Below are positions 1 through 64,000 of a stretch of DNA of 64,000 nucleotides, piece after piece. The notes below the pieces were generated by a model. It saw only the letters and a program-made list of their open reading frames with translations. It ran no database searches and was not told the origin of the DNA. The DNA comes from Rhodococcus sp. B7740 (GTDB taxonomy: Bacteria > Actinomycetota > Actinomycetes > Mycobacteriales > Mycobacteriaceae). The position numbers were made by a program, and so were the translations under genes. Positions within the stretch are counted from its first letter, which is position 1. The number at the start of each line of letters is the position of its first letter. The stretch covers positions 1,054,001-1,118,000 of the forward strand of contig NZ_CP010797.1 of NCBI RefSeq assembly GCF_000954115.1, given 5' to 3'.

Positions 1-296
1 CCGTACTTCGACGCGATCGCCGAGCGAGCCTTCTCCGTCTCGGCCGCGTCGAGAATCTCGGCCCGCGCGTCGACCGCGTCGCCCTGAGGGTTACCGCGCA
101 TGTCGCACGGTGCCAGCGTGACTGCGGGGTTGCGGCGAATCCGTTTCACCTTCCACGAATCGGCCACCGTCCAGACCAGCAGCCGATTCCCGTCGAGGGC
201 ACCCCACAGCGGAGTCGGAACCCCGGTGCCGTCTTTCTTGAACGTCGTCAGCAGTACGTACTTGCCTTTGGCAATGTCTTCGAAGGTGGCAGCCAT
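1..296 (-). CDS. PPOX-class (F420-type) oxidoreductase, partial
   Basis: The reading frame starts at an ATG (complement of 294-296) and stays open to the window edge, so only the first 98 codons are present. The protein opens MAATFEDIAKGKYVLLTTF and continues with 'GVPTPLWGALDGNRLLVWT' and 'KVKRIRRNPAVTLAPCD'. This is the split-barrel pattern of pyridoxamine-5'-phosphate-oxidase-like proteins, the group that includes Rv2061c. Such proteins usually bind F420 or a flavin and reduce small substrates; the substrate here is unknown. It lies 18 bp downstream of cobN on the same strand and may be co-transcribed with it, as in mycobacteria. The C-terminal part lies outside the window. Confidence 0.85.
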   Translation of the reverse strand, partial: MAATFEDIAKGKYVLLTTFKKDGTGVPTPLWGALDGNRLLVWTVADSWKVKRIRRNPAVTLAPCDMRGNPQGDAVDARAEILDAAETEKARSAIASKY

Positions 297-314
297 ACTG
301 CTCAGGATACGTCG

Positions 315-3300
315 CTATTCGCCCTCGAGCTCGCCCTCGGTTTCCAGATACACCTTGCGCAACCCGTCGAGAACCTGCTTGTCCGGCTCGGCCCACATCT
401 TCCGTTCGGCCGCTTCGAGCAGCCGCTCCGCGATACCGTGCAGCGCCCACGGATTGGACTGTTGCATGAACTTCTGGTTCTGCTCGTCGAGCACGTACGT
501 CTCGGCCAGCTTCTCGTACATCCAGTCCTGCACCACGTCGGTCGTCGCGTCGTAGCCGAACAGATAGTCCACGGTCGCCGCCATCTCGAACGCGCCCTTG
601 TACCCGTGCCTGCGCATCGCCTCGAGCCACCGCGGGTTCACCACCCGGGCGCGGAACACTCTCGCGGTCTCTTCCGAGAGCGTGCGCGTGCGAACCGATT
701 CCGGCCGCGTGCTGTCACCGATGTACGCCTCGGGCGACTTCCCGGTCAACGCACGCACGGTTGCGACCATGCCTCCGTGGTACTGGAAGTAGTCGTCGGA
801 ATCGGCGATGTCGTGCTCACGCGTATCGGTGTTCTTGGCGGCAACGGCAATGCGCTTGTAGGCGGTGCGCATGTCGTCCGAGGCGGGAACGCCGTCGAGA
901 CCACGGCCGTACGCGAAGCCGCCCCAGGTGGTGTACACCTGCGCCAGGTCGTCGTCGCTCCGCCAGGTCTTGCTGTCGATCAGCTGCAGCAACCCGGCAC
1001 CGTACGTCCCCGGCTTCGATCCGAAAATGCGTGTGGTGGAACGCCGTTCGTCACCGTGCTCGGCGAGATCGGCCTGCGCATGCGCTCGAACGTAGTTCTG
1101 ATCGGCCGGCTCGTCCAACGCGGCGACCATCCGAACCGCATCGTCGAGCAATGCGAGCACATGGGGAAACGCGTCACGGAAGAACCCGCTGATGCGGACC
1201 GTCACGTCGATGCGCGGACGGCCGAGCTCGACGAGATCGATCACCTCGAGCCGAGTGACTCGGCGCGACGCCTCGTCCCACACCGGTGACACGCCCAACA
1301 GTGCGAAGACTTCGGCGATGTCGTCGCCGGAGGTCCGCATGGCCGACGTGCCCCACACCGACAGCCCGACCGATTTCGGCCACTCGCCGTGGTCCTGGCG
1401 GTAGCGAGCGAGCAGGGACTCCGCCATCGCCTGACCGGTCTCCCACGCCAACTTCGACGGCACGGCCTTCGGATCGACGGAGTAGAAGTTGCGGCCGGTG
1501 GGCAGAACGTTGATCAGCCCGCGCAGCGGTGAACCGCTGGGCCCTGCCGCGATGAAACCGCCGTCGAGCGCGTGCAGTACCTGGGCGATCTCGCGTGAGG
1601 TCCCGCGCAGTCTCGGAACGACCTCGGCTGCGGCGAACTCGAGAATCTGTGCAACCACGCCGCCGTGCTCGCCCGCAACTCGCGCGGCCGCTGCGGGATC
1701 CCACTGAGTTGCCTGCATCGCCGCGACCAATCCGTGGGCGACGGCCTCGATACTGTCGACGCGGGTGCGATCCTCGTCTCCGTCCTCGCTCAGACCCAGC
1801 GCCTCGCGCAGACCTGGAACCGTCTGCTCCCCGCCCCACATCTGCCGAGCACGCAGCATGGCCAGAACCAACTCGACCTCGGCATCGCCGACGGGTTCCT
1901 GGCCGAGAATGTGCAGGCCGTCGCGGATCTGCACATCCTTGATCTCGCACAGCCAGCCGTCGACGTGCAACAGCATGTCGTCGAACACTTCCTCGTCGGG
2001 GCGCTCCTCCAGTCCGAGGTCCCTGTGCATCTGCGCCGCGGTCATCAGCGTCCAGATCTGCTGGCGGATGGCAGGCAGCTTGGCCGGATCGAGTGCCGAG
2101 ATGTTCGCGTGCTCGTCGAGCAATTGCTCGAGCCGGGAGATGTCACCGTAGCTCTCCGCACGCGCCATCGGCGGAATCAGGTGATCGACGAGAGTGGCGT
2201 GCGCGCGACGCTTGGCCTGTGTGCCCTCCCCCGGATCGTTGACGAGGAACGGGTAGATCAACGGCAGGTCGCCCAACGCCGCATCGGTTCCGCAGGAGGC
2301 GGACATACCGAGTGTCTTACCCGGCAGCCATTCCAGGTTGCCGTGCTTGCCCAGGTGGACCATGGCGTCCGCACCGAAGCCGCCGTCGGCCTCGGTGGCC
2401 GAGATCCACCGGTAGGCCGCCAGATAGTGATGGCTCGGCGGCAGGTCCGGGTCGTGATAGATCGCAACCGGCTTCTCGCCGAATCCCCGAGGTGGCTGCA
2501 CCATGATCACCACGTTGCCGAATTGCATTGCTGCAATGACGATTTCACCGTTCGGATCGGCAGACCGATCGACGTAGAGATCGCCCGGCGCCGGGCCCCA
2601 GTGCTCGATCACGCCGTCGCGCAGATCTGCGGGAAGCTGCTCGAACCACCGGCCGTACTGCGCGGCCGAGATGCGAATGGGATTGCCCTCGAGCTGGGCG
2701 TCGGTGAGCCAGTTGGGATCCTGGCCGCCGCGGGCGATCAACGCGTGAATGAGTGCGTCACCGTCGCGAGCAGCCAGACCGGGCACCGAATCCGGGCCGT
2801 CGAGCGGTCCGAGGTCGTAGCCGGCGGCGCGCATGTCCGACATCAGCGCGATCGCGCTCGCCGGAGTGTCGAGACCGACGGCGTTGCCGATCCGCGCATG
2901 TTTGGTGGGATAGGCCGAGAACATCAGCGCGATGCGGCGGTCGGCAGCGGGAATATGCCGCAGCCGGGCGTGCCGCACCGCGATGCCCGCCACCCGAGCA
3001 GCACGCTCGTGGTCCGGAACGTACGTGGTCAACCCGTCGTCGTCGATCTCCTTGAACGAGAACGGAACCGTGATGAGCCGGCCGTCGAACTCCGGGACGG
3101 CGACCTGCGTGGCCACGTCCAGCGGGGAGAGTCCGTCGTCGTTCTCGGACCACGTCGCGCGAGAACTCGTCAGGCACAGTCCCTGGAGGATCGGGACGTC
3201 GAGGGCAGCGAGTTCGGCGACGTCCCAGGCCTCGTCGTCCCCGCCTGCCGACGCTCCGGCCGGTTTGGTGCCTCCCGCGGCGAGAACGGTGACGATCAGG

Positions 3301-3920
3301 GCATCCGCCGACTTCAGCGTGTCGAGCAGGTCGGCTTCCGCGGTGCGCAGCGACGCGCAGTAGATCGGGAGCGCGGTGGCACCGGCGTTCTCGACCGCGG
3401 TGGCGAGAGCGTCGATGTAGGTGGTGTTACCGGCAAGATGTTGGGCGCGGTAGTAGAGGATCGCCACCGTCGGACCCTCGGAGCTCGCGGCGGAGTGGCG
3501 CTCGAGGTGACCCCACGTCGGGAGGTGTCGTGGTGCGTCGAAACCGTGCCCGGTCAGCAACACGGTGTCGGAGAGAAAGTTGTACAGCTGACGCAGGTTG
3601 TCGGACCCACCTTCGGCCAGATAGTTGTGCGCCTGCGCGGCGACGTTCGCGGGGACCGTCGAGATCTCCATCAGGTCGGCGTCGGGTGCCTGCTCGCCGC
3701 CGAGTACGACGACGGGCAGTCCGGTGGCGAGGACGGCGTCGATGCCCGACTCCCAGGATCGACGAGACCCCAGGATGCGCACGATGATCAGCTCTGCCGT
3801 CGCAGCCATCGCCGGTATGTCCTCGGCGAGAAGGCGAGAAGGGTTTCCCCAGGTGAAGTCGGCTCCACTGGCACGGGCACTGAGCAGATCGGTGTCCGAT
3901 GTGGACAGCAGCAAGAACAC
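315..3920 (-). CDS. cobN: Cobaltochelatase subunit CobN
   Basis: A 1201-aa protein, the usual length for CobN. CobN is the large subunit of the ATP-dependent aerobic cobaltochelatase, which inserts Co2+ into hydrogenobyrinic acid a,c-diamide with CobS and CobT (or a ChlI/ChlD-type pair); those partners are not in this window. The N-terminus MFLLLSTSDTDL and the CobN/BchH-type motif HLGKHGNLEWLPGK near residues 520-533 identify the family. The GTG start at 3918-3920 is preceded about 10 nt upstream by a purine-rich Shine-Dalgarno sequence (GAGGAG, complement of 3931-3936). A cobalamin riboswitch lies immediately upstream, so the gene is very probably repressed when B12 is plentiful. The long opposite-strand frames across this gene are codon-bias shadows. 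Confidence 0.96.
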   Translation of the reverse strand: MFLLLSTSDTDLLSARASGADFTWGNPSRLLAEDIPAMAATAELIIVRILGSRRSWESGIDAVLATGLPVVVLGGEQAPDADLMEISTVPANVAAQAHNYLAEGGSDNLRQLYNFLSDTVLLTGHGFDAPRHLPTWGHLERHSAASSEGPTVAILYYRAQHLAGNTTYIDALATAVENAGATALPIYCASLRTAEADLLDTLKSADALIVTVLAAGGTKPAGASAGGDDEAWDVAELAALDVPILQGLCLTSSRATWSENDDGLSPLDVATQVAVPEFDGRLITVPFSFKEIDDDGLTTYVPDHERAARVAGIAVRHARLRHIPAADRRIALMFSAYPTKHARIGNAVGLDTPASAIALMSDMRAAGYDLGPLDGPDSVPGLAARDGDALIHALIARGGQDPNWLTDAQLEGNPIRISAAQYGRWFEQLPADLRDGVIEHWGPAPGDLYVDRSADPNGEIVIAAMQFGNVVIMVQPPRGFGEKPVAIYHDPDLPPSHHYLAAYRWISATEADGGFGADAMVHLGKHGNLEWLPGKTLGMSASCGTDAALGDLPLIYPFLVNDPGEGTQAKRRAHATLVDHLIPPMARAESYGDISRLEQLLDEHANISALDPAKLPAIRQQIWTLMTAAQMHRDLGLEERPDEEVFDDMLLHVDGWLCEIKDVQIRDGLHILGQEPVGDAEVELVLAMLRARQMWGGEQTVPGLREALGLSEDGDEDRTRVDSIEAVAHGLVAAMQATQWDPAAAARVAGEHGGVVAQILEFAAAEVVPRLRGTSREIAQVLHALDGGFIAAGPSGSPLRGLINVLPTGRNFYSVDPKAVPSKLAWETGQAMAESLLARYRQDHGEWPKSVGLSVWGTSAMRTSGDDIAEVFALLGVSPVWDEASRRVTRLEVIDLVELGRPRIDVTVRISGFFRDAFPHVLALLDDAVRMVAALDEPADQNYVRAHAQADLAEHGDERRSTTRIFGSKPGTYGAGLLQLIDSKTWRSDDDLAQVYTTWGGFAYGRGLDGVPASDDMRTAYKRIAVAAKNTDTREHDIADSDDYFQYHGGMVATVRALTGKSPEAYIGDSTRPESVRTRTLSEETARVFRARVVNPRWLEAMRRHGYKGAFEMAATVDYLFGYDATTDVVQDWMYEKLAETYVLDEQNQKFMQQSNPWALHGIAERLLEAAERKMWAEPDKQVLDGLRKVYLETEGELEGE

Positions 3921-3954
3921 GGGTAACGCCCTCCTCGGGGGTTTCGCGCCCCTG

Positions 3955-4110
3955 GAAATCGGTGTGTCGGTCTTCGACTCGTCGGCGAGAGGGTCTGACT
4001 CCTGCCCCGTCCCGAGGGACTGGATGGGGCGTCACAGTGGCGCGACCGTACCGGATTCTCGCCGGTTTCCTCTCGGCCTGAGCCGTGGACATCGAATGCT
4101 ACCGGGGCGA
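3955..4110 (-). promoter_or_regulatory. Cobalamin (AdoCbl) riboswitch upstream of cobN
   Basis: Read on the minus strand, this leader contains the conserved core of cobalamin riboswitches: GGAAACCGG, then GAGAATCCGGTACGG, then GTCGCGCCACTGTGA (about 4072 down to 4030), followed by an AGTCAGACCC segment at about 4000-3991 that corresponds to the B12-box side. The element ends a short distance before the cobN Shine-Dalgarno and points only at cobN. In actinobacteria such elements normally turn off translation or transcription on binding adenosylcobalamin. The boundaries are approximate and the expression platform was not resolved; sequestration of the GAGGAG ribosome site is the likely mechanism (inference). 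Confidence 0.9.
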
Positions 4111-4139
4111 GCATGGAATCGGGCCACCCGCTGCGCTTG

Positions 4140-4145
4140 TAGCCT
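4140..4145 (+). promoter_or_regulatory. Candidate -10 element, leaderless start of cobG
   Basis: The hexamer TAGCCT ends 7 nt before the cobG ATG at 4153. This spacing places the transcription start at or next to the A of the ATG, and no Shine-Dalgarno sequence is present. The promoter would run just upstream of, and antisense to, the distal end of the cobN riboswitch leader. Confidence 0.5.
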
Positions 4146-4152
4146 GGTGACC

Positions 4153-5283
4153 ATGAGTTCGCCAGAGAGGTCGGTGCCCGACGGCTGCCCCGGAGCGCTG
4201 ACGACCCATCTGGCCGCGGACGGGCCGCTGGCACGAGTTCGGCTGCCGGGCGGAGTCGTGTCGCCGGGCCAGATGCAGGTGCTGGCGCAGGCCGCTGCGG
4301 AGCTGGGTGACGGCACATTGGAACTGACCTCGCGGGGCAACATCCAGGTGCGCGCGGTCTCGGATCCGGACGGCTTTGCGAGCAGGCTGGCCGACGCAGG
4401 GTTGCTTCCGTCCTCGACGCACGAGAGGGTCCGCAACATACTCGCCTCTCCACTGTCGGGCCGGGTGGGCGGCCTCACCGATGTGCGTGCGCTGATCGGC
4501 GCGCTCGACGAAGGCCTGTGCGCACGAGCCGACCTGGCCGAACTGCCGGGGCGAACGCTCTTCGCGCTCGACGACGGCCGTGGCGACCTGTGCGGACTGG
4601 AACCGGACTTCGGTGCCTACGCCCAGCCCGACGGTTCGTTCGCTGTGCTGCTGGCGGGCCGGGACAGCGGCGTTCGCGTGGACCGCGACAAGGTCGTCTC
4701 GACGCTGCTGGACTGCGCCGGTGCCTTCGTGGAACTGCGGCAGTCCCAGTGGCGGGTGGCCGAACTGGATGACGGCCCGGCGCACATCATCGACCGTCTC
4801 GGGCTCTCGGCCGGCCCCGCCCTGACGTTGCCCGCACCCGTGGAGGTGCCACCGATCGGATGGCTCGACCAGGACGACGGTCTGGTGGCGCTGGCCGCAG
4901 GCTTGGCCAACGGTGTTCTCGGGGCGCGGCTCGCAGAGTTCCTCGCCGCCATCGACCGTCCGTTGATCATGACGCCGTGGCGATCGCTGATCGTGTGCGA
5001 CCTGGACGAGGAACCGGCCGAACAGGTCGTCCGCGTGCTCGCCCCGATGGGACTGATCTTCGACGCAGCATCTCCGTGGATTCGGGTGAGTGCGTGCACC
5101 GGATCGCCGGGGTGCGAGAAGTCGCTGGCCGACGTGCGAGCCGACCTCTCCGCGGCAGTCGATGCCCGGATGACGCCGCGCGACGAGCGGCAACACTGGT
5201 CCGGGTGCGAACGGCGTTGTGGACGGCCCAAGGGCGAGGTGACCGACGTCATCGCGACGGGAATCGGCTACCGCGTGTCCTGA
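4153..5283 (+). CDS. cobG: Precorrin-3B synthase CobG
   Basis: A 376-aa protein of the nitrite/sulfite-reductase fold that converts precorrin-3A to precorrin-3B, an O2-dependent step found only in the aerobic B12 pathway. The [4Fe-4S]/siroheme-type cysteines are C315 and C321 (CTGSPGC) and C352 and C356 (CERRC), near the C-terminus. The ATG at 4153 ([11 protein letters not shown]) was chosen over a much longer frame that would run into cobN; a leaderless -10 sits 7 nt before it. It is divergent from cobN and followed after 68 bp by cobH on the same strand. Confidence 0.93.
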
Positions 5284-5338
5284 GTGGGTGCCTTCACCCC
5301 AGGTGCGACCGGTTTTCTGCTGAGGGGTCCCTCTCCCC

Positions 5339-5344
5339 TATCGT
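5339..5344 (+). promoter_or_regulatory. Candidate -10 element, leaderless start of cobH
   Basis: The hexamer TATCGT ends 7 nt before the cobH ATG at 5352, the same geometry as at cobG. It could give cobHIJ expression independent of cobG read-through. It rests on motif and spacing only. Confidence 0.35.
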
Positions 5345-5351
5345 GAAACGC

Positions 5352-5978
5352 ATGCACGACTACGTCCGCGACGGCGCGGAGATCTATCGGCAATCGTTCG
5401 CGACGATCCGAGCCGAAGCAGATCTGTCTCGGTTCGCACCGGACGTGGCACAGGTCGTCGTACGCATGATTCACGCGGTCGGAGAGATCGATCTGACCGA
5501 GACCATCGGCTACACCCCCGCGGTCGTGGCCTCCGCTCGCGCGGCACTGAACTCGGGCGCGCCGATTCTGTGCGACGCCAACATGGTTGCCGCCGGTATC
5601 ACCCGTCGTCGTCTTCCGTCCGACAACGAGGTGCTGTGCACCCTGTCCGATCCGCGGGTGCCGGAGTTGGCGAAGCGGATGGGCACCACGAGAACTGCTG
5701 CGGCGCTGGAGTTGTGGGGCGACAAGCTCGACGGTGCCGTCGTCGCGATCGGCAATGCACCGACTGCGCTCTTCCACCTGATGGAGATGCTCGCGGCCGG
5801 AGCGCCGAAGCCGGCGGCCATCGTCGGCGGCCCGGTCGGATTCATCGGTGCGGCCGAGTCGAAGGAGGACCTGATCGCCGCGGACCTCGGCGTCGAGTAT
5901 CTGGTCGTTCGAGGCAGACGGGGTGGCAGTCCGATCACCGTCGCGGCCGTCAATGCCATCGCGAGCGAGCAGGAATGA
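5352..5978 (+). CDS. cobH: Precorrin-8X methylmutase CobH
   Basis: A 208-aa protein beginning [16 protein letters not shown]. CobH moves the C-11 methyl of precorrin-8X to C-12 to give hydrogenobyrinic acid. The family signature [19 protein letters not shown] at the N-terminus and the stretches [11 protein letters not shown] and [10 protein letters not shown] are clear. An in-frame GTG at 5343 could add three residues, but the ATG matches homologues. The stop codon overlaps the start of cobIJ (ATGA), so the two are translationally coupled. Confidence 0.95.
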
Positions 5979-7468
5979 CCACTACCGGAAAACTGTGGGG
6001 TGTCGGCGTCGGTCCCGGCGATCCGGAGTTGTTGACGGTCAAGGCCGCTCGTGTGATCGCCTCGGCCGACGTGGTCGCTTTCCACAGTGCGCAGCACGGT
6101 CGCAGCATCTCCCGCGGACTGGCGGCCGGGTACATGCGGGACGGGCAGCTCGAGGAACATCTGGTCTATCCGGTGACCACCGAGACCACGGCGCACCCCG
6201 GCGGATATCAGGGTGCGATCGACGAGTTCTACGAATCCGCTGCCGCACGGCTGGCGTCCCATCTGGATGCGGGACGCTCCGTAGTGCTTCTCGCCGAGGG
6301 CGATCCGCTGTTCTACAGCTCCTACATGCACATGCACAAACGGTTGGCCGACCGCTTCGAGGTCGAGGTCGTGCCCGGCGTGACGTCGGTCAGTGCGGCC
6401 TCGGCCGCGCTGGCAACTCCGCTCGTGGAGCGAGACGAAGTGTTCACCGTGATTCCCGGCACGCTGCCCGCGGACGAACTCACGCGCCGACTGCGCGGCA
6501 CCGACGCGGCCGTGATCATGAAGCTGGGCCGGACCTACCCCACGGTGCTCGAGGCACTGGAGCGTTCCGGCCGGTTGGGTGAGGCGCGCTACGTCGAACG
6601 CGCCAGCACGCCCCAGCAGCGAGTACTCGACGCCACAGACGCCGACAACGTGCCCTACTTCTCGATGATCGTCGTGCCGAGCCCGTCCAACCGAGCCGAA
6701 ACGCGCACCGGCACCGGAGAAGTGGTCGTCGTCGGCCTCGGTCCAGGCGACGACGCATGGACGACCGACGAGGTGCGCGCCGAACTGGCCGCCGCCACCG
6801 ATCTCGTGGGCTACGTCACCTACATCGATCGGGTACCTCCGAGACCCGGACAGGTTCGACACGCCAGTGACAACAAGGTCGAATCCGAACGCGCCGCCTT
6901 CGCACTCGATCTCGCCAAACAGGGTCGCCGAGTGGCCGTGGTCTCCTCCGGCGATCCGGGGGTGTTCGCGATGGCCACCGCCGTGATCGAAGTGGCAGCC
7001 GAGCAGCAGTGGAACTCGGTACCGGTACGGGTGGTGCCCGGAATGACGGCCGCCAACGCCGTCGCCAGTCGAGTGGGCGCACCGCTCGGCCACGACTACG
7101 CCGTCGTCTCCCTCTCCGACCGCCTCAAGCCCTGGGACGTCGTCGCAGCACGGCTCTCGGCGGTAGCCGGAGCCGACATGGCGATCGCAATCTACAACCC
7201 GGCCTCGAAATCACGAACGTGGCAGGTTGCGGCGATGAAAGACATTCTGCTCGAGCACCGTTCGCCGCAGACCCCCGTGGTCATCGGACGCGCAGTGGGC
7301 AGCGCGCAGGAATCCGTTCGCACCGTCACGCTCGGCGAACTCGACCCGGAGTCGATCGACATGCGATGCCTGCTCATCATCGGATCGTCGATGACGACGG
7401 TGGTCGAGACGGGAAGCGGACCGAAAGTGTTCACCTCCCGCCGGTACCCGTCAGAGGGTGGAGCGTAG
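5975..7468 (+). CDS. cobIJ: Fused precorrin-2 C20- / precorrin-3B C17-methyltransferase CobIJ
   Basis: A 497-aa fusion of two SAM-dependent tetrapyrrole methylases. The CobI half (residues 1 to about 240) starts [20 protein letters not shown] with the G-x-G-x-G-x-P loop of the family and methylates precorrin-2 at C-20. The CobJ half (from about residue 248, [13 protein letters not shown]) methylates precorrin-3B at C-17 with ring contraction. This fusion is typical of mycobacteria and rhodococci. The start overlaps the cobH stop by 4 nt. The 3' end overlaps the 3' end of the convergent cobK by 18 bp, with no room for a dedicated terminator. Confidence 0.95.
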
Positions 7469-8197
7469 TCGATTCGTCAGCCAGTCCACGGCGGCCGCGA
7501 TGTCGAACACCGTCGGCGCCGAGCCGGTGCGCGCAGGACGGTCGACCACGATCACCGAAATCGATGCCGCTCGGGCAGCATCGAGCTTGGCCCGCGTCAT
7601 GTCGCCGCCGCTGTTCTTGGTGATCAACAGGTCGATTCGGTTGTCCGCGAGCATCATCGCCTCGTGGTCGACGTCGAAGGGACCACGGTTCAGGTGCAGC
7701 GTCATGTGCGGCGGGACCGGGCCGGTCGGAGGGTCGATCGCTCGGACCAGAAACCACGAGTGATCGACACTCGCGAAATGATGAACACCCTGCCTGCCGG
7801 TCGTGAGGAACACCCTGCTTCCGGGGGTGATCGACGACGCCGCGTCGGGCAGTGAGGCGACCGAGGTCCATCGATCACCCTCTCCCGCGGTCCACGGTGG
7901 CCGCGTCAGTACCAGCAGCGCGACCGACGCTTCCCGCGTGGCCTGCTCGGCGTGTGCACCGATGGTGGAGGCGAACGGATGTGTCGCGTCCACCACCACG
8001 TCGATTGCGTTGTCTCGCAGCCACCCTGCGAGGGCGTCCGGACCACCGAAGCCACCGATTCGCGTCCGTCCGACGGGCAGAATCGGCTCGGCAACCCGTC
8101 CGGCCAACGAGGTGATCGTCTCGATCCCCTGCACCGCGCCGAGAGCGACCGCGAGTGCCCGCGACTCCGTCGTACCACCGAGAATCAGGACTCTCAC
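7451..8197 (-). CDS. cobK: Precorrin-6A reductase CobK
   Basis: A 248-aa protein starting (M)RVLILGGTTESRALA, with the Rossmann-like NAD(P)H-binding start and the motif DATHPFA. CobK reduces precorrin-6A to precorrin-6B. I chose the GTG at 8195-8197 because it overlaps the cobL stop codon (GTGA) and matches the known N-terminus; an ATG at 8215 would add six residues. It is the last gene of the minus-strand unit SDR-cobL-cobK and converges on cobIJ with an 18-bp overlap. In M. tuberculosis cobM lies between cobL and cobK; here it is absent. Confidence 0.93.
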   Translation of the reverse strand: MRVLILGGTTESRALAVALGAVQGIETITSLAGRVAEPILPVGRTRIGGFGGPDALAGWLRDNAIDVVVDATHPFASTIGAHAEQATREASVALLVLTRPPWTAGEGDRWTSVASLPDAASSITPGSRVFLTTGRQGVHHFASVDHSWFLVRAIDPPTGPVPPHMTLHLNRGPFDVDHEAMMLADNRIDLLITKNSGGDMTRAKLDAARAASISVIVVDRPARTGSAPTVFDIAAAVDWLTNRLRSTL

Positions 8198-9441
8198 CGT
8201 TCGGTCGCAGTCCATTGTTTTGTCGCACACCATTGCGTGACCGGCAGCTGCGGTCTCCACGTCGTGAACGAGCCCAACGGTTCACCGCGATAGATCTGGA
8301 ACCTGCGGAGCTCTCCGCCGTACTTCGCCGCCGCGGTCAGCAACAGCGAATCCGATTCTGCGGTCACCGAATTGGCGACCAGTCGTCCGCCGGCGCGCAC
8401 CGCGTTCCAGCACGTCTCGAGCATGTCGGCCCCGGTCAACCCGCCACCGATGAACACCGCATCCGGTACCGAATACGAGTCGGAGACCGCAGCGAAGCTC
8501 CCCGGGGCATCGCCGTGCACCACGAGCCCCGGAACTCCCAGGCGCAGTGCATTGGTCTCGATCTGCTCACGGCGTGCCTGCGAGCTCTCGAACGTCACTG
8601 CGCGACAGGATCGGTCGGTCCGCATCCATTCGATGGCAATGGTTCCCGAGCCGCCTCCGATGTCCCACAGCAACTCTCCGGGTGCCGGCGCCAACGCGCT
8701 GAGAGTGAGTGCTCGAACCTCCCGCTTGGTCATCTGGCCGTCTCCGGTGTACGCAGAGTCGGCGAGGCCGGGAATGCGGGTGTGGCGGGGCGCGTCGGGA
8801 TCTCGGACACACAGCAGTGCAACGACATTGAGTGGGTCGACGCCCTCGAACGTCGACTCTCGGGCGATTCCGCCGACGACCCGCTCGGCCGGTCCGCCGA
8901 GCTGCTCGAGGACGGTCAGTTCACTCGATCCGAAGCCGTTGGCGCACAACACAGCCGCGATCTCGCCCGGCGTACTGCTGCCCCGGCTCAACACCAGTAT
9001 CCGACGACCGTCGGCCAGCTCGGGCAACACCGTCTCGGCCGGGGTGTTCACCAGGGACACCGTCGAGGTGTCTTGTAGTGCCCAGCCCAGTCGCGCGCAT
9101 GCCAGTGACACCGAGGACGGTGCCGGGTGGACCCGTACGCGATCGGCACCGAACTCCCGCACCAGCGTGACCCCGATGCCATGGAACATCGGATCCCCGC
9201 TGGCCAACACGCAGACGCGAGCACCTGCGCAGGCGTCGAGCATCGGCCGTAAATTCGGCACCAACGGACTGGGCCACGTCCTGGTCTCGGTGCAGTGCTC
9301 TCGCACCTCCGCGATCTGGCGGGCCGAGCCGAACACCACATCGGCGTGCTCGATCGCCGTGCGGGAACCGACAGACAGTCCGTCCCAGCCATCCGCACCG
9401 ATTCCGACGACCACGATCGGGTTGGGCACCGGTGCCACCAT
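8194..9441 (-). CDS. cobL: Precorrin-6Y C5,15-methyltransferase (decarboxylating) CobL
   Basis: A 415-aa protein with two modules. An N-terminal CbiE-like tetrapyrrole methylase (MVAPVPNPIVVVGIGADGW) is followed, from about residue 215, by a CbiT-like class I methyltransferase with the SAM motif DIGGGSGT. Together they methylate precorrin-6B at C-5 and C-15 and decarboxylate the acetate side chain. The ATG at 9439-9441 overlaps the upstream SDR stop (TGATG); a longer frame exists but has no support. The stop overlaps the cobK GTG. Confidence 0.93.
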   Translation of the reverse strand: MVAPVPNPIVVVGIGADGWDGLSVGSRTAIEHADVVFGSARQIAEVREHCTETRTWPSPLVPNLRPMLDACAGARVCVLASGDPMFHGIGVTLVREFGADRVRVHPAPSSVSLACARLGWALQDTSTVSLVNTPAETVLPELADGRRILVLSRGSSTPGEIAAVLCANGFGSSELTVLEQLGGPAERVVGGIARESTFEGVDPLNVVALLCVRDPDAPRHTRIPGLADSAYTGDGQMTKREVRALTLSALAPAPGELLWDIGGGSGTIAIEWMRTDRSCRAVTFESSQARREQIETNALRLGVPGLVVHGDAPGSFAAVSDSYSVPDAVFIGGGLTGADMLETCWNAVRAGGRLVANSVTAESDSLLLTAAAKYGGELRRFQIYRGEPLGSFTTWRPQLPVTQWCATKQWTATER

Positions 9442-10199
9442 CAGCGCGGCATCCTGCGCCAGAGCCATTGCGGCAGTAGACGCATGCCGAAGAACACCGG
9501 TCGCAGAGTGCCGGGGATCCACACGGTGGCCCGACGCTTGCCCAGCGCGGTGACCACGCCGTCGGCGACCTGATCCGGTGTACTGGACATGGGCGCGGGT
9601 GTCATCCCCTCGGTCATAAAACCGATGACGAATCCCGGACGAACGAGTAGGAGATGGACCCCGCTGCCGTGCAGGGAATCGCTCAGTCCGCCGGCGAACC
9701 CGTCGAGACCGGCCTTGGCCGACCCGTACACGTAGTTGGCGCGCCGCACTCGAACTCCCGCCACCGACGAGAACACGACCAGGTCGCCGCTCCCCTGCGC
9801 TCGGAGCAACTTCGCCGCATGCGTCAGCACCGAAACCTGCGCCAGGAAGTCGGTGGTGATGACGTCGAGAGCGTGCTGAGCGTCGTTCTCGGCGCGCGCT
9901 TGATCCCCGAGGATGCCGAACGCCAACACCACGATCCCGATCGGACCGTATCGCTCGGCAATCCGGCTCACGAGCTCGGCGTGGGTGTCCATCGCGTTCG
10001 CGTCGAACTCGACGGTGTGAACGGCGTCCGCGCCTGCCTGCTGCACTCGTCGTTGCTGGGCATCGAGGTCACTGCTGCGCCGAGCTGCCAGTACGACGGT
10101 TCGGCCGGAGGCGAGTCGGGTAGCGACCTCCAGTCCGATCTCGCTGCGCCCACCCAACAGCAACAGCGTTCCGGCCGCGGGTTCTGCTCGTCTGCTCAC
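9441..10199 (-). CDS. Short-chain dehydrogenase/reductase (Rv2073c-like)
   Basis: A 252-aa classical SDR. The nucleotide-binding loop is GGRSEIG after a beta strand (TLLLLGGRSEIG), the catalytic serine lies in FSSVAG, and the active-site pair is in YVYGSAKAG (Y-x3-K). The GTG start at 10197-10199 gives (M)SRRAEPAAG; longer frames run into the divergent promoter region. It resembles decaprenylphosphoryl-ribose 2'-epimerase-type reductases (DprE2 family) in its general pattern, but the substrate cannot be read from sequence. It is co-directional and overlapping with cobL, as in mycobacteria, although no corrin step is known to need it. Confidence 0.85.
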   Translation of the reverse strand: MSRRAEPAAGTLLLLGGRSEIGLEVATRLASGRTVVLAARRSSDLDAQQRRVQQAGADAVHTVEFDANAMDTHAELVSRIAERYGPIGIVVLAFGILGDQARAENDAQHALDVITTDFLAQVSVLTHAAKLLRAQGSGDLVVFSSVAGVRVRRANYVYGSAKAGLDGFAGGLSDSLHGSGVHLLLVRPGFVIGFMTEGMTPAPMSSTPDQVADGVVTALGKRRATVWIPGTLRPVFFGMRLLPQWLWRRMPR

Positions 10200-10232
10200 G
10201 CCGACCAGTCTTGCCGATGAAATCGCATTCAC

Positions 10233-10238
10233 TACAGT
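10233..10238 (+). promoter_or_regulatory. Candidate -10 element, leaderless start of the Rv2074-like gene
   Basis: The hexamer TACAGT ends 6 nt before the ATG at 10245, with no Shine-Dalgarno sequence in between. It lies in the 45-bp divergent gap with the SDR gene. Confidence 0.4.
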
Positions 10239-10244
10239 CGGGGC

Positions 10245-10658
10245 ATGGCCGCCATTCCCGCAGACGCGACTGCCCTCGCCGACGACGCATTCGAGTTCCT
10301 TGCCGAGCGGCATCTGGCCACTCTGACGACACTGCGACCCGACGGAACCCCGCACGTGGTCGCCGTCGGGTTCACCTACGATGCCGAATCCCGCTGCGCT
10401 CGGGTCATCACCAACGACGTATCGCAGAAGGCGATCAACGCCGGCCGTGGCGCCTACGCCGCCGTCACCCAGATCGACGGCGCCCGCTGGCTGACGTTGG
10501 AGGGCCCCGCGTCGGTCCGAAACGATCGTGAATCGGTCGTCGATGCGGAGAACCGCTATGCGCAGCGCTACCGCGTACCCAGGGAGAACCCCACCCGAGT
10601 CGTCATCGAGATACAGGTCCAGCGGGTACTGGGTAGCCGTTCGCTGCTCGACCGGTAG
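10245..10658 (+). CDS. F420-dependent biliverdin reductase-like PPOX protein (Rv2074-like)
   Basis: A 137-aa single-domain split-barrel protein, the same length as M. tuberculosis Rv2074, which has been described as an F420-dependent biliverdin reductase. Recognisable parts are [21 protein letters not shown] at residues 17-37 and the C-terminal [23 protein letters not shown]. It sits next to the SDR-cobL pair as Rv2074 does. The activity is inferred from family and position; a general F420- or flavin-dependent reductase remains possible. Confidence 0.82.
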
Positions 10659-10677
10659 CGGGCCGTCCCGTCTGCTT

Positions 10678-11256
10678 TCACCGCCAGGGAAGCACGGTCA
10701 GGTTCGGCCATTCGGTCGTCCACCGGGCAGCCTTGGCCTCGTACACGTGCCGCATCGGCAACCGCGGGTTCGGCCGCACGATTCCCGCGAAGAGATCCTC
10801 GAATCCGTGCGGTGCGTACACGACGTCCGTACCGCCCTGGTCGGTGGTGATGCCGAAGCAGCACGTCGTGGAGACGAAGTGATCGATCGCATCCTCGGTG
10901 CTTCGGTACGGTGCGATCGCAGTGCCGAAATGCTGCTCGTACCACAGGTGTACCCGCGCCTCGTTGCGTACTTCGACGTCCACACCGAGGTCGGCGAACA
11001 CCGATGCCGCGCGCTCGATCACCTCGTTCTCCGATTCGTAGGACAGATCGGAGTCGTCGAAGTAGAAGAAGTCGTAGTCCCGGATACCCGCACGAAGGTC
11101 CCTACCGGCCAGGTGGTTCCAGACCGTCTGGAACAGGCCACCCGCCGTCAGGTACCACCCGGGAAGCTTCAGTTCTGGTGCACGTCGAAGTATCTCGGCG
11201 ACAGCAGGATTGGATCGAACGATCGAGACGAACTCGGGCTCGCCTCGATTCGTCAC
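10678..11256 (-). CDS. Nucleotidyltransferase-family protein (COG3575-like)
   Basis: A 192-aa protein whose centre (AGIRDYDFFYFDDSDLSYESE) resembles the nucleotidyltransferase family formerly called DUF925, with acidic residues in the metal-binding region. The GTG at 11254-11256 overlaps the stop codon of the upstream M24 peptidase (GTGA), which fixes the start and indicates translational coupling. The cognate substrate is unknown. The 3' end converges on the Rv2074-like gene with a 19-bp gap. Confidence 0.8.
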   Translation of the reverse strand: MTNRGEPEFVSIVRSNPAVAEILRRAPELKLPGWYLTAGGLFQTVWNHLAGRDLRAGIRDYDFFYFDDSDLSYESENEVIERAASVFADLGVDVEVRNEARVHLWYEQHFGTAIAPYRSTEDAIDHFVSTTCCFGITTDQGGTDVVYAPHGFEDLFAGIVRPNPRLPMRHVYEAKAARWTTEWPNLTVLPWR

Positions 11257-12395
11257 GCCGGCAGGACGGCCAGGCCGTGCGGCCGCAGGTTGACCGACTC
11301 GCACCCGTCCGCGGTGACGACGACGATGTCCTCGATGCGCGCACCCCACTGTCCGCGGAAGTAGATTCCCGGCTCGATGCTGAACGCCATTCCTTCGGTC
11401 AGCGTGATGTCGTTGCCGGCAACGATGTACGGCTCCTCGTGCACCGACAGGCCGATCCCGTGCCCGGTCCGGTGCAGGAACGCCTCGCCCAGACCGGCGT
11501 CGACCAGCACGTCGCGGGCTGCCGCATCGATGGACTGCGCCGTGACGCCGGGCACCACCGCATCGACAGCTGCCTGCTGGGCCCGCTCGAGTACCGCGTA
11601 CTGCTCGGCGATCTCTGCCGAGGGCTCGCCGAGACTGTACGTGCGGGTCGAGTCGGAGTTGTATCCCGGTGCAACGGGTCCCCCGATGTCGATCACCACG
11701 ATGTCGCCTGCCTCGACGACTCGATCGGAGACCTCGTGGTGCGGGTCGGCACCGTGAGGCCCGGACCCGACGATGATGAATTCCGGTGCTGTGTGGCCTT
11801 CTTCGACGATCGCGGCCGCGATGTCCGAGGCGATCTCCGCTTCCGTGCGGCCTACTCGAAGCCACTCGCCCATCCGGGCGTGCACGCGGTCGATGGCGTA
11901 CCCGGCGCGGCGCAACGCGTCGATCTCGGCCGCATCCTTGACCATTCGAAGTTCGCGAAGCACGTCGGTGGCCAGCACCGGGACCGTGCCGAAGACACCC
12001 GCCAACGGCACGAAATGCAGGGCAGGCATGGCGTCGGCGACGGCTGTTCTCGTTCCGCCGGGAACTGCCGCTGCCACCAGTGCGTACGGATCCACACCGT
12101 CGACCCAGTCGACGAGCGTCAGAGACAGCTCCTGCGCCGCGGAATCACCCAGTGCGGCGAGCTCGAGCCGCGGAACCACGACCGTCGGGGTGCTGCCGTC
12201 TGCCGGAACGACCAGAGCGATGAGACGCTCGAACGAGCTGGCCTTCGATCCGATCAGGTACTGCAGATCGGGACCCGGGGTGATCAACAGGGCATCCAAG
12301 CCTGCTTCCGACGTCAGGCGAGCCGCGCGGGCGAGTCTGGACGCGTAGACATCGCTGGAGAAACGTGAGGAACTGACCGAAGAATCGACACTCAT
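11253..12395 (-). CDS. pepE: M24-family Xaa-Pro peptidase (PepE/PepQ-like)
   Basis: A 380-aa protein with the two-part architecture of proline peptidases: an N-terminal creatinase-like domain (to about residue 150) and a C-terminal pita-bread metallopeptidase domain. The dinuclear-metal ligands can be placed in VIDIGGP and DSTRTYSLG (Asp, Asp), HRTGHGIG (His), FSIEPGIY (Glu) and ARIEDIVVV (Glu). It would release an N-terminal residue ahead of proline or cleave X-Pro dipeptides. It corresponds in order to Rv2089c pepE. A TAGCCT hexamer lies 6 nt before the ATG, so translation is probably leaderless. Confidence 0.9.
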
Positions 12396-12401
12396 ACCTT
12401 C

Positions 12402-12407
12402 AGGCTA
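12402..12407 (-). promoter_or_regulatory. Candidate -10 element, leaderless start of pepE
   Basis: On the minus strand TAGCCT is followed by 6 nt and then the ATG at 12393-12395. The divergent exonuclease gene starts only about 36 bp away on the other strand. Confidence 0.45.
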
Positions 12408-12431
12408 ATGCCGTACGGCAAGATGAGTTCC

Positions 12432-13400
12432 ATGACCGCCCCCGGAAAGTCTCCGTTGCTGCTCCTCGACGGTGCGAGCCTGTGGTTCAGGGCCTACTAC
12501 GCACTGCCCGAGTCGATTACGGCCCCCGACGGGCGACCCGTCAATGCCGTTCGCGGCTTCCTCGACATGATCTCGGCGTTGATTGCGCGCACCGAACCCA
12601 GCCGACTCGCAGTGTGCCTCGATCTCGACTGGCGCCCACAGTTCCGCGTCGACCTCGTGCCGTCCTACAAGGCGCATCGTGTTGCCGACGCTGCCCCGGA
12701 GGTCGCCGAGAGCGAAGAAGTTCCGGAGACACTGACACCACAGGTGGACATGATCATGGATGTGCTCGCCGCATTGGGGATCGCGACCGCAGGCGCAGAC
12801 GGTCTCGAAGCCGACGACGTGCTGGGAACCCTGGCAGCACGCGAGCGTCAGGACCCGGTGGTCGTGGTCAGCGGGGACAGGGATCTACTTCAGGTCGCCG
12901 CCGACGAACCGAACGAGGTGCGCGTTCTGTACGTGGGACGCGGTTTGGCCAAGGCCGAATTGTTCGATCCCGCACTGGTTTCCGAGCGCTACGGTGTTCC
13001 GCTTCATCGAGCGGGTGCGGCGTACGCGGAGCTCGCCCTGCTGCGCGGCGATGCCTCGGACGGCCTGCCCGGTGTCAAAGGGATCGGTGAGAAGACGGCA
13101 TCGACGTTGATGCTGAACTACGAATCCGTCGCTGCGTTGCGCGCTGCGGCCCTCGACCCGGCATCGGACATGGCCAAGGGCATCCGGGCGAAGCTGGCAA
13201 ACGCGAGCGAGTACCTGGACGCCGCGCTCCCCGTCGTCCGAGTTGTCACCGACGCCGATGTCGTTCTGTCGAAGTCCGACGAGATTCCGGCCGAGCCCGC
13301 CGATCTCGACGCGCTGAACACACTCGCCGAAACCCTCGGTATCGAGAACGCCGTGGCCCGCCTCGTCGCTGCGATGGCGGCCACGGCCTCGACTGCCTGA
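12432..13400 (+). CDS. 5'-3' exonuclease (PIN/H3TH, Rv2090-like)
   Basis: A 322-aa stand-alone flap-endonuclease/5'-3' exonuclease of the kind fused to DNA polymerase I in other proteins. N-terminal metal-binding Asp is in LLLLDGASL; further acidic clusters are [19 protein letters not shown] and [10 protein letters not shown]. The helix-hairpin-helix DNA-binding part is [17 protein letters not shown]. The ATG at 12432 ([14 protein letters not shown]) matches the length of homologues; in-frame ATGs at 12408 and 12423 are alternatives. It probably takes part in flap or primer removal during repair. It converges on the DUF4333 gene. Confidence 0.88.
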
Positions 13401-13419
13401 ACGGCCGACCGACGCGGGA

Positions 13420-17197
<3,778 letters not shown>

Positions 17198-17224
17198 GCG
17201 ATCGACCCGACGGTTCGGCCGCGG

Positions 17225-18196
17225 TCAGATCGTGTCGTCGTACTGTGCCTGCACTCGGGTCGCGGTACCGAAGCCGCTGGACGGCGGTGTCGGAGCGACG
17301 GCATCCGGTGACTCGATCGAACTTGCGCCGTCGATGCGCGTTGCTTCGTCATCTGACACATCACCCCATTCGTCTCTTCTCTTGCGCAACTTACGCTTGT
17401 CGTGAATCCGCGCAATCTGCACTGCCATCTCGAAGAGCACCGTCAACGCCAAGGCCAAGGCCAGCATCGAGAAAGGGTCCTGCCCCGGAGTCGCGATGGC
17501 CGCGAAGACGAACAGCCCGAAGATGAGACCTCGACGCCACGCCTTGAGTCGCTCGTAGGTGAGTACGCCGACGAAATTCAGGGCGACCACCAGCAACGGA
17601 ATCTCGAAGCTGACGCCGAAGATGATGAGGAGGTTGATCAGGAATCCGAAGTACTGGTCACCGCTGAGCGCGGTGATCTGGACGTTGTCACCGATCGAGA
17701 GCAGGAAGTGCAGGCCCTTGGCCACCACGAAGTAGGCCAGGACGGCTCCGGTGACGAACAGCGCCGCGGCTCCGGTCACGAACGAGACCGCGTATCGACG
17801 TTCGTTCGCGTACAGACCCGGGGTGATGAACGCCCAGATCTGATACAGCCAGATGGGACAGGCCAGCACGACACCGGCGGTGAACGCGACCTTGAATCGC
17901 AACAGGAACTGATCGAACGGCCCGGTCGCCAGCAGACGACACTGGTCGTCGTTGCTCAGATTCGCGCGGAGGCTCGGATCGAGCGTGCAGTAGGGACCCC
18001 GTAGGAGGTCGCCGAGGCTCTCGACGCCGAAGATGGTGTGCGAGTACCAGAAGAACCCGAAAGCAGTCGTCAGCGCGACGGCGACCAACGACCACAGGAG
18101 CCGGGTTCGCAGCTCGTACAGGTGATCGACCAACGACATCGTGCCGTCGGGATTGACTCGGCGCTTGCTACGCCGCGGATCGAACGGAATGCGCAT
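17225..18196 (-). CDS. tatC: Twin-arginine translocase subunit TatC
   Basis: A 323-aa polytopic membrane protein with about six hydrophobic helices and the TatC signature near the N-terminus ([13 protein letters not shown]). TatC recognises twin-arginine signal peptides and forms the receptor core of the Tat export machine. The C-terminal roughly 70 residues are charged and cytoplasmic. tatA lies upstream on the same strand, with a strong hairpin in the 110-bp gap. Confidence 0.95.
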
Positions 18197-18260
18197 GGTG
18201 TTCTACGGTCAGCCTTCTTCGGTCGGACGACGGCGCGGAGCCGTCACCGACAGCAGTGAA

Positions 18261-18288
18261 CCTTCGGTGCCACCTGGCACCGAAGGTG
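18261..18288 (-). other. Perfect 12-bp hairpin between tatA and tatC
   Basis: ACCTTCGGTGCC at 18261-18272 and its exact complement at 18277-18288 enclose a 4-nt loop. No run of T follows it on the minus strand. It may be a partial terminator or an mRNA-stabilising or processing element that sets different TatA and TatC levels (inference). Confidence 0.7.
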
Positions 18289-18306
18289 TGCTGAGCGGCC
18301 GTGCGC

Positions 18307-18573
18307 TCAGGCAGACTTCGCGTCGTGCTGGGTCTCGGTGTTCGGCTGCACGACAGGCGTAGGCGAAGGCAGCTGAGCGGGAGCGGTCGGCTGCTGCGCC
18401 GTCGCGGTGTCGGCGTCGGACTTGCCGTCGTTCTGCATCTCCTTCACCTCGCTCTTGAAGATGCGCAACGACCGGCCGAGTCCGCGAGCAGCCTCGGGCA
18501 GCTTCTTGGAACCGAACAGAATGATGACGACCACCGCAACGATGGCCCAGTGCCAAGGACTGGTGAATCCCAT
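18307..18573 (-). CDS. tatA: Twin-arginine translocase subunit TatA
   Basis: An 88-aa protein with one N-terminal membrane helix ([15 protein letters not shown], residues 7-21), the hinge [14 protein letters not shown] and an amphipathic helix (residues about 25-45), then a polar tail rich in Q, P and T. TatA oligomers form the export pathway with TatC. A GGAGG ribosome site 6-7 nt before the ATG supports the start. Confidence 0.95.
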
Positions 18574-18659
18574 GCGAACCTCCTACAGATCAGATGAATC
18601 GAGCGTACCCGACCGCGGGCATCGCCTCCGGCAGCAGCGGGTGTCGGTTTGCCCCGTGT

Positions 18660-19655
18660 TCACGTGGGGACGGTGCCGTCCGCGCTGGTGGCATCGAGCT
18701 CGGCATACGCATCCAGGGCCGAGCGGGCACGATCGCGGACGGAGTTCACCAAGGATTCAGGTGCCAGTACCGTGACGCCGCCGCCGAAGCCCAAGGTCAA
18801 TCGAGTCATCCACTGCAGCGTCGCGAACCTCATCGTGACCACGATGGAACCGTCGGCATCCGCGGCGACCTGCGTCATCGGGTAGTAGTCCAGAATCCAG
18901 GTGAAGGCCGGCGACACCTTCAGCCGGGCCTGCGAAAGCGAGGGATCGTCGTTGAAGATCTCGAAGGCGTCCTCGTCCTGCACCGATTCCGGAGGCGCGG
19001 CGGGTTCGTCGAGTTCGGTTGCCGAGTCGATGCGGTCGAATCGGAACAGCCGCACTCCCTCGGCGCTTCGGCACCACGCCTGGACGTAACTGTTGTCGTC
19101 GACGACGACCGTCCTGATCGGGTCCACGGTCCGTTCGGTGACGACATCCCGCGATGCGGAGTAGTAGGTCAGCTGCAGGGCATGCCGGTGACGCAGCGCA
19201 GAACGAACGGTACTCGAGACCGGTCCCTCCTCGGCACCTGCGCTGTCGTGATCCGACGAGAGCGGCACGTTGGCCGCAGCCGAGCCCGCTGCGGTCTCGA
19301 TCTTCGCGATAGCGCGCTGAGCGGCGGACGGGTCGACCATGCCGGGCATGGACGTCAGGGATCGAAGCGCAACCAACAGGGCCGTCGCCTCGGTCGACGT
19401 CAGGCGCAGCGGTCGATCGATTCCGGCCGAGAACGTGACGTCGATGCTCTCCTCGGAGAACGACAGATCGATGAGATCACCCGGACCGTAACCGGGCAGA
19501 CCACACATCCAGAGCTGATTGAGATCGGCCATCAACGTCGCGGTCGACACCCCCAGCTCACGCGCGGCCTCCTCGGCACTCAAGCCGGGATTTGCCATGA
19601 AGAACGGCACCATGTTGAGCAACCTGGCCAGCCGAACCGACAGTCGCGCGCTCAT
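18660..19655 (-). CDS. pafC: WYL-domain transcription regulator PafC
   Basis: A 331-aa protein with an N-terminal winged-helix region ([19 protein letters not shown]) and a C-terminal WYL-type region. PafC works with PafB as a heterodimeric activator of the LexA/RecA-independent DNA-damage response in mycobacteria. Its ATG (19653-19655) overlaps the pafB stop (ATGA), so the two are made together. The annotated start was chosen from that overlap; the same frame extends much further upstream without meaning. Confidence 0.93.
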   Translation of the reverse strand: MSARLSVRLARLLNMVPFFMANPGLSAEEAARELGVSTATLMADLNQLWMCGLPGYGPGDLIDLSFSEESIDVTFSAGIDRPLRLTSTEATALLVALRSLTSMPGMVDPSAAQRAIAKIETAAGSAAANVPLSSDHDSAGAEEGPVSSTVRSALRHRHALQLTYYSASRDVVTERTVDPIRTVVVDDNSYVQAWCRSAEGVRLFRFDRIDSATELDEPAAPPESVQDEDAFEIFNDDPSLSQARLKVSPAFTWILDYYPMTQVAADADGSIVVTMRFATLQWMTRLTLGFGGGVTVLAPESLVNSVRDRARSALDAYAELDATSADGTVPT

Positions 19656-20644
19656 CGCTGGTTCTCCACGTCGGCCGCTGTCTGCAGGGTCGAGATCACG
19701 TCGGCGCGCAATTCCGCGGGTTCGAGAACCACCGCATCCGCGCCGTGACCGGCGATCAACCGCGAGACCCAATCCCAGGACCGCACGGGCACCTCGACGA
19801 CCGTGCCGCTTCGGGTGCCGAGACTCTGCACGCCCACCACCGTTCCCATTCTGCGCAATTCCAGCGCCCTTCCGTCCTGCAGCCACACTCGGGCCGTGCC
19901 CGATACCGAGGACGTGCCCGCCACTCGGCGGACGATCTCCTGCAGATCGACACCGTCGGGCTTGCGGACGCTCTGCGGGGTGCCGAACGACTTGACCTCG
20001 TCGCCGATTCGGGACAGGCGAAATGTGCGGGTGTCGTCGCGGTCCACGTCGTGCCCCACCAGATACCAGCGGCCGCGAAACGTCACGACGCCCCACGGCT
20101 CGACGGTTCGGGTGGTGAACGGCTCGGTCAACGACGGGCGGTGTTGGAACCGTACCGACTTTCCGTCGTCGATCGCGGCCAGCAGGGCACCCAGGGCGGG
20201 TTCGGAGCCTCGGGTACGGGCGGGAACCGCGGTCACCGCTGCGGCGGACTCGTTCTGGTCGACCTGAATTCCGGCGGCGCGGAGTTTGAGCAACGCACTC
20301 TGTGCCGCCGAGGTGAGCTCCGGCGATTCCCACAGTTTGACCGCTACTGCGACGGCGGCCGATTCCTCGCTGGTGAGGTCGATGTCGGGAAGTTCGTAGG
20401 CATCGCGGTTGATGCGATAGCCCTCGACGCCGCCGAACCTGGTGGCGGTACCGGTTTCCAACGGGACACCGAGGTCACGCAGTTCGTTCTTGTCTCGCTC
20501 GAACATTCTGCTGAACGCTTCGTGGCTCGTGGAGTCGTCGTATCCGGCAACGCTCTCGCGGATCCACTCCGCGGTCAGGAACTGACGTGTCGACAGCAGA
20601 CAGATGACCAGATTCATCAGGCGTTCGACTTTGGTGGTGGCCAC
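19652..20644 (-). CDS. pafB: WYL-domain transcription regulator PafB
   Basis: A 330-aa partner of PafC, with an N-terminal helix-turn-helix region (MATTKVERLMNLVICLL) and a WYL domain whose core reads GRWYLVGHDVDRDDTRTFRLSRI. PafBC activates DNA-repair genes on DNA damage, probably after sensing ssDNA. It starts at GTG 20642-20644. It is downstream of pafA with a 61-bp gap and its own probable promoter. Confidence 0.94.
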   Translation of the reverse strand: MATTKVERLMNLVICLLSTRQFLTAEWIRESVAGYDDSTSHEAFSRMFERDKNELRDLGVPLETGTATRFGGVEGYRINRDAYELPDIDLTSEESAAVAVAVKLWESPELTSAAQSALLKLRAAGIQVDQNESAAAVTAVPARTRGSEPALGALLAAIDDGKSVRFQHRPSLTEPFTTRTVEPWGVVTFRGRWYLVGHDVDRDDTRTFRLSRIGDEVKSFGTPQSVRKPDGVDLQEIVRRVAGTSSVSGTARVWLQDGRALELRRMGTVVGVQSLGTRSGTVVEVPVRSWDWVSRLIAGHGADAVVLEPAELRADVISTLQTAADVENQR

Positions 20645-20652
20645 GACAGTCG

Positions 20653-20658
20653 AGCCTA
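20653..20658 (-). promoter_or_regulatory. Candidate -10 element of pafBC
   Basis: TAGGCT on the minus strand is followed by 8 nt and then the pafB GTG. It implies that pafBC can be transcribed separately from pafA with an almost absent leader. Confidence 0.45.
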
Positions 20659-20705
20659 GTTGCTCACCGGTGGACGCAGCGGTAACGACCCGACTGCGTC
20701 CGGCA

Positions 20706-22064
20706 CTACATCGACGCGATCAACCGTTCCACTCGCTCGTCGACCGATCGGAACGGGTCTTTGCAGAGCACGGTTCGCTGAGCCTGGTCGTTCAACTTCA
20801 GGTGTACCCAGTCGACGGTGAAGTCGCGACCCGCTTCCTGAGCGGCCGTGATGAATTCTCCGCGCAGCTTGGCCCTGGTGGTCTGCGGCGGCAGATCGAC
20901 GGCCTCGTCGATCTGCTCGTCCTCGGTGACTCGCTTGGCCAGCCCCTTGCGCTGCAACAGATCGAACACTCCGCGGCCGCGCTTGATGTCGTGGTAGGCG
21001 AGGTCCAGCTGAGCGATCTTGGGATCGGACAGCTCCATCGAGTAACGGTCCTGATAACGCTGGAACAGTTTGCGTTTGATGACCCAGTCGATCTCGGTGT
21101 CCACCTTCGCGAAATCCTGTGTCTCGATGGCGTCGAGCGTTCGTCCCCACAGGTCGACGACCTGCTCCACCTGAGTGTTCGGCTCGCGCGTCTTGAGATG
21201 CTCGACGGCTCGCGAGTAGTACTCGCGCTGGATATCGAGGGCGCTGGCCTGTCGTCCCCCGGCGAGTCGAACGGGGCGACGTCCGGTGAGATCGTGACTG
21301 ACCTCGCGGATTGCGCGAATCGGATTGTCCAGCGCGAAATCTCGGAAGGACACGCCCGCCTCGATCATCTCGAGAACGAGGGCTGCCGTACCGACCTTGA
21401 GCATCGTCGAGGTCTCGGCCATGTTGGAGTCGCCCACGATGACGTGCAGTCGGCGGTACTTCTCGGCGTCGGCGTGCGGCTCGTCGCGCGTGTTGATGAT
21501 CGGCCGCGAACGAGTGGTGGCCGAGGAGACGCCTTCCCAGATGTGCTCGGCGCGCTGCGACAGGCAGAACGTCGCAGCCTTGGGCGTCTGGAGCACCTTG
21601 CCCGCGCCACAGATCAACTGACGCGTGACCAGGAACGGCAGCAGAACGTCCGAGATTCGGGAGAACTCGCCGGCACGTTGGACGAGAAAGTTCTCGTGGC
21701 AGCCGTAGGAGTTACCCGCCGAGTCGGTGTTGTTCTTGAACAGATAGATATCGCCGCCGATACCCTCTTCGGCCAGGCGCTGCTCGGCGTCTATCAGCAG
21801 GTCCTCCAGTACCCGCTCGCCTGCGCGGTCGTGGGTTACCAGCTGCAACAGACTGTCGCACTCGGCGGTGGCGTACTCGGGATGCGAGCCCACGTCGAGG
21901 TACAGGCGGGCTCCGTTGCGAAGAAACACATTCGAGCTGCGACCCCACGAAACGACTCGGCGGAACAGATAGCGAGCCACTTCGTCCGGACTCAGCCGTC
22001 GATGTCCGTGGAAAGTACATGTGACACCGAACTCTGTCTCGATGCCCATAATTCGTCGCTGCAC
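20706..22064 (-). CDS. pafA: Pup--protein ligase PafA
   Basis: A 452-aa glutamine-synthetase-fold ligase that couples the C-terminal Glu of deamidated Pup to substrate lysines, using ATP. The metal-binding glutamates lie in the N-terminal MGIETEFGV; other conserved parts are [13 protein letters not shown] and [24 protein letters not shown]. The GTG start (22062-22064) gives [12 protein letters not shown] as in homologues and sits 6 nt after a TAGTGT hexamer. Confidence 0.97.
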
Positions 22065-22070
22065 ACTTCG

Positions 22071-22076
22071 ACACTA
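22071..22076 (-). promoter_or_regulatory. Candidate -10 element, leaderless start of pafA
   Basis: TAGTGT on the minus strand, then 6 nt, then the pafA GTG. No Shine-Dalgarno sequence precedes the start. Confidence 0.4.
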
Positions 22077-22149
22077 CAACGCAACCCGCGGATCGATGTG
22101 TCGGAGCGCCCCGATGTCGTCCGTCCGTGAGGATGCCGTCGCACGTGCC

Positions 22150-22155
22150 TAGGCT
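22150..22155 (+). promoter_or_regulatory. Candidate -10 element, leaderless start of the PAP2-kinase gene
   Basis: TAGGCT ends 7 nt before the ATG at 22163; no ribosome-binding sequence lies between them. Confidence 0.5.
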
Positions 22156-22162
22156 GGGCGTC

Positions 22163-23632
22163 ATGACATCCACGCGCACCCCGATCTCGACGGCCGTCCA
22201 CGCGTGGGATCTGTCCCTGGTGGCACGAAGCGCCGCCCTGCGTCAGAGCAGAGCGGACGGTGGACTGCGCGCCCTGAGCAACGCCGCCGATCACGGTCGT
22301 CTGTGGCTCGGGGCGGCTGCGCTTCTCGTGGCCGCAGGTGGTCCGGCCCGACGCGGCGGCGTCCGGGGTCTGGTGGCGCTGGCCGGTGCGAGCTCCGTGG
22401 CGAACGGGCTGCTCAAACCGCTGTTCCCGCGGACTCGTCCCGATTCCGAGTCCGTTCCCGTCCTGCGTCAGGTTCTGGCTCCGCCGGTGTCGTCGTCGTT
22501 TCCCTCGGGCCACTCGGCGTCCGCGGCTGCGTTCGTCACGGCGGTGGCGATCGAATCCCCGGTCGCAGGCGTGCTGCTGGCACCCGTTGCGGCCGCGGTG
22601 TGTTACTCGAGGGTCCACGTGGGCGTGCATTGGCCGACGGACGTCATCGCCGGCGCCGCTCTCGGCTCGGCCATCGCGTTGTCCACTCGTCGGTGGTGGG
22701 CCGTGCGATCGGAGAGGCCTGCCGATCTCGGCTCCCCGGTCCAGGTCGAGCCACTGCCGGGCGGCCGGGGGCTACTGGTACTCGTCAATCCGGGGTCGGG
22801 CACCGATTCGGACGCGGTGCCCGACGCGATCCGTCGAGCACTTCCCGATGCCGATCTGTTCGTGCCGAATCCCGATCAGGACTTCAACGAGCAACTGGAG
22901 CAGCGCATTCGGAGCACGTCCCCACGTGCCCTCGGTGTCTGCGGGGGTGACGGAACCGTGGTCAGCGTCGCCGCATCCGCGGTGCGCAACGTATTACCGC
23001 TCGCAGCATTTCCGGGTGGCACCCTCAACCATTTCGCGCGCGACACCGGATTGACCGTCGTGCAGGACACCGCTGCCGCCGTGGAAGCGGGCACCGCCGA
23101 ACTGGTCGACATCGCCGAGGTGTCCATCGACGGCCGCAGTGTGTCGTTCGTCAACACCGCAACGTTCGGTGGCTACCCCGACTCGGTTCGGCTACGTCAG
23201 AAATTGCAACGTCGAATCGGCAAATGGCCCGCGGCCGCCATCGCGATGACGCGGGTCCTGGCGGCTGCGGAACCACTGAACATCGGGCTCGACGGCACCG
23301 AGCAGTCGGTCTGGATGCTCTTCGTCGGCAACGGCAATTATGTACCGGCCGACCAAGTACCCATGTCTCGCAGCAGTATTCACACCGGCACCCTCGATGT
23401 CCGGTTTCTTCCGTCCGAGCCGAAAGCGTCCAGAACCAGACTGCTGTGGGCAACGTTGACCGGCACCCTCGGGTCCTCGCCCGCCTACGTCCGCCGAGCG
23501 GTGAAGGAGTTGACCGTCGAGGTGGAGGGTGCCCCCGTTGCCCTCGCGGCCGACGGCGAAGTGGTGGGCGACGGACGAAGGTTCGAGTTCACCAGTGACA
23601 AGAACGGCCTCGCGCTCTACCGAAAGCGATAG
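22163..23632 (+). CDS. PAP2 phosphatase - diacylglycerol/sphingosine-kinase-type fusion
   Basis: A 489-aa fusion. The N-terminal half (to about residue 180) is a PAP2 lipid phosphatase with the three motifs KPLFPRTRP (85-93), PSGHS (114-118) and SRVHVGVHWPTD (149-160). The C-terminal half (from about 200) is a DAGK-like lipid kinase catalytic domain with NPGSG (209-213), GGDGT (261-265) and PGGTLNHFARD. One half removes and the other adds phosphate on a lipid or prenol substrate, which is unknown. The ATG at 22163 was chosen over an upstream in-frame start because of the leaderless -10. It is divergent from pafA and converges on prcA. Confidence 0.9.
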   Translation: MTSTRTPISTAVHAWDLSLVARSAALRQSRADGGLRALSNAADHGRLWLGAAALLVAAGGPARRGGVRGLVALAGASSVANGLLKPLFPRTRPDSESVPVLRQVLAPPVSSSFPSGHSASAAAFVTAVAIESPVAGVLLAPVAAAVCYSRVHVGVHWPTDVIAGAALGSAIALSTRRWWAVRSERPADLGSPVQVEPLPGGRGLLVLVNPGSGTDSDAVPDAIRRALPDADLFVPNPDQDFNEQLEQRIRSTSPRALGVCGGDGTVVSVAASAVRNVLPLAAFPGGTLNHFARDTGLTVVQDTAAAVEAGTAELVDIAEVSIDGRSVSFVNTATFGGYPDSVRLRQKLQRRIGKWPAAAIAMTRVLAAAEPLNIGLDGTEQSVWMLFVGNGNYVPADQVPMSRSSIHTGTLDVRFLPSEPKASRTRLLWATLTGTLGSSPAYVRRAVKELTVEVEGAPVALAADGEVVGDGRRFEFTSDKNGLALYRKR

Positions 23633-23643
23633 CGCGCGAGGCC
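23606..23643. terminator. Hairpin between the PAP2-kinase gene and prcA
   Basis: A perfect 10-bp stem, GGCCTCGCGC at 23606-23615 with GCGCGAGGCC at 23634-23643, spans the stop codon of the PAP2-kinase gene. The 18-nt loop and lack of a T-run make it a non-canonical terminator. It could serve both converging genes. Confidence 0.5.
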
Positions 23644-23665
23644 GAACGAGTGTCGGGACCATCGG

Positions 23666-24439
23666 TCAGGACGGTGGTGCACCTTCGGTGTCGGGTGCCG
23701 TCTCGACCGCTGCAGTCGGCGCCGGCAACATGTCCTCCAGCGCAGCCCCGGCAATGCGTCTGAACGCTCGTCGCGGCCGCGCCTGGTCCAGCACCGCGAC
23801 CTCGAGCGCCGACACCTCGAGAACCTTCTTCTCCGGCTCGCCGCCCGCCGCGGGCGGCGCAGTCGGGCCTGCCGTGAGTGCGTCGACGGCCACACGTACC
23901 GCGTCTGCCAGGTCCAGCCCGGCGCGGTAGGTGTCCTTCAGTGCGGCCACGATCGGCTCGGTCGTCCCGCCCATGACGACGAAATCCTGCTCGTCGACGA
24001 TGGATCCGTCGTAGGTGATGCGGTAGAGCTGCGTGGCGATCGGCTCGTCCTGGTGCGACACCTCCGCGACACAGATCTCGACCTCGTACGGCTTGAGCTG
24101 CTCGGTGAAGATCGTGCCGAGTGCTTGCGCGTACGTCTTGGCAAGCGAACGGCCGGTCACGTCGCGCCGATCGTAGGTGTAGCCCTTGATATCGGCGTGC
24201 TGGATACCGGCCTTGCGCAGGTTCTCGAACTCGTTGTACTTGCCCACGGCCGCGAAGCCGATCCGGTCGTAGAGTTCGCTCACCTTGTGCAACGCGGTCG
24301 AACGGTTCTCGGCGACGAAGAGGACCCCGTCCGCATACGTCAGCACGATGACGCTGCGGCCGCGGCCGATTCCCTTGCGCGCCAACTCCGAACGATCGCG
24401 CATGATCTGTTCGGCAGATGCGTAGTACGGCATCGTCAT
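23666..24439 (-). CDS. prcA: Proteasome alpha subunit PrcA
   Basis: A 257-aa alpha-type 20S subunit: [23 protein letters not shown] at the N-terminus forms the gate and H0 helix, followed by [21 protein letters not shown]. It forms the outer rings that dock Mpa through its C-terminal GQYL. The C-terminal tail (about residues 200-257) is acidic and proline-rich. Its start overlaps the prcB stop by 4 nt. Confidence 0.97.
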
Positions 24440-25377
24440 GGTGCGCTACCCCCTTCGCTCACTTGCTGGCCGGCCCGAGTGTGGTGCTCGGCACCGCCGG
24501 AATGCGCTGCACTCTCCGTCCGCTCCGCGAGAACCGACCGAGCAGCAGCCGAAATCCTCTCGTGTGCAACGTCGTCCGCCCCGACACTGGTGATGGCAAC
24601 TGCCGTCGGGTAGATCCCGCGGGTGACGTCAGGACCGCCTGTGGCCGAGTCGTCGTCGGCGGCGTCGTACAGCGATTCCACCGCTGCACGAATCGCCTCC
24701 TCCTCGGTCATTCCGGGGCGATAGAGCTTCTTGAGCGCGGACTTGGCGAACAACGAGCCCGATCCCACGGCGTGGTAACCCGAACGCTCCTCGTATCGCC
24801 CGCCGACCACGTCGTAGGAGACGATGCGTCCGGCTCGATCCGGGTCCGAGATGTCGATGTCGAATCCGACCAGCAACGGGACGGCGGCGAGCCCCTGCAT
24901 CGCGGCACCGAGGTTGCTTCGCACCATCGACGACAGCTTGTTGGCCTTGCCGTTGAACGTGAGCGGCACGCCTTCGATCTTCTCGTAGTGCTCGAGTTCG
25001 ACGGCGAAGAGCCGAACCAGCTCGATCGCGATGCCCGCGGTTCCGGCGATACCCGCGGCGGAGTAGTCGTCGGTGACGTAGACCTTCTGCATGTCGCGGT
25101 TGGCGATCAGATTGCCCTGCGTGGCCCGCCGGTCACCCGCGATCAGAACGCCGCCTGCGTAGGTCAGTGCAACGATCGTCGTCCCGTGTGGAGCGATCCC
25201 GGACTTGTCCGAGCAGCCATTAGCGGTATTGGTCGCCAGATCCGCCGCGATACCGCTCTCGGGCAACAGATGAGGGGCGTGCCGACGAAGATAATCGGAG
25301 AACGACGAGCTGCTCGTCCCGAATGGGATCGCCGTTCCGTCGCCTGCCGACCGTGGGTCCGAACGATCCACCGTCAC
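24436..25377 (-). CDS. prcB: Proteasome beta subunit PrcB
   Basis: A 313-aa beta-type subunit, the N-terminal nucleophile peptidase of the 20S core. The cleavage site is HG|TTIVAL, so a 65-residue propeptide is removed and Thr66 becomes the catalytic N-terminal threonine. A 65-residue propeptide is a known trait of Rhodococcus proteasome beta subunits. It overlaps pup upstream (4 nt) and prcA downstream (4 nt), giving a coupled pup-prcB-prcA operon. Confidence 0.97.
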
Positions 25378-25568
25378 TGGCCGCCCTTCTGAACGTAGGC
25401 GCGGACGAAGTCCTCGGCGTTTTCCTCGAGCACGTCGTCGATCTCGTCGAGAAGGTCGTCGGTCTCCTCGGCCAGCTTCTCGCGTCGTTCCTGACCACCG
25501 GCTCCGGTGTCGCCGGGAACCTCATCGTCGTCGCCGCCGCCAGAGCGCCGTGTCTGCTCCTGTGCCAT
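25374..25568 (-). CDS. pup: Prokaryotic ubiquitin-like protein Pup
   Basis: A 64-aa, very acidic, disordered protein ending VQKGGQ. The terminal Gln must be deamidated to Glu by Dop before PafA can attach it to substrate lysines. The coiled-coil-forming middle ([22 protein letters not shown]) binds the Mpa coiled coils. A GGAGGAGG sequence precedes the ATG. It overlaps prcB by 4 nt. Confidence 0.98.
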
Positions 25569-25762
25569 AGTCGCCGACCTCCTCCGTGTATCGAGAAAAC
25601 AGATCTACTGCACTCTCACCGGTCGATCCGAGGTGCACCGTCGTGGATGTGCAAGTGCAACCGAACGTTCCGCCGAAAGTGCACGGACCTTTACCCTACC
25701 GACTGACCGACTCCGCCGGTCGACAAGACACCGCCTTTGGTCGGCGTCGGTCCCGGGGTGCG

Positions 25763-27262
25763 TCAGTTGGTGAGCTGATCGACGAGCTCTGCGGCGCTGT
25801 CGACCGACTCGAGCAGCGCACCGACGTGCGATTTGGTGCCCCGGAGCGGCTCGAGAGTCGGGATGCGAACGAGGGAGTCACCGCCGAGATCGAAGATGAC
25901 CGAGTCCCAGCTCGCCGCAGCGATGTCTGCTCCGAACTTGCGCAGGCATTCGCCGCGGAAGTACGCCCTCGTGTCCTCCGGCGGCGTGCCGACGGCATCG
26001 AGCACCTGCTGTTCGGTGACCAGTCGATCCATCGACCCACGAGCGACCAGCCGGTTGTACAGGCCTTTGTCCAGCCGAACATCGGAGTACTGCAGATCGA
26101 CCAGATGCAGCCGCGGAGCCGACCACCCGAGCCCCTCGCGCTGGCGGAATCCTTCCAGCAGGCGCAGTTTCGCGGGCCAGTCCAGCAGATGGGCGCACTC
26201 CATCGGATCCCGCTCGAGAAGGTCGAGGACCATGGCCCACTTGTCGAGCACGTCGAGTGCGCGCGCATCGTCACTGCCCTCGGCAGCGACGAACTTGGCA
26301 ACGCGCTGGTGGTAGATCCGCTGCAGCGCAAGCCCGGTCAGTTCGCGGCCGTCGGCGAGAGCGACGGCCTTGCGCAGCGTCGGATCGTGGCTGATCTGAT
26401 GGACTGCGGTCACCGGCCTGGCCAGCTGCAGATCGGACAGGTCGACGCCGGCTTCGATGATGTCGAGCACGAGCGCTGTGGTGCCGACCTTGAGGTAGGT
26501 CGACATCTCGGCGAGATTGGCGTCGCCGATGATGCAGTGCAGGCGGCGATACTTGTCCGCGTCCGCGTGCGGTTCGTCGCGCGTGTTGATGATGCCGCGT
26601 TTGAGGGTGGTCTCGAGGCCCACCTCCACCTCGATGTAATCCGCCCGCTGCGAGAGCTGGAAGCCTGCCTCGTCGCCGGACTGGCCGATCCCGACGCGTC
26701 CGGACCCGGTGATGACCTGCCTCGAAGCGAAGAACGGCGACAGACCCGCGATGACCGCCGAGAACGGCGTCTCGCGCGACATCAGGTAGTTCTCGTGAGT
26801 GCCGTACGACGCGCCCTTACCGTCGACGTTGTTCTTGTACAGCTGCAGGCGCGGCGCTCCCGGGACGCTCGACGCATGGCGGGCTGCGGCTTCCATCACG
26901 CGCTCGCCTGCCTTGTCCCAGATGACTGCGTCCAGCGGGTCACGTACCTCCGGAGCCGAGTACTCGGGGTGGGCGTGATCGACGTACAGGCGAGCACCGT
27001 TGGTGAGAATCATGTTGGCTGCGCCGATCTCGTCGGCGTCGATCACCGGTGCGGGGCCACTGAAGCGTCCGAGGTCGAAGCCGCGTGCGTCACGCAGCGG
27101 CGATTCGACCTCGTAGTCCCAGCGCGTGCGCTTGGCCCGGGGAACTCCGGCGGCCGCCGCGTAGGCGAGCACTGCCTGGGTCGACGTCAGGATCGGGTTG
27201 GCGGTGGGTTCGGTGGGCGAAGAAATGCCGTACTCGACCTCGATACCGATGATGCGCTGCAT
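25763..27262 (-). CDS. dop: Pup deamidase/depupylase Dop
   Basis: A 499-aa PafA paralogue of the carboxylate-amine/glutamine synthetase fold. N-terminal [16 protein letters not shown] carries the metal-binding glutamates, and [24 protein letters not shown] is shared with PafA. Dop deamidates the C-terminal Gln of Pup and removes Pup from proteins. It lies 194 bp upstream of pup on the same strand and has its own candidate promoter. Confidence 0.97.
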
Positions 27263-27268
27263 GTGTCG

Positions 27269-27274
27269 AGCCTA
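27269..27274 (-). promoter_or_regulatory. Candidate -10 element, leaderless start of dop
   Basis: TAGGCT on the minus strand, then 6 nt, then the dop ATG at 27260-27262. It lies just downstream of the mpa terminator hairpin, consistent with separate transcription. Confidence 0.5.
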
Positions 27275-27294
27275 GACGTCGACCGAAGAGCGCA

Positions 27295-27327
27295 TTCGGG
27301 GCGCGCCCTGTGCGGACGCGCCCCGAA
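27295..27327 (-). terminator. Hairpin downstream of mpa
   Basis: A perfect 11-bp GC-rich stem (TTCGGGGCGCG at 27295-27305 with CGCGCCCCGAA at 27317-27327) with an 11-nt loop begins 17 bp after the mpa stop codon. There is no T-run. It separates mpa from the dop promoter. Confidence 0.65.
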
Positions 27328-27344
27328 AGTGGTGTTGGACGAAG

Positions 27345-29108
27345 CTACAGGTACTGGCCGGTGTTGGCCTCGGTGTCGATCGCCCGGCTCGCGCTGGCGT
27401 TCTTGCCGGTGACCAGCGTGCGAATGTAGACGATCCGCTCGCCCTTCTTGCCGGAGATTCGAGCCCAGTCGTCCGGGTTCGTGGTGTTCGGCAGGTCTTC
27501 GTTCTCGGCGAACTCGTCGACGATGGAGTCGAAGAGATGCTGAATCCGCAGACCGCTGTTTCCGGTTTCGAGTACCGACTTGATGGCGTACTTCTTCGCG
27601 CGGTCCACGATGTTCTGGATCATGGCCCCGGAGTTGAAGTCCTTGAAGTACAGAACCTCCTTGTCGCCGTTGGCATACGTCACCTCGAGGAAGCGGTTGT
27701 CGTCGCTTTCGGCGTACATGCGCTCGACGACGCGGTCGATCATCCCTCGGATGCAGGCTGCGCGGTCTCCAGCGAACTCCGCGACGTCGTCGGCGTTGAC
27801 CGGCAGCGAATCGGTCAGGTACTTGGAGAAGATGTCCTGTGCCGATTCGGCGTCGGGCCGCTCGATCTTGATCTTGACGTCCAGGCGACCGGGCCGCAGG
27901 ATCGCGGGGTCGATCATGTCCTCACGGTTGGAGGCACCGATGACGATGACGTTCTCCAGCCCCTCGACGCCGTCGATCTCGGCGAGCAGCTGCGGAACGA
28001 CCGTCGTCTCGACGTCGGACGAGACGCCCGAACCGCGGGTTCGGAAGATCGAGTCCATCTCGTCGAAGAACACGATGACCGGGGTGCCCTCGGACGCCTT
28101 CTCCCGTGCGCGCTGGAAGATCATGCGGATGTGCCGCTCGGTCTCGCCGACGAACTTGTTGAGCAGTTCGGGGCCCTTGATGTTGAGGAAGAACGACTTC
28201 GCTTCCTTGGCGTCCTGCCCGCGGGCCTCGGCGATCTTCTTGGCCAACGAATTGGCAACGGCCTTGGCGATCAACGTCTTTCCACAACCGGGAGGGCCGT
28301 AGAGCAGCACACCCTTGGGTGGACGCAGGGAGTACTCGCGGAACAGATCCTTGTGCAGGAACGGGAGTTCGACGGCGTCGCGAATCTGCTCGATCTGTCG
28401 CCCGAGACCACCGATGTCCTCGTATCCGACGTCCGGCACCTCTTCGAGGACCAGGTCCTCCACCTCGGCCTTGGGGACACGTTCGAAGGCGTAGCCGGCC
28501 TTGGTGTCGACGAGCAAGGAATCGCCGGGGCGAAGTTTGCGGGACGGTTCGTCCGGGTCGATCGGACCCTCGTCGTTGACCATGTCGATCAACGGCTTGG
28601 CCAGCCACACGACTCGTTCCTCGTCGGCGTGACCGACGACGAGTGCCCTCGACCCGTCGCCCAGAAGCTCACGCAGAGTGCTGATCTCGCCGACCTGGTC
28701 GAAGGTGCAGGCCTCGACGATGGTCAACGCTTCGTTCAGTCGCACCGTCTGTCCCGGTGCGAGTGAATCGGCCTCGATGTTCGGTGAACACGTCAGCCTC
28801 ATCTTGCGTCCCGAGGTGAACACGTCGACCGTGCCGTCCTCGAACACGCTCAGCAGAACGCCGTAGCCGCTCGGTGGTTGGCCGAGGCGATCCACCTCCT
28901 CTCGGAGCGCGATGAGCTGCTGTCTCGCCTCTTTGAGGGTGTCCATCAGTTTCGCGTTGCGCAGAGACAGTGAATCGACGCGACCTTCGAGTTCGCGTAC
29001 CTGCTCGGGGGACTCCCCCAGTTGACGGCGCAGCGAAGCAGCTTCGGCTCGCACGGCGTCCAGTTCGGCTCTGGCCGCGGCCACATCCGGATTGTCTGTT
29101 GAGCTCAT
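27345..29108 (-). CDS. mpa: Proteasome-activating AAA ATPase Mpa/ARC
   Basis: A 587-aa hexameric unfoldase that recognises Pup and feeds substrates to PrcAB. An N-terminal coiled coil (about residues 10-75) is followed by two OB domains and the AAA module: Walker A GPPGCGKT at 271-278 and Walker B FFDEMD with D349 and E350. The C-terminus GQYL, including the penultimate Tyr, inserts into the proteasome alpha ring. The ATG at 29106-29108 (MSSTDNP) has GGGAGGAG just upstream; an in-frame GTG further up would add 23 residues without support. Confidence 0.97.
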
Positions 29109-29228
29109 GAGCGACTCCTCCCAGTGACGATCTATCAACGCTACCGGCACCGGCCCGAATGTGCGGACCGACACCACGATCGGGACGTGTGAGCACTGCG
29201 TCTCGACCGCACCGAGCGTCGGTCGAAT

Positions 29229-29247
29229 TCATGTTAGCCTCACCTGA
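29229..29247. promoter_or_regulatory. Candidate DtxR/IdeR iron box upstream of the LppK-like gene
   Basis: TCATGTTAGCCTCACCTGA matches the palindromic iron-box consensus (TTAGGTTAGSCTAACCTAA) at 15 of 19 positions by my alignment. It lies between mpa and the lipoprotein gene, and contains a TTAGCCT that could itself be the lipoprotein -10 element. Iron control is therefore a suggestion. Confidence 0.4.
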
Positions 29248-29286
29248 CCAAACAGCGGACCGACCACGGAATCAGGGGCTTCACCA

Positions 29287-29778
29287 GTGAAGATGCGTAA
29301 TTTCTCGGTAGCTGTCGCGCTCGCGACGGCGGTGATGTCGGTAGCCGGGTGCAGCTCGGCCGATGAATCCGATCAGACCGATCACAATTCGACGTCGGCC
29401 GCCGAGAGCAGCGTTCCGGCAGCCGATGCGCCCGCCGTCGCGCCGCCGACATCCGGTGAACTCGAAGCATCGCTGCTGCAATTGGTGGCCCCGAACGTCG
29501 ACGCAGCGACGAAGGCGGCGTCGGTCGAGAACGGGCAGGCACGCCTGACCAACCTCGAAACGATGACCGCGGCCCTGGCGAACTACGGCGCGATCACGTT
29601 CGAGGTTGCCGAACCGACGGTCGAGGGCGAGACGTCGACCGCCGACGTCGCGATCGCCACCCCACGGGGAACGGCAGCTCCGTCCCCTCAGACCTGGGTG
29701 CTGATCGATGGCAACTGGAAGCTCTCGGATGCCAGCACCTGCCGGATTCTCGCTATGGGACAGGCTCCCTGCGCCTAG
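29287..29778 (+). CDS. lppK: LppK-like secreted lipoprotein (MTB12-type domain)
   Basis: A 163-aa lipoprotein. A signal peptide ends at the lipobox VAGC, with Cys22 as the lipidated residue, followed by a Ser/Ala/Pro-rich linker to about residue 54. The C-terminal domain (PTSGELEASLLQLVAPNV to the end) resembles low-molecular-weight antigen MTB12/CFP2. It occupies the position of Rv2116 lppK, next to mpa. The GTG at 29287 has AGGGG 8 nt upstream; the ATG at 29293 is the alternative. Function unknown. Confidence 0.8.
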   Translation: MKMRNFSVAVALATAVMSVAGCSSADESDQTDHNSTSAAESSVPAADAPAVAPPTSGELEASLLQLVAPNVDAATKAASVENGQARLTNLETMTAALANYGAITFEVAEPTVEGETSTADVAIATPRGTAAPSPQTWVLIDGNWKLSDASTCRILAMGQAPCA

Positions 29779-29812
29779 ACCGAGAGGTCGGAATCCTCGC
29801 CGACGCCGATCG

Positions 29813-31873
<2,061 letters not shown>

Positions 31874-31877
<4 letters not shown>

Positions 31878-32686
31878 CGATTCCGAACGCCTTCTTCGTC
31901 CCCGCCGGTCTCGGCAGTGAAGGCCACGAGAGGGTCACCGCCACCGAGCACACCGTCAGCCTGTGGGCACCGACGATGCAGCACGGGGCACCGCCGTCCG
32001 CCCTGTTGGTCCGTGCACTCGAGCGCGTCGACGCGCGCGAGGACACTCGGATCAGTCGGGTGGCCGTGGACATCCTCGGACCGGTTCCGGTCGGCGACAT
32101 CGAGATCCGAGCATGGACGGAGCGTCCCGGTACCAATATCGAGCTCGTCGTGGCGGAACTGTGGGCGGCCGGTGCCTCGGGAACTGCGCGCGCTGTCGCC
32201 CGGGGCAGCGCATGGCGTATGCGCACCACGCCGACGGACGACGTGGCTCACTCGGGCGATCCGGTGATGCGACCGGTGAGCGACGGTGTCGACTACACCT
32301 TCGGTGGCACCTGGTCGTCGGGTTATCTCGACGCCGTCGAGTTCAAGATCCTCACCGGACTCGGAGCCGACGGACCGGGTGAGATCTGGGCCAGGCCCAC
32401 ACCCGTTCTCGTGCAGGGTGAATCGATGACATCCCTGGAACGACTCTTCTCGATTGCGGACATCGCCAACGGCATCGGTGCGAAACTGCCGATCGACGAA
32501 TGGACGTTCTTGAACACCGACCTGACCGTGCACGTGTTCCGAGTGCCGCAGGGTGAATGGGTAGGAGTCTCGGCGGAGACCTCCACCGGTCCCGACGGTA
32601 TCGCCATGTGTGCAGGCACGCTCAGTGACGAACTGGGACCGGTCGGGCGCATCGCGCAGACGGTATTGGTTCGGCGTCGCACCTGA
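31874..32686 (+). CDS. Thioesterase-family protein (double hotdog)
   Basis: A 270-aa protein with the tandem hotdog pattern of TesB-like acyl-CoA thioesterases (WAPTMQHGAPPSALLVRAL in the first repeat, AETSTGPDGIAMCAGTLSDELGPVG in the second). The acyl substrate is unknown. The GTG at 31874 overlaps the upstream nuclease stop by 4 nt, which sets the start. It converges on hisG with a 69-bp gap that holds no clear terminator. Confidence 0.83.
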
Positions 32687-32755
32687 CGAGCGACAACGAT
32701 CGGGGCACCCGCGGCGCGCACGCAACGCGCGACACGACCCGTCGGCTGCCCGGAC

Positions 32756-33607
32756 TCAGAATGCTCGACAGGACCTGATGTCGGAAGCGAGGATCGCCTT
32801 GGCACCCAGCTCGGCGAGCTGATCCATGACGTTGTTGTGGACCTTGCGAGAAACCATGGCGCGCACGGCAACCCAGTTGTCGTCGACCATCGGGGCGAGG
32901 GTCGGCGATTCGATTCCCGGGGTGATCTTCACGGCCTCGTCGAGGATCGCCTTGGGGCAGTCGTAATCGAGCATCAGGTACTGCTGCGCGAAGACGACGC
33001 CCTGGACACGGGCGATGAGTTGCTTTCGTGCGGAGTCGGTGCCCGGAGCGCCTGCTCGTTCGATCAACACACCCTCCGAATCGCAGAGAGAGTCGCCGAA
33101 GGCCACGAGGTTGTTCTGACGCAACGAACGTCCCGACTCCACCACGTCGGCGATCGCGTCGGCCACACCGAGCTGGATGGAGATCTCGACCGCACCGTCG
33201 AGGCGGATGACCGTAGCCTCGAGTCCTCTGGCGGCCAGATCCTTACGCACCAGATTGGGATAGGACGTGGCGATGCGCAGTCCGCCCAGGTCCTCGGGTG
33301 CCCACTGCTTGCCCGCGGGTGCGGCGTAGCGGAAGGTCGATCGGCCGAACCCGAGTGCCAGCCGTTCCTCGACCGCGGCACCGGAATCGAGCGCCAGGTC
33401 GCGTCCGGTGATACCCAGATCCAATTGCCCGGATCCGACGTAGATCGCGATGTCCTTGGGGCGGAGAAAGAAGAACTCGACGCCGTTCGCCGGATCGAGA
33501 ACCGTCAGGTCCTTCGAGTCGCTTCGGCGTCGGTAGCCGGCTTCACTGAGAATCTCGGCGGCGGACTCGGAAAGAGCGCCCTTGTTGGGTACGGCTACGC
33601 GCAGCAT
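32756..33607 (-). CDS. hisG: ATP phosphoribosyltransferase HisG (long form)
   Basis: A 283-aa enzyme for the first step of histidine synthesis (ATP + PRPP). It has the long-form architecture with a C-terminal regulatory ACT-like domain that mediates histidine feedback. Conserved segments are [16 protein letters not shown] at the start and the PRPP-loop region around [15 protein letters not shown] precedes the ATG. It is 46 bp downstream of hisE on the same strand. Confidence 0.96.
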
Positions 33608-33653
33608 GGAGTGTCCTTGTTCGACGAGTTCGTGAGCGACAAGCGGATCGAAC

Positions 33654-33917
33654 TCACAGATGTTTGTAGACGTCCTCGAGTTCGAGGCCTCTGCCCACCA
33701 TCATCACCTGGACCCAGTAGAGAAGCTGCGAAATCTCCTCGGCGAGCGCCTCGTCGCTCTCGTGCTCGGCAGCGATCCACACTTCACCTGCTTCTTCGAG
33801 GACCTTCTTGCCCTGGAAATGAACTCCAGCGTCCAACGCTGCGACGGTGCCCGAACCCTCGGGACGGGTCTTCGAGCGATCGGTGAGCTCGGCGAACAGC
33901 GAATCGAAAGTCTTCAC
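33654..33917 (-). CDS. hisE: Phosphoribosyl-ATP pyrophosphatase HisE
   Basis: An 87-aa all-alpha pyrophosphatase for the second step of histidine synthesis. The family pattern [33 protein letters not shown] is complete, with the acidic metal-binding residues. The GTG start (33915-33917) gives [11 protein letters not shown]; the long frame upstream of it overlaps the HAD gene and is not real. It forms an operon with hisG. Confidence 0.95.
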
Positions 33918-33967
33918 GACTGGATATTCTTTCACGTCGTCACTCGGGTACACGAATACGGTCGAGA

Positions 33968-34648
33968 TTAGGGCGTTCGGCCCGACCAGGCCCGGCGAAC
34001 GTCCTCGGCAGTGAGTCCGACGAGACCGTCGCGAATCGTGTATCCGGGTGCCGCCTGCACTGCGATCTCGGAGGGAACCACCAACACCGGACACCCCGCC
34101 GTGTGGGCAGAGAGCGATCCGGTGGGCGAATCCTCGACCGCAAGGCACGACGCGGCCTCGAGTCCGAGCAACGCAGCACCGCGCAGGTACGGTGCCGGGT
34201 GAGGTTTGCCTGCCTCGACCTCGTCGCCGGTGACGGTGATGTCGAAGTACTCGCGGCCCAGGGTGTCCAGTGCCCGCTCGACCAGACCGCGTTCGGTGTT
34301 GGTGACCAGCCCAGTGGACAGGCCCATCTCGCGCACGAGCGCAAGGGCGTCCTTGGCACCTGGTCGCCACGGAATCCCCTCGGCGAACAGGTCTCCGACG
34401 CGGGCGGTCAGCCATTCGCGCCCCTCGGCCAGATGATCGTCGGTGACCTCCACCGAGGCGTTGGCCAGCACCTTGCTCAGCGCGTCCCGCATCGAGTTAC
34501 CGAGGGTGCTCTCGCGTACTTCCGCGCTGAGTTCGGTTCCCAGGGAGCGGGAGTACTCACCGATAGCGACGTCCCAGATCTTCTCCGAGTCGAGCAGTGT
34601 GCCGTCCATGTCCCACAGGACACCGTGCAGGTGAGTTGGACTAGACAT
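33968..34648 (-). CDS. HAD-superfamily phosphatase
   Basis: A 226-aa HAD hydrolase with a small cap. Motif I is [12 protein letters not shown] (nucleophile and acid Asp), motif II is in VTNTERG, motif III has the Lys of GKPHPAP, and motif IV is VEDSPTG. Likely a phosphatase on a sugar or nucleotide phosphate, as for many beta-phosphoglucomutase-like members. The ATG at 34646-34648 overlaps the metH stop region by 8 bp, so it is coupled to metH, and hisE follows 50 bp later. Confidence 0.9.
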
Positions 34649-37600
34649 TGAAGTACTTGGCCTCCGGGTGATGAAGCACGAATGCATCGGTCGACTGTTC
34701 GGGGTGCAACTGCAGTTCCTCGGAGAGCTTCACGCCGATCCGCTCGGGTTCGAGAAGCGCGGCGAGCTTGATGCGGTCCTCGAGATCCGGGCAGGCTCCG
34801 TAGCCGAACGAGTAACGCGCACCGCGATATTCGAGTTTGAAGAAGCCTTCGGCCTCGGTGGGATCCTCCGAGGCAACGGAATTGCCGTCGGACAGCTTCA
34901 GTTCCTCGCGTACCCGGCGATGCCAGTACTCGGCCAAGGCCTCGGTGAGCTGAACTCCGATTCCGTGGACCTCGAGGTAGTCGCGGTACGAGTCGGCAGC
35001 GAACAGCTCGTTGGCGAAGTCCGCGATGGGCTGCCCCATCGTCACCAGGTTCATCGGCAGAACATCGACCTGGCCCGATTCCCGTGCAGCCGAACGCGAT
35101 CGAACGAAGTCCGCGATGCACAGGAACCGGTCGCGGTGCTGACGCGGGAACGTGAATCGGAAGCGTTCGGGCGCGTCGGGTTCGGGTTCGGTGAGCACGA
35201 CGACGTCGTCGCCCTCCGACACCGCCGGGAAGTATCCGTACACCAACGCCGCATGCGCGAGGATGCCGTCGGTGCTCAGGCGATCCAACCAATAACGCAG
35301 GCGCGGTTTGCCTTCCGATTCCACCAGATCCTCGTACGTGGCACCTTCGCCCTTACGTGCACCGCGCAGACCCCACTGCCCCAGGAACAGAGCCCGCTCG
35401 TCGAGCAGCCCCGAGTACTCCGACAGCGACACGCCCTTGACGATGCGCGTGCCCCAGAAGGGTGGCACCGGGATATCGATATCGGCAGCGACATCGGATC
35501 GCTCGGGCACGACCACCGGTGCCTCGGCGGCCTTGCGCTTCTCCGCGATTCGCTTGGAGCGCTCGTGACGTTCCTTGCGCTCGGCCGCCTTGGCCTTCGA
35601 TGCGAGTGCCTCGGGGCTGTCCGGAGCCGGACCGCCGCCACGCTTGGTTGTCATGATGGTGTCCATCAACCGAAGACCTTCGAACGCGTCTCGCGCATAG
35701 TGCACGTCGCCTTCGTAGACGTCCTGCAGATCGTTCTCGACATAGGACCGCGTCAGCGCGGCTCCGCCGAGGAGCACCGGGAATTGCTCGGCGACACCGC
35801 GCGAGTTGAGTTCGATCAGGTTGTCCTTCATGACCACCGTCGACTTCACCAGCAGCCCGGACATGCCGATCACGTCGGCGCGCTTGTCGATCGCGGCTTC
35901 CAGAATGGTCGAAATCGGTTGCTTGATACCGAGATTGACCACCTCGTAGCCGTTGTTGCTCAAGATGATGTCGACGAGGTTCTTGCCGATGTCGTGCACG
36001 TCGCCCTTGACGGTACCGAGCACGATGCGGCCCTTGCCGTCGTCGTCGGTCGCCTCCATGTGCGGCTCGAGGTACGCCACAGCAGCTTTCATCACCTCGG
36101 CGGAGGCGAGCACGAACGGCAGCTGCATCTGCCCGGAGCCGAACAGCTCGCCCACGGTCTTCATCCCCGAGAGCAACGTCTCGTTGATGATCTCGAGCGG
36201 CGGCTTCTCGGTCATCGCGGTGTCGAGATCGGCGTCGAGGCCGTTGCGCTCACCGTCGACGATGCGCCGTTCGAGTCGCTCGAACAGCGGCAGTCGGCCG
36301 AGTTCCTCGGCGCGGGATTCGCGAGCGGAGGCCGCGGAGACGCCCTCGAAGAGCTGCATGAGCTTCTGCAGCGGGTCGTAGCCTTCGCGGCGGCGGTCGT
36401 ACACCAGATCCAGAGCGGTCTCGCGTTGCTCGTCGGGAATCTTGTTCATCGGCAAGATCTTCGAGGCATGCACGATGGCGGTGTCGAGACCGGCCTGGGT
36501 GCATTCGTGCAGAAAAACCGAGTTCAGCACCTGCCGGGCAGCAGGATTGAGACCGAACGAGATGTTCGACAACCCGAGGGTGGTGTGCACCTTCGGGTAC
36601 TTCTCCTTGAGCTGGCGGATCGCCTCGATGGTCTCGATGCCGTCGCGTCGAACCTCTTCCTGGCCGGTGGAAATCGGGAAGGTGAGGGTGTCGACGATGA
36701 TGTCCTCGTGGCGCAGGCCCCAGTTCTCGGTGATGTCGGTGATCAGGCGATCGGCGACACGCACCTTCCACTCGGCAGTACGCGCCTGCCCCTCCTCGTC
36801 GATGGTCAGAGCGACGACGGCGGCACCGTGTTCCTTCACCAGACGCATGATCTTCTGGAACCGCGAATCGGGACCGTCGCCGTCCTCGTAGTTGACGGAG
36901 TTGACGGCGCTACGTCCACCGAGGTGCTCGAGGCCGGCCTCGAGCACGGCCGGTTCGGTGGAGTCGAGCATGATCGGCAGCGTCGACGCAGTCGCCAATC
37001 TGCTGGCCAGTGCCGCCATGTCGGCGGCACCGTCGCGGCCGACGTAGTCCACGTTGAGGTCCAACATGTGCGCACCGTCGCGCGTCTGATCCTTGGCGAT
37101 GTCGAGGCACTTCTCGTAGTCCTCGGCGAGCATCGCGTCACGAAATGCCTTGGAGCCGTTGGAGTTGGTGCGCTCACCGATCATCAGGATGCTGGCGTCC
37201 TGCTCGAACGGCACGGCGGTGTAGAGCGAGGACACGCCCGGCTCGGGTGCAGGCCGACGTTCCAGTTTCGTTGCCCCGTGGACCATGTCGGCAACCTGGC
37301 GGATGTGTTCGGGCGTGGTGCCACAGCAACCGCCGACCAGAGCCAACCCGTACTCGTTGACGAAACCGCTCAGAGCCTCGGCCAGTTCGGGGGCGGTCAG
37401 GGGGTACTCGGCACCCTTCGCGCCCAGCGTCGGCAGGCCGGCGTTGGGCATGACCGACACCGGAAGTCGTGAATGCTTGGACAGATGCCGCAGATGCTCG
37501 CTCATCTCGGCCGGACCGGTCGCACAATTGAGCCCGATCATGTCGATACCGAGGGGTTCGAGTGCGGTCAGTGCGGCACCGATCTCGCTGCCGACGAGCA

Positions 37601-38210
37601 TCGCGCCCGTCGTCTCGACGGTGACGTGGGTGATGATCGGGATGCGGACGCCGAGGCGGTCCATCGCATGCTGACTGCCGATGATCGCGGCTTTGACCTG
37701 CAGTAGATCCTGGCAGGTCTCGACCAGGATGGCATCGGCACCGCCGTCGATCATGCCGAGGGCGGCCTCGGTGTACGCGTCGCGCAGTCGGGCGAAGGGA
37801 GCGTGTCCGAGGGTGGGGAGCTTGGTGCCCGGGCCCATCGAGCCCAGCACGTAGCGGCCCATTCCATCGCGGCCGGGGCCCATCTCGTCGGCGGTCTCGC
37901 GCGCGAGACGGGTGCCCTTCTCCGCGAGTTCACGGATGCGGTCCTCGATGTCGTAGTCGGCGAGGTTCGGCAGGTTGCACCCGAAGGTGTTGGTCTCGAC
38001 GGCGTCCGCGCCTGCCGCGAAGTACTCGCGGTGGATCTCCCGCAGGACGTCCGGCCGGGTGTCGTTGAGGATTTCGTTGCAGCCTTCGAGACCGATGAAG
38101 TCGTCGAGAGTCAGCTCGGCATCCTGGAGCATCGTGCCCATCGCGCCGTCGCCGATGACAACGCGACGTGAAATCGCATCGAGCAGACTGGGCTTGTGTT
38201 CAGCGGGCAT
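34641..38210 (-). CDS. metH: Cobalamin-dependent methionine synthase MetH
   Basis: A 1189-aa four-module enzyme that transfers the methyl of methyl-THF to homocysteine. Modules in order are the homocysteine/Zn domain (VIGDGAMGTML at the start, GGCCGTTPEHI), the pterin domain (NVDYVGRDGAADMA), the cobalamin domain with the base-off ligand motif DVHDIG (D737, H739, G742), and the C-terminal SAM activation domain. The ATG at 38208-38210 (MPAEHKPSLL) fits family length and follows a TACTCT hexamer by 6 nt. It links this region to the B12 genes at the left of the window. No riboswitch was seen in its short leader. Confidence 0.97.
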   Translation of the reverse strand: MPAEHKPSLLDAISRRVVIGDGAMGTMLQDAELTLDDFIGLEGCNEILNDTRPDVLREIHREYFAAGADAVETNTFGCNLPNLADYDIEDRIRELAEKGTRLARETADEMGPGRDGMGRYVLGSMGPGTKLPTLGHAPFARLRDAYTEAALGMIDGGADAILVETCQDLLQVKAAIIGSQHAMDRLGVRIPIITHVTVETTGAMLVGSEIGAALTALEPLGIDMIGLNCATGPAEMSEHLRHLSKHSRLPVSVMPNAGLPTLGAKGAEYPLTAPELAEALSGFVNEYGLALVGGCCGTTPEHIRQVADMVHGATKLERRPAPEPGVSSLYTAVPFEQDASILMIGERTNSNGSKAFRDAMLAEDYEKCLDIAKDQTRDGAHMLDLNVDYVGRDGAADMAALASRLATASTLPIMLDSTEPAVLEAGLEHLGGRSAVNSVNYEDGDGPDSRFQKIMRLVKEHGAAVVALTIDEEGQARTAEWKVRVADRLITDITENWGLRHEDIIVDTLTFPISTGQEEVRRDGIETIEAIRQLKEKYPKVHTTLGLSNISFGLNPAARQVLNSVFLHECTQAGLDTAIVHASKILPMNKIPDEQRETALDLVYDRRREGYDPLQKLMQLFEGVSAASARESRAEELGRLPLFERLERRIVDGERNGLDADLDTAMTEKPPLEIINETLLSGMKTVGELFGSGQMQLPFVLASAEVMKAAVAYLEPHMEATDDDGKGRIVLGTVKGDVHDIGKNLVDIILSNNGYEVVNLGIKQPISTILEAAIDKRADVIGMSGLLVKSTVVMKDNLIELNSRGVAEQFPVLLGGAALTRSYVENDLQDVYEGDVHYARDAFEGLRLMDTIMTTKRGGGPAPDSPEALASKAKAAERKERHERSKRIAEKRKAAEAPVVVPERSDVAADIDIPVPPFWGTRIVKGVSLSEYSGLLDERALFLGQWGLRGARKGEGATYEDLVESEGKPRLRYWLDRLSTDGILAHAALVYGYFPAVSEGDDVVVLTEPEPDAPERFRFTFPRQHRDRFLCIADFVRSRSAARESGQVDVLPMNLVTMGQPIADFANELFAADSYRDYLEVHGIGVQLTEALAEYWHRRVREELKLSDGNSVASEDPTEAEGFFKLEYRGARYSFGYGACPDLEDRIKLAALLEPERIGVKLSEELQLHPEQSTDAFVLHHPEAKYFNV

Positions 38211-38216
38211 CACTAC

Positions 38217-38222
38217 AGAGTA
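38217..38222 (-). promoter_or_regulatory. Candidate -10 element, leaderless start of metH
   Basis: TACTCT on the minus strand, then 6 nt, then the metH ATG. A leaderless message would leave no room for a B12 riboswitch. Confidence 0.4.
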
Positions 38223-38248
38223 GTGGGCACCGAAGTTACGTCGGGTCG

Positions 38249-38254
38249 TAGGCT
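38249..38254 (+). promoter_or_regulatory. Candidate -10 element, leaderless start of the PAC2 gene
   Basis: TAGGCT ends 6 nt before the second of two adjacent GTG codons (38258 and 38261), which favours 38261 as the start. Confidence 0.5.
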
Positions 38255-38260
38255 GTCGTG

Positions 38261-39286
38261 GTGAGTCCCCGAAACCTCGATGGCCAGTCCCCGATCGACG
38301 ACGGTACCGAAAATACGGACATTTCAGGTGCCGGATCGGATGTGCCTCTCGATGCTGCATTGATCGAGGCCGTCCACGACGCTGTGGCCAACGCCACAGA
38401 ACCCGACGATCTCGATGATCTCGACGACGACATTCCCGAGTTGCGCTCCCCGATCCTGGTGGCTGCCTTCGAGGGGTGGAACGACGCAGGCGATGCGGCC
38501 AGCGGTGCGATCGAACATCTGGAGCTGATCTGGGACGCCAGCCCGTTGGCCGAGCTGGACTCCGAGGACTACTACGACTACCAGGTCAACCGCCCGACCG
38601 TCCGCCAGGTGGACGGCGTCACTCGCGAGATCGAGTGGCCGTCGACGCGGCTGTCGGTGTGTTCGCCTCCCGGCAGCTCACGCGATGTGGTGCTGCTGCG
38701 CGGAATCGAGCCGAACATGCGCTGGCGCAGCTTCTGCGACGACCTGCTCGAATTCGTCGAACAGCTCGGCGTCGAGACCGTGGTGATCCTGGGAGCCCTG
38801 CTGGCCGACACCCCACACACCAGGCCCGTTCCGGTGACCGGCACCGCCTACAGCACCGAGTCGGCCGAACAGTTCAACCTCGAACAGACCCGCTACGAGG
38901 GACCGACCGGAATCACCGGCGTACTGCAGGACGAATGCGTCAAGGCCGGGGTGCCCGCGGTCTCCTTCTGGGCTGCTGTTCCCCACTACGTCTCTCAGCC
39001 GCCCAACCCCAAGGCGACCGTGGCGCTGCTGCAGCGGGTCGAGGACGTGCTCGACATCGAGGTACCTCTCGGCGAACTGCCGACCCAGGCCGAGGAATGG
39101 GAAGAGGCGGTGACCGAGATGACGAAGGAAGACGAGGAGATCAGCGAATACGTCCGCAGCCTCGAGGAGCGCGGCGACGCCGAGGTGGACATGTCCGATG
39201 CGATCGCCAAGATCGACGGCGACGCCATCGCGGCCGAGTTCGAGAAATACCTGAGGCGACGCGGTCCGGGCAACTTCGGACTCTGA
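38261..39286 (+). CDS. PAC2-family protein (Rv2125-like)
   Basis: A 341-aa protein with an acidic N-terminal extension (DDLDDLDDDIPEL around residues 50-62) followed by the PAC2 domain (VAAFEGWNDAGDAASGAI). PAC2 proteins share the fold of proteasome assembly chaperone 2, but their bacterial function is not settled. The order metH-PAC2 matches mycobacteria. The conserved backbone breaks off right after this gene. Confidence 0.88.
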   Translation: MSPRNLDGQSPIDDGTENTDISGAGSDVPLDAALIEAVHDAVANATEPDDLDDLDDDIPELRSPILVAAFEGWNDAGDAASGAIEHLELIWDASPLAELDSEDYYDYQVNRPTVRQVDGVTREIEWPSTRLSVCSPPGSSRDVVLLRGIEPNMRWRSFCDDLLEFVEQLGVETVVILGALLADTPHTRPVPVTGTAYSTESAEQFNLEQTRYEGPTGITGVLQDECVKAGVPAVSFWAAVPHYVSQPPNPKATVALLQRVEDVLDIEVPLGELPTQAEEWEEAVTEMTKEDEEISEYVRSLEERGDAEVDMSDAIAKIDGDAIAAEFEKYLRRRGPGNFGL

Positions 39287-39336
39287 CCGACCGCACACGA
39301 GGGACCGGGAGCCGGTGAGGTCTTTCTGATCCCGAC

Positions 39337-39363
39337 GTAACGTCACCGCAGCGGTGACGTCAC
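39337..39363. promoter_or_regulatory. Palindrome / candidate GlnR-type site upstream of the nir operon
   Basis: ACGTCACCGC (39340-39349) and its exact complement (39351-39360) flank one base. The same stretch can be read as GTAAC-n6-GCAGC-n6-GTCAC, the half-site spacing of GlnR boxes. It ends about 24 bp before the first gene of the nitrite reductase operon. It could be an operator or a terminator for the PAC2 gene. Confidence 0.45.
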
Positions 39364-39386
39364 CCCGACCCCGCAACCTCGTGGGT

Positions 39387-39734
39387 ATGGCCAGCACACC
39401 GCGATTCCTGCACGGCATCTTCTCCTTCACCGGGAACGGTCTGGACAAGCCCGAGCTGATCGATCCCAGCCTGAGCTTCGTCGTCCCCGAGGGTACGACT
39501 GCTCAGCCCCTGTACTTTCGCGGCGGAAACTCGAGCGACGAGCTGGTGGTCGTGACCCTGCTACGCGACGGCAGCCCGATGCGCATGTTCCCGATGGGTG
39601 CCAAGAGCGGAGTGAACATTCCGCTGCGCGTGGTCGAGGACGTGGATCCGGACACGGTGCTCGAACTGGTGATTGCCGCCCCTGCCGGAACCAGCGGAGA
39701 GGTCGTCGTCGATTTCGGTCTGGTGCTGATCTGA
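39387..39734 (+). CDS. Small protein of the nitrite reductase operon, unknown function
   Basis: A 115-aa protein (MASTPRFLHGIFSFTGNG) with no signal peptide, no cysteine and no membrane helix, and a composition suggesting an all-beta fold. I do not recognise a characterised family; similar small proteins beside nirB in actinobacteria are sometimes labelled as oxidoreductase-related without evidence. Its TGA shares a base with the nirB ATG (TGATG), so it is translated with NirB and may help its assembly or stability (inference). Confidence 0.75.
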   Translation: MASTPRFLHGIFSFTGNGLDKPELIDPSLSFVVPEGTTAQPLYFRGGNSSDELVVVTLLRDGSPMRMFPMGAKSGVNIPLRVVEDVDPDTVLELVIAAPAGTSGEVVVDFGLVLI

Positions 39735-42223
39735 TGACCGCAGGCAAGCAGCGACTGTTGGTGGTCGGTAACGGGATGGCCGGCGCCAGGGCCGTCGAAG
39801 AAATCATCAAACGCGACGGCAGTTCGCTGTTCGAGATCACCATGATCGGCGACGAGCCGTACGGCAACTACAACCGAATCATGCTCTCGCACGTGCTGTC
39901 CGGCGAGGCCACCGTCGACGACGAGGATCTGATCCTCAACCCGATGAGCTGGTACAGCGAGAACGGCGTCACGTTGCACGCCGGGGACCGCGCGGTCACG
40001 CTCGACCGGTTCTCCAAGACCGTCGTCTGCGAGAGCGGGCGGTCCGTCGACTACGACGTACTGATCATCGCCACCGGCAGCAACACGTTCTTCCCGAACA
40101 TGGACGGCCTGCGCGAGTCCGACGGCAGGCTGGCGCGCGGCGTGTTCGGCTTCCGCACCATTGCCGACACCAACGGCATGCTGCAGATGGCGCAGTCGCG
40201 TGACGACGTCTCGGCGGTCGTCATCGGCGGCGGACTCCTCGGACTCGAAGCCGCCTACGGCTTGCGCACGCAGGGTCTGGAGGTGAACGTGGTGCACTCC
40301 CCCGGTCACCTGATGAACCAACAGCTCGACGAGCGCGGCGGACGGGTGCTGCGCAACAAGATCGAGTCCCTCGGCGTGGGCGTGCACACCTCCAAGCGGA
40401 CCACGTCGGTGTTGCGATCCGAGGACGGCGTCGTCACGGGCGTCGGGTTCAACGACGGCACCTCGCTCGACGCGGACATGGTCGTGGTCACCGCGGGCAT
40501 TCGTCCCAGTGTCGATTTCGCTCGCGCCGGAGGTCTGGTGATCGAACGAGGAATCGTCGTCGATGACCAATTGCGTTGCGAGGACGAGGGTTCCATCTAT
40601 GCCGTGGGTGAATGCTGTCAGCATCGCGGCGAGGTCTACGGTCTCGTCGCGCCGCTGTGGGAGCAGGCCGTCGTGTTGGCCGACGTGCTCACCGGAGCCG
40701 ATCCCACTGCGGCGTATCACGGTTCGCGGCTGACCACCAAGCTCAAGGTGGCCGGCGTGGACGTCGCCTCGATGGGGATCACCGCGCCCGAACGCGACGA
40801 CGACGAGTTCGTCCAGTTCTACGAGCCGCGCAGTGGCACCTACAAATCGGTGATCGTCCGGAACAACAAGCTGGTCGGTGCCACCCTGCTCGGCGACATC
40901 TCCAAGGCCAACTTCCTGACGCAGGCGTTCGACGAGAAAGTGCCGTTGCCCGACGAGCGCATCAGCATGCTCTTCGACATGGGAACTCCCTCCGCGGCAA
41001 CGGGAGCCGCCGAACTGGCCGACGACGTGCAGGTGTGCAACTGCAACGGTGTCACCAAGGGTGCCATCGTGGCCTGCGTGTACGCGGGCGCGAAGAACCT
41101 GAGCGACGTGACCGCGAAGACCCGTGCGGGCAAAGGGTGCGGATCCTGCAAGGGTCTGGTCCAGGACATCATCGCGTGCGCTGCGGGCGGTGCGGTCGAG
41201 GCCGATCCCACCGCCGACTGGTACGTGCCCTGCATCCCCATGACGAAGCCCGAGCTGATCGACGCCGTTCGGGCGCAGGATCTTCGGGCGGTGTCCGCGG
41301 TGTTCGCGGCGCTGGCGACCGAGGGAACGGAGGACGCCGCCGCCAAGATGCCGTTGGCATCGTTGCTGCGGACGGTGTGGGGCCCGGACTGGGTCGACGA
41401 GCGCGGCGCACTGTTCATCAACGACCGCGTCCACGCCAACATCCAGCGCGACGGCACGTTCTCGGTGGTGCCGCAGATGAAGGGTGGCGTCACCACCCCG
41501 GATCAGTTGCGCAGGATCGCCGACGTCGCGGACAAGTACCACGTTCCGCTGGTCAAGGTCACCGGCGGACAGCGGATCGACCTTCTCGGCATCAAGAAGG
41601 AGGATCTACCGAAGGTGTGGGGCGATCTGGACATGCCCTCCGGCTTCGCCTACGGCAAGAGCATGCGCACGGTGAAAACCTGCGTCGGCAGCGACTTCTG
41701 TCGCTTCGGCCTCGGCGACTCGACAGCCCTGGGCATCGCCCTCGAAGAGCGGTTCCAGGGCCTGGAGACCCCCGCGAAGTTGAAGCTTGCGGTCGCGGGC
41801 TGCCCGCGCAACTGCTCGGAGGCACTGTGCAAGGACTTCGGCGTCGTCTCGGTCGGCGAGGACAAATGGGAGATCTACGTCGGTGGCGCGGCAGGCGCAC
41901 ACATCCGCAAGGGTGATCTACTGGCCACCGTGACAGGGGCCGAGGAGGTTCTCACCGTGGCAGGCAGGTTCATCCAGCACTACCGCGAGAACGCTCAGTG
42001 GCTCGAGCGAACGTACGCATGGGTCCCGCGTGTCGGCCTGGAAGAACTGCAGGCCGTGCTGATCGACGACCGCGACGGCATCGTCGCCGGACTCGACGAG
42101 CGGGTGCAGGCATCGGTGGACGGGTACGTCGACCCCTGGCAGGACCGCGCGGCACCGAAGTCACCGGCCCAGTTCACCCCGTCGCTGCCCCTGCTTCCGC
42201 TCCCACAGGTACCGGTCCGATGA
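39734..42223 (+). CDS. nirB: NAD(P)H-dependent nitrite reductase large subunit NirB
   Basis: An 829-aa cytoplasmic enzyme that reduces nitrite to ammonium. The N-terminal FAD/NAD(P)H oxidoreductase part (LLVVGNGMAGARAVEEI, then VVIGGGLLGLEAAYGL) is followed by a BFD-like [2Fe-2S] segment with C435, C437, C469 and C472. The C-terminal siroheme/[4Fe-4S] reductase part has C650, C656 (CVGSDFC) and C690, C694 (CPRNC). All cofactor ligands are intact. Its stop overlaps the nirD start (ATGA). Confidence 0.96.
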   Translation: MTAGKQRLLVVGNGMAGARAVEEIIKRDGSSLFEITMIGDEPYGNYNRIMLSHVLSGEATVDDEDLILNPMSWYSENGVTLHAGDRAVTLDRFSKTVVCESGRSVDYDVLIIATGSNTFFPNMDGLRESDGRLARGVFGFRTIADTNGMLQMAQSRDDVSAVVIGGGLLGLEAAYGLRTQGLEVNVVHSPGHLMNQQLDERGGRVLRNKIESLGVGVHTSKRTTSVLRSEDGVVTGVGFNDGTSLDADMVVVTAGIRPSVDFARAGGLVIERGIVVDDQLRCEDEGSIYAVGECCQHRGEVYGLVAPLWEQAVVLADVLTGADPTAAYHGSRLTTKLKVAGVDVASMGITAPERDDDEFVQFYEPRSGTYKSVIVRNNKLVGATLLGDISKANFLTQAFDEKVPLPDERISMLFDMGTPSAATGAAELADDVQVCNCNGVTKGAIVACVYAGAKNLSDVTAKTRAGKGCGSCKGLVQDIIACAAGGAVEADPTADWYVPCIPMTKPELIDAVRAQDLRAVSAVFAALATEGTEDAAAKMPLASLLRTVWGPDWVDERGALFINDRVHANIQRDGTFSVVPQMKGGVTTPDQLRRIADVADKYHVPLVKVTGGQRIDLLGIKKEDLPKVWGDLDMPSGFAYGKSMRTVKTCVGSDFCRFGLGDSTALGIALEERFQGLETPAKLKLAVAGCPRNCSEALCKDFGVVSVGEDKWEIYVGGAAGAHIRKGDLLATVTGAEEVLTVAGRFIQHYRENAQWLERTYAWVPRVGLEELQAVLIDDRDGIVAGLDERVQASVDGYVDPWQDRAAPKSPAQFTPSLPLLPLPQVPVR

Positions 42224-42519
42224 GTGTGCCGGTCGGGGCCGTGGAGGACATGACACCCGGCGAGGGACGCGCCTACGTCGTGGACGGCAAGCAGGTTGCC
42301 GTGTTCCTGCTCAGCGACGGCTCGGTGCGGGCGATGGACGCCGTGTGCCCCCACAAGGGCGGGCCACTGGCAGACGGTCAGATCGACGGATCCATCGTCG
42401 TCTGCCCACTGCATCAGTACACGTTCTCGCTCGACGACGGCACCTGCCCCAGCGGCATCGGCTCCGTGCGCACCTACCCCGCCGCAGTGGTGGACGGAAA
42501 AGTGACCGTGGAGCTGTAA
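42220..42519 (+). CDS. nirD: Nitrite reductase small subunit NirD (Rieske type)
   Basis: A 99-aa Rieske-like protein with both metal-binding boxes, CPHKGGPLADG and CPLHQYTF, each supplying Cys and His for a [2Fe-2S] cluster. It pairs with NirB. The ATG at 42220 overlaps the nirB stop; the longer upstream frame lies inside nirB and is not real. Confidence 0.94.
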   Translation: MSVPVGAVEDMTPGEGRAYVVDGKQVAVFLLSDGSVRAMDAVCPHKGGPLADGQIDGSIVVCPLHQYTFSLDDGTCPSGIGSVRTYPAAVVDGKVTVEL

Positions 42520-42549
42520 CCGGCACGGTCGAACGACCGAGACCCTGCG

Positions 42550-42613
42550 CCCCCTGGTCGTTTCGCAGGCTCCACTCCTACCCCCCTGGTCGTTTCGCAG
42601 GCTCCACTCCTAC
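42550..42613. repeat. Two tandem copies of a 32-bp repeat upstream of jetA
   Basis: Copies at 42550-42581 and 42582-42613 appear identical; each runs from CCCCCTGGTCGTTTCGCAG to GGCTCCACTCCTAC. A few bases of a third copy follow and lead straight into the candidate jetA -10. A diverged copy in the opposite orientation lies at 61058-61082, so this is a dispersed element. With no spacers it is not a CRISPR. Confidence 0.9.
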
Positions 42614-42617
42614 CCCC

Positions 42618-42623
42618 TACCCT
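42618..42623 (+). promoter_or_regulatory. Candidate -10 element, leaderless start of the jet operon
   Basis: TACCCT ends 6 nt before the jetA GTG at 42630 and abuts the tandem repeats, so any -35 element or operator would lie inside repeat copy 2. Confidence 0.4.
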
Positions 42624-42629
42624 GTTCCA

Positions 42630-44153
42630 GTGAGCGATTCAGGTGAGGACGCGCGGCGGGGAGTCGCGAACGCGTTCGTGGAGGAAGATCGTCTCGGTCT
42701 GTTCTCCTTCGCCGTTGCCGAGAAGCGATCCGAGTACCTGGCCGTTCTTCGGGCATTCGACACCGCACGAGCCAACTACGTCGTCCTGCTGCACTCAGGA
42801 GACGTGGCCGACCTCATCGCACGCAGCCCGGGTCGGCACGACGCACTGACCACCCTCGACATCGCACCCCTGCTCGATCAGCTCCACGCCTGGGGTCTGC
42901 TCGAACGCAGCTACGACGGCACCCGCGCCGCGACACTCGCCGAGTACCGCAACCGTCACTTCGTCTACCAGTTCGGTCAAGCCGGCTACAAGGCCTACCG
43001 CGCGGTCGAGGACGTGCTCGGAGCCCGCCTGGACGACGCCGCGTTGTCGCGGCTGGTGCTGCCCGAGCTGCTGGCCGACATGCACGAGCTGGCCGAGGCG
43101 AACCGTCAGGCCGACGGCGATCGCATCTACCGCAAGCTCAGCCGACTCGATTCGACGCTGTCGGAGATGGCGACCCGCGCTGCCCACTTCTATCTCGTCC
43201 TCGGTGACCTCGTGCGCACCACCGAGATCACGCCGGAGTCGTTTCTGGTCCACAAGGACGCCCTGCTGACGCACATGCGTGAGTTCAGCTCCGATCTGAC
43301 CCGCTACGCACCGAAGCTCGCCGAGGCGATCGCACTCGTCGAGAGCACCGGGATCGAGGAACTGGTCGAGCGAGCCGCGATCAGCGACGAACGAGTCTTC
43401 CTCACCGTCGCCGAACGCCGCGCCGACTGGACCGATCGCTGGGCGGGCCTGTCGCACTGGTTCGTCTCGGCCGAGTCCGAACTCAGCGAGTCCGAGCGAC
43501 TCCGCGAGGGCACGATGAGCGCTATTGCCGCCGTGCTGTCGCTGCTGCGCCGCGTCACCGAAACCCGCAGGGGTGGCGTGAGCAGGGAAAGCCAACTGCG
43601 GCATCTGGCCGGCTGGTTCGCTGCCACGCCTACCGAGGACAGCGCGCACGCCCTGTTCCATGCCGTGTTCGGTCTCGGCAGGCCCAGACACCTGTCGATG
43701 GTGCATCCCGACGCCGACATCATCTCCACGTCCCGATCGTGGTGGGAGGCACCGCCGGTCGAGATTTCGCGCACCCTGGCCGAGACCGGACGCACCCCCA
43801 CGCCCGGTGTTCCGGGTCGGGTACAGCGCAACGACGGCGGCATCAGACGGCTCAGGGAACAGCAGCTCGAATCGCAGCGATCACGCAGTGCCGCAGCGCA
43901 GTCGCTTGCGTCGACCGGAATCCACGACCGAATTCTGAACGAGCAGGAAACCGAGGTGCTCTTGAGCCTGCTCAACGCTGCGTTGACCGCGCGGGTGCGC
44001 GTGAGCGGTCGCACCTCCGACTCGTCCGGATCGGACAGCGGCGTGCGCCTGACGCTCAGCGACAGCGACCGTTCGACGATCGTGCGGACCAGCAGAGGCC
44101 GATTGCATCTGGACCGCCTCGCGCTCGAGGTCAGCGAGGTGGCACGCCGATGA
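42630..44153 (+). CDS. jetA: Wadjet subunit JetA (DUF2397/TIGR02677 family)
   Basis: A 507-aa protein of the family found at the head of type II Wadjet operons. It is predicted to be the kleisin-like subunit bridging the SMC heads. Seen directly: an alpha-rich N-terminal region (VEEDRLGLFSFAVAEKRSEYLAVLRAF), helical central region with many R/E/L heptad-like stretches, and a charged C-terminal part. The GTG at 42630 (MSDSGEDARRG) was taken because upstream codons of the frame lie inside nirD and the repeats. The stop overlaps jetB (ATGA). Family assignment is from recall of the operon and sequence style. Confidence 0.85.
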   Translation: MSDSGEDARRGVANAFVEEDRLGLFSFAVAEKRSEYLAVLRAFDTARANYVVLLHSGDVADLIARSPGRHDALTTLDIAPLLDQLHAWGLLERSYDGTRAATLAEYRNRHFVYQFGQAGYKAYRAVEDVLGARLDDAALSRLVLPELLADMHELAEANRQADGDRIYRKLSRLDSTLSEMATRAAHFYLVLGDLVRTTEITPESFLVHKDALLTHMREFSSDLTRYAPKLAEAIALVESTGIEELVERAAISDERVFLTVAERRADWTDRWAGLSHWFVSAESELSESERLREGTMSAIAAVLSLLRRVTETRRGGVSRESQLRHLAGWFAATPTEDSAHALFHAVFGLGRPRHLSMVHPDADIISTSRSWWEAPPVEISRTLAETGRTPTPGVPGRVQRNDGGIRRLREQQLESQRSRSAAAQSLASTGIHDRILNEQETEVLLSLLNAALTARVRVSGRTSDSSGSDSGVRLTLSDSDRSTIVRTSRGRLHLDRLALEVSEVARR

Positions 44154-45601
44154 GAGCTCGTGAGATCTCCACTCTCGCACTGGATTCCTACCAGCGGGCC
44201 GCCCGAGTCGCGCTGTCGAACCACCTGGTGACCACGACGTATCCCGACAGGATTGCGCTGCCTCTGCTGCGTCGATGGGCGACCGAACTGCGCGAGGACC
44301 TGCTCGAACTGTTCGGATATCGATTCGAGGTCACCGAGACCACGGCACGTCTGTACCCGGTGATCGATCGGCTCGACGACAGCCAGCCCGCGCGAACGTC
44401 CACCGACCGAATCTTCGATCGCCGCAGATACGCGTATCTGGCACTGGCACTGGCGGCCCTCGGCCGGGCGGGCAACCAGATCACCCTCTCCGAGCTGGCC
44501 GATCATGTTGCGGCAGAAGCAAGTCAAGTAGACGGAGTAGAGCTGACGACCGACCGAGCAAGCGACCGAGACGCGTTCGTCGACGCGATCGGGTGGCTCG
44601 CTACACGCGGAGCCATCGCGTTGGCCGACGGTGATGCGACCGGCTGGGCGAACAACCCGTCCGCAGGCGAGGCCCTTTACGACATCGACCGTCCCGTCGT
44701 CGTCGCCATGTTCCGGCCGCCGCGCGCCGTGCAGCACCTGCGATCGATTCGTGGTCTACTGGCCGGCTCGGACTCCCCGATCGATCCCGAGGATTCGGAC
44801 CCGGGACAGACCGACTCCGGGCGTGAGGCAGATCCGAAGGAAACGCTGCGCGCGGTCCGCCGAGCGTTGGTCGAGCAACCGGTCGTCTATCACGACGATC
44901 TCGACCGGAACGGCCGAGCCGCCCTGGCCGCGTCACGCACTGTTGCGGACGTCGAGTTGCTGACCGGCCTCGTTGCCGAGCGTCGCGCCGAGGGAGTCGC
45001 CCTCATCGACACCTCGGGACGACTGTCGGACCACCGGTTCCCCAGCACCGGAACCATTGCCCAGGTCGCACTGCTGATTGCGGGCGAGATCTCGGACCGA
45101 GTGATCGATCCGGATGCACCCGCGCTGGCAACCCACCCCCTACCCGACGGCGACGCCCTGATCGAGCAGCTGGACGGCGCCATACCCGACGGCGGGATCT
45201 TCGGCGATCTCGCCGAATTCGGGTTCGGTTCCGATGCAACGGCATTCGAAGATGCGGACGAGAAAAAGCTGTATCCGTTGATCGAGGACAGTTGGCTGAC
45301 AACGGTCGTCGACGATCTCGTCGAACGCTTCGGCCGCACCTTCGCAGCTCAGTGGCAGACCGATCGGGATGGACTGCGAGTGCGGGCGATCGCGCTGCTG
45401 CACCGACTTCGACTGATACACAGCGTTTCTGGCGGCGTACTGGTGCTGCCGGTGATCGCGCGCTACCGCGACGTGATGGTCAGCGTGCGTGATCGAACTC
45501 CACAGGACTCACTGTTCGGCACCGAACGAATCACCAGCACCGCAGAAGCACCCAGAACCGCACAGTCCGTCAGTAACGAATCGTCCGAAGTAGAGGCCTG
45601 A
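44150..45601 (+). CDS. jetB: Wadjet subunit JetB (DUF2398/TIGR02678 family)
   Basis: A 483-aa protein starting MRAREISTLALDSYQRAARVALSNHLV, the typical opening of the DUF2398 family. It is predicted to be the KITE-like winged-helix subunit that binds the kleisin. Recognisable patterns are RRRYAYLALALAALG and a C-terminal winged-helix-like region (RVRAIALLHRLRLI). An acidic low-complexity insert (DPEDSDPGQTDSGREADP) lies mid-protein. It overlaps jetA by 4 nt and is followed 4 nt later by jetC. Confidence 0.85.
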   Translation: MRAREISTLALDSYQRAARVALSNHLVTTTYPDRIALPLLRRWATELREDLLELFGYRFEVTETTARLYPVIDRLDDSQPARTSTDRIFDRRRYAYLALALAALGRAGNQITLSELADHVAAEASQVDGVELTTDRASDRDAFVDAIGWLATRGAIALADGDATGWANNPSAGEALYDIDRPVVVAMFRPPRAVQHLRSIRGLLAGSDSPIDPEDSDPGQTDSGREADPKETLRAVRRALVEQPVVYHDDLDRNGRAALAASRTVADVELLTGLVAERRAEGVALIDTSGRLSDHRFPSTGTIAQVALLIAGEISDRVIDPDAPALATHPLPDGDALIEQLDGAIPDGGIFGDLAEFGFGSDATAFEDADEKKLYPLIEDSWLTTVVDDLVERFGRTFAAQWQTDRDGLRVRAIALLHRLRLIHSVSGGVLVLPVIARYRDVMVSVRDRTPQDSLFGTERITSTAEAPRTAQSVSNESSEVEA

Positions 45602-45605
45602 GTAG

Positions 45606-48600
45606 ATGACCGCACACTCGACACGCTTTCGGCCGACACGAGCAGGGATCGTCAACCTGTGGGACTACCGCGATCAGGAGTTCTCGTTCGCCGACGGTCG
45701 CCTGGTACTGCGCGGCCCCAACGGATCCGGCAAGACCAAGGCACTCGAAGTGCTGTTTCCCTTCGTCCTGGACGGCCGCATCGAACCACGCCGACTCAAT
45801 CCCTTTGCGGGAGAGGAGCGGACGATGAAGTCCAACCTGCTCTACCGGGGGCAGGAAAGCGCGCATTCGTACGTGTGGATGGAGTTCGGCCGCGGATCTC
45901 GTGAGGATCCCGAATCGGTGACGGTCGGAATCGGAATGCGGGCGAGCCGCCACAACGACAAGGTGACCCGCTGGTACTTCGTGGCCGACGGCCGAGTGGG
46001 CGTGGACTTCTCGTTGTTGGGTTCCGACGACCGGCCGTTGACGAAGAAGCAGCTCGGTGAGCAACTGGGTACCGACGCCTTGACCGATCGCCCGGTGGAC
46101 TATCGCGCCGCGATCGATGCCCGTATGTTCGGGTTGGGCGCGCAGCGATACGACCAGCTGATCAATCTCATTCTGACGCTTCGCCGCCCGCAATTGGCGA
46201 AGAACCTCGATCCCAAGGGACTCTCGCAGGCGTTGACCGACGGACTGCGTCCGTTGGACGAGCAGCTGGTACTCGAGGCTGCTCGCTCCTTCAGCGACAT
46301 GGAGGAGGTGGGCCGGGCGCTCGAAGGATTGGCGCAGGCCGATCACGCCGCCAGGAACTTCGTTTCGGTGTACTCCAAATACCTTCGGGTACAGACTCGA
46401 TCGGACATCGAGCAGGTCTCACGCCGGCTGGAGGCGGTGACTCACGCGACCACCGCACACTTCGCCGCTGCCGCCCTGAAGGACCGGCGCCTGCTGGAAC
46501 GGGCGGCTGCGGAAACCCGATTCGACGAGGCCGAACGCGCACTGGATCAGGCCGTTGCGGACCGCGAGACTCTGCAGCGCTCGAGCGCATACGAGGGCAA
46601 GCAGCAACTGGACGACCTGGCCGAATCCGCCGCGAAGCTGGAGATCTCGACCGCCCAGCAGGCCGACCGCGCCCGCAAGGCGCACGCCGAACTGGAACAG
46701 CGCACCACCGAGGCGGCGCGTGCCGATGCCGCACTCCGGGACTCCGTCGCCGGGGTTACCCGTGCCGAAGAGGAACTGCAGACCGCCGCCGAGGACGCGG
46801 GTATCGCCTGGACACCACTGCCCGGAACAGCCCGCAGCGATCAGATCGGCACCGCTCTGCGCGGCCATGCCGAGGAACGCGACGGCGACGTGCGGGCGGT
46901 TCGCGAGGCGCTGGGAACCGTCGAGAAGGCGTCGACCGAGCGCGCCCGTGCGGAGAAGGCCGCATCGAAGGCTCGCGAGATGCTCGAGGCGGCGTCGGCT
47001 GCGGTCACCGAGGCCGAGGCGACCGTCGACCTGGAGAAGGCGCAGTTCGCATCGGGACTGCGGGCCTGGTGGTCGAACAATTCGGCGCTGTACTCCTCGG
47101 CGGGTATCACCTCCGCAGCGTTCGAGGCCCTCGATGCCGCGTTGGCGGGCATCGGCGACGACGATGCCCCGAGCCTGGAATCGGTGCTGGCCGACCAGAC
47201 CGCAGACGCGGTCGACACCCTTCGTGCCCGCCAGGCCCAGGCGCACGTGGATGTGTCGACCCGCACGGCCGAGCTGAACTCGCTGCGTGACGAACTGTCT
47301 CTGGTGCGGGCCGAACACGACGACGCGCCGCCGCCGTTCGCGGCACGAACCGACTCTCGCGCCGACCTCGCCGGTGCGCCTCTGTGGCAGCTGGTTCGGT
47401 TTGCCGACTCGGTCTCCCCCGCCGATGCGGCAGGGATCGAATCCGCACTGCAGGCGGCGAATCTGCTCGACGGCTGGATCCACCCGATCGCGGACTTCCC
47501 CGTCGACTCGAGCTCGGAGCAGTATCTGTCGCCGCTGCCGGAGGCCTCGAGGCCGGCCGGAACCACGCTGGCGTCCGTCCTCGAACCCGAGCCCGGCACC
47601 GCCGTTTCCGAATCGCGGATCCTGGACGTCCTGAATTCGGTTGCACTGCAGCAGGATCGAGGTGCCGACTCGAGTGGTGCCGTCTCGATGAGCATGGACG
47701 GTCGGTACCGGCAGGGGGTGCAGCAGGGCCGACACATCAAGACCGATGCCGAGTACATCGGCGCGACGGCCCGTGCACGACGCCGAGAGCAACGGATCAC
47801 CGAACTCGGTGCCGCGATCGATACCGCGACAGCCGCACTGGATGCCGCGGCGGCCGACGAGCGAACTGCCCGCGAATCGGTACAGGCGCTGGCCGCGGCC
47901 GCCAAGCAACTGCCTCGTGTCTCGGCCATCGTGAAAGCGCAACGCGCCGTCACCGCCGCCGCAGGGGCGCTGCGCACCTCGACGCAGAGTTCGGCAGCAG
48001 CGGACCGAGAGTTCGACCAGGCGATCGCAGACCTGTCCGCGAAGGAGAAGCAGCTGCGTACCGTCGCCGTGGCTCACCGCACCCCACACATCGGTCGAGA
48101 CATCGATGCCCTCGCCGCGGCGATCAGGCATTTCGAGCACCAGGGCTCGGTGGTGATCCGCAAGCGCGGCGATCACACGCGCGAAGCAGAACGCGCCCGC
48201 GAAGCAACCAACCGACTCGAAGAAGCGAGTGGCCTGGCCGAGGAGCTCGCCGAGGAAGCCGCGATCGCCGACGAGAACTACCGACAGCAGGTGCAACGCC
48301 TCGAGCTCCTCAGCGAGAAGCTCGGTGCCACCGCCGAACAGATCGACACCGATCTCGAGAACGCACGCGAACGCATCGAGAAGTGCCGCGCCGAGCAGCG
48401 GGCCGCACGCAAAGCGGACAAGGAAGCAGGCGAAGCGATCGGCAAGGCCGAGGGGGCCTGCAACACAGCACTGGAAAGCCTGCGCGGTGCCGTCACCGAA
48501 ACCCTGGGTGACGCCGTGCGGCTCGCGCCCTACGCTCGCAAGGACCTTCTCGGCATTCTCGGCGTCCACGAGGCATACACCTGGCCGGCGAGCGACTCGG

Positions 48601-49790
48601 CGTGGTTGAGCGTGGAGCAGATTCTGTATCGAGTGCAGCAGGCCGAGGGTCCCGACGACGAGGTTCCGGTGCTTCCGCCCGTCGTGCGCGCTCTGCATTC
48701 GGCGCTCGACGCAGCGACGGCGTCGGTGAAGGTCAGTGACTCGAGCCGAAAGTCGACCCGGACAGCCCTGACGAGTGCGCTGCAGGAGTTCGACTCGCAA
48801 CTCGCTGCGTCGGGTCAGGACTATCGACTGCAGTGGGATGCGCCGGACGGTTTGACCGTCGTCCGTGTGCAGGACGAGCAGGGCTACTCGTCGGTCGGAG
48901 ATTTCGCCGACCGAATCGGTGCGGCGAGAGCCGATCAGGAGTTGTTGCTGACCGAGCAGGAGCGCCGAATTCTCGAAGATGCGTTGCTGACCGGCCTGGC
49001 GCAGCAGATTCACGAGCGGACCGCCGATGCGCGCGAGCTGATCGCGCAGATGTCCGCCGAAATGAAGCAGCGCCGCATGTCCTCGGGCAACACGATCGGT
49101 GTGCACTGGGTGCTCGCGGACAACCTCGACGACGGTGCCAGGGCGGTGTCCAAACTGCTCGACCGCGACGCCTCGGCGTTGAACCAGGACGATCTGGCCG
49201 CGATGCGAGCCCACTTCGCGTCGGAGATCAGGATCGCTCGCGCGGCGCATCCGGAACGGTCCTACCCCGAGATCCTCTCCACGACACTGGACTATCGCCG
49301 CTGGCGCGTGTTCGCCTTCACCCTCATCAGCGGCGACGGCAACGAGGATCGTCTCACCGTCGCACGCCACAGTGCGCTCTCGGGCGGTGAGCAGTCGGTG
49401 TCGCTGCATCTGCCCCTGTTCGCCGCTGCGCACGTGATGCTCTCGTCCGCCGATCCACATTCACCTCGGCTCCTGGCGCTGGACGAGGCATTCGCCGGAG
49501 TAGACGACAACGGCCGCAGCGAATTGCTCGGCCTGAGTGTGCAATTCGATCTCGATCTGTTCATGACCGGATACGACCTGTGGATCACCTACGGTGACGT
49601 GCCCGGTTGCGCGCACTACGACCTGGCGCATTCGGCAGCCGAGAACACCGTCAGCGCAGCTCTTCTGGTGTGGGAGAACGGCGAACTGTTCGCCGAGCAC
49701 GACGGCACCGACCTCGCGGCCGCACTCGGGTCACCGCTGACACGCCGTGTGCCGACCCGAACCGAAGGTGGGCTGGAGTTTGACCGGTAA
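45606..49790 (+). CDS. jetC: Wadjet SMC-like ATPase JetC (TIGR02680 family)
   Basis: A 1394-aa SMC-type ATPase. The Walker A motif GPNGSGKT is at residues 37-44, the ABC signature LSGGEQ at 1258-1263, and Walker B LLALDEAF at about 1289-1296 (D1293, E1294), so both halves of the ATPase head are intact. Long Ala/Glu/Arg-rich stretches around 260-460 and 760-960 form the coiled-coil arms, with a globular middle segment. In Wadjet systems this motor extrudes DNA loops and detects small circular DNA. The frame is open end to end with no disruption. Confidence 0.93.
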   Translation: MTAHSTRFRPTRAGIVNLWDYRDQEFSFADGRLVLRGPNGSGKTKALEVLFPFVLDGRIEPRRLNPFAGEERTMKSNLLYRGQESAHSYVWMEFGRGSREDPESVTVGIGMRASRHNDKVTRWYFVADGRVGVDFSLLGSDDRPLTKKQLGEQLGTDALTDRPVDYRAAIDARMFGLGAQRYDQLINLILTLRRPQLAKNLDPKGLSQALTDGLRPLDEQLVLEAARSFSDMEEVGRALEGLAQADHAARNFVSVYSKYLRVQTRSDIEQVSRRLEAVTHATTAHFAAAALKDRRLLERAAAETRFDEAERALDQAVADRETLQRSSAYEGKQQLDDLAESAAKLEISTAQQADRARKAHAELEQRTTEAARADAALRDSVAGVTRAEEELQTAAEDAGIAWTPLPGTARSDQIGTALRGHAEERDGDVRAVREALGTVEKASTERARAEKAASKAREMLEAASAAVTEAEATVDLEKAQFASGLRAWWSNNSALYSSAGITSAAFEALDAALAGIGDDDAPSLESVLADQTADAVDTLRARQAQAHVDVSTRTAELNSLRDELSLVRAEHDDAPPPFAARTDSRADLAGAPLWQLVRFADSVSPADAAGIESALQAANLLDGWIHPIADFPVDSSSEQYLSPLPEASRPAGTTLASVLEPEPGTAVSESRILDVLNSVALQQDRGADSSGAVSMSMDGRYRQGVQQGRHIKTDAEYIGATARARRREQRITELGAAIDTATAALDAAAADERTARESVQALAAAAKQLPRVSAIVKAQRAVTAAAGALRTSTQSSAAADREFDQAIADLSAKEKQLRTVAVAHRTPHIGRDIDALAAAIRHFEHQGSVVIRKRGDHTREAERAREATNRLEEASGLAEELAEEAAIADENYRQQVQRLELLSEKLGATAEQIDTDLENARERIEKCRAEQRAARKADKEAGEAIGKAEGACNTALESLRGAVTETLGDAVRLAPYARKDLLGILGVHEAYTWPASDSAWLSVEQILYRVQQAEGPDDEVPVLPPVVRALHSALDAATASVKVSDSSRKSTRTALTSALQEFDSQLAASGQDYRLQWDAPDGLTVVRVQDEQGYSSVGDFADRIGAARADQELLLTEQERRILEDALLTGLAQQIHERTADARELIAQMSAEMKQRRMSSGNTIGVHWVLADNLDDGARAVSKLLDRDASALNQDDLAAMRAHFASEIRIARAAHPERSYPEILSTTLDYRRWRVFAFTLISGDGNEDRLTVARHSALSGGEQSVSLHLPLFAAAHVMLSSADPHSPRLLALDEAFAGVDDNGRSELLGLSVQFDLDLFMTGYDLWITYGDVPGCAHYDLAHSAAENTVSAALLVWENGELFAEHDGTDLAAALGSPLTRRVPTRTEGGLEFDR

Positions 49791-51018
49791 CAGCGAATGG
49801 CGAGGCAGCGCCGAACTGGCTGCACTGCTCGATGCGGCACGAAAGAAGTTGGAGTCCAACTGGCTTCGCGTCGGTGGCAACATCACCGTCGACCTGAGCG
49901 AGGCCCCGGAACTGTGGCGTCTGTGCAGCGCGATCTCTCGGTCCAATTCCAGTCTGCATTCGCGAGCGCGTAGCGCCAGACTCGACCTCGAGCGGTTCGA
50001 CGCGTGGCTGAGCCATCCGCTCAACGGTGGCCTCGGACTGATCGACACCCTCTCTCGGCAGGCTCCGTTGCATGACAAGAAGCAGATCGCAGCCGACAAG
50101 GCTCGGGTACGTGCCGAGGCACTCGAGCGGGCCAGGGAGGTTCTCGGTGGCGGGACCGATCGCGAGTGGGTCGAGTACTGGATCGCCTCCTTGCTCAATC
50201 AGGACGGCACTCTCGGGGGCCGCGTCGCCGTCGATGCGCTCGCGGTGGCGACACAGGTCCTGGCGCTGCTTCCGGTCGACGGGATGTCGCTGACCGAACT
50301 CGCGGAACTGGCCTGCGGTGATACGAAGGCGCTCTCGGGCGGCGGTGCCCCGAAGCTCGTCCTCGACGCTCTGTCGTTGCGCGAGAACGTGCCTCGGCCC
50401 GTCGATCCGGTGGGCATCAGGGCATTGTGGGAGACCGCGGGCGTGTCGGTCGACTCGGTCTCCAGCCGGGTGCTGGTGCTCGGCTACCGCGTCGACGAGG
50501 CCCACACGGTGGCTCGTTGGCTGAACGACGCAGCGGACGTGGGCATCCCCTTCCCCGTCACCGTGGACATGCTCTCGCGCGGCCCGCTCACCAACAGCTC
50601 GTCCACAGTGTTCGTCTGCGAGAACGTCGCCGTGCTCGCCGCCGCAGCCCGCACCCTCGGGTCGAACTGCGCGAGCCTGATCTGCACCGACGGTCAACCC
50701 TCCGCAGCGGTGCACCGGCTGCTGGCCTCCCGAGCGCCCGGCACCACGATTCGGTGGCGAGCCGACTTCGACTGGGCCGGAGTGCAGATGGTGACCCGAG
50801 CCATCTCCCGATACGACGCGGTGCCGTGGCGGATGGACGTCGATTCCTATCGACGCGCACTCGATGCACGCAATTCCGAACCGCTGAAGGGCCATCGAAC
50901 GGACAGCCCGTGGGATCCGGAACTCGCTGCCGCACTGCGCGACTCGGGCCGAGCAGTCACGGAGGATCGACTGATCCCGGATCTGCTGACGGATCTGCGG
51001 CTGGGACGTGCGACCTAG
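49768..51018 (+). CDS. jetD: Wadjet nuclease JetD (DUF2399/TIGR02679, toprim)
   Basis: A 416-aa protein with a C-terminal toprim domain like that of topoisomerase VI subunit A. The proposed metal-binding residues are Glu285 in FVCENVAVL and Asp333/Asp335 in RADFDWAG. In Wadjet it cuts the circular plasmid once the SMC motor stalls. The start is uncertain: GTG 49768 (chosen), GTG 49747 or TTG 49780, all overlapping the jetC stop at 49788-49790. The gene ends 12 bp before the convergent mshC end. Confidence 0.88.
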   Translation: MGWSLTGNSEWRGSAELAALLDAARKKLESNWLRVGGNITVDLSEAPELWRLCSAISRSNSSLHSRARSARLDLERFDAWLSHPLNGGLGLIDTLSRQAPLHDKKQIAADKARVRAEALERAREVLGGGTDREWVEYWIASLLNQDGTLGGRVAVDALAVATQVLALLPVDGMSLTELAELACGDTKALSGGGAPKLVLDALSLRENVPRPVDPVGIRALWETAGVSVDSVSSRVLVLGYRVDEAHTVARWLNDAADVGIPFPVTVDMLSRGPLTNSSSTVFVCENVAVLAAAARTLGSNCASLICTDGQPSAAVHRLLASRAPGTTIRWRADFDWAGVQMVTRAISRYDAVPWRMDVDSYRRALDARNSEPLKGHRTDSPWDPELAAALRDSGRAVTEDRLIPDLLTDLRLGRAT

Positions 51019-51030
51019 TTCGGGACGAGA

Positions 51031-52272
51031 TCAGCGCAGCGCAACCCCGAGCAGAGCATCGACCGCATCGGCGAAGGCACCGGGCGCGCCCGCATCCGAT
51101 CCGCCGCGTTCGACTGCGAAACTCGCCCACGCGTCGAGCGCATCGAGAGCCTTGGGGGTGTCCAGATCGTCGGCCAGGTGCTGCCGCAACCGGTTGATCA
51201 CGTCGTCGGCCGATGCAGCGCTGTCGAGCGCCGCGGCCCGACGCCACAGTGCGAGCCGGGTGTGAGCGCGTTCGAGAACCTCGTCGGACCACGGTCGATC
51301 CTGGCGGTAGTGGCCGGCGAGCAGACCGAGTCGGACAGCTGCGGGGTCGACGTTCTCGGCGCGGAGCTTGGAGACGAACACCAGATTGCCGCGGCTCTTG
51401 GACATCTTCTCGCCGTCGAGCCCGATCATCCCGGTGTGCACGTAGTGCCGGGCGAAGCGCGGATCACCGGTCGCCGCCTCGGCGTGCGCGGCCGAGAACT
51501 CGTGGTGCGGGAAGATCAGATCGCTTCCGCCGCCCTGAATGTCGAAGCCGGTACCGATGCGGTTGAGCGCGATGGCTGCGCATTCGATGTGCCACCCGGG
51601 CCGCCCCGGACCCCACGGCGACGGCCACGACGGCTCGCCCGGCCGTACTGCGCGCCAGAGCAACGCATCGAGTGGATCCCGCTTACCGACCCGATCGGGG
51701 TCGCCCCCGCGTTCGGCGAAGAACGTATCCATCGTGGCTCGGTCGTAACCGGACTCGTAGCCGAACTGCTCGGTGGCATCGGCACGGAAGTACACATCAG
51801 GGTATTGGGCGTCGTCGACGACATACGCCGCACCGGACGCGACCAGCTTCTCCACCAGTTCGACGACCTCGTCGACGGACTCGACAGCACCGATGTAGTC
51901 GCGCGGAGGGAGCACCCGGAGCGCTTCCATGTCGGCGCGGAAGAGTTCGATCTCACGAGCTCCCAGATCGCGCCAGTCCTCGCCGTCGCGGTCGGCGCGC
52001 TCGAACAGTGGATCGTCGACATCGGTGACGTTCTGCACGTAGTGCACGTCCGTGCCCGCATCCCGCCACAGCCGGTTGATCAGGTCGAACGTCAGGTACG
52101 TCGCCGCGTGCCCGAGGTGGGTGGCGTCGTACGGGGTTATTCCACAGACGTACATCCGAGCCGTCGAACCGGGGGTGACGGGACGGACCTGGCGGTCGGC
52201 GGTGTCGAACAATCGAAGCGCTGGACCCTGTCCGGGAATTGTCGGGATCTCCGGGCTCGACCAAGAATGCAT
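51031..52272 (-). CDS. mshC: Mycothiol ligase MshC
   Basis: A 413-aa class-I cysteinyl-tRNA-synthetase-like enzyme that joins cysteine to GlcN-Ins with ATP in mycothiol synthesis. A Zn-ligand Cys43 lies in [10 protein letters not shown], the HIGH-type motif is HLGH at 52-55, and KMSKS is at 289-293. The absence of a long tRNA-binding C-terminus distinguishes it from CysS. It starts at the ATG 52270-52272, 7 nt after a TAGGCT. It marks the return to mycobacteria-like gene order. Confidence 0.95.
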
Positions 52273-52279
52273 GCGGTCG

Positions 52280-52285
52280 AGCCTA
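52280..52285 (-). promoter_or_regulatory. Candidate -10 element, leaderless start of mshC
   Basis: TAGGCT on the minus strand, 7 nt, then the mshC ATG. It lies 11 bp beyond the 3' end of the SCO1664-like gene, so mshC can be transcribed separately. Confidence 0.5.
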
Positions 52286-52296
52286 TCCGAGCCCGA

Positions 52297-53109
52297 TCAG
52301 AAGGCGGGCCAGGGTATGGGTCTGCTCGAGCGAGGTTCCGGCATGATCGGGCGGGCGATCAACTCCTGCGCCCGGTCGAGAACCGCGACCGTTTCGGTCA
52401 GGGTGATCTTGTCGACCAATCGAGGAGCGGTGACCGTGTCGAACGTCTCGACGAACCGCACCACGTCGGTCATCAACGCATCGTCCACCGCCTGGCCCGC
52501 CCAGCCCCACAGCACCGTGCGCAACTTGTTCTCGGCGTGCAGGCAGATGCCGTGATCGACCCCGTACACGTAGCCGTCGAGACCTTCGAGCGCGTGCCCG
52601 CCCTTGCGATCGGCGTTGTTGAGGATCACGTCGAGCACCGCCATCCGCTGCAGCCGTGGATCGTCGGCGTGGATGAGCGCGATCTCCTCGCCCTCGCCGT
52701 CGTACGCCTGCAGTACCGGAATCCAGCCCGCAGGTACGAGATCGGGACGGCAGATGTCGACCAGGTCGACGCGTCCCTCGGCGTGATCGTCGGGCGTGTC
52801 GATCCACTTCTGCACCATGCCGGGACCGAACGGGCCGTCGCGCAGCACCGTCGGCGGGATGACGCCCCAACCGAGGGCCTCGGAGATTTCGTACGACGCC
52901 ACTTCCCGGCCCGCAAGAGTGCCGTCCGGAAAATCCCACAGCGGGACTTCCCCGCGAACCGGTTTGTACACGCACCGGACGGCCTTCTCGCCCTCGCCCG
53001 CCTCGCACACCAGCGTGGCGTTGCTGGCCGACACCACCCGACCGACGACGGTCAGGTCGCCGGTCTCCATGGTTTCGCGGCCCTCGAACGGCGGCAGTTC
53101 GACGGTCAA
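52297..53109 (-). CDS. SCO1664-family protein (Rv2133c-like), kinase-like fold
   Basis: A 270-aa protein of the actinobacterial SCO1664 family, distantly like phosphatidylinositol 3-/4-kinase domains: CVYKPVRGEVPLWDFPDG near the N-terminus, then NNADRKGGHAL and YGVDHGICLH, which resemble catalytic and metal-binding loops. Function unproven. I chose the TTG at 53107-53109 because it overlaps the DUF3090 stop (TTGA); a GTG or ATG further in is possible. It lies downstream of DUF3090 and upstream of mshC on the same strand, as in mycobacteria. Confidence 0.82.
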   Translation of the reverse strand: MTVELPPFEGRETMETGDLTVVGRVVSASNATLVCEAGEGEKAVRCVYKPVRGEVPLWDFPDGTLAGREVASYEISEALGWGVIPPTVLRDGPFGPGMVQKWIDTPDDHAEGRVDLVDICRPDLVPAGWIPVLQAYDGEGEEIALIHADDPRLQRMAVLDVILNNADRKGGHALEGLDGYVYGVDHGICLHAENKLRTVLWGWAGQAVDDALMTDVVRFVETFDTVTAPRLVDKITLTETVAVLDRAQELIARPIMPEPRSSRPIPWPAF

Positions 53110-53696
53110 GACTCGTCGACCTCGGTCACCGGGCCGAACGTCGCGCCGCGTCGGTAACCGTTGGTTCTGATGCAGACGTGTCCCTCGGGAGCCAACGGCT
53201 GTCCGCACAGCGGGCACGGAGCACGGCCCGCCGCGATGACGCGTTCGGACCGCACCGCGAATTCACGGGCCTGTACCGGGGTGAGGAACACCCGAACGGC
53301 ATCGGGGCCCTCGTCGGTGTCGTCGAGAACGACCGATTCGTCCACCTCGACCTCGCTGACGGCCAACAGCTCCACCACGACGGCGTTGGCATCGGCGTCC
53401 CAGCCGAGCCCCATCGTGCCGACACGGAACTCGGTGTCGATCGGAGTCAGCAGCGGACTCGTGTCGACCGTATCGGCCTCCTCGGCCGGTACCTCTGCCC
53501 CGAAACGACGGTGCACCTCTTCGAGGAGAAGCCCCATCCGGTCGGCCAGTACCTGGACCTGCTGCTTCTCCAGCGCAACCGACACCACGCGGGCATCGTG
53601 CACCGCTTGCAGGAAGAACGTTCGGTCGCCCGGTTCACCAACGGTCCCGGCAACGAAACGATCAGGGGTGCGAAAAACGTGTATGGCGCGCGGCAT
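53106..53696 (-). CDS. DUF3090 family protein (Rv2134c-like)
   Basis: A 196-aa protein starting MPRAIHVFRTPDRFVAGTVGEPG, the DUF3090 signature. The C-terminus carries a CPLCGQPLAPEGHVC pattern, four cysteines and histidine like a small zinc ribbon. AGGAGG precedes the ATG (53694-53696), which decides the start. Function unknown; it always travels with the SCO1664-like and phosphomutase-like genes, which suggests a shared pathway. Confidence 0.88.
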   Translation of the reverse strand: MPRAIHVFRTPDRFVAGTVGEPGDRTFFLQAVHDARVVSVALEKQQVQVLADRMGLLLEEVHRRFGAEVPAEEADTVDTSPLLTPIDTEFRVGTMGLGWDADANAVVVELLAVSEVEVDESVVLDDTDEGPDAVRVFLTPVQAREFAVRSERVIAAGRAPCPLCGQPLAPEGHVCIRTNGYRRGATFGPVTEVDES

Positions 53697-53831
53697 TGCA
53701 CCTCCTAACGACTCGAACAGCTCCGCGAAGCGATTCGCGGAACTTTCATTATCGGCCACGGATCGACCGTGGACGGTATTGCTTGCCCTCCAGCCTGCCA
53801 CCGATCGGGGTGTCAGCGCCGAATCGGAGCT

Positions 53832-54539
53832 CTAGGTGCCTGCCCCACCACCGACGACCGCGTCCGAAGAGTCCGCGTTGCCCGCTTCCGGCGTGCTGGG
53901 CTCCTCGGCTTTGGGTACGAACACGCTCAGGTCGGACCCGGTGTCGTTGGTCCGCAGCACGAAGGGTCGCGTCGAGGTGTAGCGAACGACACTGATCGAT
54001 GCCGGATCGGCGACGATGCGCTGGAACGAATCGAGGTGGGCACCCATCGCGTCCGACAGCACGGACTTGATGACGTCCCCGTGCGAGCACGCCACCCACA
54101 ACACGTCACGGCCGTGATGGGCGGCCAGCCGGGCGTCGTGTTCGCGCACGGCCCGCACGGCCCGTTGCTGCACCGTGGCCAGTCCTTCACCCTCGGGAAA
54201 CACCGCGGCCGACGGATGCTGCTGCACCACCTTCCACAGCGGCTCGGCCAGCAATTCCTTGATCGTTCGACCGGTCCACTGCCCGTAGTCGACCTCGACC
54301 AACCGGTCCTCGACCAGCGGCGTGAGCCCGAGCCTGGCAGCCAACGGCTCGACGGTCTGCTCGCACCGCAGCAGCGGCGAGCGAACGATCTCCGCGACCG
54401 GCAGGTCGCCGAGACGGTCGGCGACCGCCTGCGCCTGTTCACGACCACGATCGTCGAGCTCGACTCCCGCGCTCCGACCCGCGAGCGTGCCTGCGGTGTT
54501 CGACGTCGAGCGGCCGTGCCGAAGCAAGATGACTGTCAT
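53832..54539 (-). CDS. Histidine-phosphatase family protein (Rv2135c/MSMEG_4193-like)
   Basis: A 235-aa member of the histidine phosphatase (phosphoglycerate-mutase-like) family. The catalytic His is in ILLRHGRST and the second His in ACSHGD. The family is conserved next to uppP and DUF3090; the substrate is unknown. The C-terminal roughly 30 residues are a low-complexity tail. The start ATG (54537-54539) follows TAGGCT by 7 nt, and the longer frame overlaps uppP. Confidence 0.9.
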   Translation of the reverse strand: MTVILLRHGRSTSNTAGTLAGRSAGVELDDRGREQAQAVADRLGDLPVAEIVRSPLLRCEQTVEPLAARLGLTPLVEDRLVEVDYGQWTGRTIKELLAEPLWKVVQQHPSAAVFPEGEGLATVQQRAVRAVREHDARLAAHHGRDVLWVACSHGDVIKSVLSDAMGAHLDSFQRIVADPASISVVRYTSTRPFVLRTNDTGSDLSVFVPKAEEPSTPEAGNADSSDAVVGGGAGT

Positions 54540-54546
54540 TGCACCG

Positions 54547-54552
54547 AGCCTA
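54547..54552 (-). promoter_or_regulatory. Candidate -10 element, leaderless start of the histidine phosphatase operon
   Basis: TAGGCT on the minus strand, 7 nt, then the ATG at 54537-54539. It sits in the 61-bp gap downstream of uppP. Confidence 0.5.
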
Positions 54553-54600
54553 ACGACCGGGGTCTTCCCACTCCGCTCCGGAGGCCACTGTGCCGAACGA

Positions 54601-55440
54601 CTAGGTGGCGGACACGACCCCGCCGGCCAACAGACCGAGCACCACGACACCCAGCACGATGCGGTACCCGACGAACCAGTACAGCGAGTGGTTCGCGACG
54701 AACTTGAGCAGCCAGGCGATCGAGGCGTAGCCGAGGGCGAAGGCGATGATCGTGGCCACCAGCAGCTGCGGACCCGACGCGGCAAGTCCCGAGCCCACCG
54801 GCTCGAAGGCGTCGGGCAGCGAGAAGAGACCGGAGGCCGTGACCGCCGGAATGGCGAGCAGGAACGAGAATCGCACCGCTGCCTCGCGTTCGAGTCCGAG
54901 AAACAGGCCGGCGCTGGTCGTCGCTCCGGAACGGGACACACCCGGGATCAGAGCGAGACACTGTGCCAGACCCATGACAATGCCGTCCCGGGTGGTCAAC
55001 TTCTCGATCGGGCGTTCCTTCCGGCCGACCTTCTCGGCGACCGCGATGACGACGGCGAACGCGATCAACATGAACGCGATGAGGTACAGGTTTCGGGCAC
55101 CGGTTCGGATCTGGTCCTTGAACAGCAGTCCGAGAACGCCGATGGGAATGGTGGCGATGATCACGTACCACCCCATGCGGTAGTCGAGTCCGCGTTCGTC
55201 CTTCTTCGTCAGACCGACGAACCACGCTTTCACGATCCTGACGATGTCTCGCCAGAAGAACAGCAGCACAGCGGCTTCGGTGCCCAGCTGGGTCACCGCG
55301 GTGAAGGAGGCACCTGCGTCCTCGTTCCAGAACACACTGGACACGATGCGCAGGTGCCCGGACGAGGAGATCGGCAGGAATTCGGTCAGGCCCTGCACCG
55401 CACCGAGGACGATCGCCTGCAGCCACGTCATGTCGATCAT
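54601..55440 (-). CDS. uppP: Undecaprenyl-diphosphatase UppP (BacA)
   Basis: A 279-aa polytopic membrane enzyme that dephosphorylates the C55 (or decaprenyl) diphosphate carrier for re-use in cell-wall synthesis; its over-production gives bacitracin resistance. Both signature motifs are present: [11 protein letters not shown] near residue 20 and [13 protein letters not shown] near residue 165. GGAGGG precedes the ATG at 55438-55440. Confidence 0.95.
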
Positions 55441-55642
55441 GCGGCGTCACCCTCCGAGATCGGTGTCGATGGACTGATCACTGTCGATGCGCGGCCGCCG
55501 GCCCGCCCCCTGAGTTCGCGATTCACGGGCACGACCGTACCCGGCGCGGCACGTACGCACCGGGCGGCGCGGCGCACTACTGTGCACTGGCGGCAGTGCA
55601 GTTCGACACCGACGATCACACGTAAAAGGACATTCGGCACAT

Positions 55643-56575
55643 ATGAAGCAGAGATCGGTCGGCACCAGCGGACTTCGAGTCTCCAGACTCGGCCTCGGCA
55701 CCCTCGGATGGGGTAGCGGAACCGACGGTGACGACGCCGCGGCGCAGTTGTCGGCGTTCGCCGAGGCCGGCGGCACGCTCGTCGACACGTCTCCGGCGTA
55801 CGGGGACGGACGTTCGCAGCGAGTGCTGGCCGAGTTGCTCGACGACGTGGTCCCGCGGCACGAATTGGTGATCAGCAGCGCAGCGGGTCTCAGTTCGCGC
55901 TACGGCCGCTATCACGTGGACTGCTCGCGGCGCGGACTGCTCGGACAACTCGACGCCACGCTGCGCGAACTGGGAACCGACTACCTCGATCTGTGGCAGG
56001 TGGCCACCTGGGACCCGATGACTCCGGTCGACGAGGTCGCCGCCACACTCGACTACGCCGTCACCAGTGGACGGGTCCGCTACACCGGAGCCCGTGGCTA
56101 CCTCGGGTGGCAACTGGCGACGGCGGCAGGAGCAGCAGGCACCGGACGGATCGTGGCCACACAGGCGGAGTACTCGCTGCTGGCCCGCGGGATCGAGGAC
56201 GAATTGATTCCCGCCGCAGACCACCACGGCATCGGTGTCCTCGCCGCGATTCCCCTCGCGGGCGGCGTGCTGACAGGCAAGTACCGCAGCGGAATACCGG
56301 CGGACTCACGCGGTGCCGACGAGGTGCACGCAGAGTCCGTGCTGACGTACCTGACCGACTCTGCAGTCAGCATCGTCGACGCCGCCGTCACTGCCGCCGA
56401 CGGGCTGGCGACCTCTCCCCTGGTCGTCGCGCTCGCGTGGGCCCGGGACAGGCCGGGTGTGAGCAGCGCGATCGTGGGGGCTCGCGATCTGGCTCAGTTG
56501 ATGGGCGCATTGATGGCCGAGGAACTCGAGCTGCCGCCCGCGATCGCGTCGGCCTTGGACGACGTCAGCGCCTGA
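55643..56575 (+). CDS. Aldo/keto-reductase-fold protein lacking catalytic Lys and His
   Basis: A 310-aa (beta/alpha)8 protein of the AKR family. The Asp48/Tyr53 pair is present in VDTSPAYGDGRS. The usual catalytic Lys (I-x-T-K-V-G) is replaced by Ala80 in VISSAAG, and the usual His of the DLYxIHxWDP motif is Ala121 in DLWQVATWDP. The active site is therefore degenerate and normal carbonyl reduction is doubtful. It is divergent from uppP with a 202-bp gap that holds only TACTGT-like and TACGGT-like hexamers. Confidence 0.88.
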   Translation: MKQRSVGTSGLRVSRLGLGTLGWGSGTDGDDAAAQLSAFAEAGGTLVDTSPAYGDGRSQRVLAELLDDVVPRHELVISSAAGLSSRYGRYHVDCSRRGLLGQLDATLRELGTDYLDLWQVATWDPMTPVDEVAATLDYAVTSGRVRYTGARGYLGWQLATAAGAAGTGRIVATQAEYSLLARGIEDELIPAADHHGIGVLAAIPLAGGVLTGKYRSGIPADSRGADEVHAESVLTYLTDSAVSIVDAAVTAADGLATSPLVVALAWARDRPGVSSAIVGARDLAQLMGALMAEELELPPAIASALDDVSA

Positions 56576-56587
56576 TCGCCTGCGAAC

Positions 56588-56606
56588 ATCGGACAGGCTA
56601 ACCTTC
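56588..56606. promoter_or_regulatory. Candidate DtxR/IdeR iron box upstream of hmuT
   Basis: The 19-bp window matches the iron-box consensus at 12-13 positions, including the intact core AGGCTAACCT, and overlaps the candidate -10 element just before hmuT. Iron-dependent repression of heme uptake by DtxR is known in corynebacteria. Confidence 0.5.
56594..56599 (+). promoter_or_regulatory. Candidate -10 element of the hmuTUV operon
   Basis: CAGGCT ends 8 nt before the hmuT GTG at 56608 and is embedded in the candidate iron box. Confidence 0.35.
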
Positions 56607-56607
56607 G

Positions 56608-57618
56608 GTGGTGACCGTCAACCGTCTCGCCGCCGTGCTCCTCGTCGCCGGACTCCTGGTCGGCTGCTCGGCGAACACCCCCGGCGCAGGACCCGCGGAC
56701 TCGATCGGCCCCCGCACCGCCGTCGTCGACGATCCGAATCCGGAACCGATCGCCGACGATCCGGCCGAGGTACTGCCCGTCACCGTGACCGGATTCGACG
56801 GCGTCGCCGTCACGGTCACCGACAACAGCCGCATCGTCGCTGCCGACCAGTACGGCACGCTGGCCGAGACCGTCTTCGCGCTCGGACTCGGTGAGAACCT
56901 CGTCGGGCGCGACACCTCTGCCGCATTTCCCGCGGCCGAGAACGTGCCCGATGTCACCCCGACCGGCCATTCTCTGAGTGCCGAGGGGATTCTGGCGCTG
57001 TCGCCGACCGTCGTCCTGACCGATACCAGCATCGGTCCACGCGCCGTGCAGGATCAGATCCGAGCCGCCGGCATTCCCGTCGTGTACTTCGATCCCACCC
57101 GCACTCTGGCAGGCGTCGCCACCCAGATCGAGGCCGTGGCGGCCGCCCTCGGTGTGCCCGACGCCGGGGCTGCCCTCGCCGAACGAACGAACGCCGAGAT
57201 TTCGGCAGCGGCGAACGAGACACCCGAGTCCACCGAACCGCCGAAGATCGCGTTTCTGTACATGCGCGGGCCTGCGATCACGATGCTCGCCGGGCCCGGC
57301 TCGGGAGCGGATGCACTGATCGAGGCGCTCGGAGCCAGGGACGCCGGTGTCGAATCGGGTCTGACCGAGCAATTCGTGCCGATCACCAGCGAAGCCCTGA
57401 TCGCCGCAGCACCCGACGTGATTCTGATGATGACCAAGGGCCTGGAATCGATCGGTGGAATCGAGGGTCTGGAGCAGATCCCCGGAATCGCCCAGACCCC
57501 CGCAGGCCGAGAACGCCGGGTGGTGGACATGGACGACGGGACCATCCTCAGTTTCGGCCCGAACACCGGAAAGGTGTTGGTCGCACTGTCGAAGGCCGTG
57601 TACGACCCGGCGTCATGA
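56608..57618 (+). CDS. hmuT: Heme-type ABC transporter substrate-binding lipoprotein HmuT
   Basis: A 336-aa lipoprotein (lipobox LVGC, Cys20) of the class III (FecB/BtuF-like) binding proteins with two lobes. His in TPTGHSLSAEG and Tyr in AFLYMRGPA are placed like the heme ligands of HmuT. The adjacent GTG at 56611 is an alternative start. It delivers heme, or possibly another iron chelate or corrinoid, to HmuUV. Overlaps hmuU by 4 nt. Confidence 0.88.
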   Translation: MVTVNRLAAVLLVAGLLVGCSANTPGAGPADSIGPRTAVVDDPNPEPIADDPAEVLPVTVTGFDGVAVTVTDNSRIVAADQYGTLAETVFALGLGENLVGRDTSAAFPAAENVPDVTPTGHSLSAEGILALSPTVVLTDTSIGPRAVQDQIRAAGIPVVYFDPTRTLAGVATQIEAVAAALGVPDAGAALAERTNAEISAAANETPESTEPPKIAFLYMRGPAITMLAGPGSGADALIEALGARDAGVESGLTEQFVPITSEALIAAAPDVILMMTKGLESIGGIEGLEQIPGIAQTPAGRERRVVDMDDGTILSFGPNTGKVLVALSKAVYDPAS

Positions 57619-58682
57619 CGAACCGCACACTCGCCGAACGCCGCGCGGGCCGAGGACGGGTTCTTGCCACCTTCGGAGCCCTGGTTGTGGCGCTGGTCGG
57701 CCTGGCGTTGATCTCGGCCGTTGTGGGGCAGGTGCCGACGACTCCGCTGGAAGTGTTGGGCAGCCTCGCGCATCGGGTGGGACTCGAGATCGGCCCGATG
57801 CCTGCACATCCCAGCGGCGAGGTGACCCTGTGGCAGGTCCGATTCCCGCGGCTGACGCTGGCAATTCTCGTCGGTGCGTGTCTGGGCTGCGCGGGTGCGC
57901 TGCTCCAGGGGGTGTTCGCCAATCCACTGGCCGAGCCGGGTGTGGTCGGGGTCTCCTCGGGCGCTGCTGTCGGGGCCAGCTCGGTCATCGTGCTCGGCGG
58001 CAGTTTCGCGGGAGCGTGGAGCGTGGCGTTCGCCGCCTTCGTCGGCGGGCTCGTCACCACGGTCGCCGTGTACTTTCTCGCTCGCAACGCAGGCCGTACC
58101 GAAGTGGTGACGCTCATCCTCACCGGCGTTGCAGTCAACGCCTTCGCCGGCGGTGTCATCGCGTTCTTCACCTTCGTCGCCAGTCCCGCCGCCCGCGATC
58201 GGATCGTGTTCTGGCAACTGGGGTCGCTCGCGGGCGCAACCTGGCAGTCGGTGGCCGTGGTCGGCCCGCTCGCGCTGCTCGGAATCGGAGCCTCCCTGGC
58301 GATCGCCCGCAGGCTCGACCTGCTTGCGCTCGGTGAGAACGTGGCACGCCATCTGGGCGTGAACGTCGAACGACTCAGACAGTTCGCGATCGTCGTCGTC
58401 GCCCTGCTCGTTGCGTCCGGGGTGGCTTTCACCGGAATCATCCTGTTCGTGGGTCTGGTGGTTCCGCATGCCATGCGGATGGTGCTCGGCCCCGCGCATC
58501 GACTCCTCATTCCGGCCAGCGCCCTCGCCGGGGCGGTCGTGCTGCTTGCTGCAGACCTCGTGACGCGGACTCTCGTCGCGAACGTCGACCTGCCACTCGG
58601 CATGGTGACGTCGCTGGCGGGTGCCCCGTTCTTCTTCTGGCTGCTTCGCCGTACCCGGGCTCGCCAGGGCGGTTGGGCATGA
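57615..58682 (+). CDS. hmuU: Heme-type ABC transporter permease HmuU (FecCD family)
   Basis: A 355-aa polytopic membrane protein with about ten hydrophobic helices and the FecCD/BtuC pattern: RFPRLTLAILVGACLGCAGALLQ near residue 80, the NPLAEPG loop, and RRLDLLALGENVARHLGV, the coupling segment to the ATPase. It forms the membrane channel of the transporter. Start overlaps hmuT, stop overlaps hmuV. Confidence 0.93.
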   Translation: MTNRTLAERRAGRGRVLATFGALVVALVGLALISAVVGQVPTTPLEVLGSLAHRVGLEIGPMPAHPSGEVTLWQVRFPRLTLAILVGACLGCAGALLQGVFANPLAEPGVVGVSSGAAVGASSVIVLGGSFAGAWSVAFAAFVGGLVTTVAVYFLARNAGRTEVVTLILTGVAVNAFAGGVIAFFTFVASPAARDRIVFWQLGSLAGATWQSVAVVGPLALLGIGASLAIARRLDLLALGENVARHLGVNVERLRQFAIVVVALLVASGVAFTGIILFVGLVVPHAMRMVLGPAHRLLIPASALAGAVVLLAADLVTRTLVANVDLPLGMVTSLAGAPFFFWLLRRTRARQGGWA

Positions 58683-59521
58683 TGGGACGCACAGCACGCC
58701 GCGACATCCCGGTCATCCCTGAACCGGGTTCGAACGCCCTGGTCGCCCGCGGAGTCTCCGCACGACGTGGGGACGCGACGGTGTTGTCCGGGGTCCACCT
58801 CGACGTGGTGGCCGGCGAGATACTGGCGCTGGTGGGACCCAACGGCGCAGGCAAATCGACGCTGCTGTCGGTCCTGGCGGGAGACACCGAGCCCAGCGCC
58901 GGATCGGTGCTGCTGGGCGACGAACCGCTGTCCCGCATCCGCTCGGTGGACGTGGCGAGGCGACGCGCTGTGCTGCCTCAGCAGCACAGCGTCGGATTCG
59001 CGTTCACGGCCGGCCAGATCGTCCGGATGGGCCGAGCCCCCTGGGTCGGTACCTCGGCGGCACGCCACGACGACGACCGCATCGAAGCGGCCATGACCGC
59101 GTGCGACGTGACGGCCTTCTCGCATCGACCGTTCGCATCGCTCTCCGGCGGCGAGCAGGCCCGGGTCGCACTGGCCCGCGTCATCGCCCAGGACACGGCG
59201 ACGATCATGCTGGACGAGCCCACCGCAGCACTCGACCTGGGACATCAGGAGTCGGTGATGGCCGTGGTGCGTTCACTCGCCGCCGCAGGCCGCGCCGTGG
59301 TCGTCGTGCTGCACGATCTGGGCCTCGCGGCGGCCTACGCCGATCGCGTCGCGATCCTGGACTCGGGTGAACTGATCGCAACCGGTCCGCCGCGGGAGGT
59401 GCTCACCGCCGCAACGCTGGCCCGGGTCTATCGACACCCCGTCGACGTGTTCGATCATCCCGACACCGGCGAACAGCTGGTGGTTCCCCACCGTGTCAGA
59501 AACCCTCCAACACGGAATTGA
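58679..59521 (+). CDS. hmuV: Heme-type ABC transporter ATP-binding protein HmuV
   Basis: A 280-aa ATPase with Walker A GPNGAGKST, signature LSGGEQAR and Walker B TIMLDEPTAALD, followed by the switch His in VVLHDLGLA. It energises HmuTU. The ATG at 58679 overlaps the hmuU stop (ATGA); a TTG six bases upstream is an alternative. Its 3' end overlaps the 3' end of the convergent Rv2137c-like gene by 26 bp. Confidence 0.93.
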   Translation: MMGRTARRDIPVIPEPGSNALVARGVSARRGDATVLSGVHLDVVAGEILALVGPNGAGKSTLLSVLAGDTEPSAGSVLLGDEPLSRIRSVDVARRRAVLPQQHSVGFAFTAGQIVRMGRAPWVGTSAARHDDDRIEAAMTACDVTAFSHRPFASLSGGEQARVALARVIAQDTATIMLDEPTAALDLGHQESVMAVVRSLAAAGRAVVVVLHDLGLAAAYADRVAILDSGELIATGPPREVLTAATLARVYRHPVDVFDHPDTGEQLVVPHRVRNPPTRN

Positions 59522-59870
59522 CCCGGTTGAAGAAGGACCGCACTGCCGTGGTGTCGCGCTGTGACGCATCGGACAGCTGCTGCGCATGGGCGACCGCATC
59601 ACGCACCACTCCGACGATGCTGCGCTCGTCCGTCAGATCGACTTCGGTGACCGAATGCTCGGCCACCGCTTCGACCTCGGACCGGTCCGGTACCGGGGAT
59701 TGCACATCGGCGCGGTATATCTCCACGTACAGGGTGCTCCTGTGCACCCGAAACGCGAACGCCCGGCCGTCGTCGGTGCGCCCGAAGCCGTTCGCATGCG
59801 TTCCCGCGTTCACTTCCTCGACGACGAAGTGTGTTTCCTCGGTTCCCACGTCCACTCCCATGTCGTGCAC
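59496..59870 (-). CDS. Conserved hypothetical protein (Rv2137c-like)
   Basis: A 124-aa protein with an N-terminal segment EETHFVVEEVNAGTHANGFGRTDDG and an Arg/Asp/Val-rich rest; no membrane helix or signal peptide. I recognise no domain. Position (between uppP-type genes and the LppL-like gene) and size match Rv2137c. The start may be the GTG at 59868-59870, with GAGG before it, or the ATG at 59859-59861. It converges on hmuV with a 26-bp overlap. Confidence 0.75.
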   Translation of the reverse strand: MHDMGVDVGTEETHFVVEEVNAGTHANGFGRTDDGRAFAFRVHRSTLYVEIYRADVQSPVPDRSEVEAVAEHSVTEVDLTDERSIVGVVRDAVAHAQQLSDASQRDTTAVRSFFNRVNSVLEGF

Positions 59871-60009
59871 TGACCTCGGACGATCACGCTACCGCGTCCT
59901 CCGCCGCGACCGAGCGGCGACCAAATCCGCCGTGGTGGATTTCGCCGAGATCGCCGCACGCTGGTACAGATGTGGCAGCGCCTCCACCGGCAGCATCTTC
60001 TCGAGGAAG

Positions 60010-60015
60010 TAGGTT
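60010..60015 (+). promoter_or_regulatory. Candidate -10 element, leaderless start of the LppL-like gene
   Basis: TAGGTT ends 7 nt before the ATG at 60023, the geometry seen at several other starts in this window. Confidence 0.45.
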
Positions 60016-60022
60016 CGGCCTC

Positions 60023-61048
60023 ATGCGAACACCGTCGACCCGTTCGATTCGGGCGGCAGTCGCGTCCGCGCTCGCCGTCGTCACAGTCCTGTCGGTCGGC
60101 GGGTGCTCCAACGACGACGAGAACGCCGACGACATCTCCGTCGAGCCCCTACCGCCGGCGGAGTCCCCCGAACCGACCGTGACCCCCGCCGGTACCGTCG
60201 GCGCGTTCGCGCCCGTGGACGCACTCAGTTTCGACCCCGTCACGCGAACCCTGGTCGCGCTGACCGACGCATCGACGACGGTGACCCTCGTCCGCGACGG
60301 CACCGCAGCCGAGACCCGCGTGGTCGACCTGGGCTCGACGGCAGCAGAACTCGTCGCCGGACGGGACTCGACAGTGCTCGTCCCGATGGACGGCACCGTC
60401 GCGAGGATCGCCGTCGCGGACGGACAGCGCACCGACCTGGCGGTCGACGCCGACGCGCTGTCGGCAGCAGACCTGCCCGACGGCACGACGGCCGTCGGCG
60501 ACGACACCGGCACGGTGCGCGTGCTCGATCCGAACGGTCAGGTCACCACCACGATCTCCGGCGGCAGCGTGACCTCAGCCGATGCTCTGGCCAGTACACC
60601 GAACGGTGTCTCGGTCCTCGATCGACGACAGACGTCGGTGACCGACCTGAATCTGGACGACGGCACCCTCGGAGTGGCCTTGCGCGCAGGCGAAGGTGCC
60701 GCGGAGATGACGAGCGACGAGTTCGGCCGCCTTCTGGTCACCGATTCGACCGGTACCGAGCTGCTCGTCTTCACCTCGCACGACCTGCTGATGCGGCAAC
60801 GGTTTCCGGTCGGGTCGCAGCCGTGGGCGATCGCCTACGATGAGCAGTCCGGTGTCGCATGGGTGACGCTTCCCGCGTCCAACGAGGTGGTCGGGTACAC
60901 ACTCGACACCGGAATTCCGGTCGAGGTCACGAGGTTGGCCACTGTGCGGCAGCCGAATTCGGTTGCCGTCGACGCCGACACGGGCGACTTGTACGTGGGA
61001 TCGGCAACCGGTGACGGGCTGCAGCGCATCCCCGCTGCGGGTCGCTGA
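60023..61048 (+). CDS. lppL: LppL-like lipoprotein with beta-propeller repeats
   Basis: A 341-aa lipoprotein: signal peptide with lipobox VGGC (Cys28), an acidic Pro-rich linker (to about residue 55), then repeats of the YncE/NHL beta-propeller kind (for example QPWAIAYDEQSGVAWVTLP and QPNSVAVDADTGDLYVGS). It should be anchored outside the membrane, with an unknown ligand. It matches Rv2138 lppL in position, upstream of pyrD. The ATG at 60023 was chosen over a longer frame that overlaps the Rv2137c-like gene. Confidence 0.85.
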   Translation: MRTPSTRSIRAAVASALAVVTVLSVGGCSNDDENADDISVEPLPPAESPEPTVTPAGTVGAFAPVDALSFDPVTRTLVALTDASTTVTLVRDGTAAETRVVDLGSTAAELVAGRDSTVLVPMDGTVARIAVADGQRTDLAVDADALSAADLPDGTTAVGDDTGTVRVLDPNGQVTTTISGGSVTSADALASTPNGVSVLDRRQTSVTDLNLDDGTLGVALRAGEGAAEMTSDEFGRLLVTDSTGTELLVFTSHDLLMRQRFPVGSQPWAIAYDEQSGVAWVTLPASNEVVGYTLDTGIPVEVTRLATVRQPNSVAVDADTGDLYVGSATGDGLQRIPAAGR

Positions 61049-61057
61049 GCTCGAAGC

Positions 61058-61082
61058 AGGAGTGGAGCCTGCAAGAACGACC
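61058..61082. repeat. Third, inverted and diverged copy of the jet-upstream repeat
   Basis: AGGAGTGGAGCCTGCAAGAACGACC is nearly the reverse complement of the core of the 32-bp unit at 42550-42613. It lies just after the LppL-like stop, about 40 bp before the DUF5703 start. GCAGG and CCTGC flank it as a possible short stem. Confidence 0.75.
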
Positions 61083-61102
61083 GATAAGGACGGAGGAGGC
61101 AT

Positions 61103-61363
61103 GTGAACGCACACGAGAGTTCGGCACCTGGCCGCGCGAAGATGCCCGTCGGATGGGAAGTGTCGCCGTCCGACGACTGGGAGTACGTGCCGTTGCGGTT
61201 GCCACCGGACGTGACCCGTGTGACGGCCTCGATGCGTCTGGCGATTCAGGCGGAGTTCGGCGGCTGGGAACTGTCGCGGGTTCGCCTCTACACCGACGGC
61301 AGCAGGCGTGTGCTGCTCAAACGCAAGAAGACCGCGCATCACATCCCCGAGCCCGGAATCTGA
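61103..61363 (+). CDS. DUF5703-family small protein
   Basis: An 86-aa protein with [20 protein letters not shown] and [24 protein letters not shown], a conserved small actinobacterial family (DUF5703, from recall). The GTG at 61103 has GGAGGAGG just upstream, which decides the start; the ATG overlapping it (61101) meets a stop at once. Function unknown; the strongly basic C-terminus is notable. It precedes pyrD by 82 bp. Confidence 0.8.
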
Positions 61364-61445
61364 GCGCCTCGCAGTACTGTTCGACCGCACGATCGCTGAA
61401 TCACAGCACGAGTTCTACCCTGCCAGATCGACCGGAGAGAAGACC

Positions 61446-62528
61446 GTGGGAGACCGCCTGTACCGCGTCCTGTTGCGCCTGATGTTCCTCGTGCCACCGG
61501 AGAGGATTCACCATCTGGCGTTCGGTGTGCTTCGCGCTGTCGCCGCGGTGCCTCCGCTCCGCTTTCTGGCCGAGAAGATGTTCGTGGTCGACGATCCACG
61601 ACTGCGCTCGACGGTGTTCGGCGTCGACTTCCCGGCTCCGCTCGGTCTCGCGGCCGGTTTCGACAAGAATGCCGACGGAATCGATGCGTGGGGGCCGATC
61701 GGATTCGGTTTCGCCGAGATCGGCACCGTGACCGCGCAGAGCCAGCCGGGCAATCCGACTCCGAGACTGTTCCGGTTGCCTCTCGACCGGGCGATCGTCA
61801 ACCGCATGGGCTTCAACAACCACGGTGCCGAGCACGCGGCCCAGCGCGTCCGTGCCAGGCGCACCGGTATCCCGATCGGCGCCAACATCGGCAAGACCAA
61901 GATCGTCGAGCCGGACGGTGCCGCCGCGGACTACACGGCCAGCGCCCGGCTTCTGGGCCCGTTGGCGGACTTCGTCGTCGTCAACGTCAGCTCCCCCAAC
62001 ACCCCTGGACTGCGTGACCTGCAGGCCGTGGAATCGCTGCGACCGATCCTGGTGGCGGTGCAGTCGGTGGTGACGGTCCCGGTACTGGTCAAGATCGCCC
62101 CCGACCTGTCCGACGAGGACATCGACGCCGTGGCCGATCTCGCCGTCGAACTCGGTCTCGACGGGATCGTGGCCACCAACACGACGATCTCCCGCGCCGG
62201 TCTGCGCACCGACGCAGAACTGGTTGCCGGAATGGGAGCCGGCGGCCTGTCCGGTGCTCCGTTGGCCGACCGCTCGCTCGAGGTACTGCGACGCCTGTAC
62301 CGCCGAGTGGGTACGCATCTGGCGCTGATCTCCGTCGGCGGAATCGAGACCGAGGCGCAGGCATGGGAACGCATCACCGCGGGCGCGTCGCTGGTGCAGG
62401 GCTACACCGGGTTCGTCTACGGCGGCCCGCTGTGGATCGAGAACATTCACCGCGGACTGGCCGCTCGGCTCGAGCAACACGGGTTCGCCACGATCGCCGA
62501 TGCGGTGGGCTCGGCGAACAAGCCCTGA
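61446..62528 (+). CDS. pyrD: Dihydroorotate dehydrogenase (class 2, quinone) PyrD
   Basis: A 360-aa membrane-associated flavoenzyme of pyrimidine synthesis that oxidises dihydroorotate to orotate with quinone as acceptor. The class 2 N-terminal helix ([23 protein letters not shown]) is present; FMN-site segments are [17 protein letters not shown] and [11 protein letters not shown], and the catalytic Ser lies in [11 protein letters not shown]. The GTG at 61446 has GGAGAG upstream. A strong hairpin follows the stop. Confidence 0.95.
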
Positions 62529-62530
62529 AC

Positions 62531-62567
62531 CGTCGGGTGTCGGAAAACGGTTCTCCGACACCCGACG
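62531..62567. terminator. Strong bidirectional terminator hairpin between pyrD and the PEBP gene
   Basis: A perfect 14-bp inverted repeat, CGTCGGGTGTCGGA at 62531-62544 with its complement at 62554-62567, and a 9-nt loop fills the 46-bp gap between the convergent pyrD and PEBP genes. It is the most stable hairpin noticed in the window. Confidence 0.85.
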
Positions 62568-62574
62568 AACGAGC

Positions 62575-63102
62575 TCAGGCCTCGTAGATGCCGGTGAGGA
62601 CCGCACGACCGATGGCGTGCGAGAACAGATTGAAGCCGAGGTAGGCCGGGGTGGCCGTCTCGTCCACTTCGAGCCGTTCCACGTCCACCGCGTGAACCAC
62701 GATGAAGTAGCGATGCGGGCCGTGGCCTGCCGGCGGTGCAGCACCGATGTAGCGGAACAGGCCCGCATCGTTCTTGAGCGTCACCGCAGTGCTGGGCACA
62801 CCGGTCCCGCCGTCATCGCCCGCGCCGGACACCAGCGATGTCGTCTCGACGGGGATGTTCGCCACTGCCCAGTGCCAGAAGCCGGACGCCGTCGGCGCGT
62901 CGGGATCGTAGACGGTGACAGCGAAGCTCTTGGTGCCCTCGGGGAATCCGGACCAGGACAGCTGCGGGGAGTTGTCGTGCCCACCGGCTCCCATGATTCC
63001 ACTGACCTGCTGAGCGGCCAGTGTCTTGCCGTCCTCGACGTCCTCGGACGTCAACTCGAAGGACGGTAGGTCCGGAAGCGAGTCGTATGGGTTGTACGCC
63101 AC
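62575..63102 (-). CDS. YbhB/YbcL-type PEBP protein (Rv2140c-like)
   Basis: A 175-aa phosphatidylethanolamine-binding-protein fold: [19 protein letters not shown] and [13 protein letters not shown] are the two conserved PEBP motifs that line the anion-binding pocket. No signal peptide, so cytoplasmic. The GTG start (63100-63102) has AAAGGA upstream. The bacterial role of this family is unclear. Confidence 0.92.
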
Positions 63103-63118
63103 GATGGTTCCTTTCGTA

Positions 63119-64000
63119 TCAGCTGTGCAGCAAGAAGTGTTCGAGTACCTGTGTACCGAACTCCAACGATTCCACGGGTACTCGTTCGTCGACGCCGTGA
63201 AACAACGCCGCGAAATCCAATTCCGGCGGCAACTTCAGCGGAGCGAAGCCGAAACAGCGAATACCGATGCGCGCGAATGCTTTTGCGTCGGTTCCACCGG
63301 AGAGCATGTACGGAACGGTTCGACCGTTCGGGTCGTGTGCCAACACTGCGTCGTTCATCGCATCGACGAGATCACCGTCGAAGGTGGTCTCGTACGGTTC
63401 CAGTTTCGTGATCCACTCGCGTTCGACGTTCGGGCCGATCAACTCGTCGACCTCCTTCTCGAAGGCCGCCTGCCGGCCCGGCAGCACTCGGCAGTCCACC
63501 ACTGCCGTCGCCGTCTGCGGAATCACGTTGGCCTTATAGCCGGCCGAGAGCATCGTCGGGTTCGCTGTGTCGCGCAGGGTCGCTCCGACGATGCGGGCGA
63601 TGCTGCCGAGCTTGAGCAGGGTGCCGTCGATGTCCGGTGACGTCGGATCGAAATCGAGCCCGGATTCCTCCGACACCGCCTGCAGAAACTGCGAGACCGA
63701 CTCGGTGAGCACCAGCGGGAACGTGTGATTGCCCAGTTTCGCCACTGCTTCGGCCAGGTACGTCACGGCGTTGTCGTCGTGCAGAAACGATCCGTGCCCG
63801 GCTCGCGCCTTCGCCGTCAGCCGCATCCACGCCAGGCTCTTCTCCGCCGTCTCGACCATGTAGAGCCGCTTCTCGGTGCCGTCCGGGCGGGGGACGGTCA
63901 GGGAGAAACCGCCGACCTCGCCGACTGCCTCGGTGACGCCCTCGAACAGGTCCGGTCGGTTGTCGACCAACCAGTGCGATCCGTACTTGCCACCTGCCTC
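63119..64000 (-). CDS. M20-family metallopeptidase (Rv2141c-like), N-terminus missing
   Basis: The frame runs from the stop at 63119 to the window edge, giving about 293 C-terminal residues of an M20/ArgE-DapE-type peptidase. Visible pieces are [14 protein letters not shown] at the truncated end and the dimerisation ('lid') domain around [46 protein letters not shown] is near the C-terminus. The first Zn-binding residues lie beyond the edge. It follows the PEBP gene by 16 bp on the same strand. Confidence 0.9.

Follow-up and report, generated by a model that had tools for sequence, protein, structure and literature searches.

We found that four adjacent genes in the window (the whole 64,000-nucleotide stretch of Rhodococcus sp. 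B7740 DNA that was analysed) very probably make up a type II Wadjet system (JetABCD), intact and chromosomal, of the loop-extruding and circle-cutting kind, to which we add, by inference, a use of JetABC that does not depend on JetD. The type II Wadjet reading is based on gene content, gene order, intact motifs, the fold class of JetD and conservation throughout the genus. Taken by itself, the window operon is one further type II Wadjet. More interesting than the operon itself is that close relatives keep the motor genes at the same place with the cutting gene apparently lost. Specifically, at one locus of this genus 29 species have the full JetABCD, and 8 species have JetABC with no JetD.

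The genes form one tight operon on the plus strand in the A-B-C-D order of type II Wadjets, and they occupy the coordinates that the first-pass annotation had given for them (42630..51018):

jetA, 42630-44153, plus strand, kleisin-type subunit, DUF2397, 507 aa, GTG start
jetB, 44150-45601, plus strand, KITE-type subunit, DUF2398, 483 aa, ATG start
jetC, 45606-49790, plus strand, SMC ATPase, 1394 aa, ATG start
jetD, 49768-51018, plus strand, Toprim nuclease, DUF3323 and DUF2399, 416 aa, GTG start

The spacings also agree with that annotation, with a 4-nt overlap of jetA and jetB, a 4-nt gap between jetB and jetC and a 23-nt overlap of jetC and jetD. A second in-frame start of jetD is possible at GTG 49747, which would give a protein of 423 aa. 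All four frames of the window copy are free of frameshifts and internal stops, as had been claimed. Regarding the assignment to Jet families, the Pfam check that the first-pass annotation had proposed was run and passed by all four proteins, with JetA matching PF09660 (463.6 bits, cut-off 28.5), JetB matching PF09661 (223.9 bits, cut-off 26.9; this score and the PADLOC score of JetB were computed on 44147-45601, one codon longer than 44150-45601), JetC matching PF13558 (SbcC_Walker_B; 71.1 bits, cut-off 27) and JetD matching both PF09664 (142.7 bits, cut-off 23.4) and PF11796 (87.6 bits, cut-off 26.6). The label type II-like is likewise upheld by the type II Jet profiles of PADLOC, which span almost the full length of all four proteins (PDLC00536 JetA2, 609 bits; PDLC00545 JetB2, 708 bits; PDLC00553 JetC2, 1434 bits over residues 2-1369; JetD2, 371 bits). 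The NCBIfam models TIGR02677, TIGR02678 and TIGR02680 also exceed their cut-offs, and JetD is a near miss for TIGR02679 (186.4 bits, below the cut-off of 196), which to our knowledge is a naming model outside the published definition of type II Wadjets. The type I Wadjet family JetD_C (PF09983) has no match anywhere in the window's genome. Families, order and motifs are thus those of known type II Wadjets, and the earlier statement that this is not a new class was correct.

No sigma-70-like promoter or terminator was found upstream of jetA, and an Rfam search of 42000-51300 gave no match. Just upstream of jetA, at 42550-42617, there are two tandem copies of the 32-bp unit of a dispersed repeat with the core GGTCGTTYCGCAGGCTCCACTCCT. 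With up to 2 mismatches allowed, this repeat occurs 85 times in the genome, as against 0 times for the reversed control, and it has matches in 33 of the 37 genus genomes, with between 0 and 4 copies located within 1.5 kb upstream of jetA across the 37 genomes. It lies between predicted frames at 5 of 7 places and inside a stop-to-stop frame at the other 2.

The ATPase motifs of JetC are located exactly where they had been reported (Walker A GPNGSGKT at 37-44, signature LSGGEQ at 1258-1263 and Walker B LLALDEAF at 1289-1296), and the JetC of PDB entry 9qe0 matches the window JetC with an E value of 3.2e-73. In JetD, residues E285, N286, D333, D335 and E399 are invariant in 36 of 36 aligned JetD sequences, which confirms that the Toprim acidic residues E285, D333 and D335 are intact; we take these three residues to be the catalytic set by the general Toprim motif. 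A sequence search of the PDB with JetD matched no JetD chain. An AlphaFold model of JetD, built from 10 sequences (the window and nine named genome loci), has a mean pLDDT of 64, with the first 75 residues below 50 and ten-residue means of 65-95 in residues 231-410. When this model was compared with the PDB by Foldseek, the top targets were 8b7f (C. glutamicum MksG) and two chains of 7til (P. aeruginosa JetD), and these are the only targets at E <= 0.001 among 85 matches at E <= 10, which supports a JetD-like nuclease fold. The TM-scores to 8b7f and 7til are low (0.23-0.36), which may be expected given the poorly modelled N-terminal part.

Reconstituted Wadjets, a type II complex among them, are described as extruding circular DNA by means of JetABC and so triggering JetD (PMC12647877; review PMC10586767), and by analogy the most likely function of the window JetABCD would be the destruction of small circular plasmids. 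In such a scheme the SMC ATPase JetC would form a DNA loop-extruding motor together with JetA and JetB. On small circular DNA, extrusion would run to completion and thereby activate the Toprim nuclease JetD, which would then cut the circle, and very large or linear DNA would escape. All three activities proposed for the window operon, namely extrusion, cleavage and plasmid restriction, are thus carried over from the Wadjets that have been studied.

The operon is a resident, fixed chromosomal locus rather than a mobile island. The window is part of a single-contig genome of 5.34 Mb whose host belongs to the same genus as Rhodococcoides fascians, and 15 of the 16 loci that hold the nearest named relatives of jetD are from strains of Rhodococcus or Rhodococcoides fascians. 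Upstream of the operon are metH, PAC2 and nirBD, and downstream are a class I tRNA-synthetase-like gene, which we take to be mshC, and a histidine phosphatase gene. Every one of the 37 genus genomes has a JetA match, and each of the 36 relatives has mshC on the same contig at most about 1.1 kb beyond jetC or jetD, as does the window (37 of 37). Outside the genus, jetABC is found near the same metH-PAC2 pair at a distance of about 2 kb in G096 and 9 kb in G248 (both of genus g24) and of about 11 kb in G284 (genus g28). In G284, nirBD is located between jetABC and metH-PAC2, and mshC is about 6 kb past jetC. The spacing of PAC2 and mshC was also looked at in five family members without JetA, where it is about 3.4, 0.5, 2.0 and 0.4 kb in G061, G109, G088 and G116, respectively, and where G062 has no PAC2 within 16.6 kb beyond mshC.

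Other defence genes near by were sought with PADLOC in ten other long frames out of the 92 frames of at least 250 aa listed, and only partial matches were obtained. These are partial helicase matches (HamB, Brx) of the frame at 14423-17197 and a partial mad2 match of the frame at 29813-31099, both of which are presumably housekeeping genes. Two genomes of the genus carry a broken jetA next to full-length jetB, jetC and jetD, the jetA frame being interrupted by a stop in G021 (L057) and split in G008 (L044). Unless these are assembly errors, a broken jetA in 2 of the 29 jetD-bearing genomes implies that the system is dispensable. Wadjet is described as common in Rhodococcus, where 73% of 97 genomes are reported to have Wadjet and an RM system plus Eleos or PD-T4-3 (PMC10482375).

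Analysis of the same locus in the genus revealed that PF09664 is present in 29 of the 37 genomes, with a jetD of 408-427 aa in every one of them, and absent from the remaining eight (G002, G005, G010, G015, G016, G022, G034 and G036). In these eight genomes jetC and mshC are on one contig and 62-1100 bp apart. A hidden divergent jetD in this gap was searched for with a profile made from 36 JetD sequences, which gave nothing convincing at the 8 loci (E 0.34 in G005 and no match at E 1 in the other seven, as compared with E values below 1e-120 at loci with jetD). A relocated jetD was also rejected, as neither PF09664 nor PF09983 is found anywhere in the eight genomes; the single occurrence of PF09983 in the genus is in G023. 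Separately, G016 has a second, distant type II jetABC (L073; 28% JetA identity) that is also without jetD.

Loci of this type extend beyond the genus, as G284, G248b and G096, from two other genera, likewise have jetABC without jetD. In an order-wide search of 298 genomes, JetA was found in 75 at E 1e-10 and PF09664 in 71 at E 0.001, 69 of them above the cut-off. Among 95 JetA loci there are 67 with jetD in position, a count in which one jetD of G249 serves two jetA, and 28 without. Examination of sequence at 20 of the 28 loci found jetA, jetB and jetC with no JetD match at E 0.01, bearing in mind that a divergent jetD could escape the profile at loci distant from the window. The rest are G324a with a weak JetD match (48 bits), G060 with only a jetA fragment, G323a where the contig edge falls inside jetC, and five loci (G117, G131, G134, G145 and G209) that may be contig edges. 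A different arrangement was seen at type II loci of G146, G226, G248 (L096), G249, G257 and G273, where a JetD match is located about 0.5 kb before jetA. This suggests a D-A-B-C order, which was read in the sequence for G248 only and is ambiguous for G249, whose jetD also stands behind a different jetA.

In the genus, jetABC without jetD is under purifying selection. The eight jetD-less genomes have a jetA of 496-515, a jetB of 436-459 and a jetC of 1371-1392 codons, with the three JetC motifs present. At the loci of G284, G248b and G096, jetABC is likewise of full length and keeps the ATPase motifs; a gap at Walker A in the aligned row of G248b is due to the start chosen, and the motif is there in the frame itself. 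Pairwise Nei-Gojobori values of dN/dS, which are rough as some dS exceed 1, are 0.082-0.132 for jetC in 8 pairs where both genomes lack jetD, 0.068 in the mixed pair G003-G010 and 0.035-0.091 in 14 jetD-bearing pairs. The corresponding mshC values in the same pair sets are 0.031-0.091, 0.059 and 0.022-0.110, and jetD itself has values of 0.05-0.15 in the 14 pairs. Constraint on jetC in the absence of jetD is therefore strong and somewhat looser, with dN/dS about twice that of the jetD-bearing pairs. The highest values for jetA (0.185) and jetB (0.226) are from the closest pair, G022-G036, which has few changes. Neutral simulation at 10-40% change per site gave a mean of 16-60 in-frame stops, and none of the 2000 replicates (500 at each of four settings) kept the frames open. 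At the 405 JetC positions that are identical in all jetD-bearing rows, three outgroups included, seven of the 11 jetD-less rows were scored and show 0-18 changes. As controls, four crown rows, each omitted from its own definition, change 0-4 of 405-409 positions, and outgroup G115 changes 71 of 476. A JetD-docking patch that decays after loss of jetD was looked for by eye and none was seen, the altered conserved positions being scattered.

The fact that relatives keep jetABC at the same locus, under selection and without jetD, suggests that the JetABC motor has a use without cutting. This use is not that of a stand-in for a lost Smc, as none of the 37 genus genomes lacks Smc. Given a canonical Smc in all 37, a solo JetABC would be an additional SMC complex, as is the case for MksBEF. 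A more far-reaching explanation, which falls a little short of being probable, is that JetABC has its own JetD-independent job, either in chromosome organisation or in non-cutting plasmid silencing, and that jetD was lost repeatedly at one fixed locus, in which case an intact JetABCD such as that of the window would be dual-purpose.

A different history, which we regard as unlikely, is that the ancestor of these genera had no jetD and that the genus crown regained it once, as opposed to a history of several losses. The minimum of 3 state changes fits a history of regain as well as one of loss, and the JetC tree makes the rows without jetD paraphyletic with respect to the crown. However, in both the JetD and the JetC trees the crown stands beside the same outgroups (G115, G042, G050, G215 and G239), all of which have jetD, and a regained jetD would have had to insert directly behind jetC. 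The JetABC tree (44 rows) calls for at least 3 jetD changes. The mshC tree calls for 3 among the labelled rows, a count that leaves out G323, G062 and G268, and for 5 if these three are scored as not lacking jetD. This tree unites the seven basal rows in a clade (100/99) and nests G010 within a crown that otherwise carries jetD (99/95). The position of g24 varies, as its JetABC joins the basal genus rows in one Jet tree and is nearer to the crown in another, and the mshC tree separates g24 from the genus. Some transfer or rooting error is therefore possible. As the outgroups are the same in the JetD tree as in the JetC tree, we read the two as favouring common descent with probable repeated loss of jetD over one loss plus one regain.

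It is also decidedly unlikely that another nuclease, acting in trans or encoded by a neighbour gene, replaces JetD so that JetABC would be a defence sensor throughout the family. Congruent with such a replacement is a DUF559 (restriction-endonuclease-like) gene that lies between jetC and mshC in two genomes:

G036, L072:5144-5977, strand opposite to jetC, DUF559 gene
G034, L070:12050-12781, strand opposite to jetC, DUF559 gene

The same can be said of the conserved positions, as the seven jetD-less rows scored retain more than 93% of those identical in all jetD-bearing rows, and inspection by eye revealed no obvious patch of loss. On the other hand, inspection by eye showed DUF559 divided over two frames in G022 and reduced to fragments in G002 and G005, and did not reveal it in G010, G015 and G016. 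Both JetD families are, as described above, missing from all 8 genomes, and no common neighbourhood gene was seen by eye at 12 jetD-less loci. A common replacement gene was rejected on similar grounds, with G034 and G036 having DUF559, G016 a glyoxalase-like frame and G010 and G015 nothing when inspected by eye. An AfsR-type regulator, which follows the solo jetABC at a distance of 87 nt in the three genomes of g39 that were read, was dropped as a general partner as it is not general among jetD-less loci; by similarity it is found at 5 of 7 g39 loci (L102, L103, L104, L106 and L109) and distantly in G284. Two of the g39 genomes with this regulator, G132 and G202, have another jetA with jetD about 6-7 kb away. 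Finally, that the jetD-less jetABC are decaying relics and the window operon a defence system with no other role is improbable, for although jetC has a dN/dS of about 0.12 without jetD versus about 0.065 with it and jetA is broken in two jetD-bearing genomes, the 8 genus copies all retain their full length and their ATPase motifs, the dN/dS of jetC stays far below 1 at dS values up to 1.3, and neutral simulation left no open set in its 2000 replicates.

The window operon and the proposed JetD-independent role of JetABC can be compared with several known systems. PDB entries 9qe0 and 9qe1 are probably nvJET, the type II Wadjet of Neobacillus vireti, judging from their molecule names and the title of the cited paper. 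The window JetC and JetA have homologues in 9qe0 (phmmer, 250.6 bits for JetC and 58.2 bits for JetA) that are distant in sequence, and a JetD chain was not matched by sequence. MksBEFG of C. glutamicum, a type I Wadjet, shares the nuclease fold (JetD model versus 8b7f, E 2.4e-5); it is of the other subtype, the one whose JetD_C family is missing from the window's genome. MksBEF of Pseudomonas aeruginosa is without a nuclease, as are the jetD-less jetABC. Unlike MksBEF, which we take not to be type II, the jetD-less loci described here are type II and are located where related species have an intact JetABCD.

nvJET is reported to cleave naked circular DNA (PMC12647877). EptABCD of Mycobacterium smegmatis, which we liken to the window operon by its description, is also an actinobacterial JetABCD homologue, and its null mutant is described as better at plasmid uptake (PMC10586767, PMC12287153, PMC10123090). 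A review proposes that MukBEF and MksBEF derive from Wadjet, MksBEF by way of JetD loss, and describes chromosome activity of any JetABCD system as undocumented (PMC10586767). Among the papers listed by our literature search, this review was the one that spoke of JetD loss. No report of a jetD-less type II JetABC was found in that search, outside of which lay most subscription papers and all preprints. A type II SMC core that is retained without its nuclease is a parallel to the printed proposal for MksBEF. With JetABCD and JetABC at one locus of one genus, and a canonical Smc in every member, the transition from a Wadjet to an MksBEF-type complex becomes directly testable.
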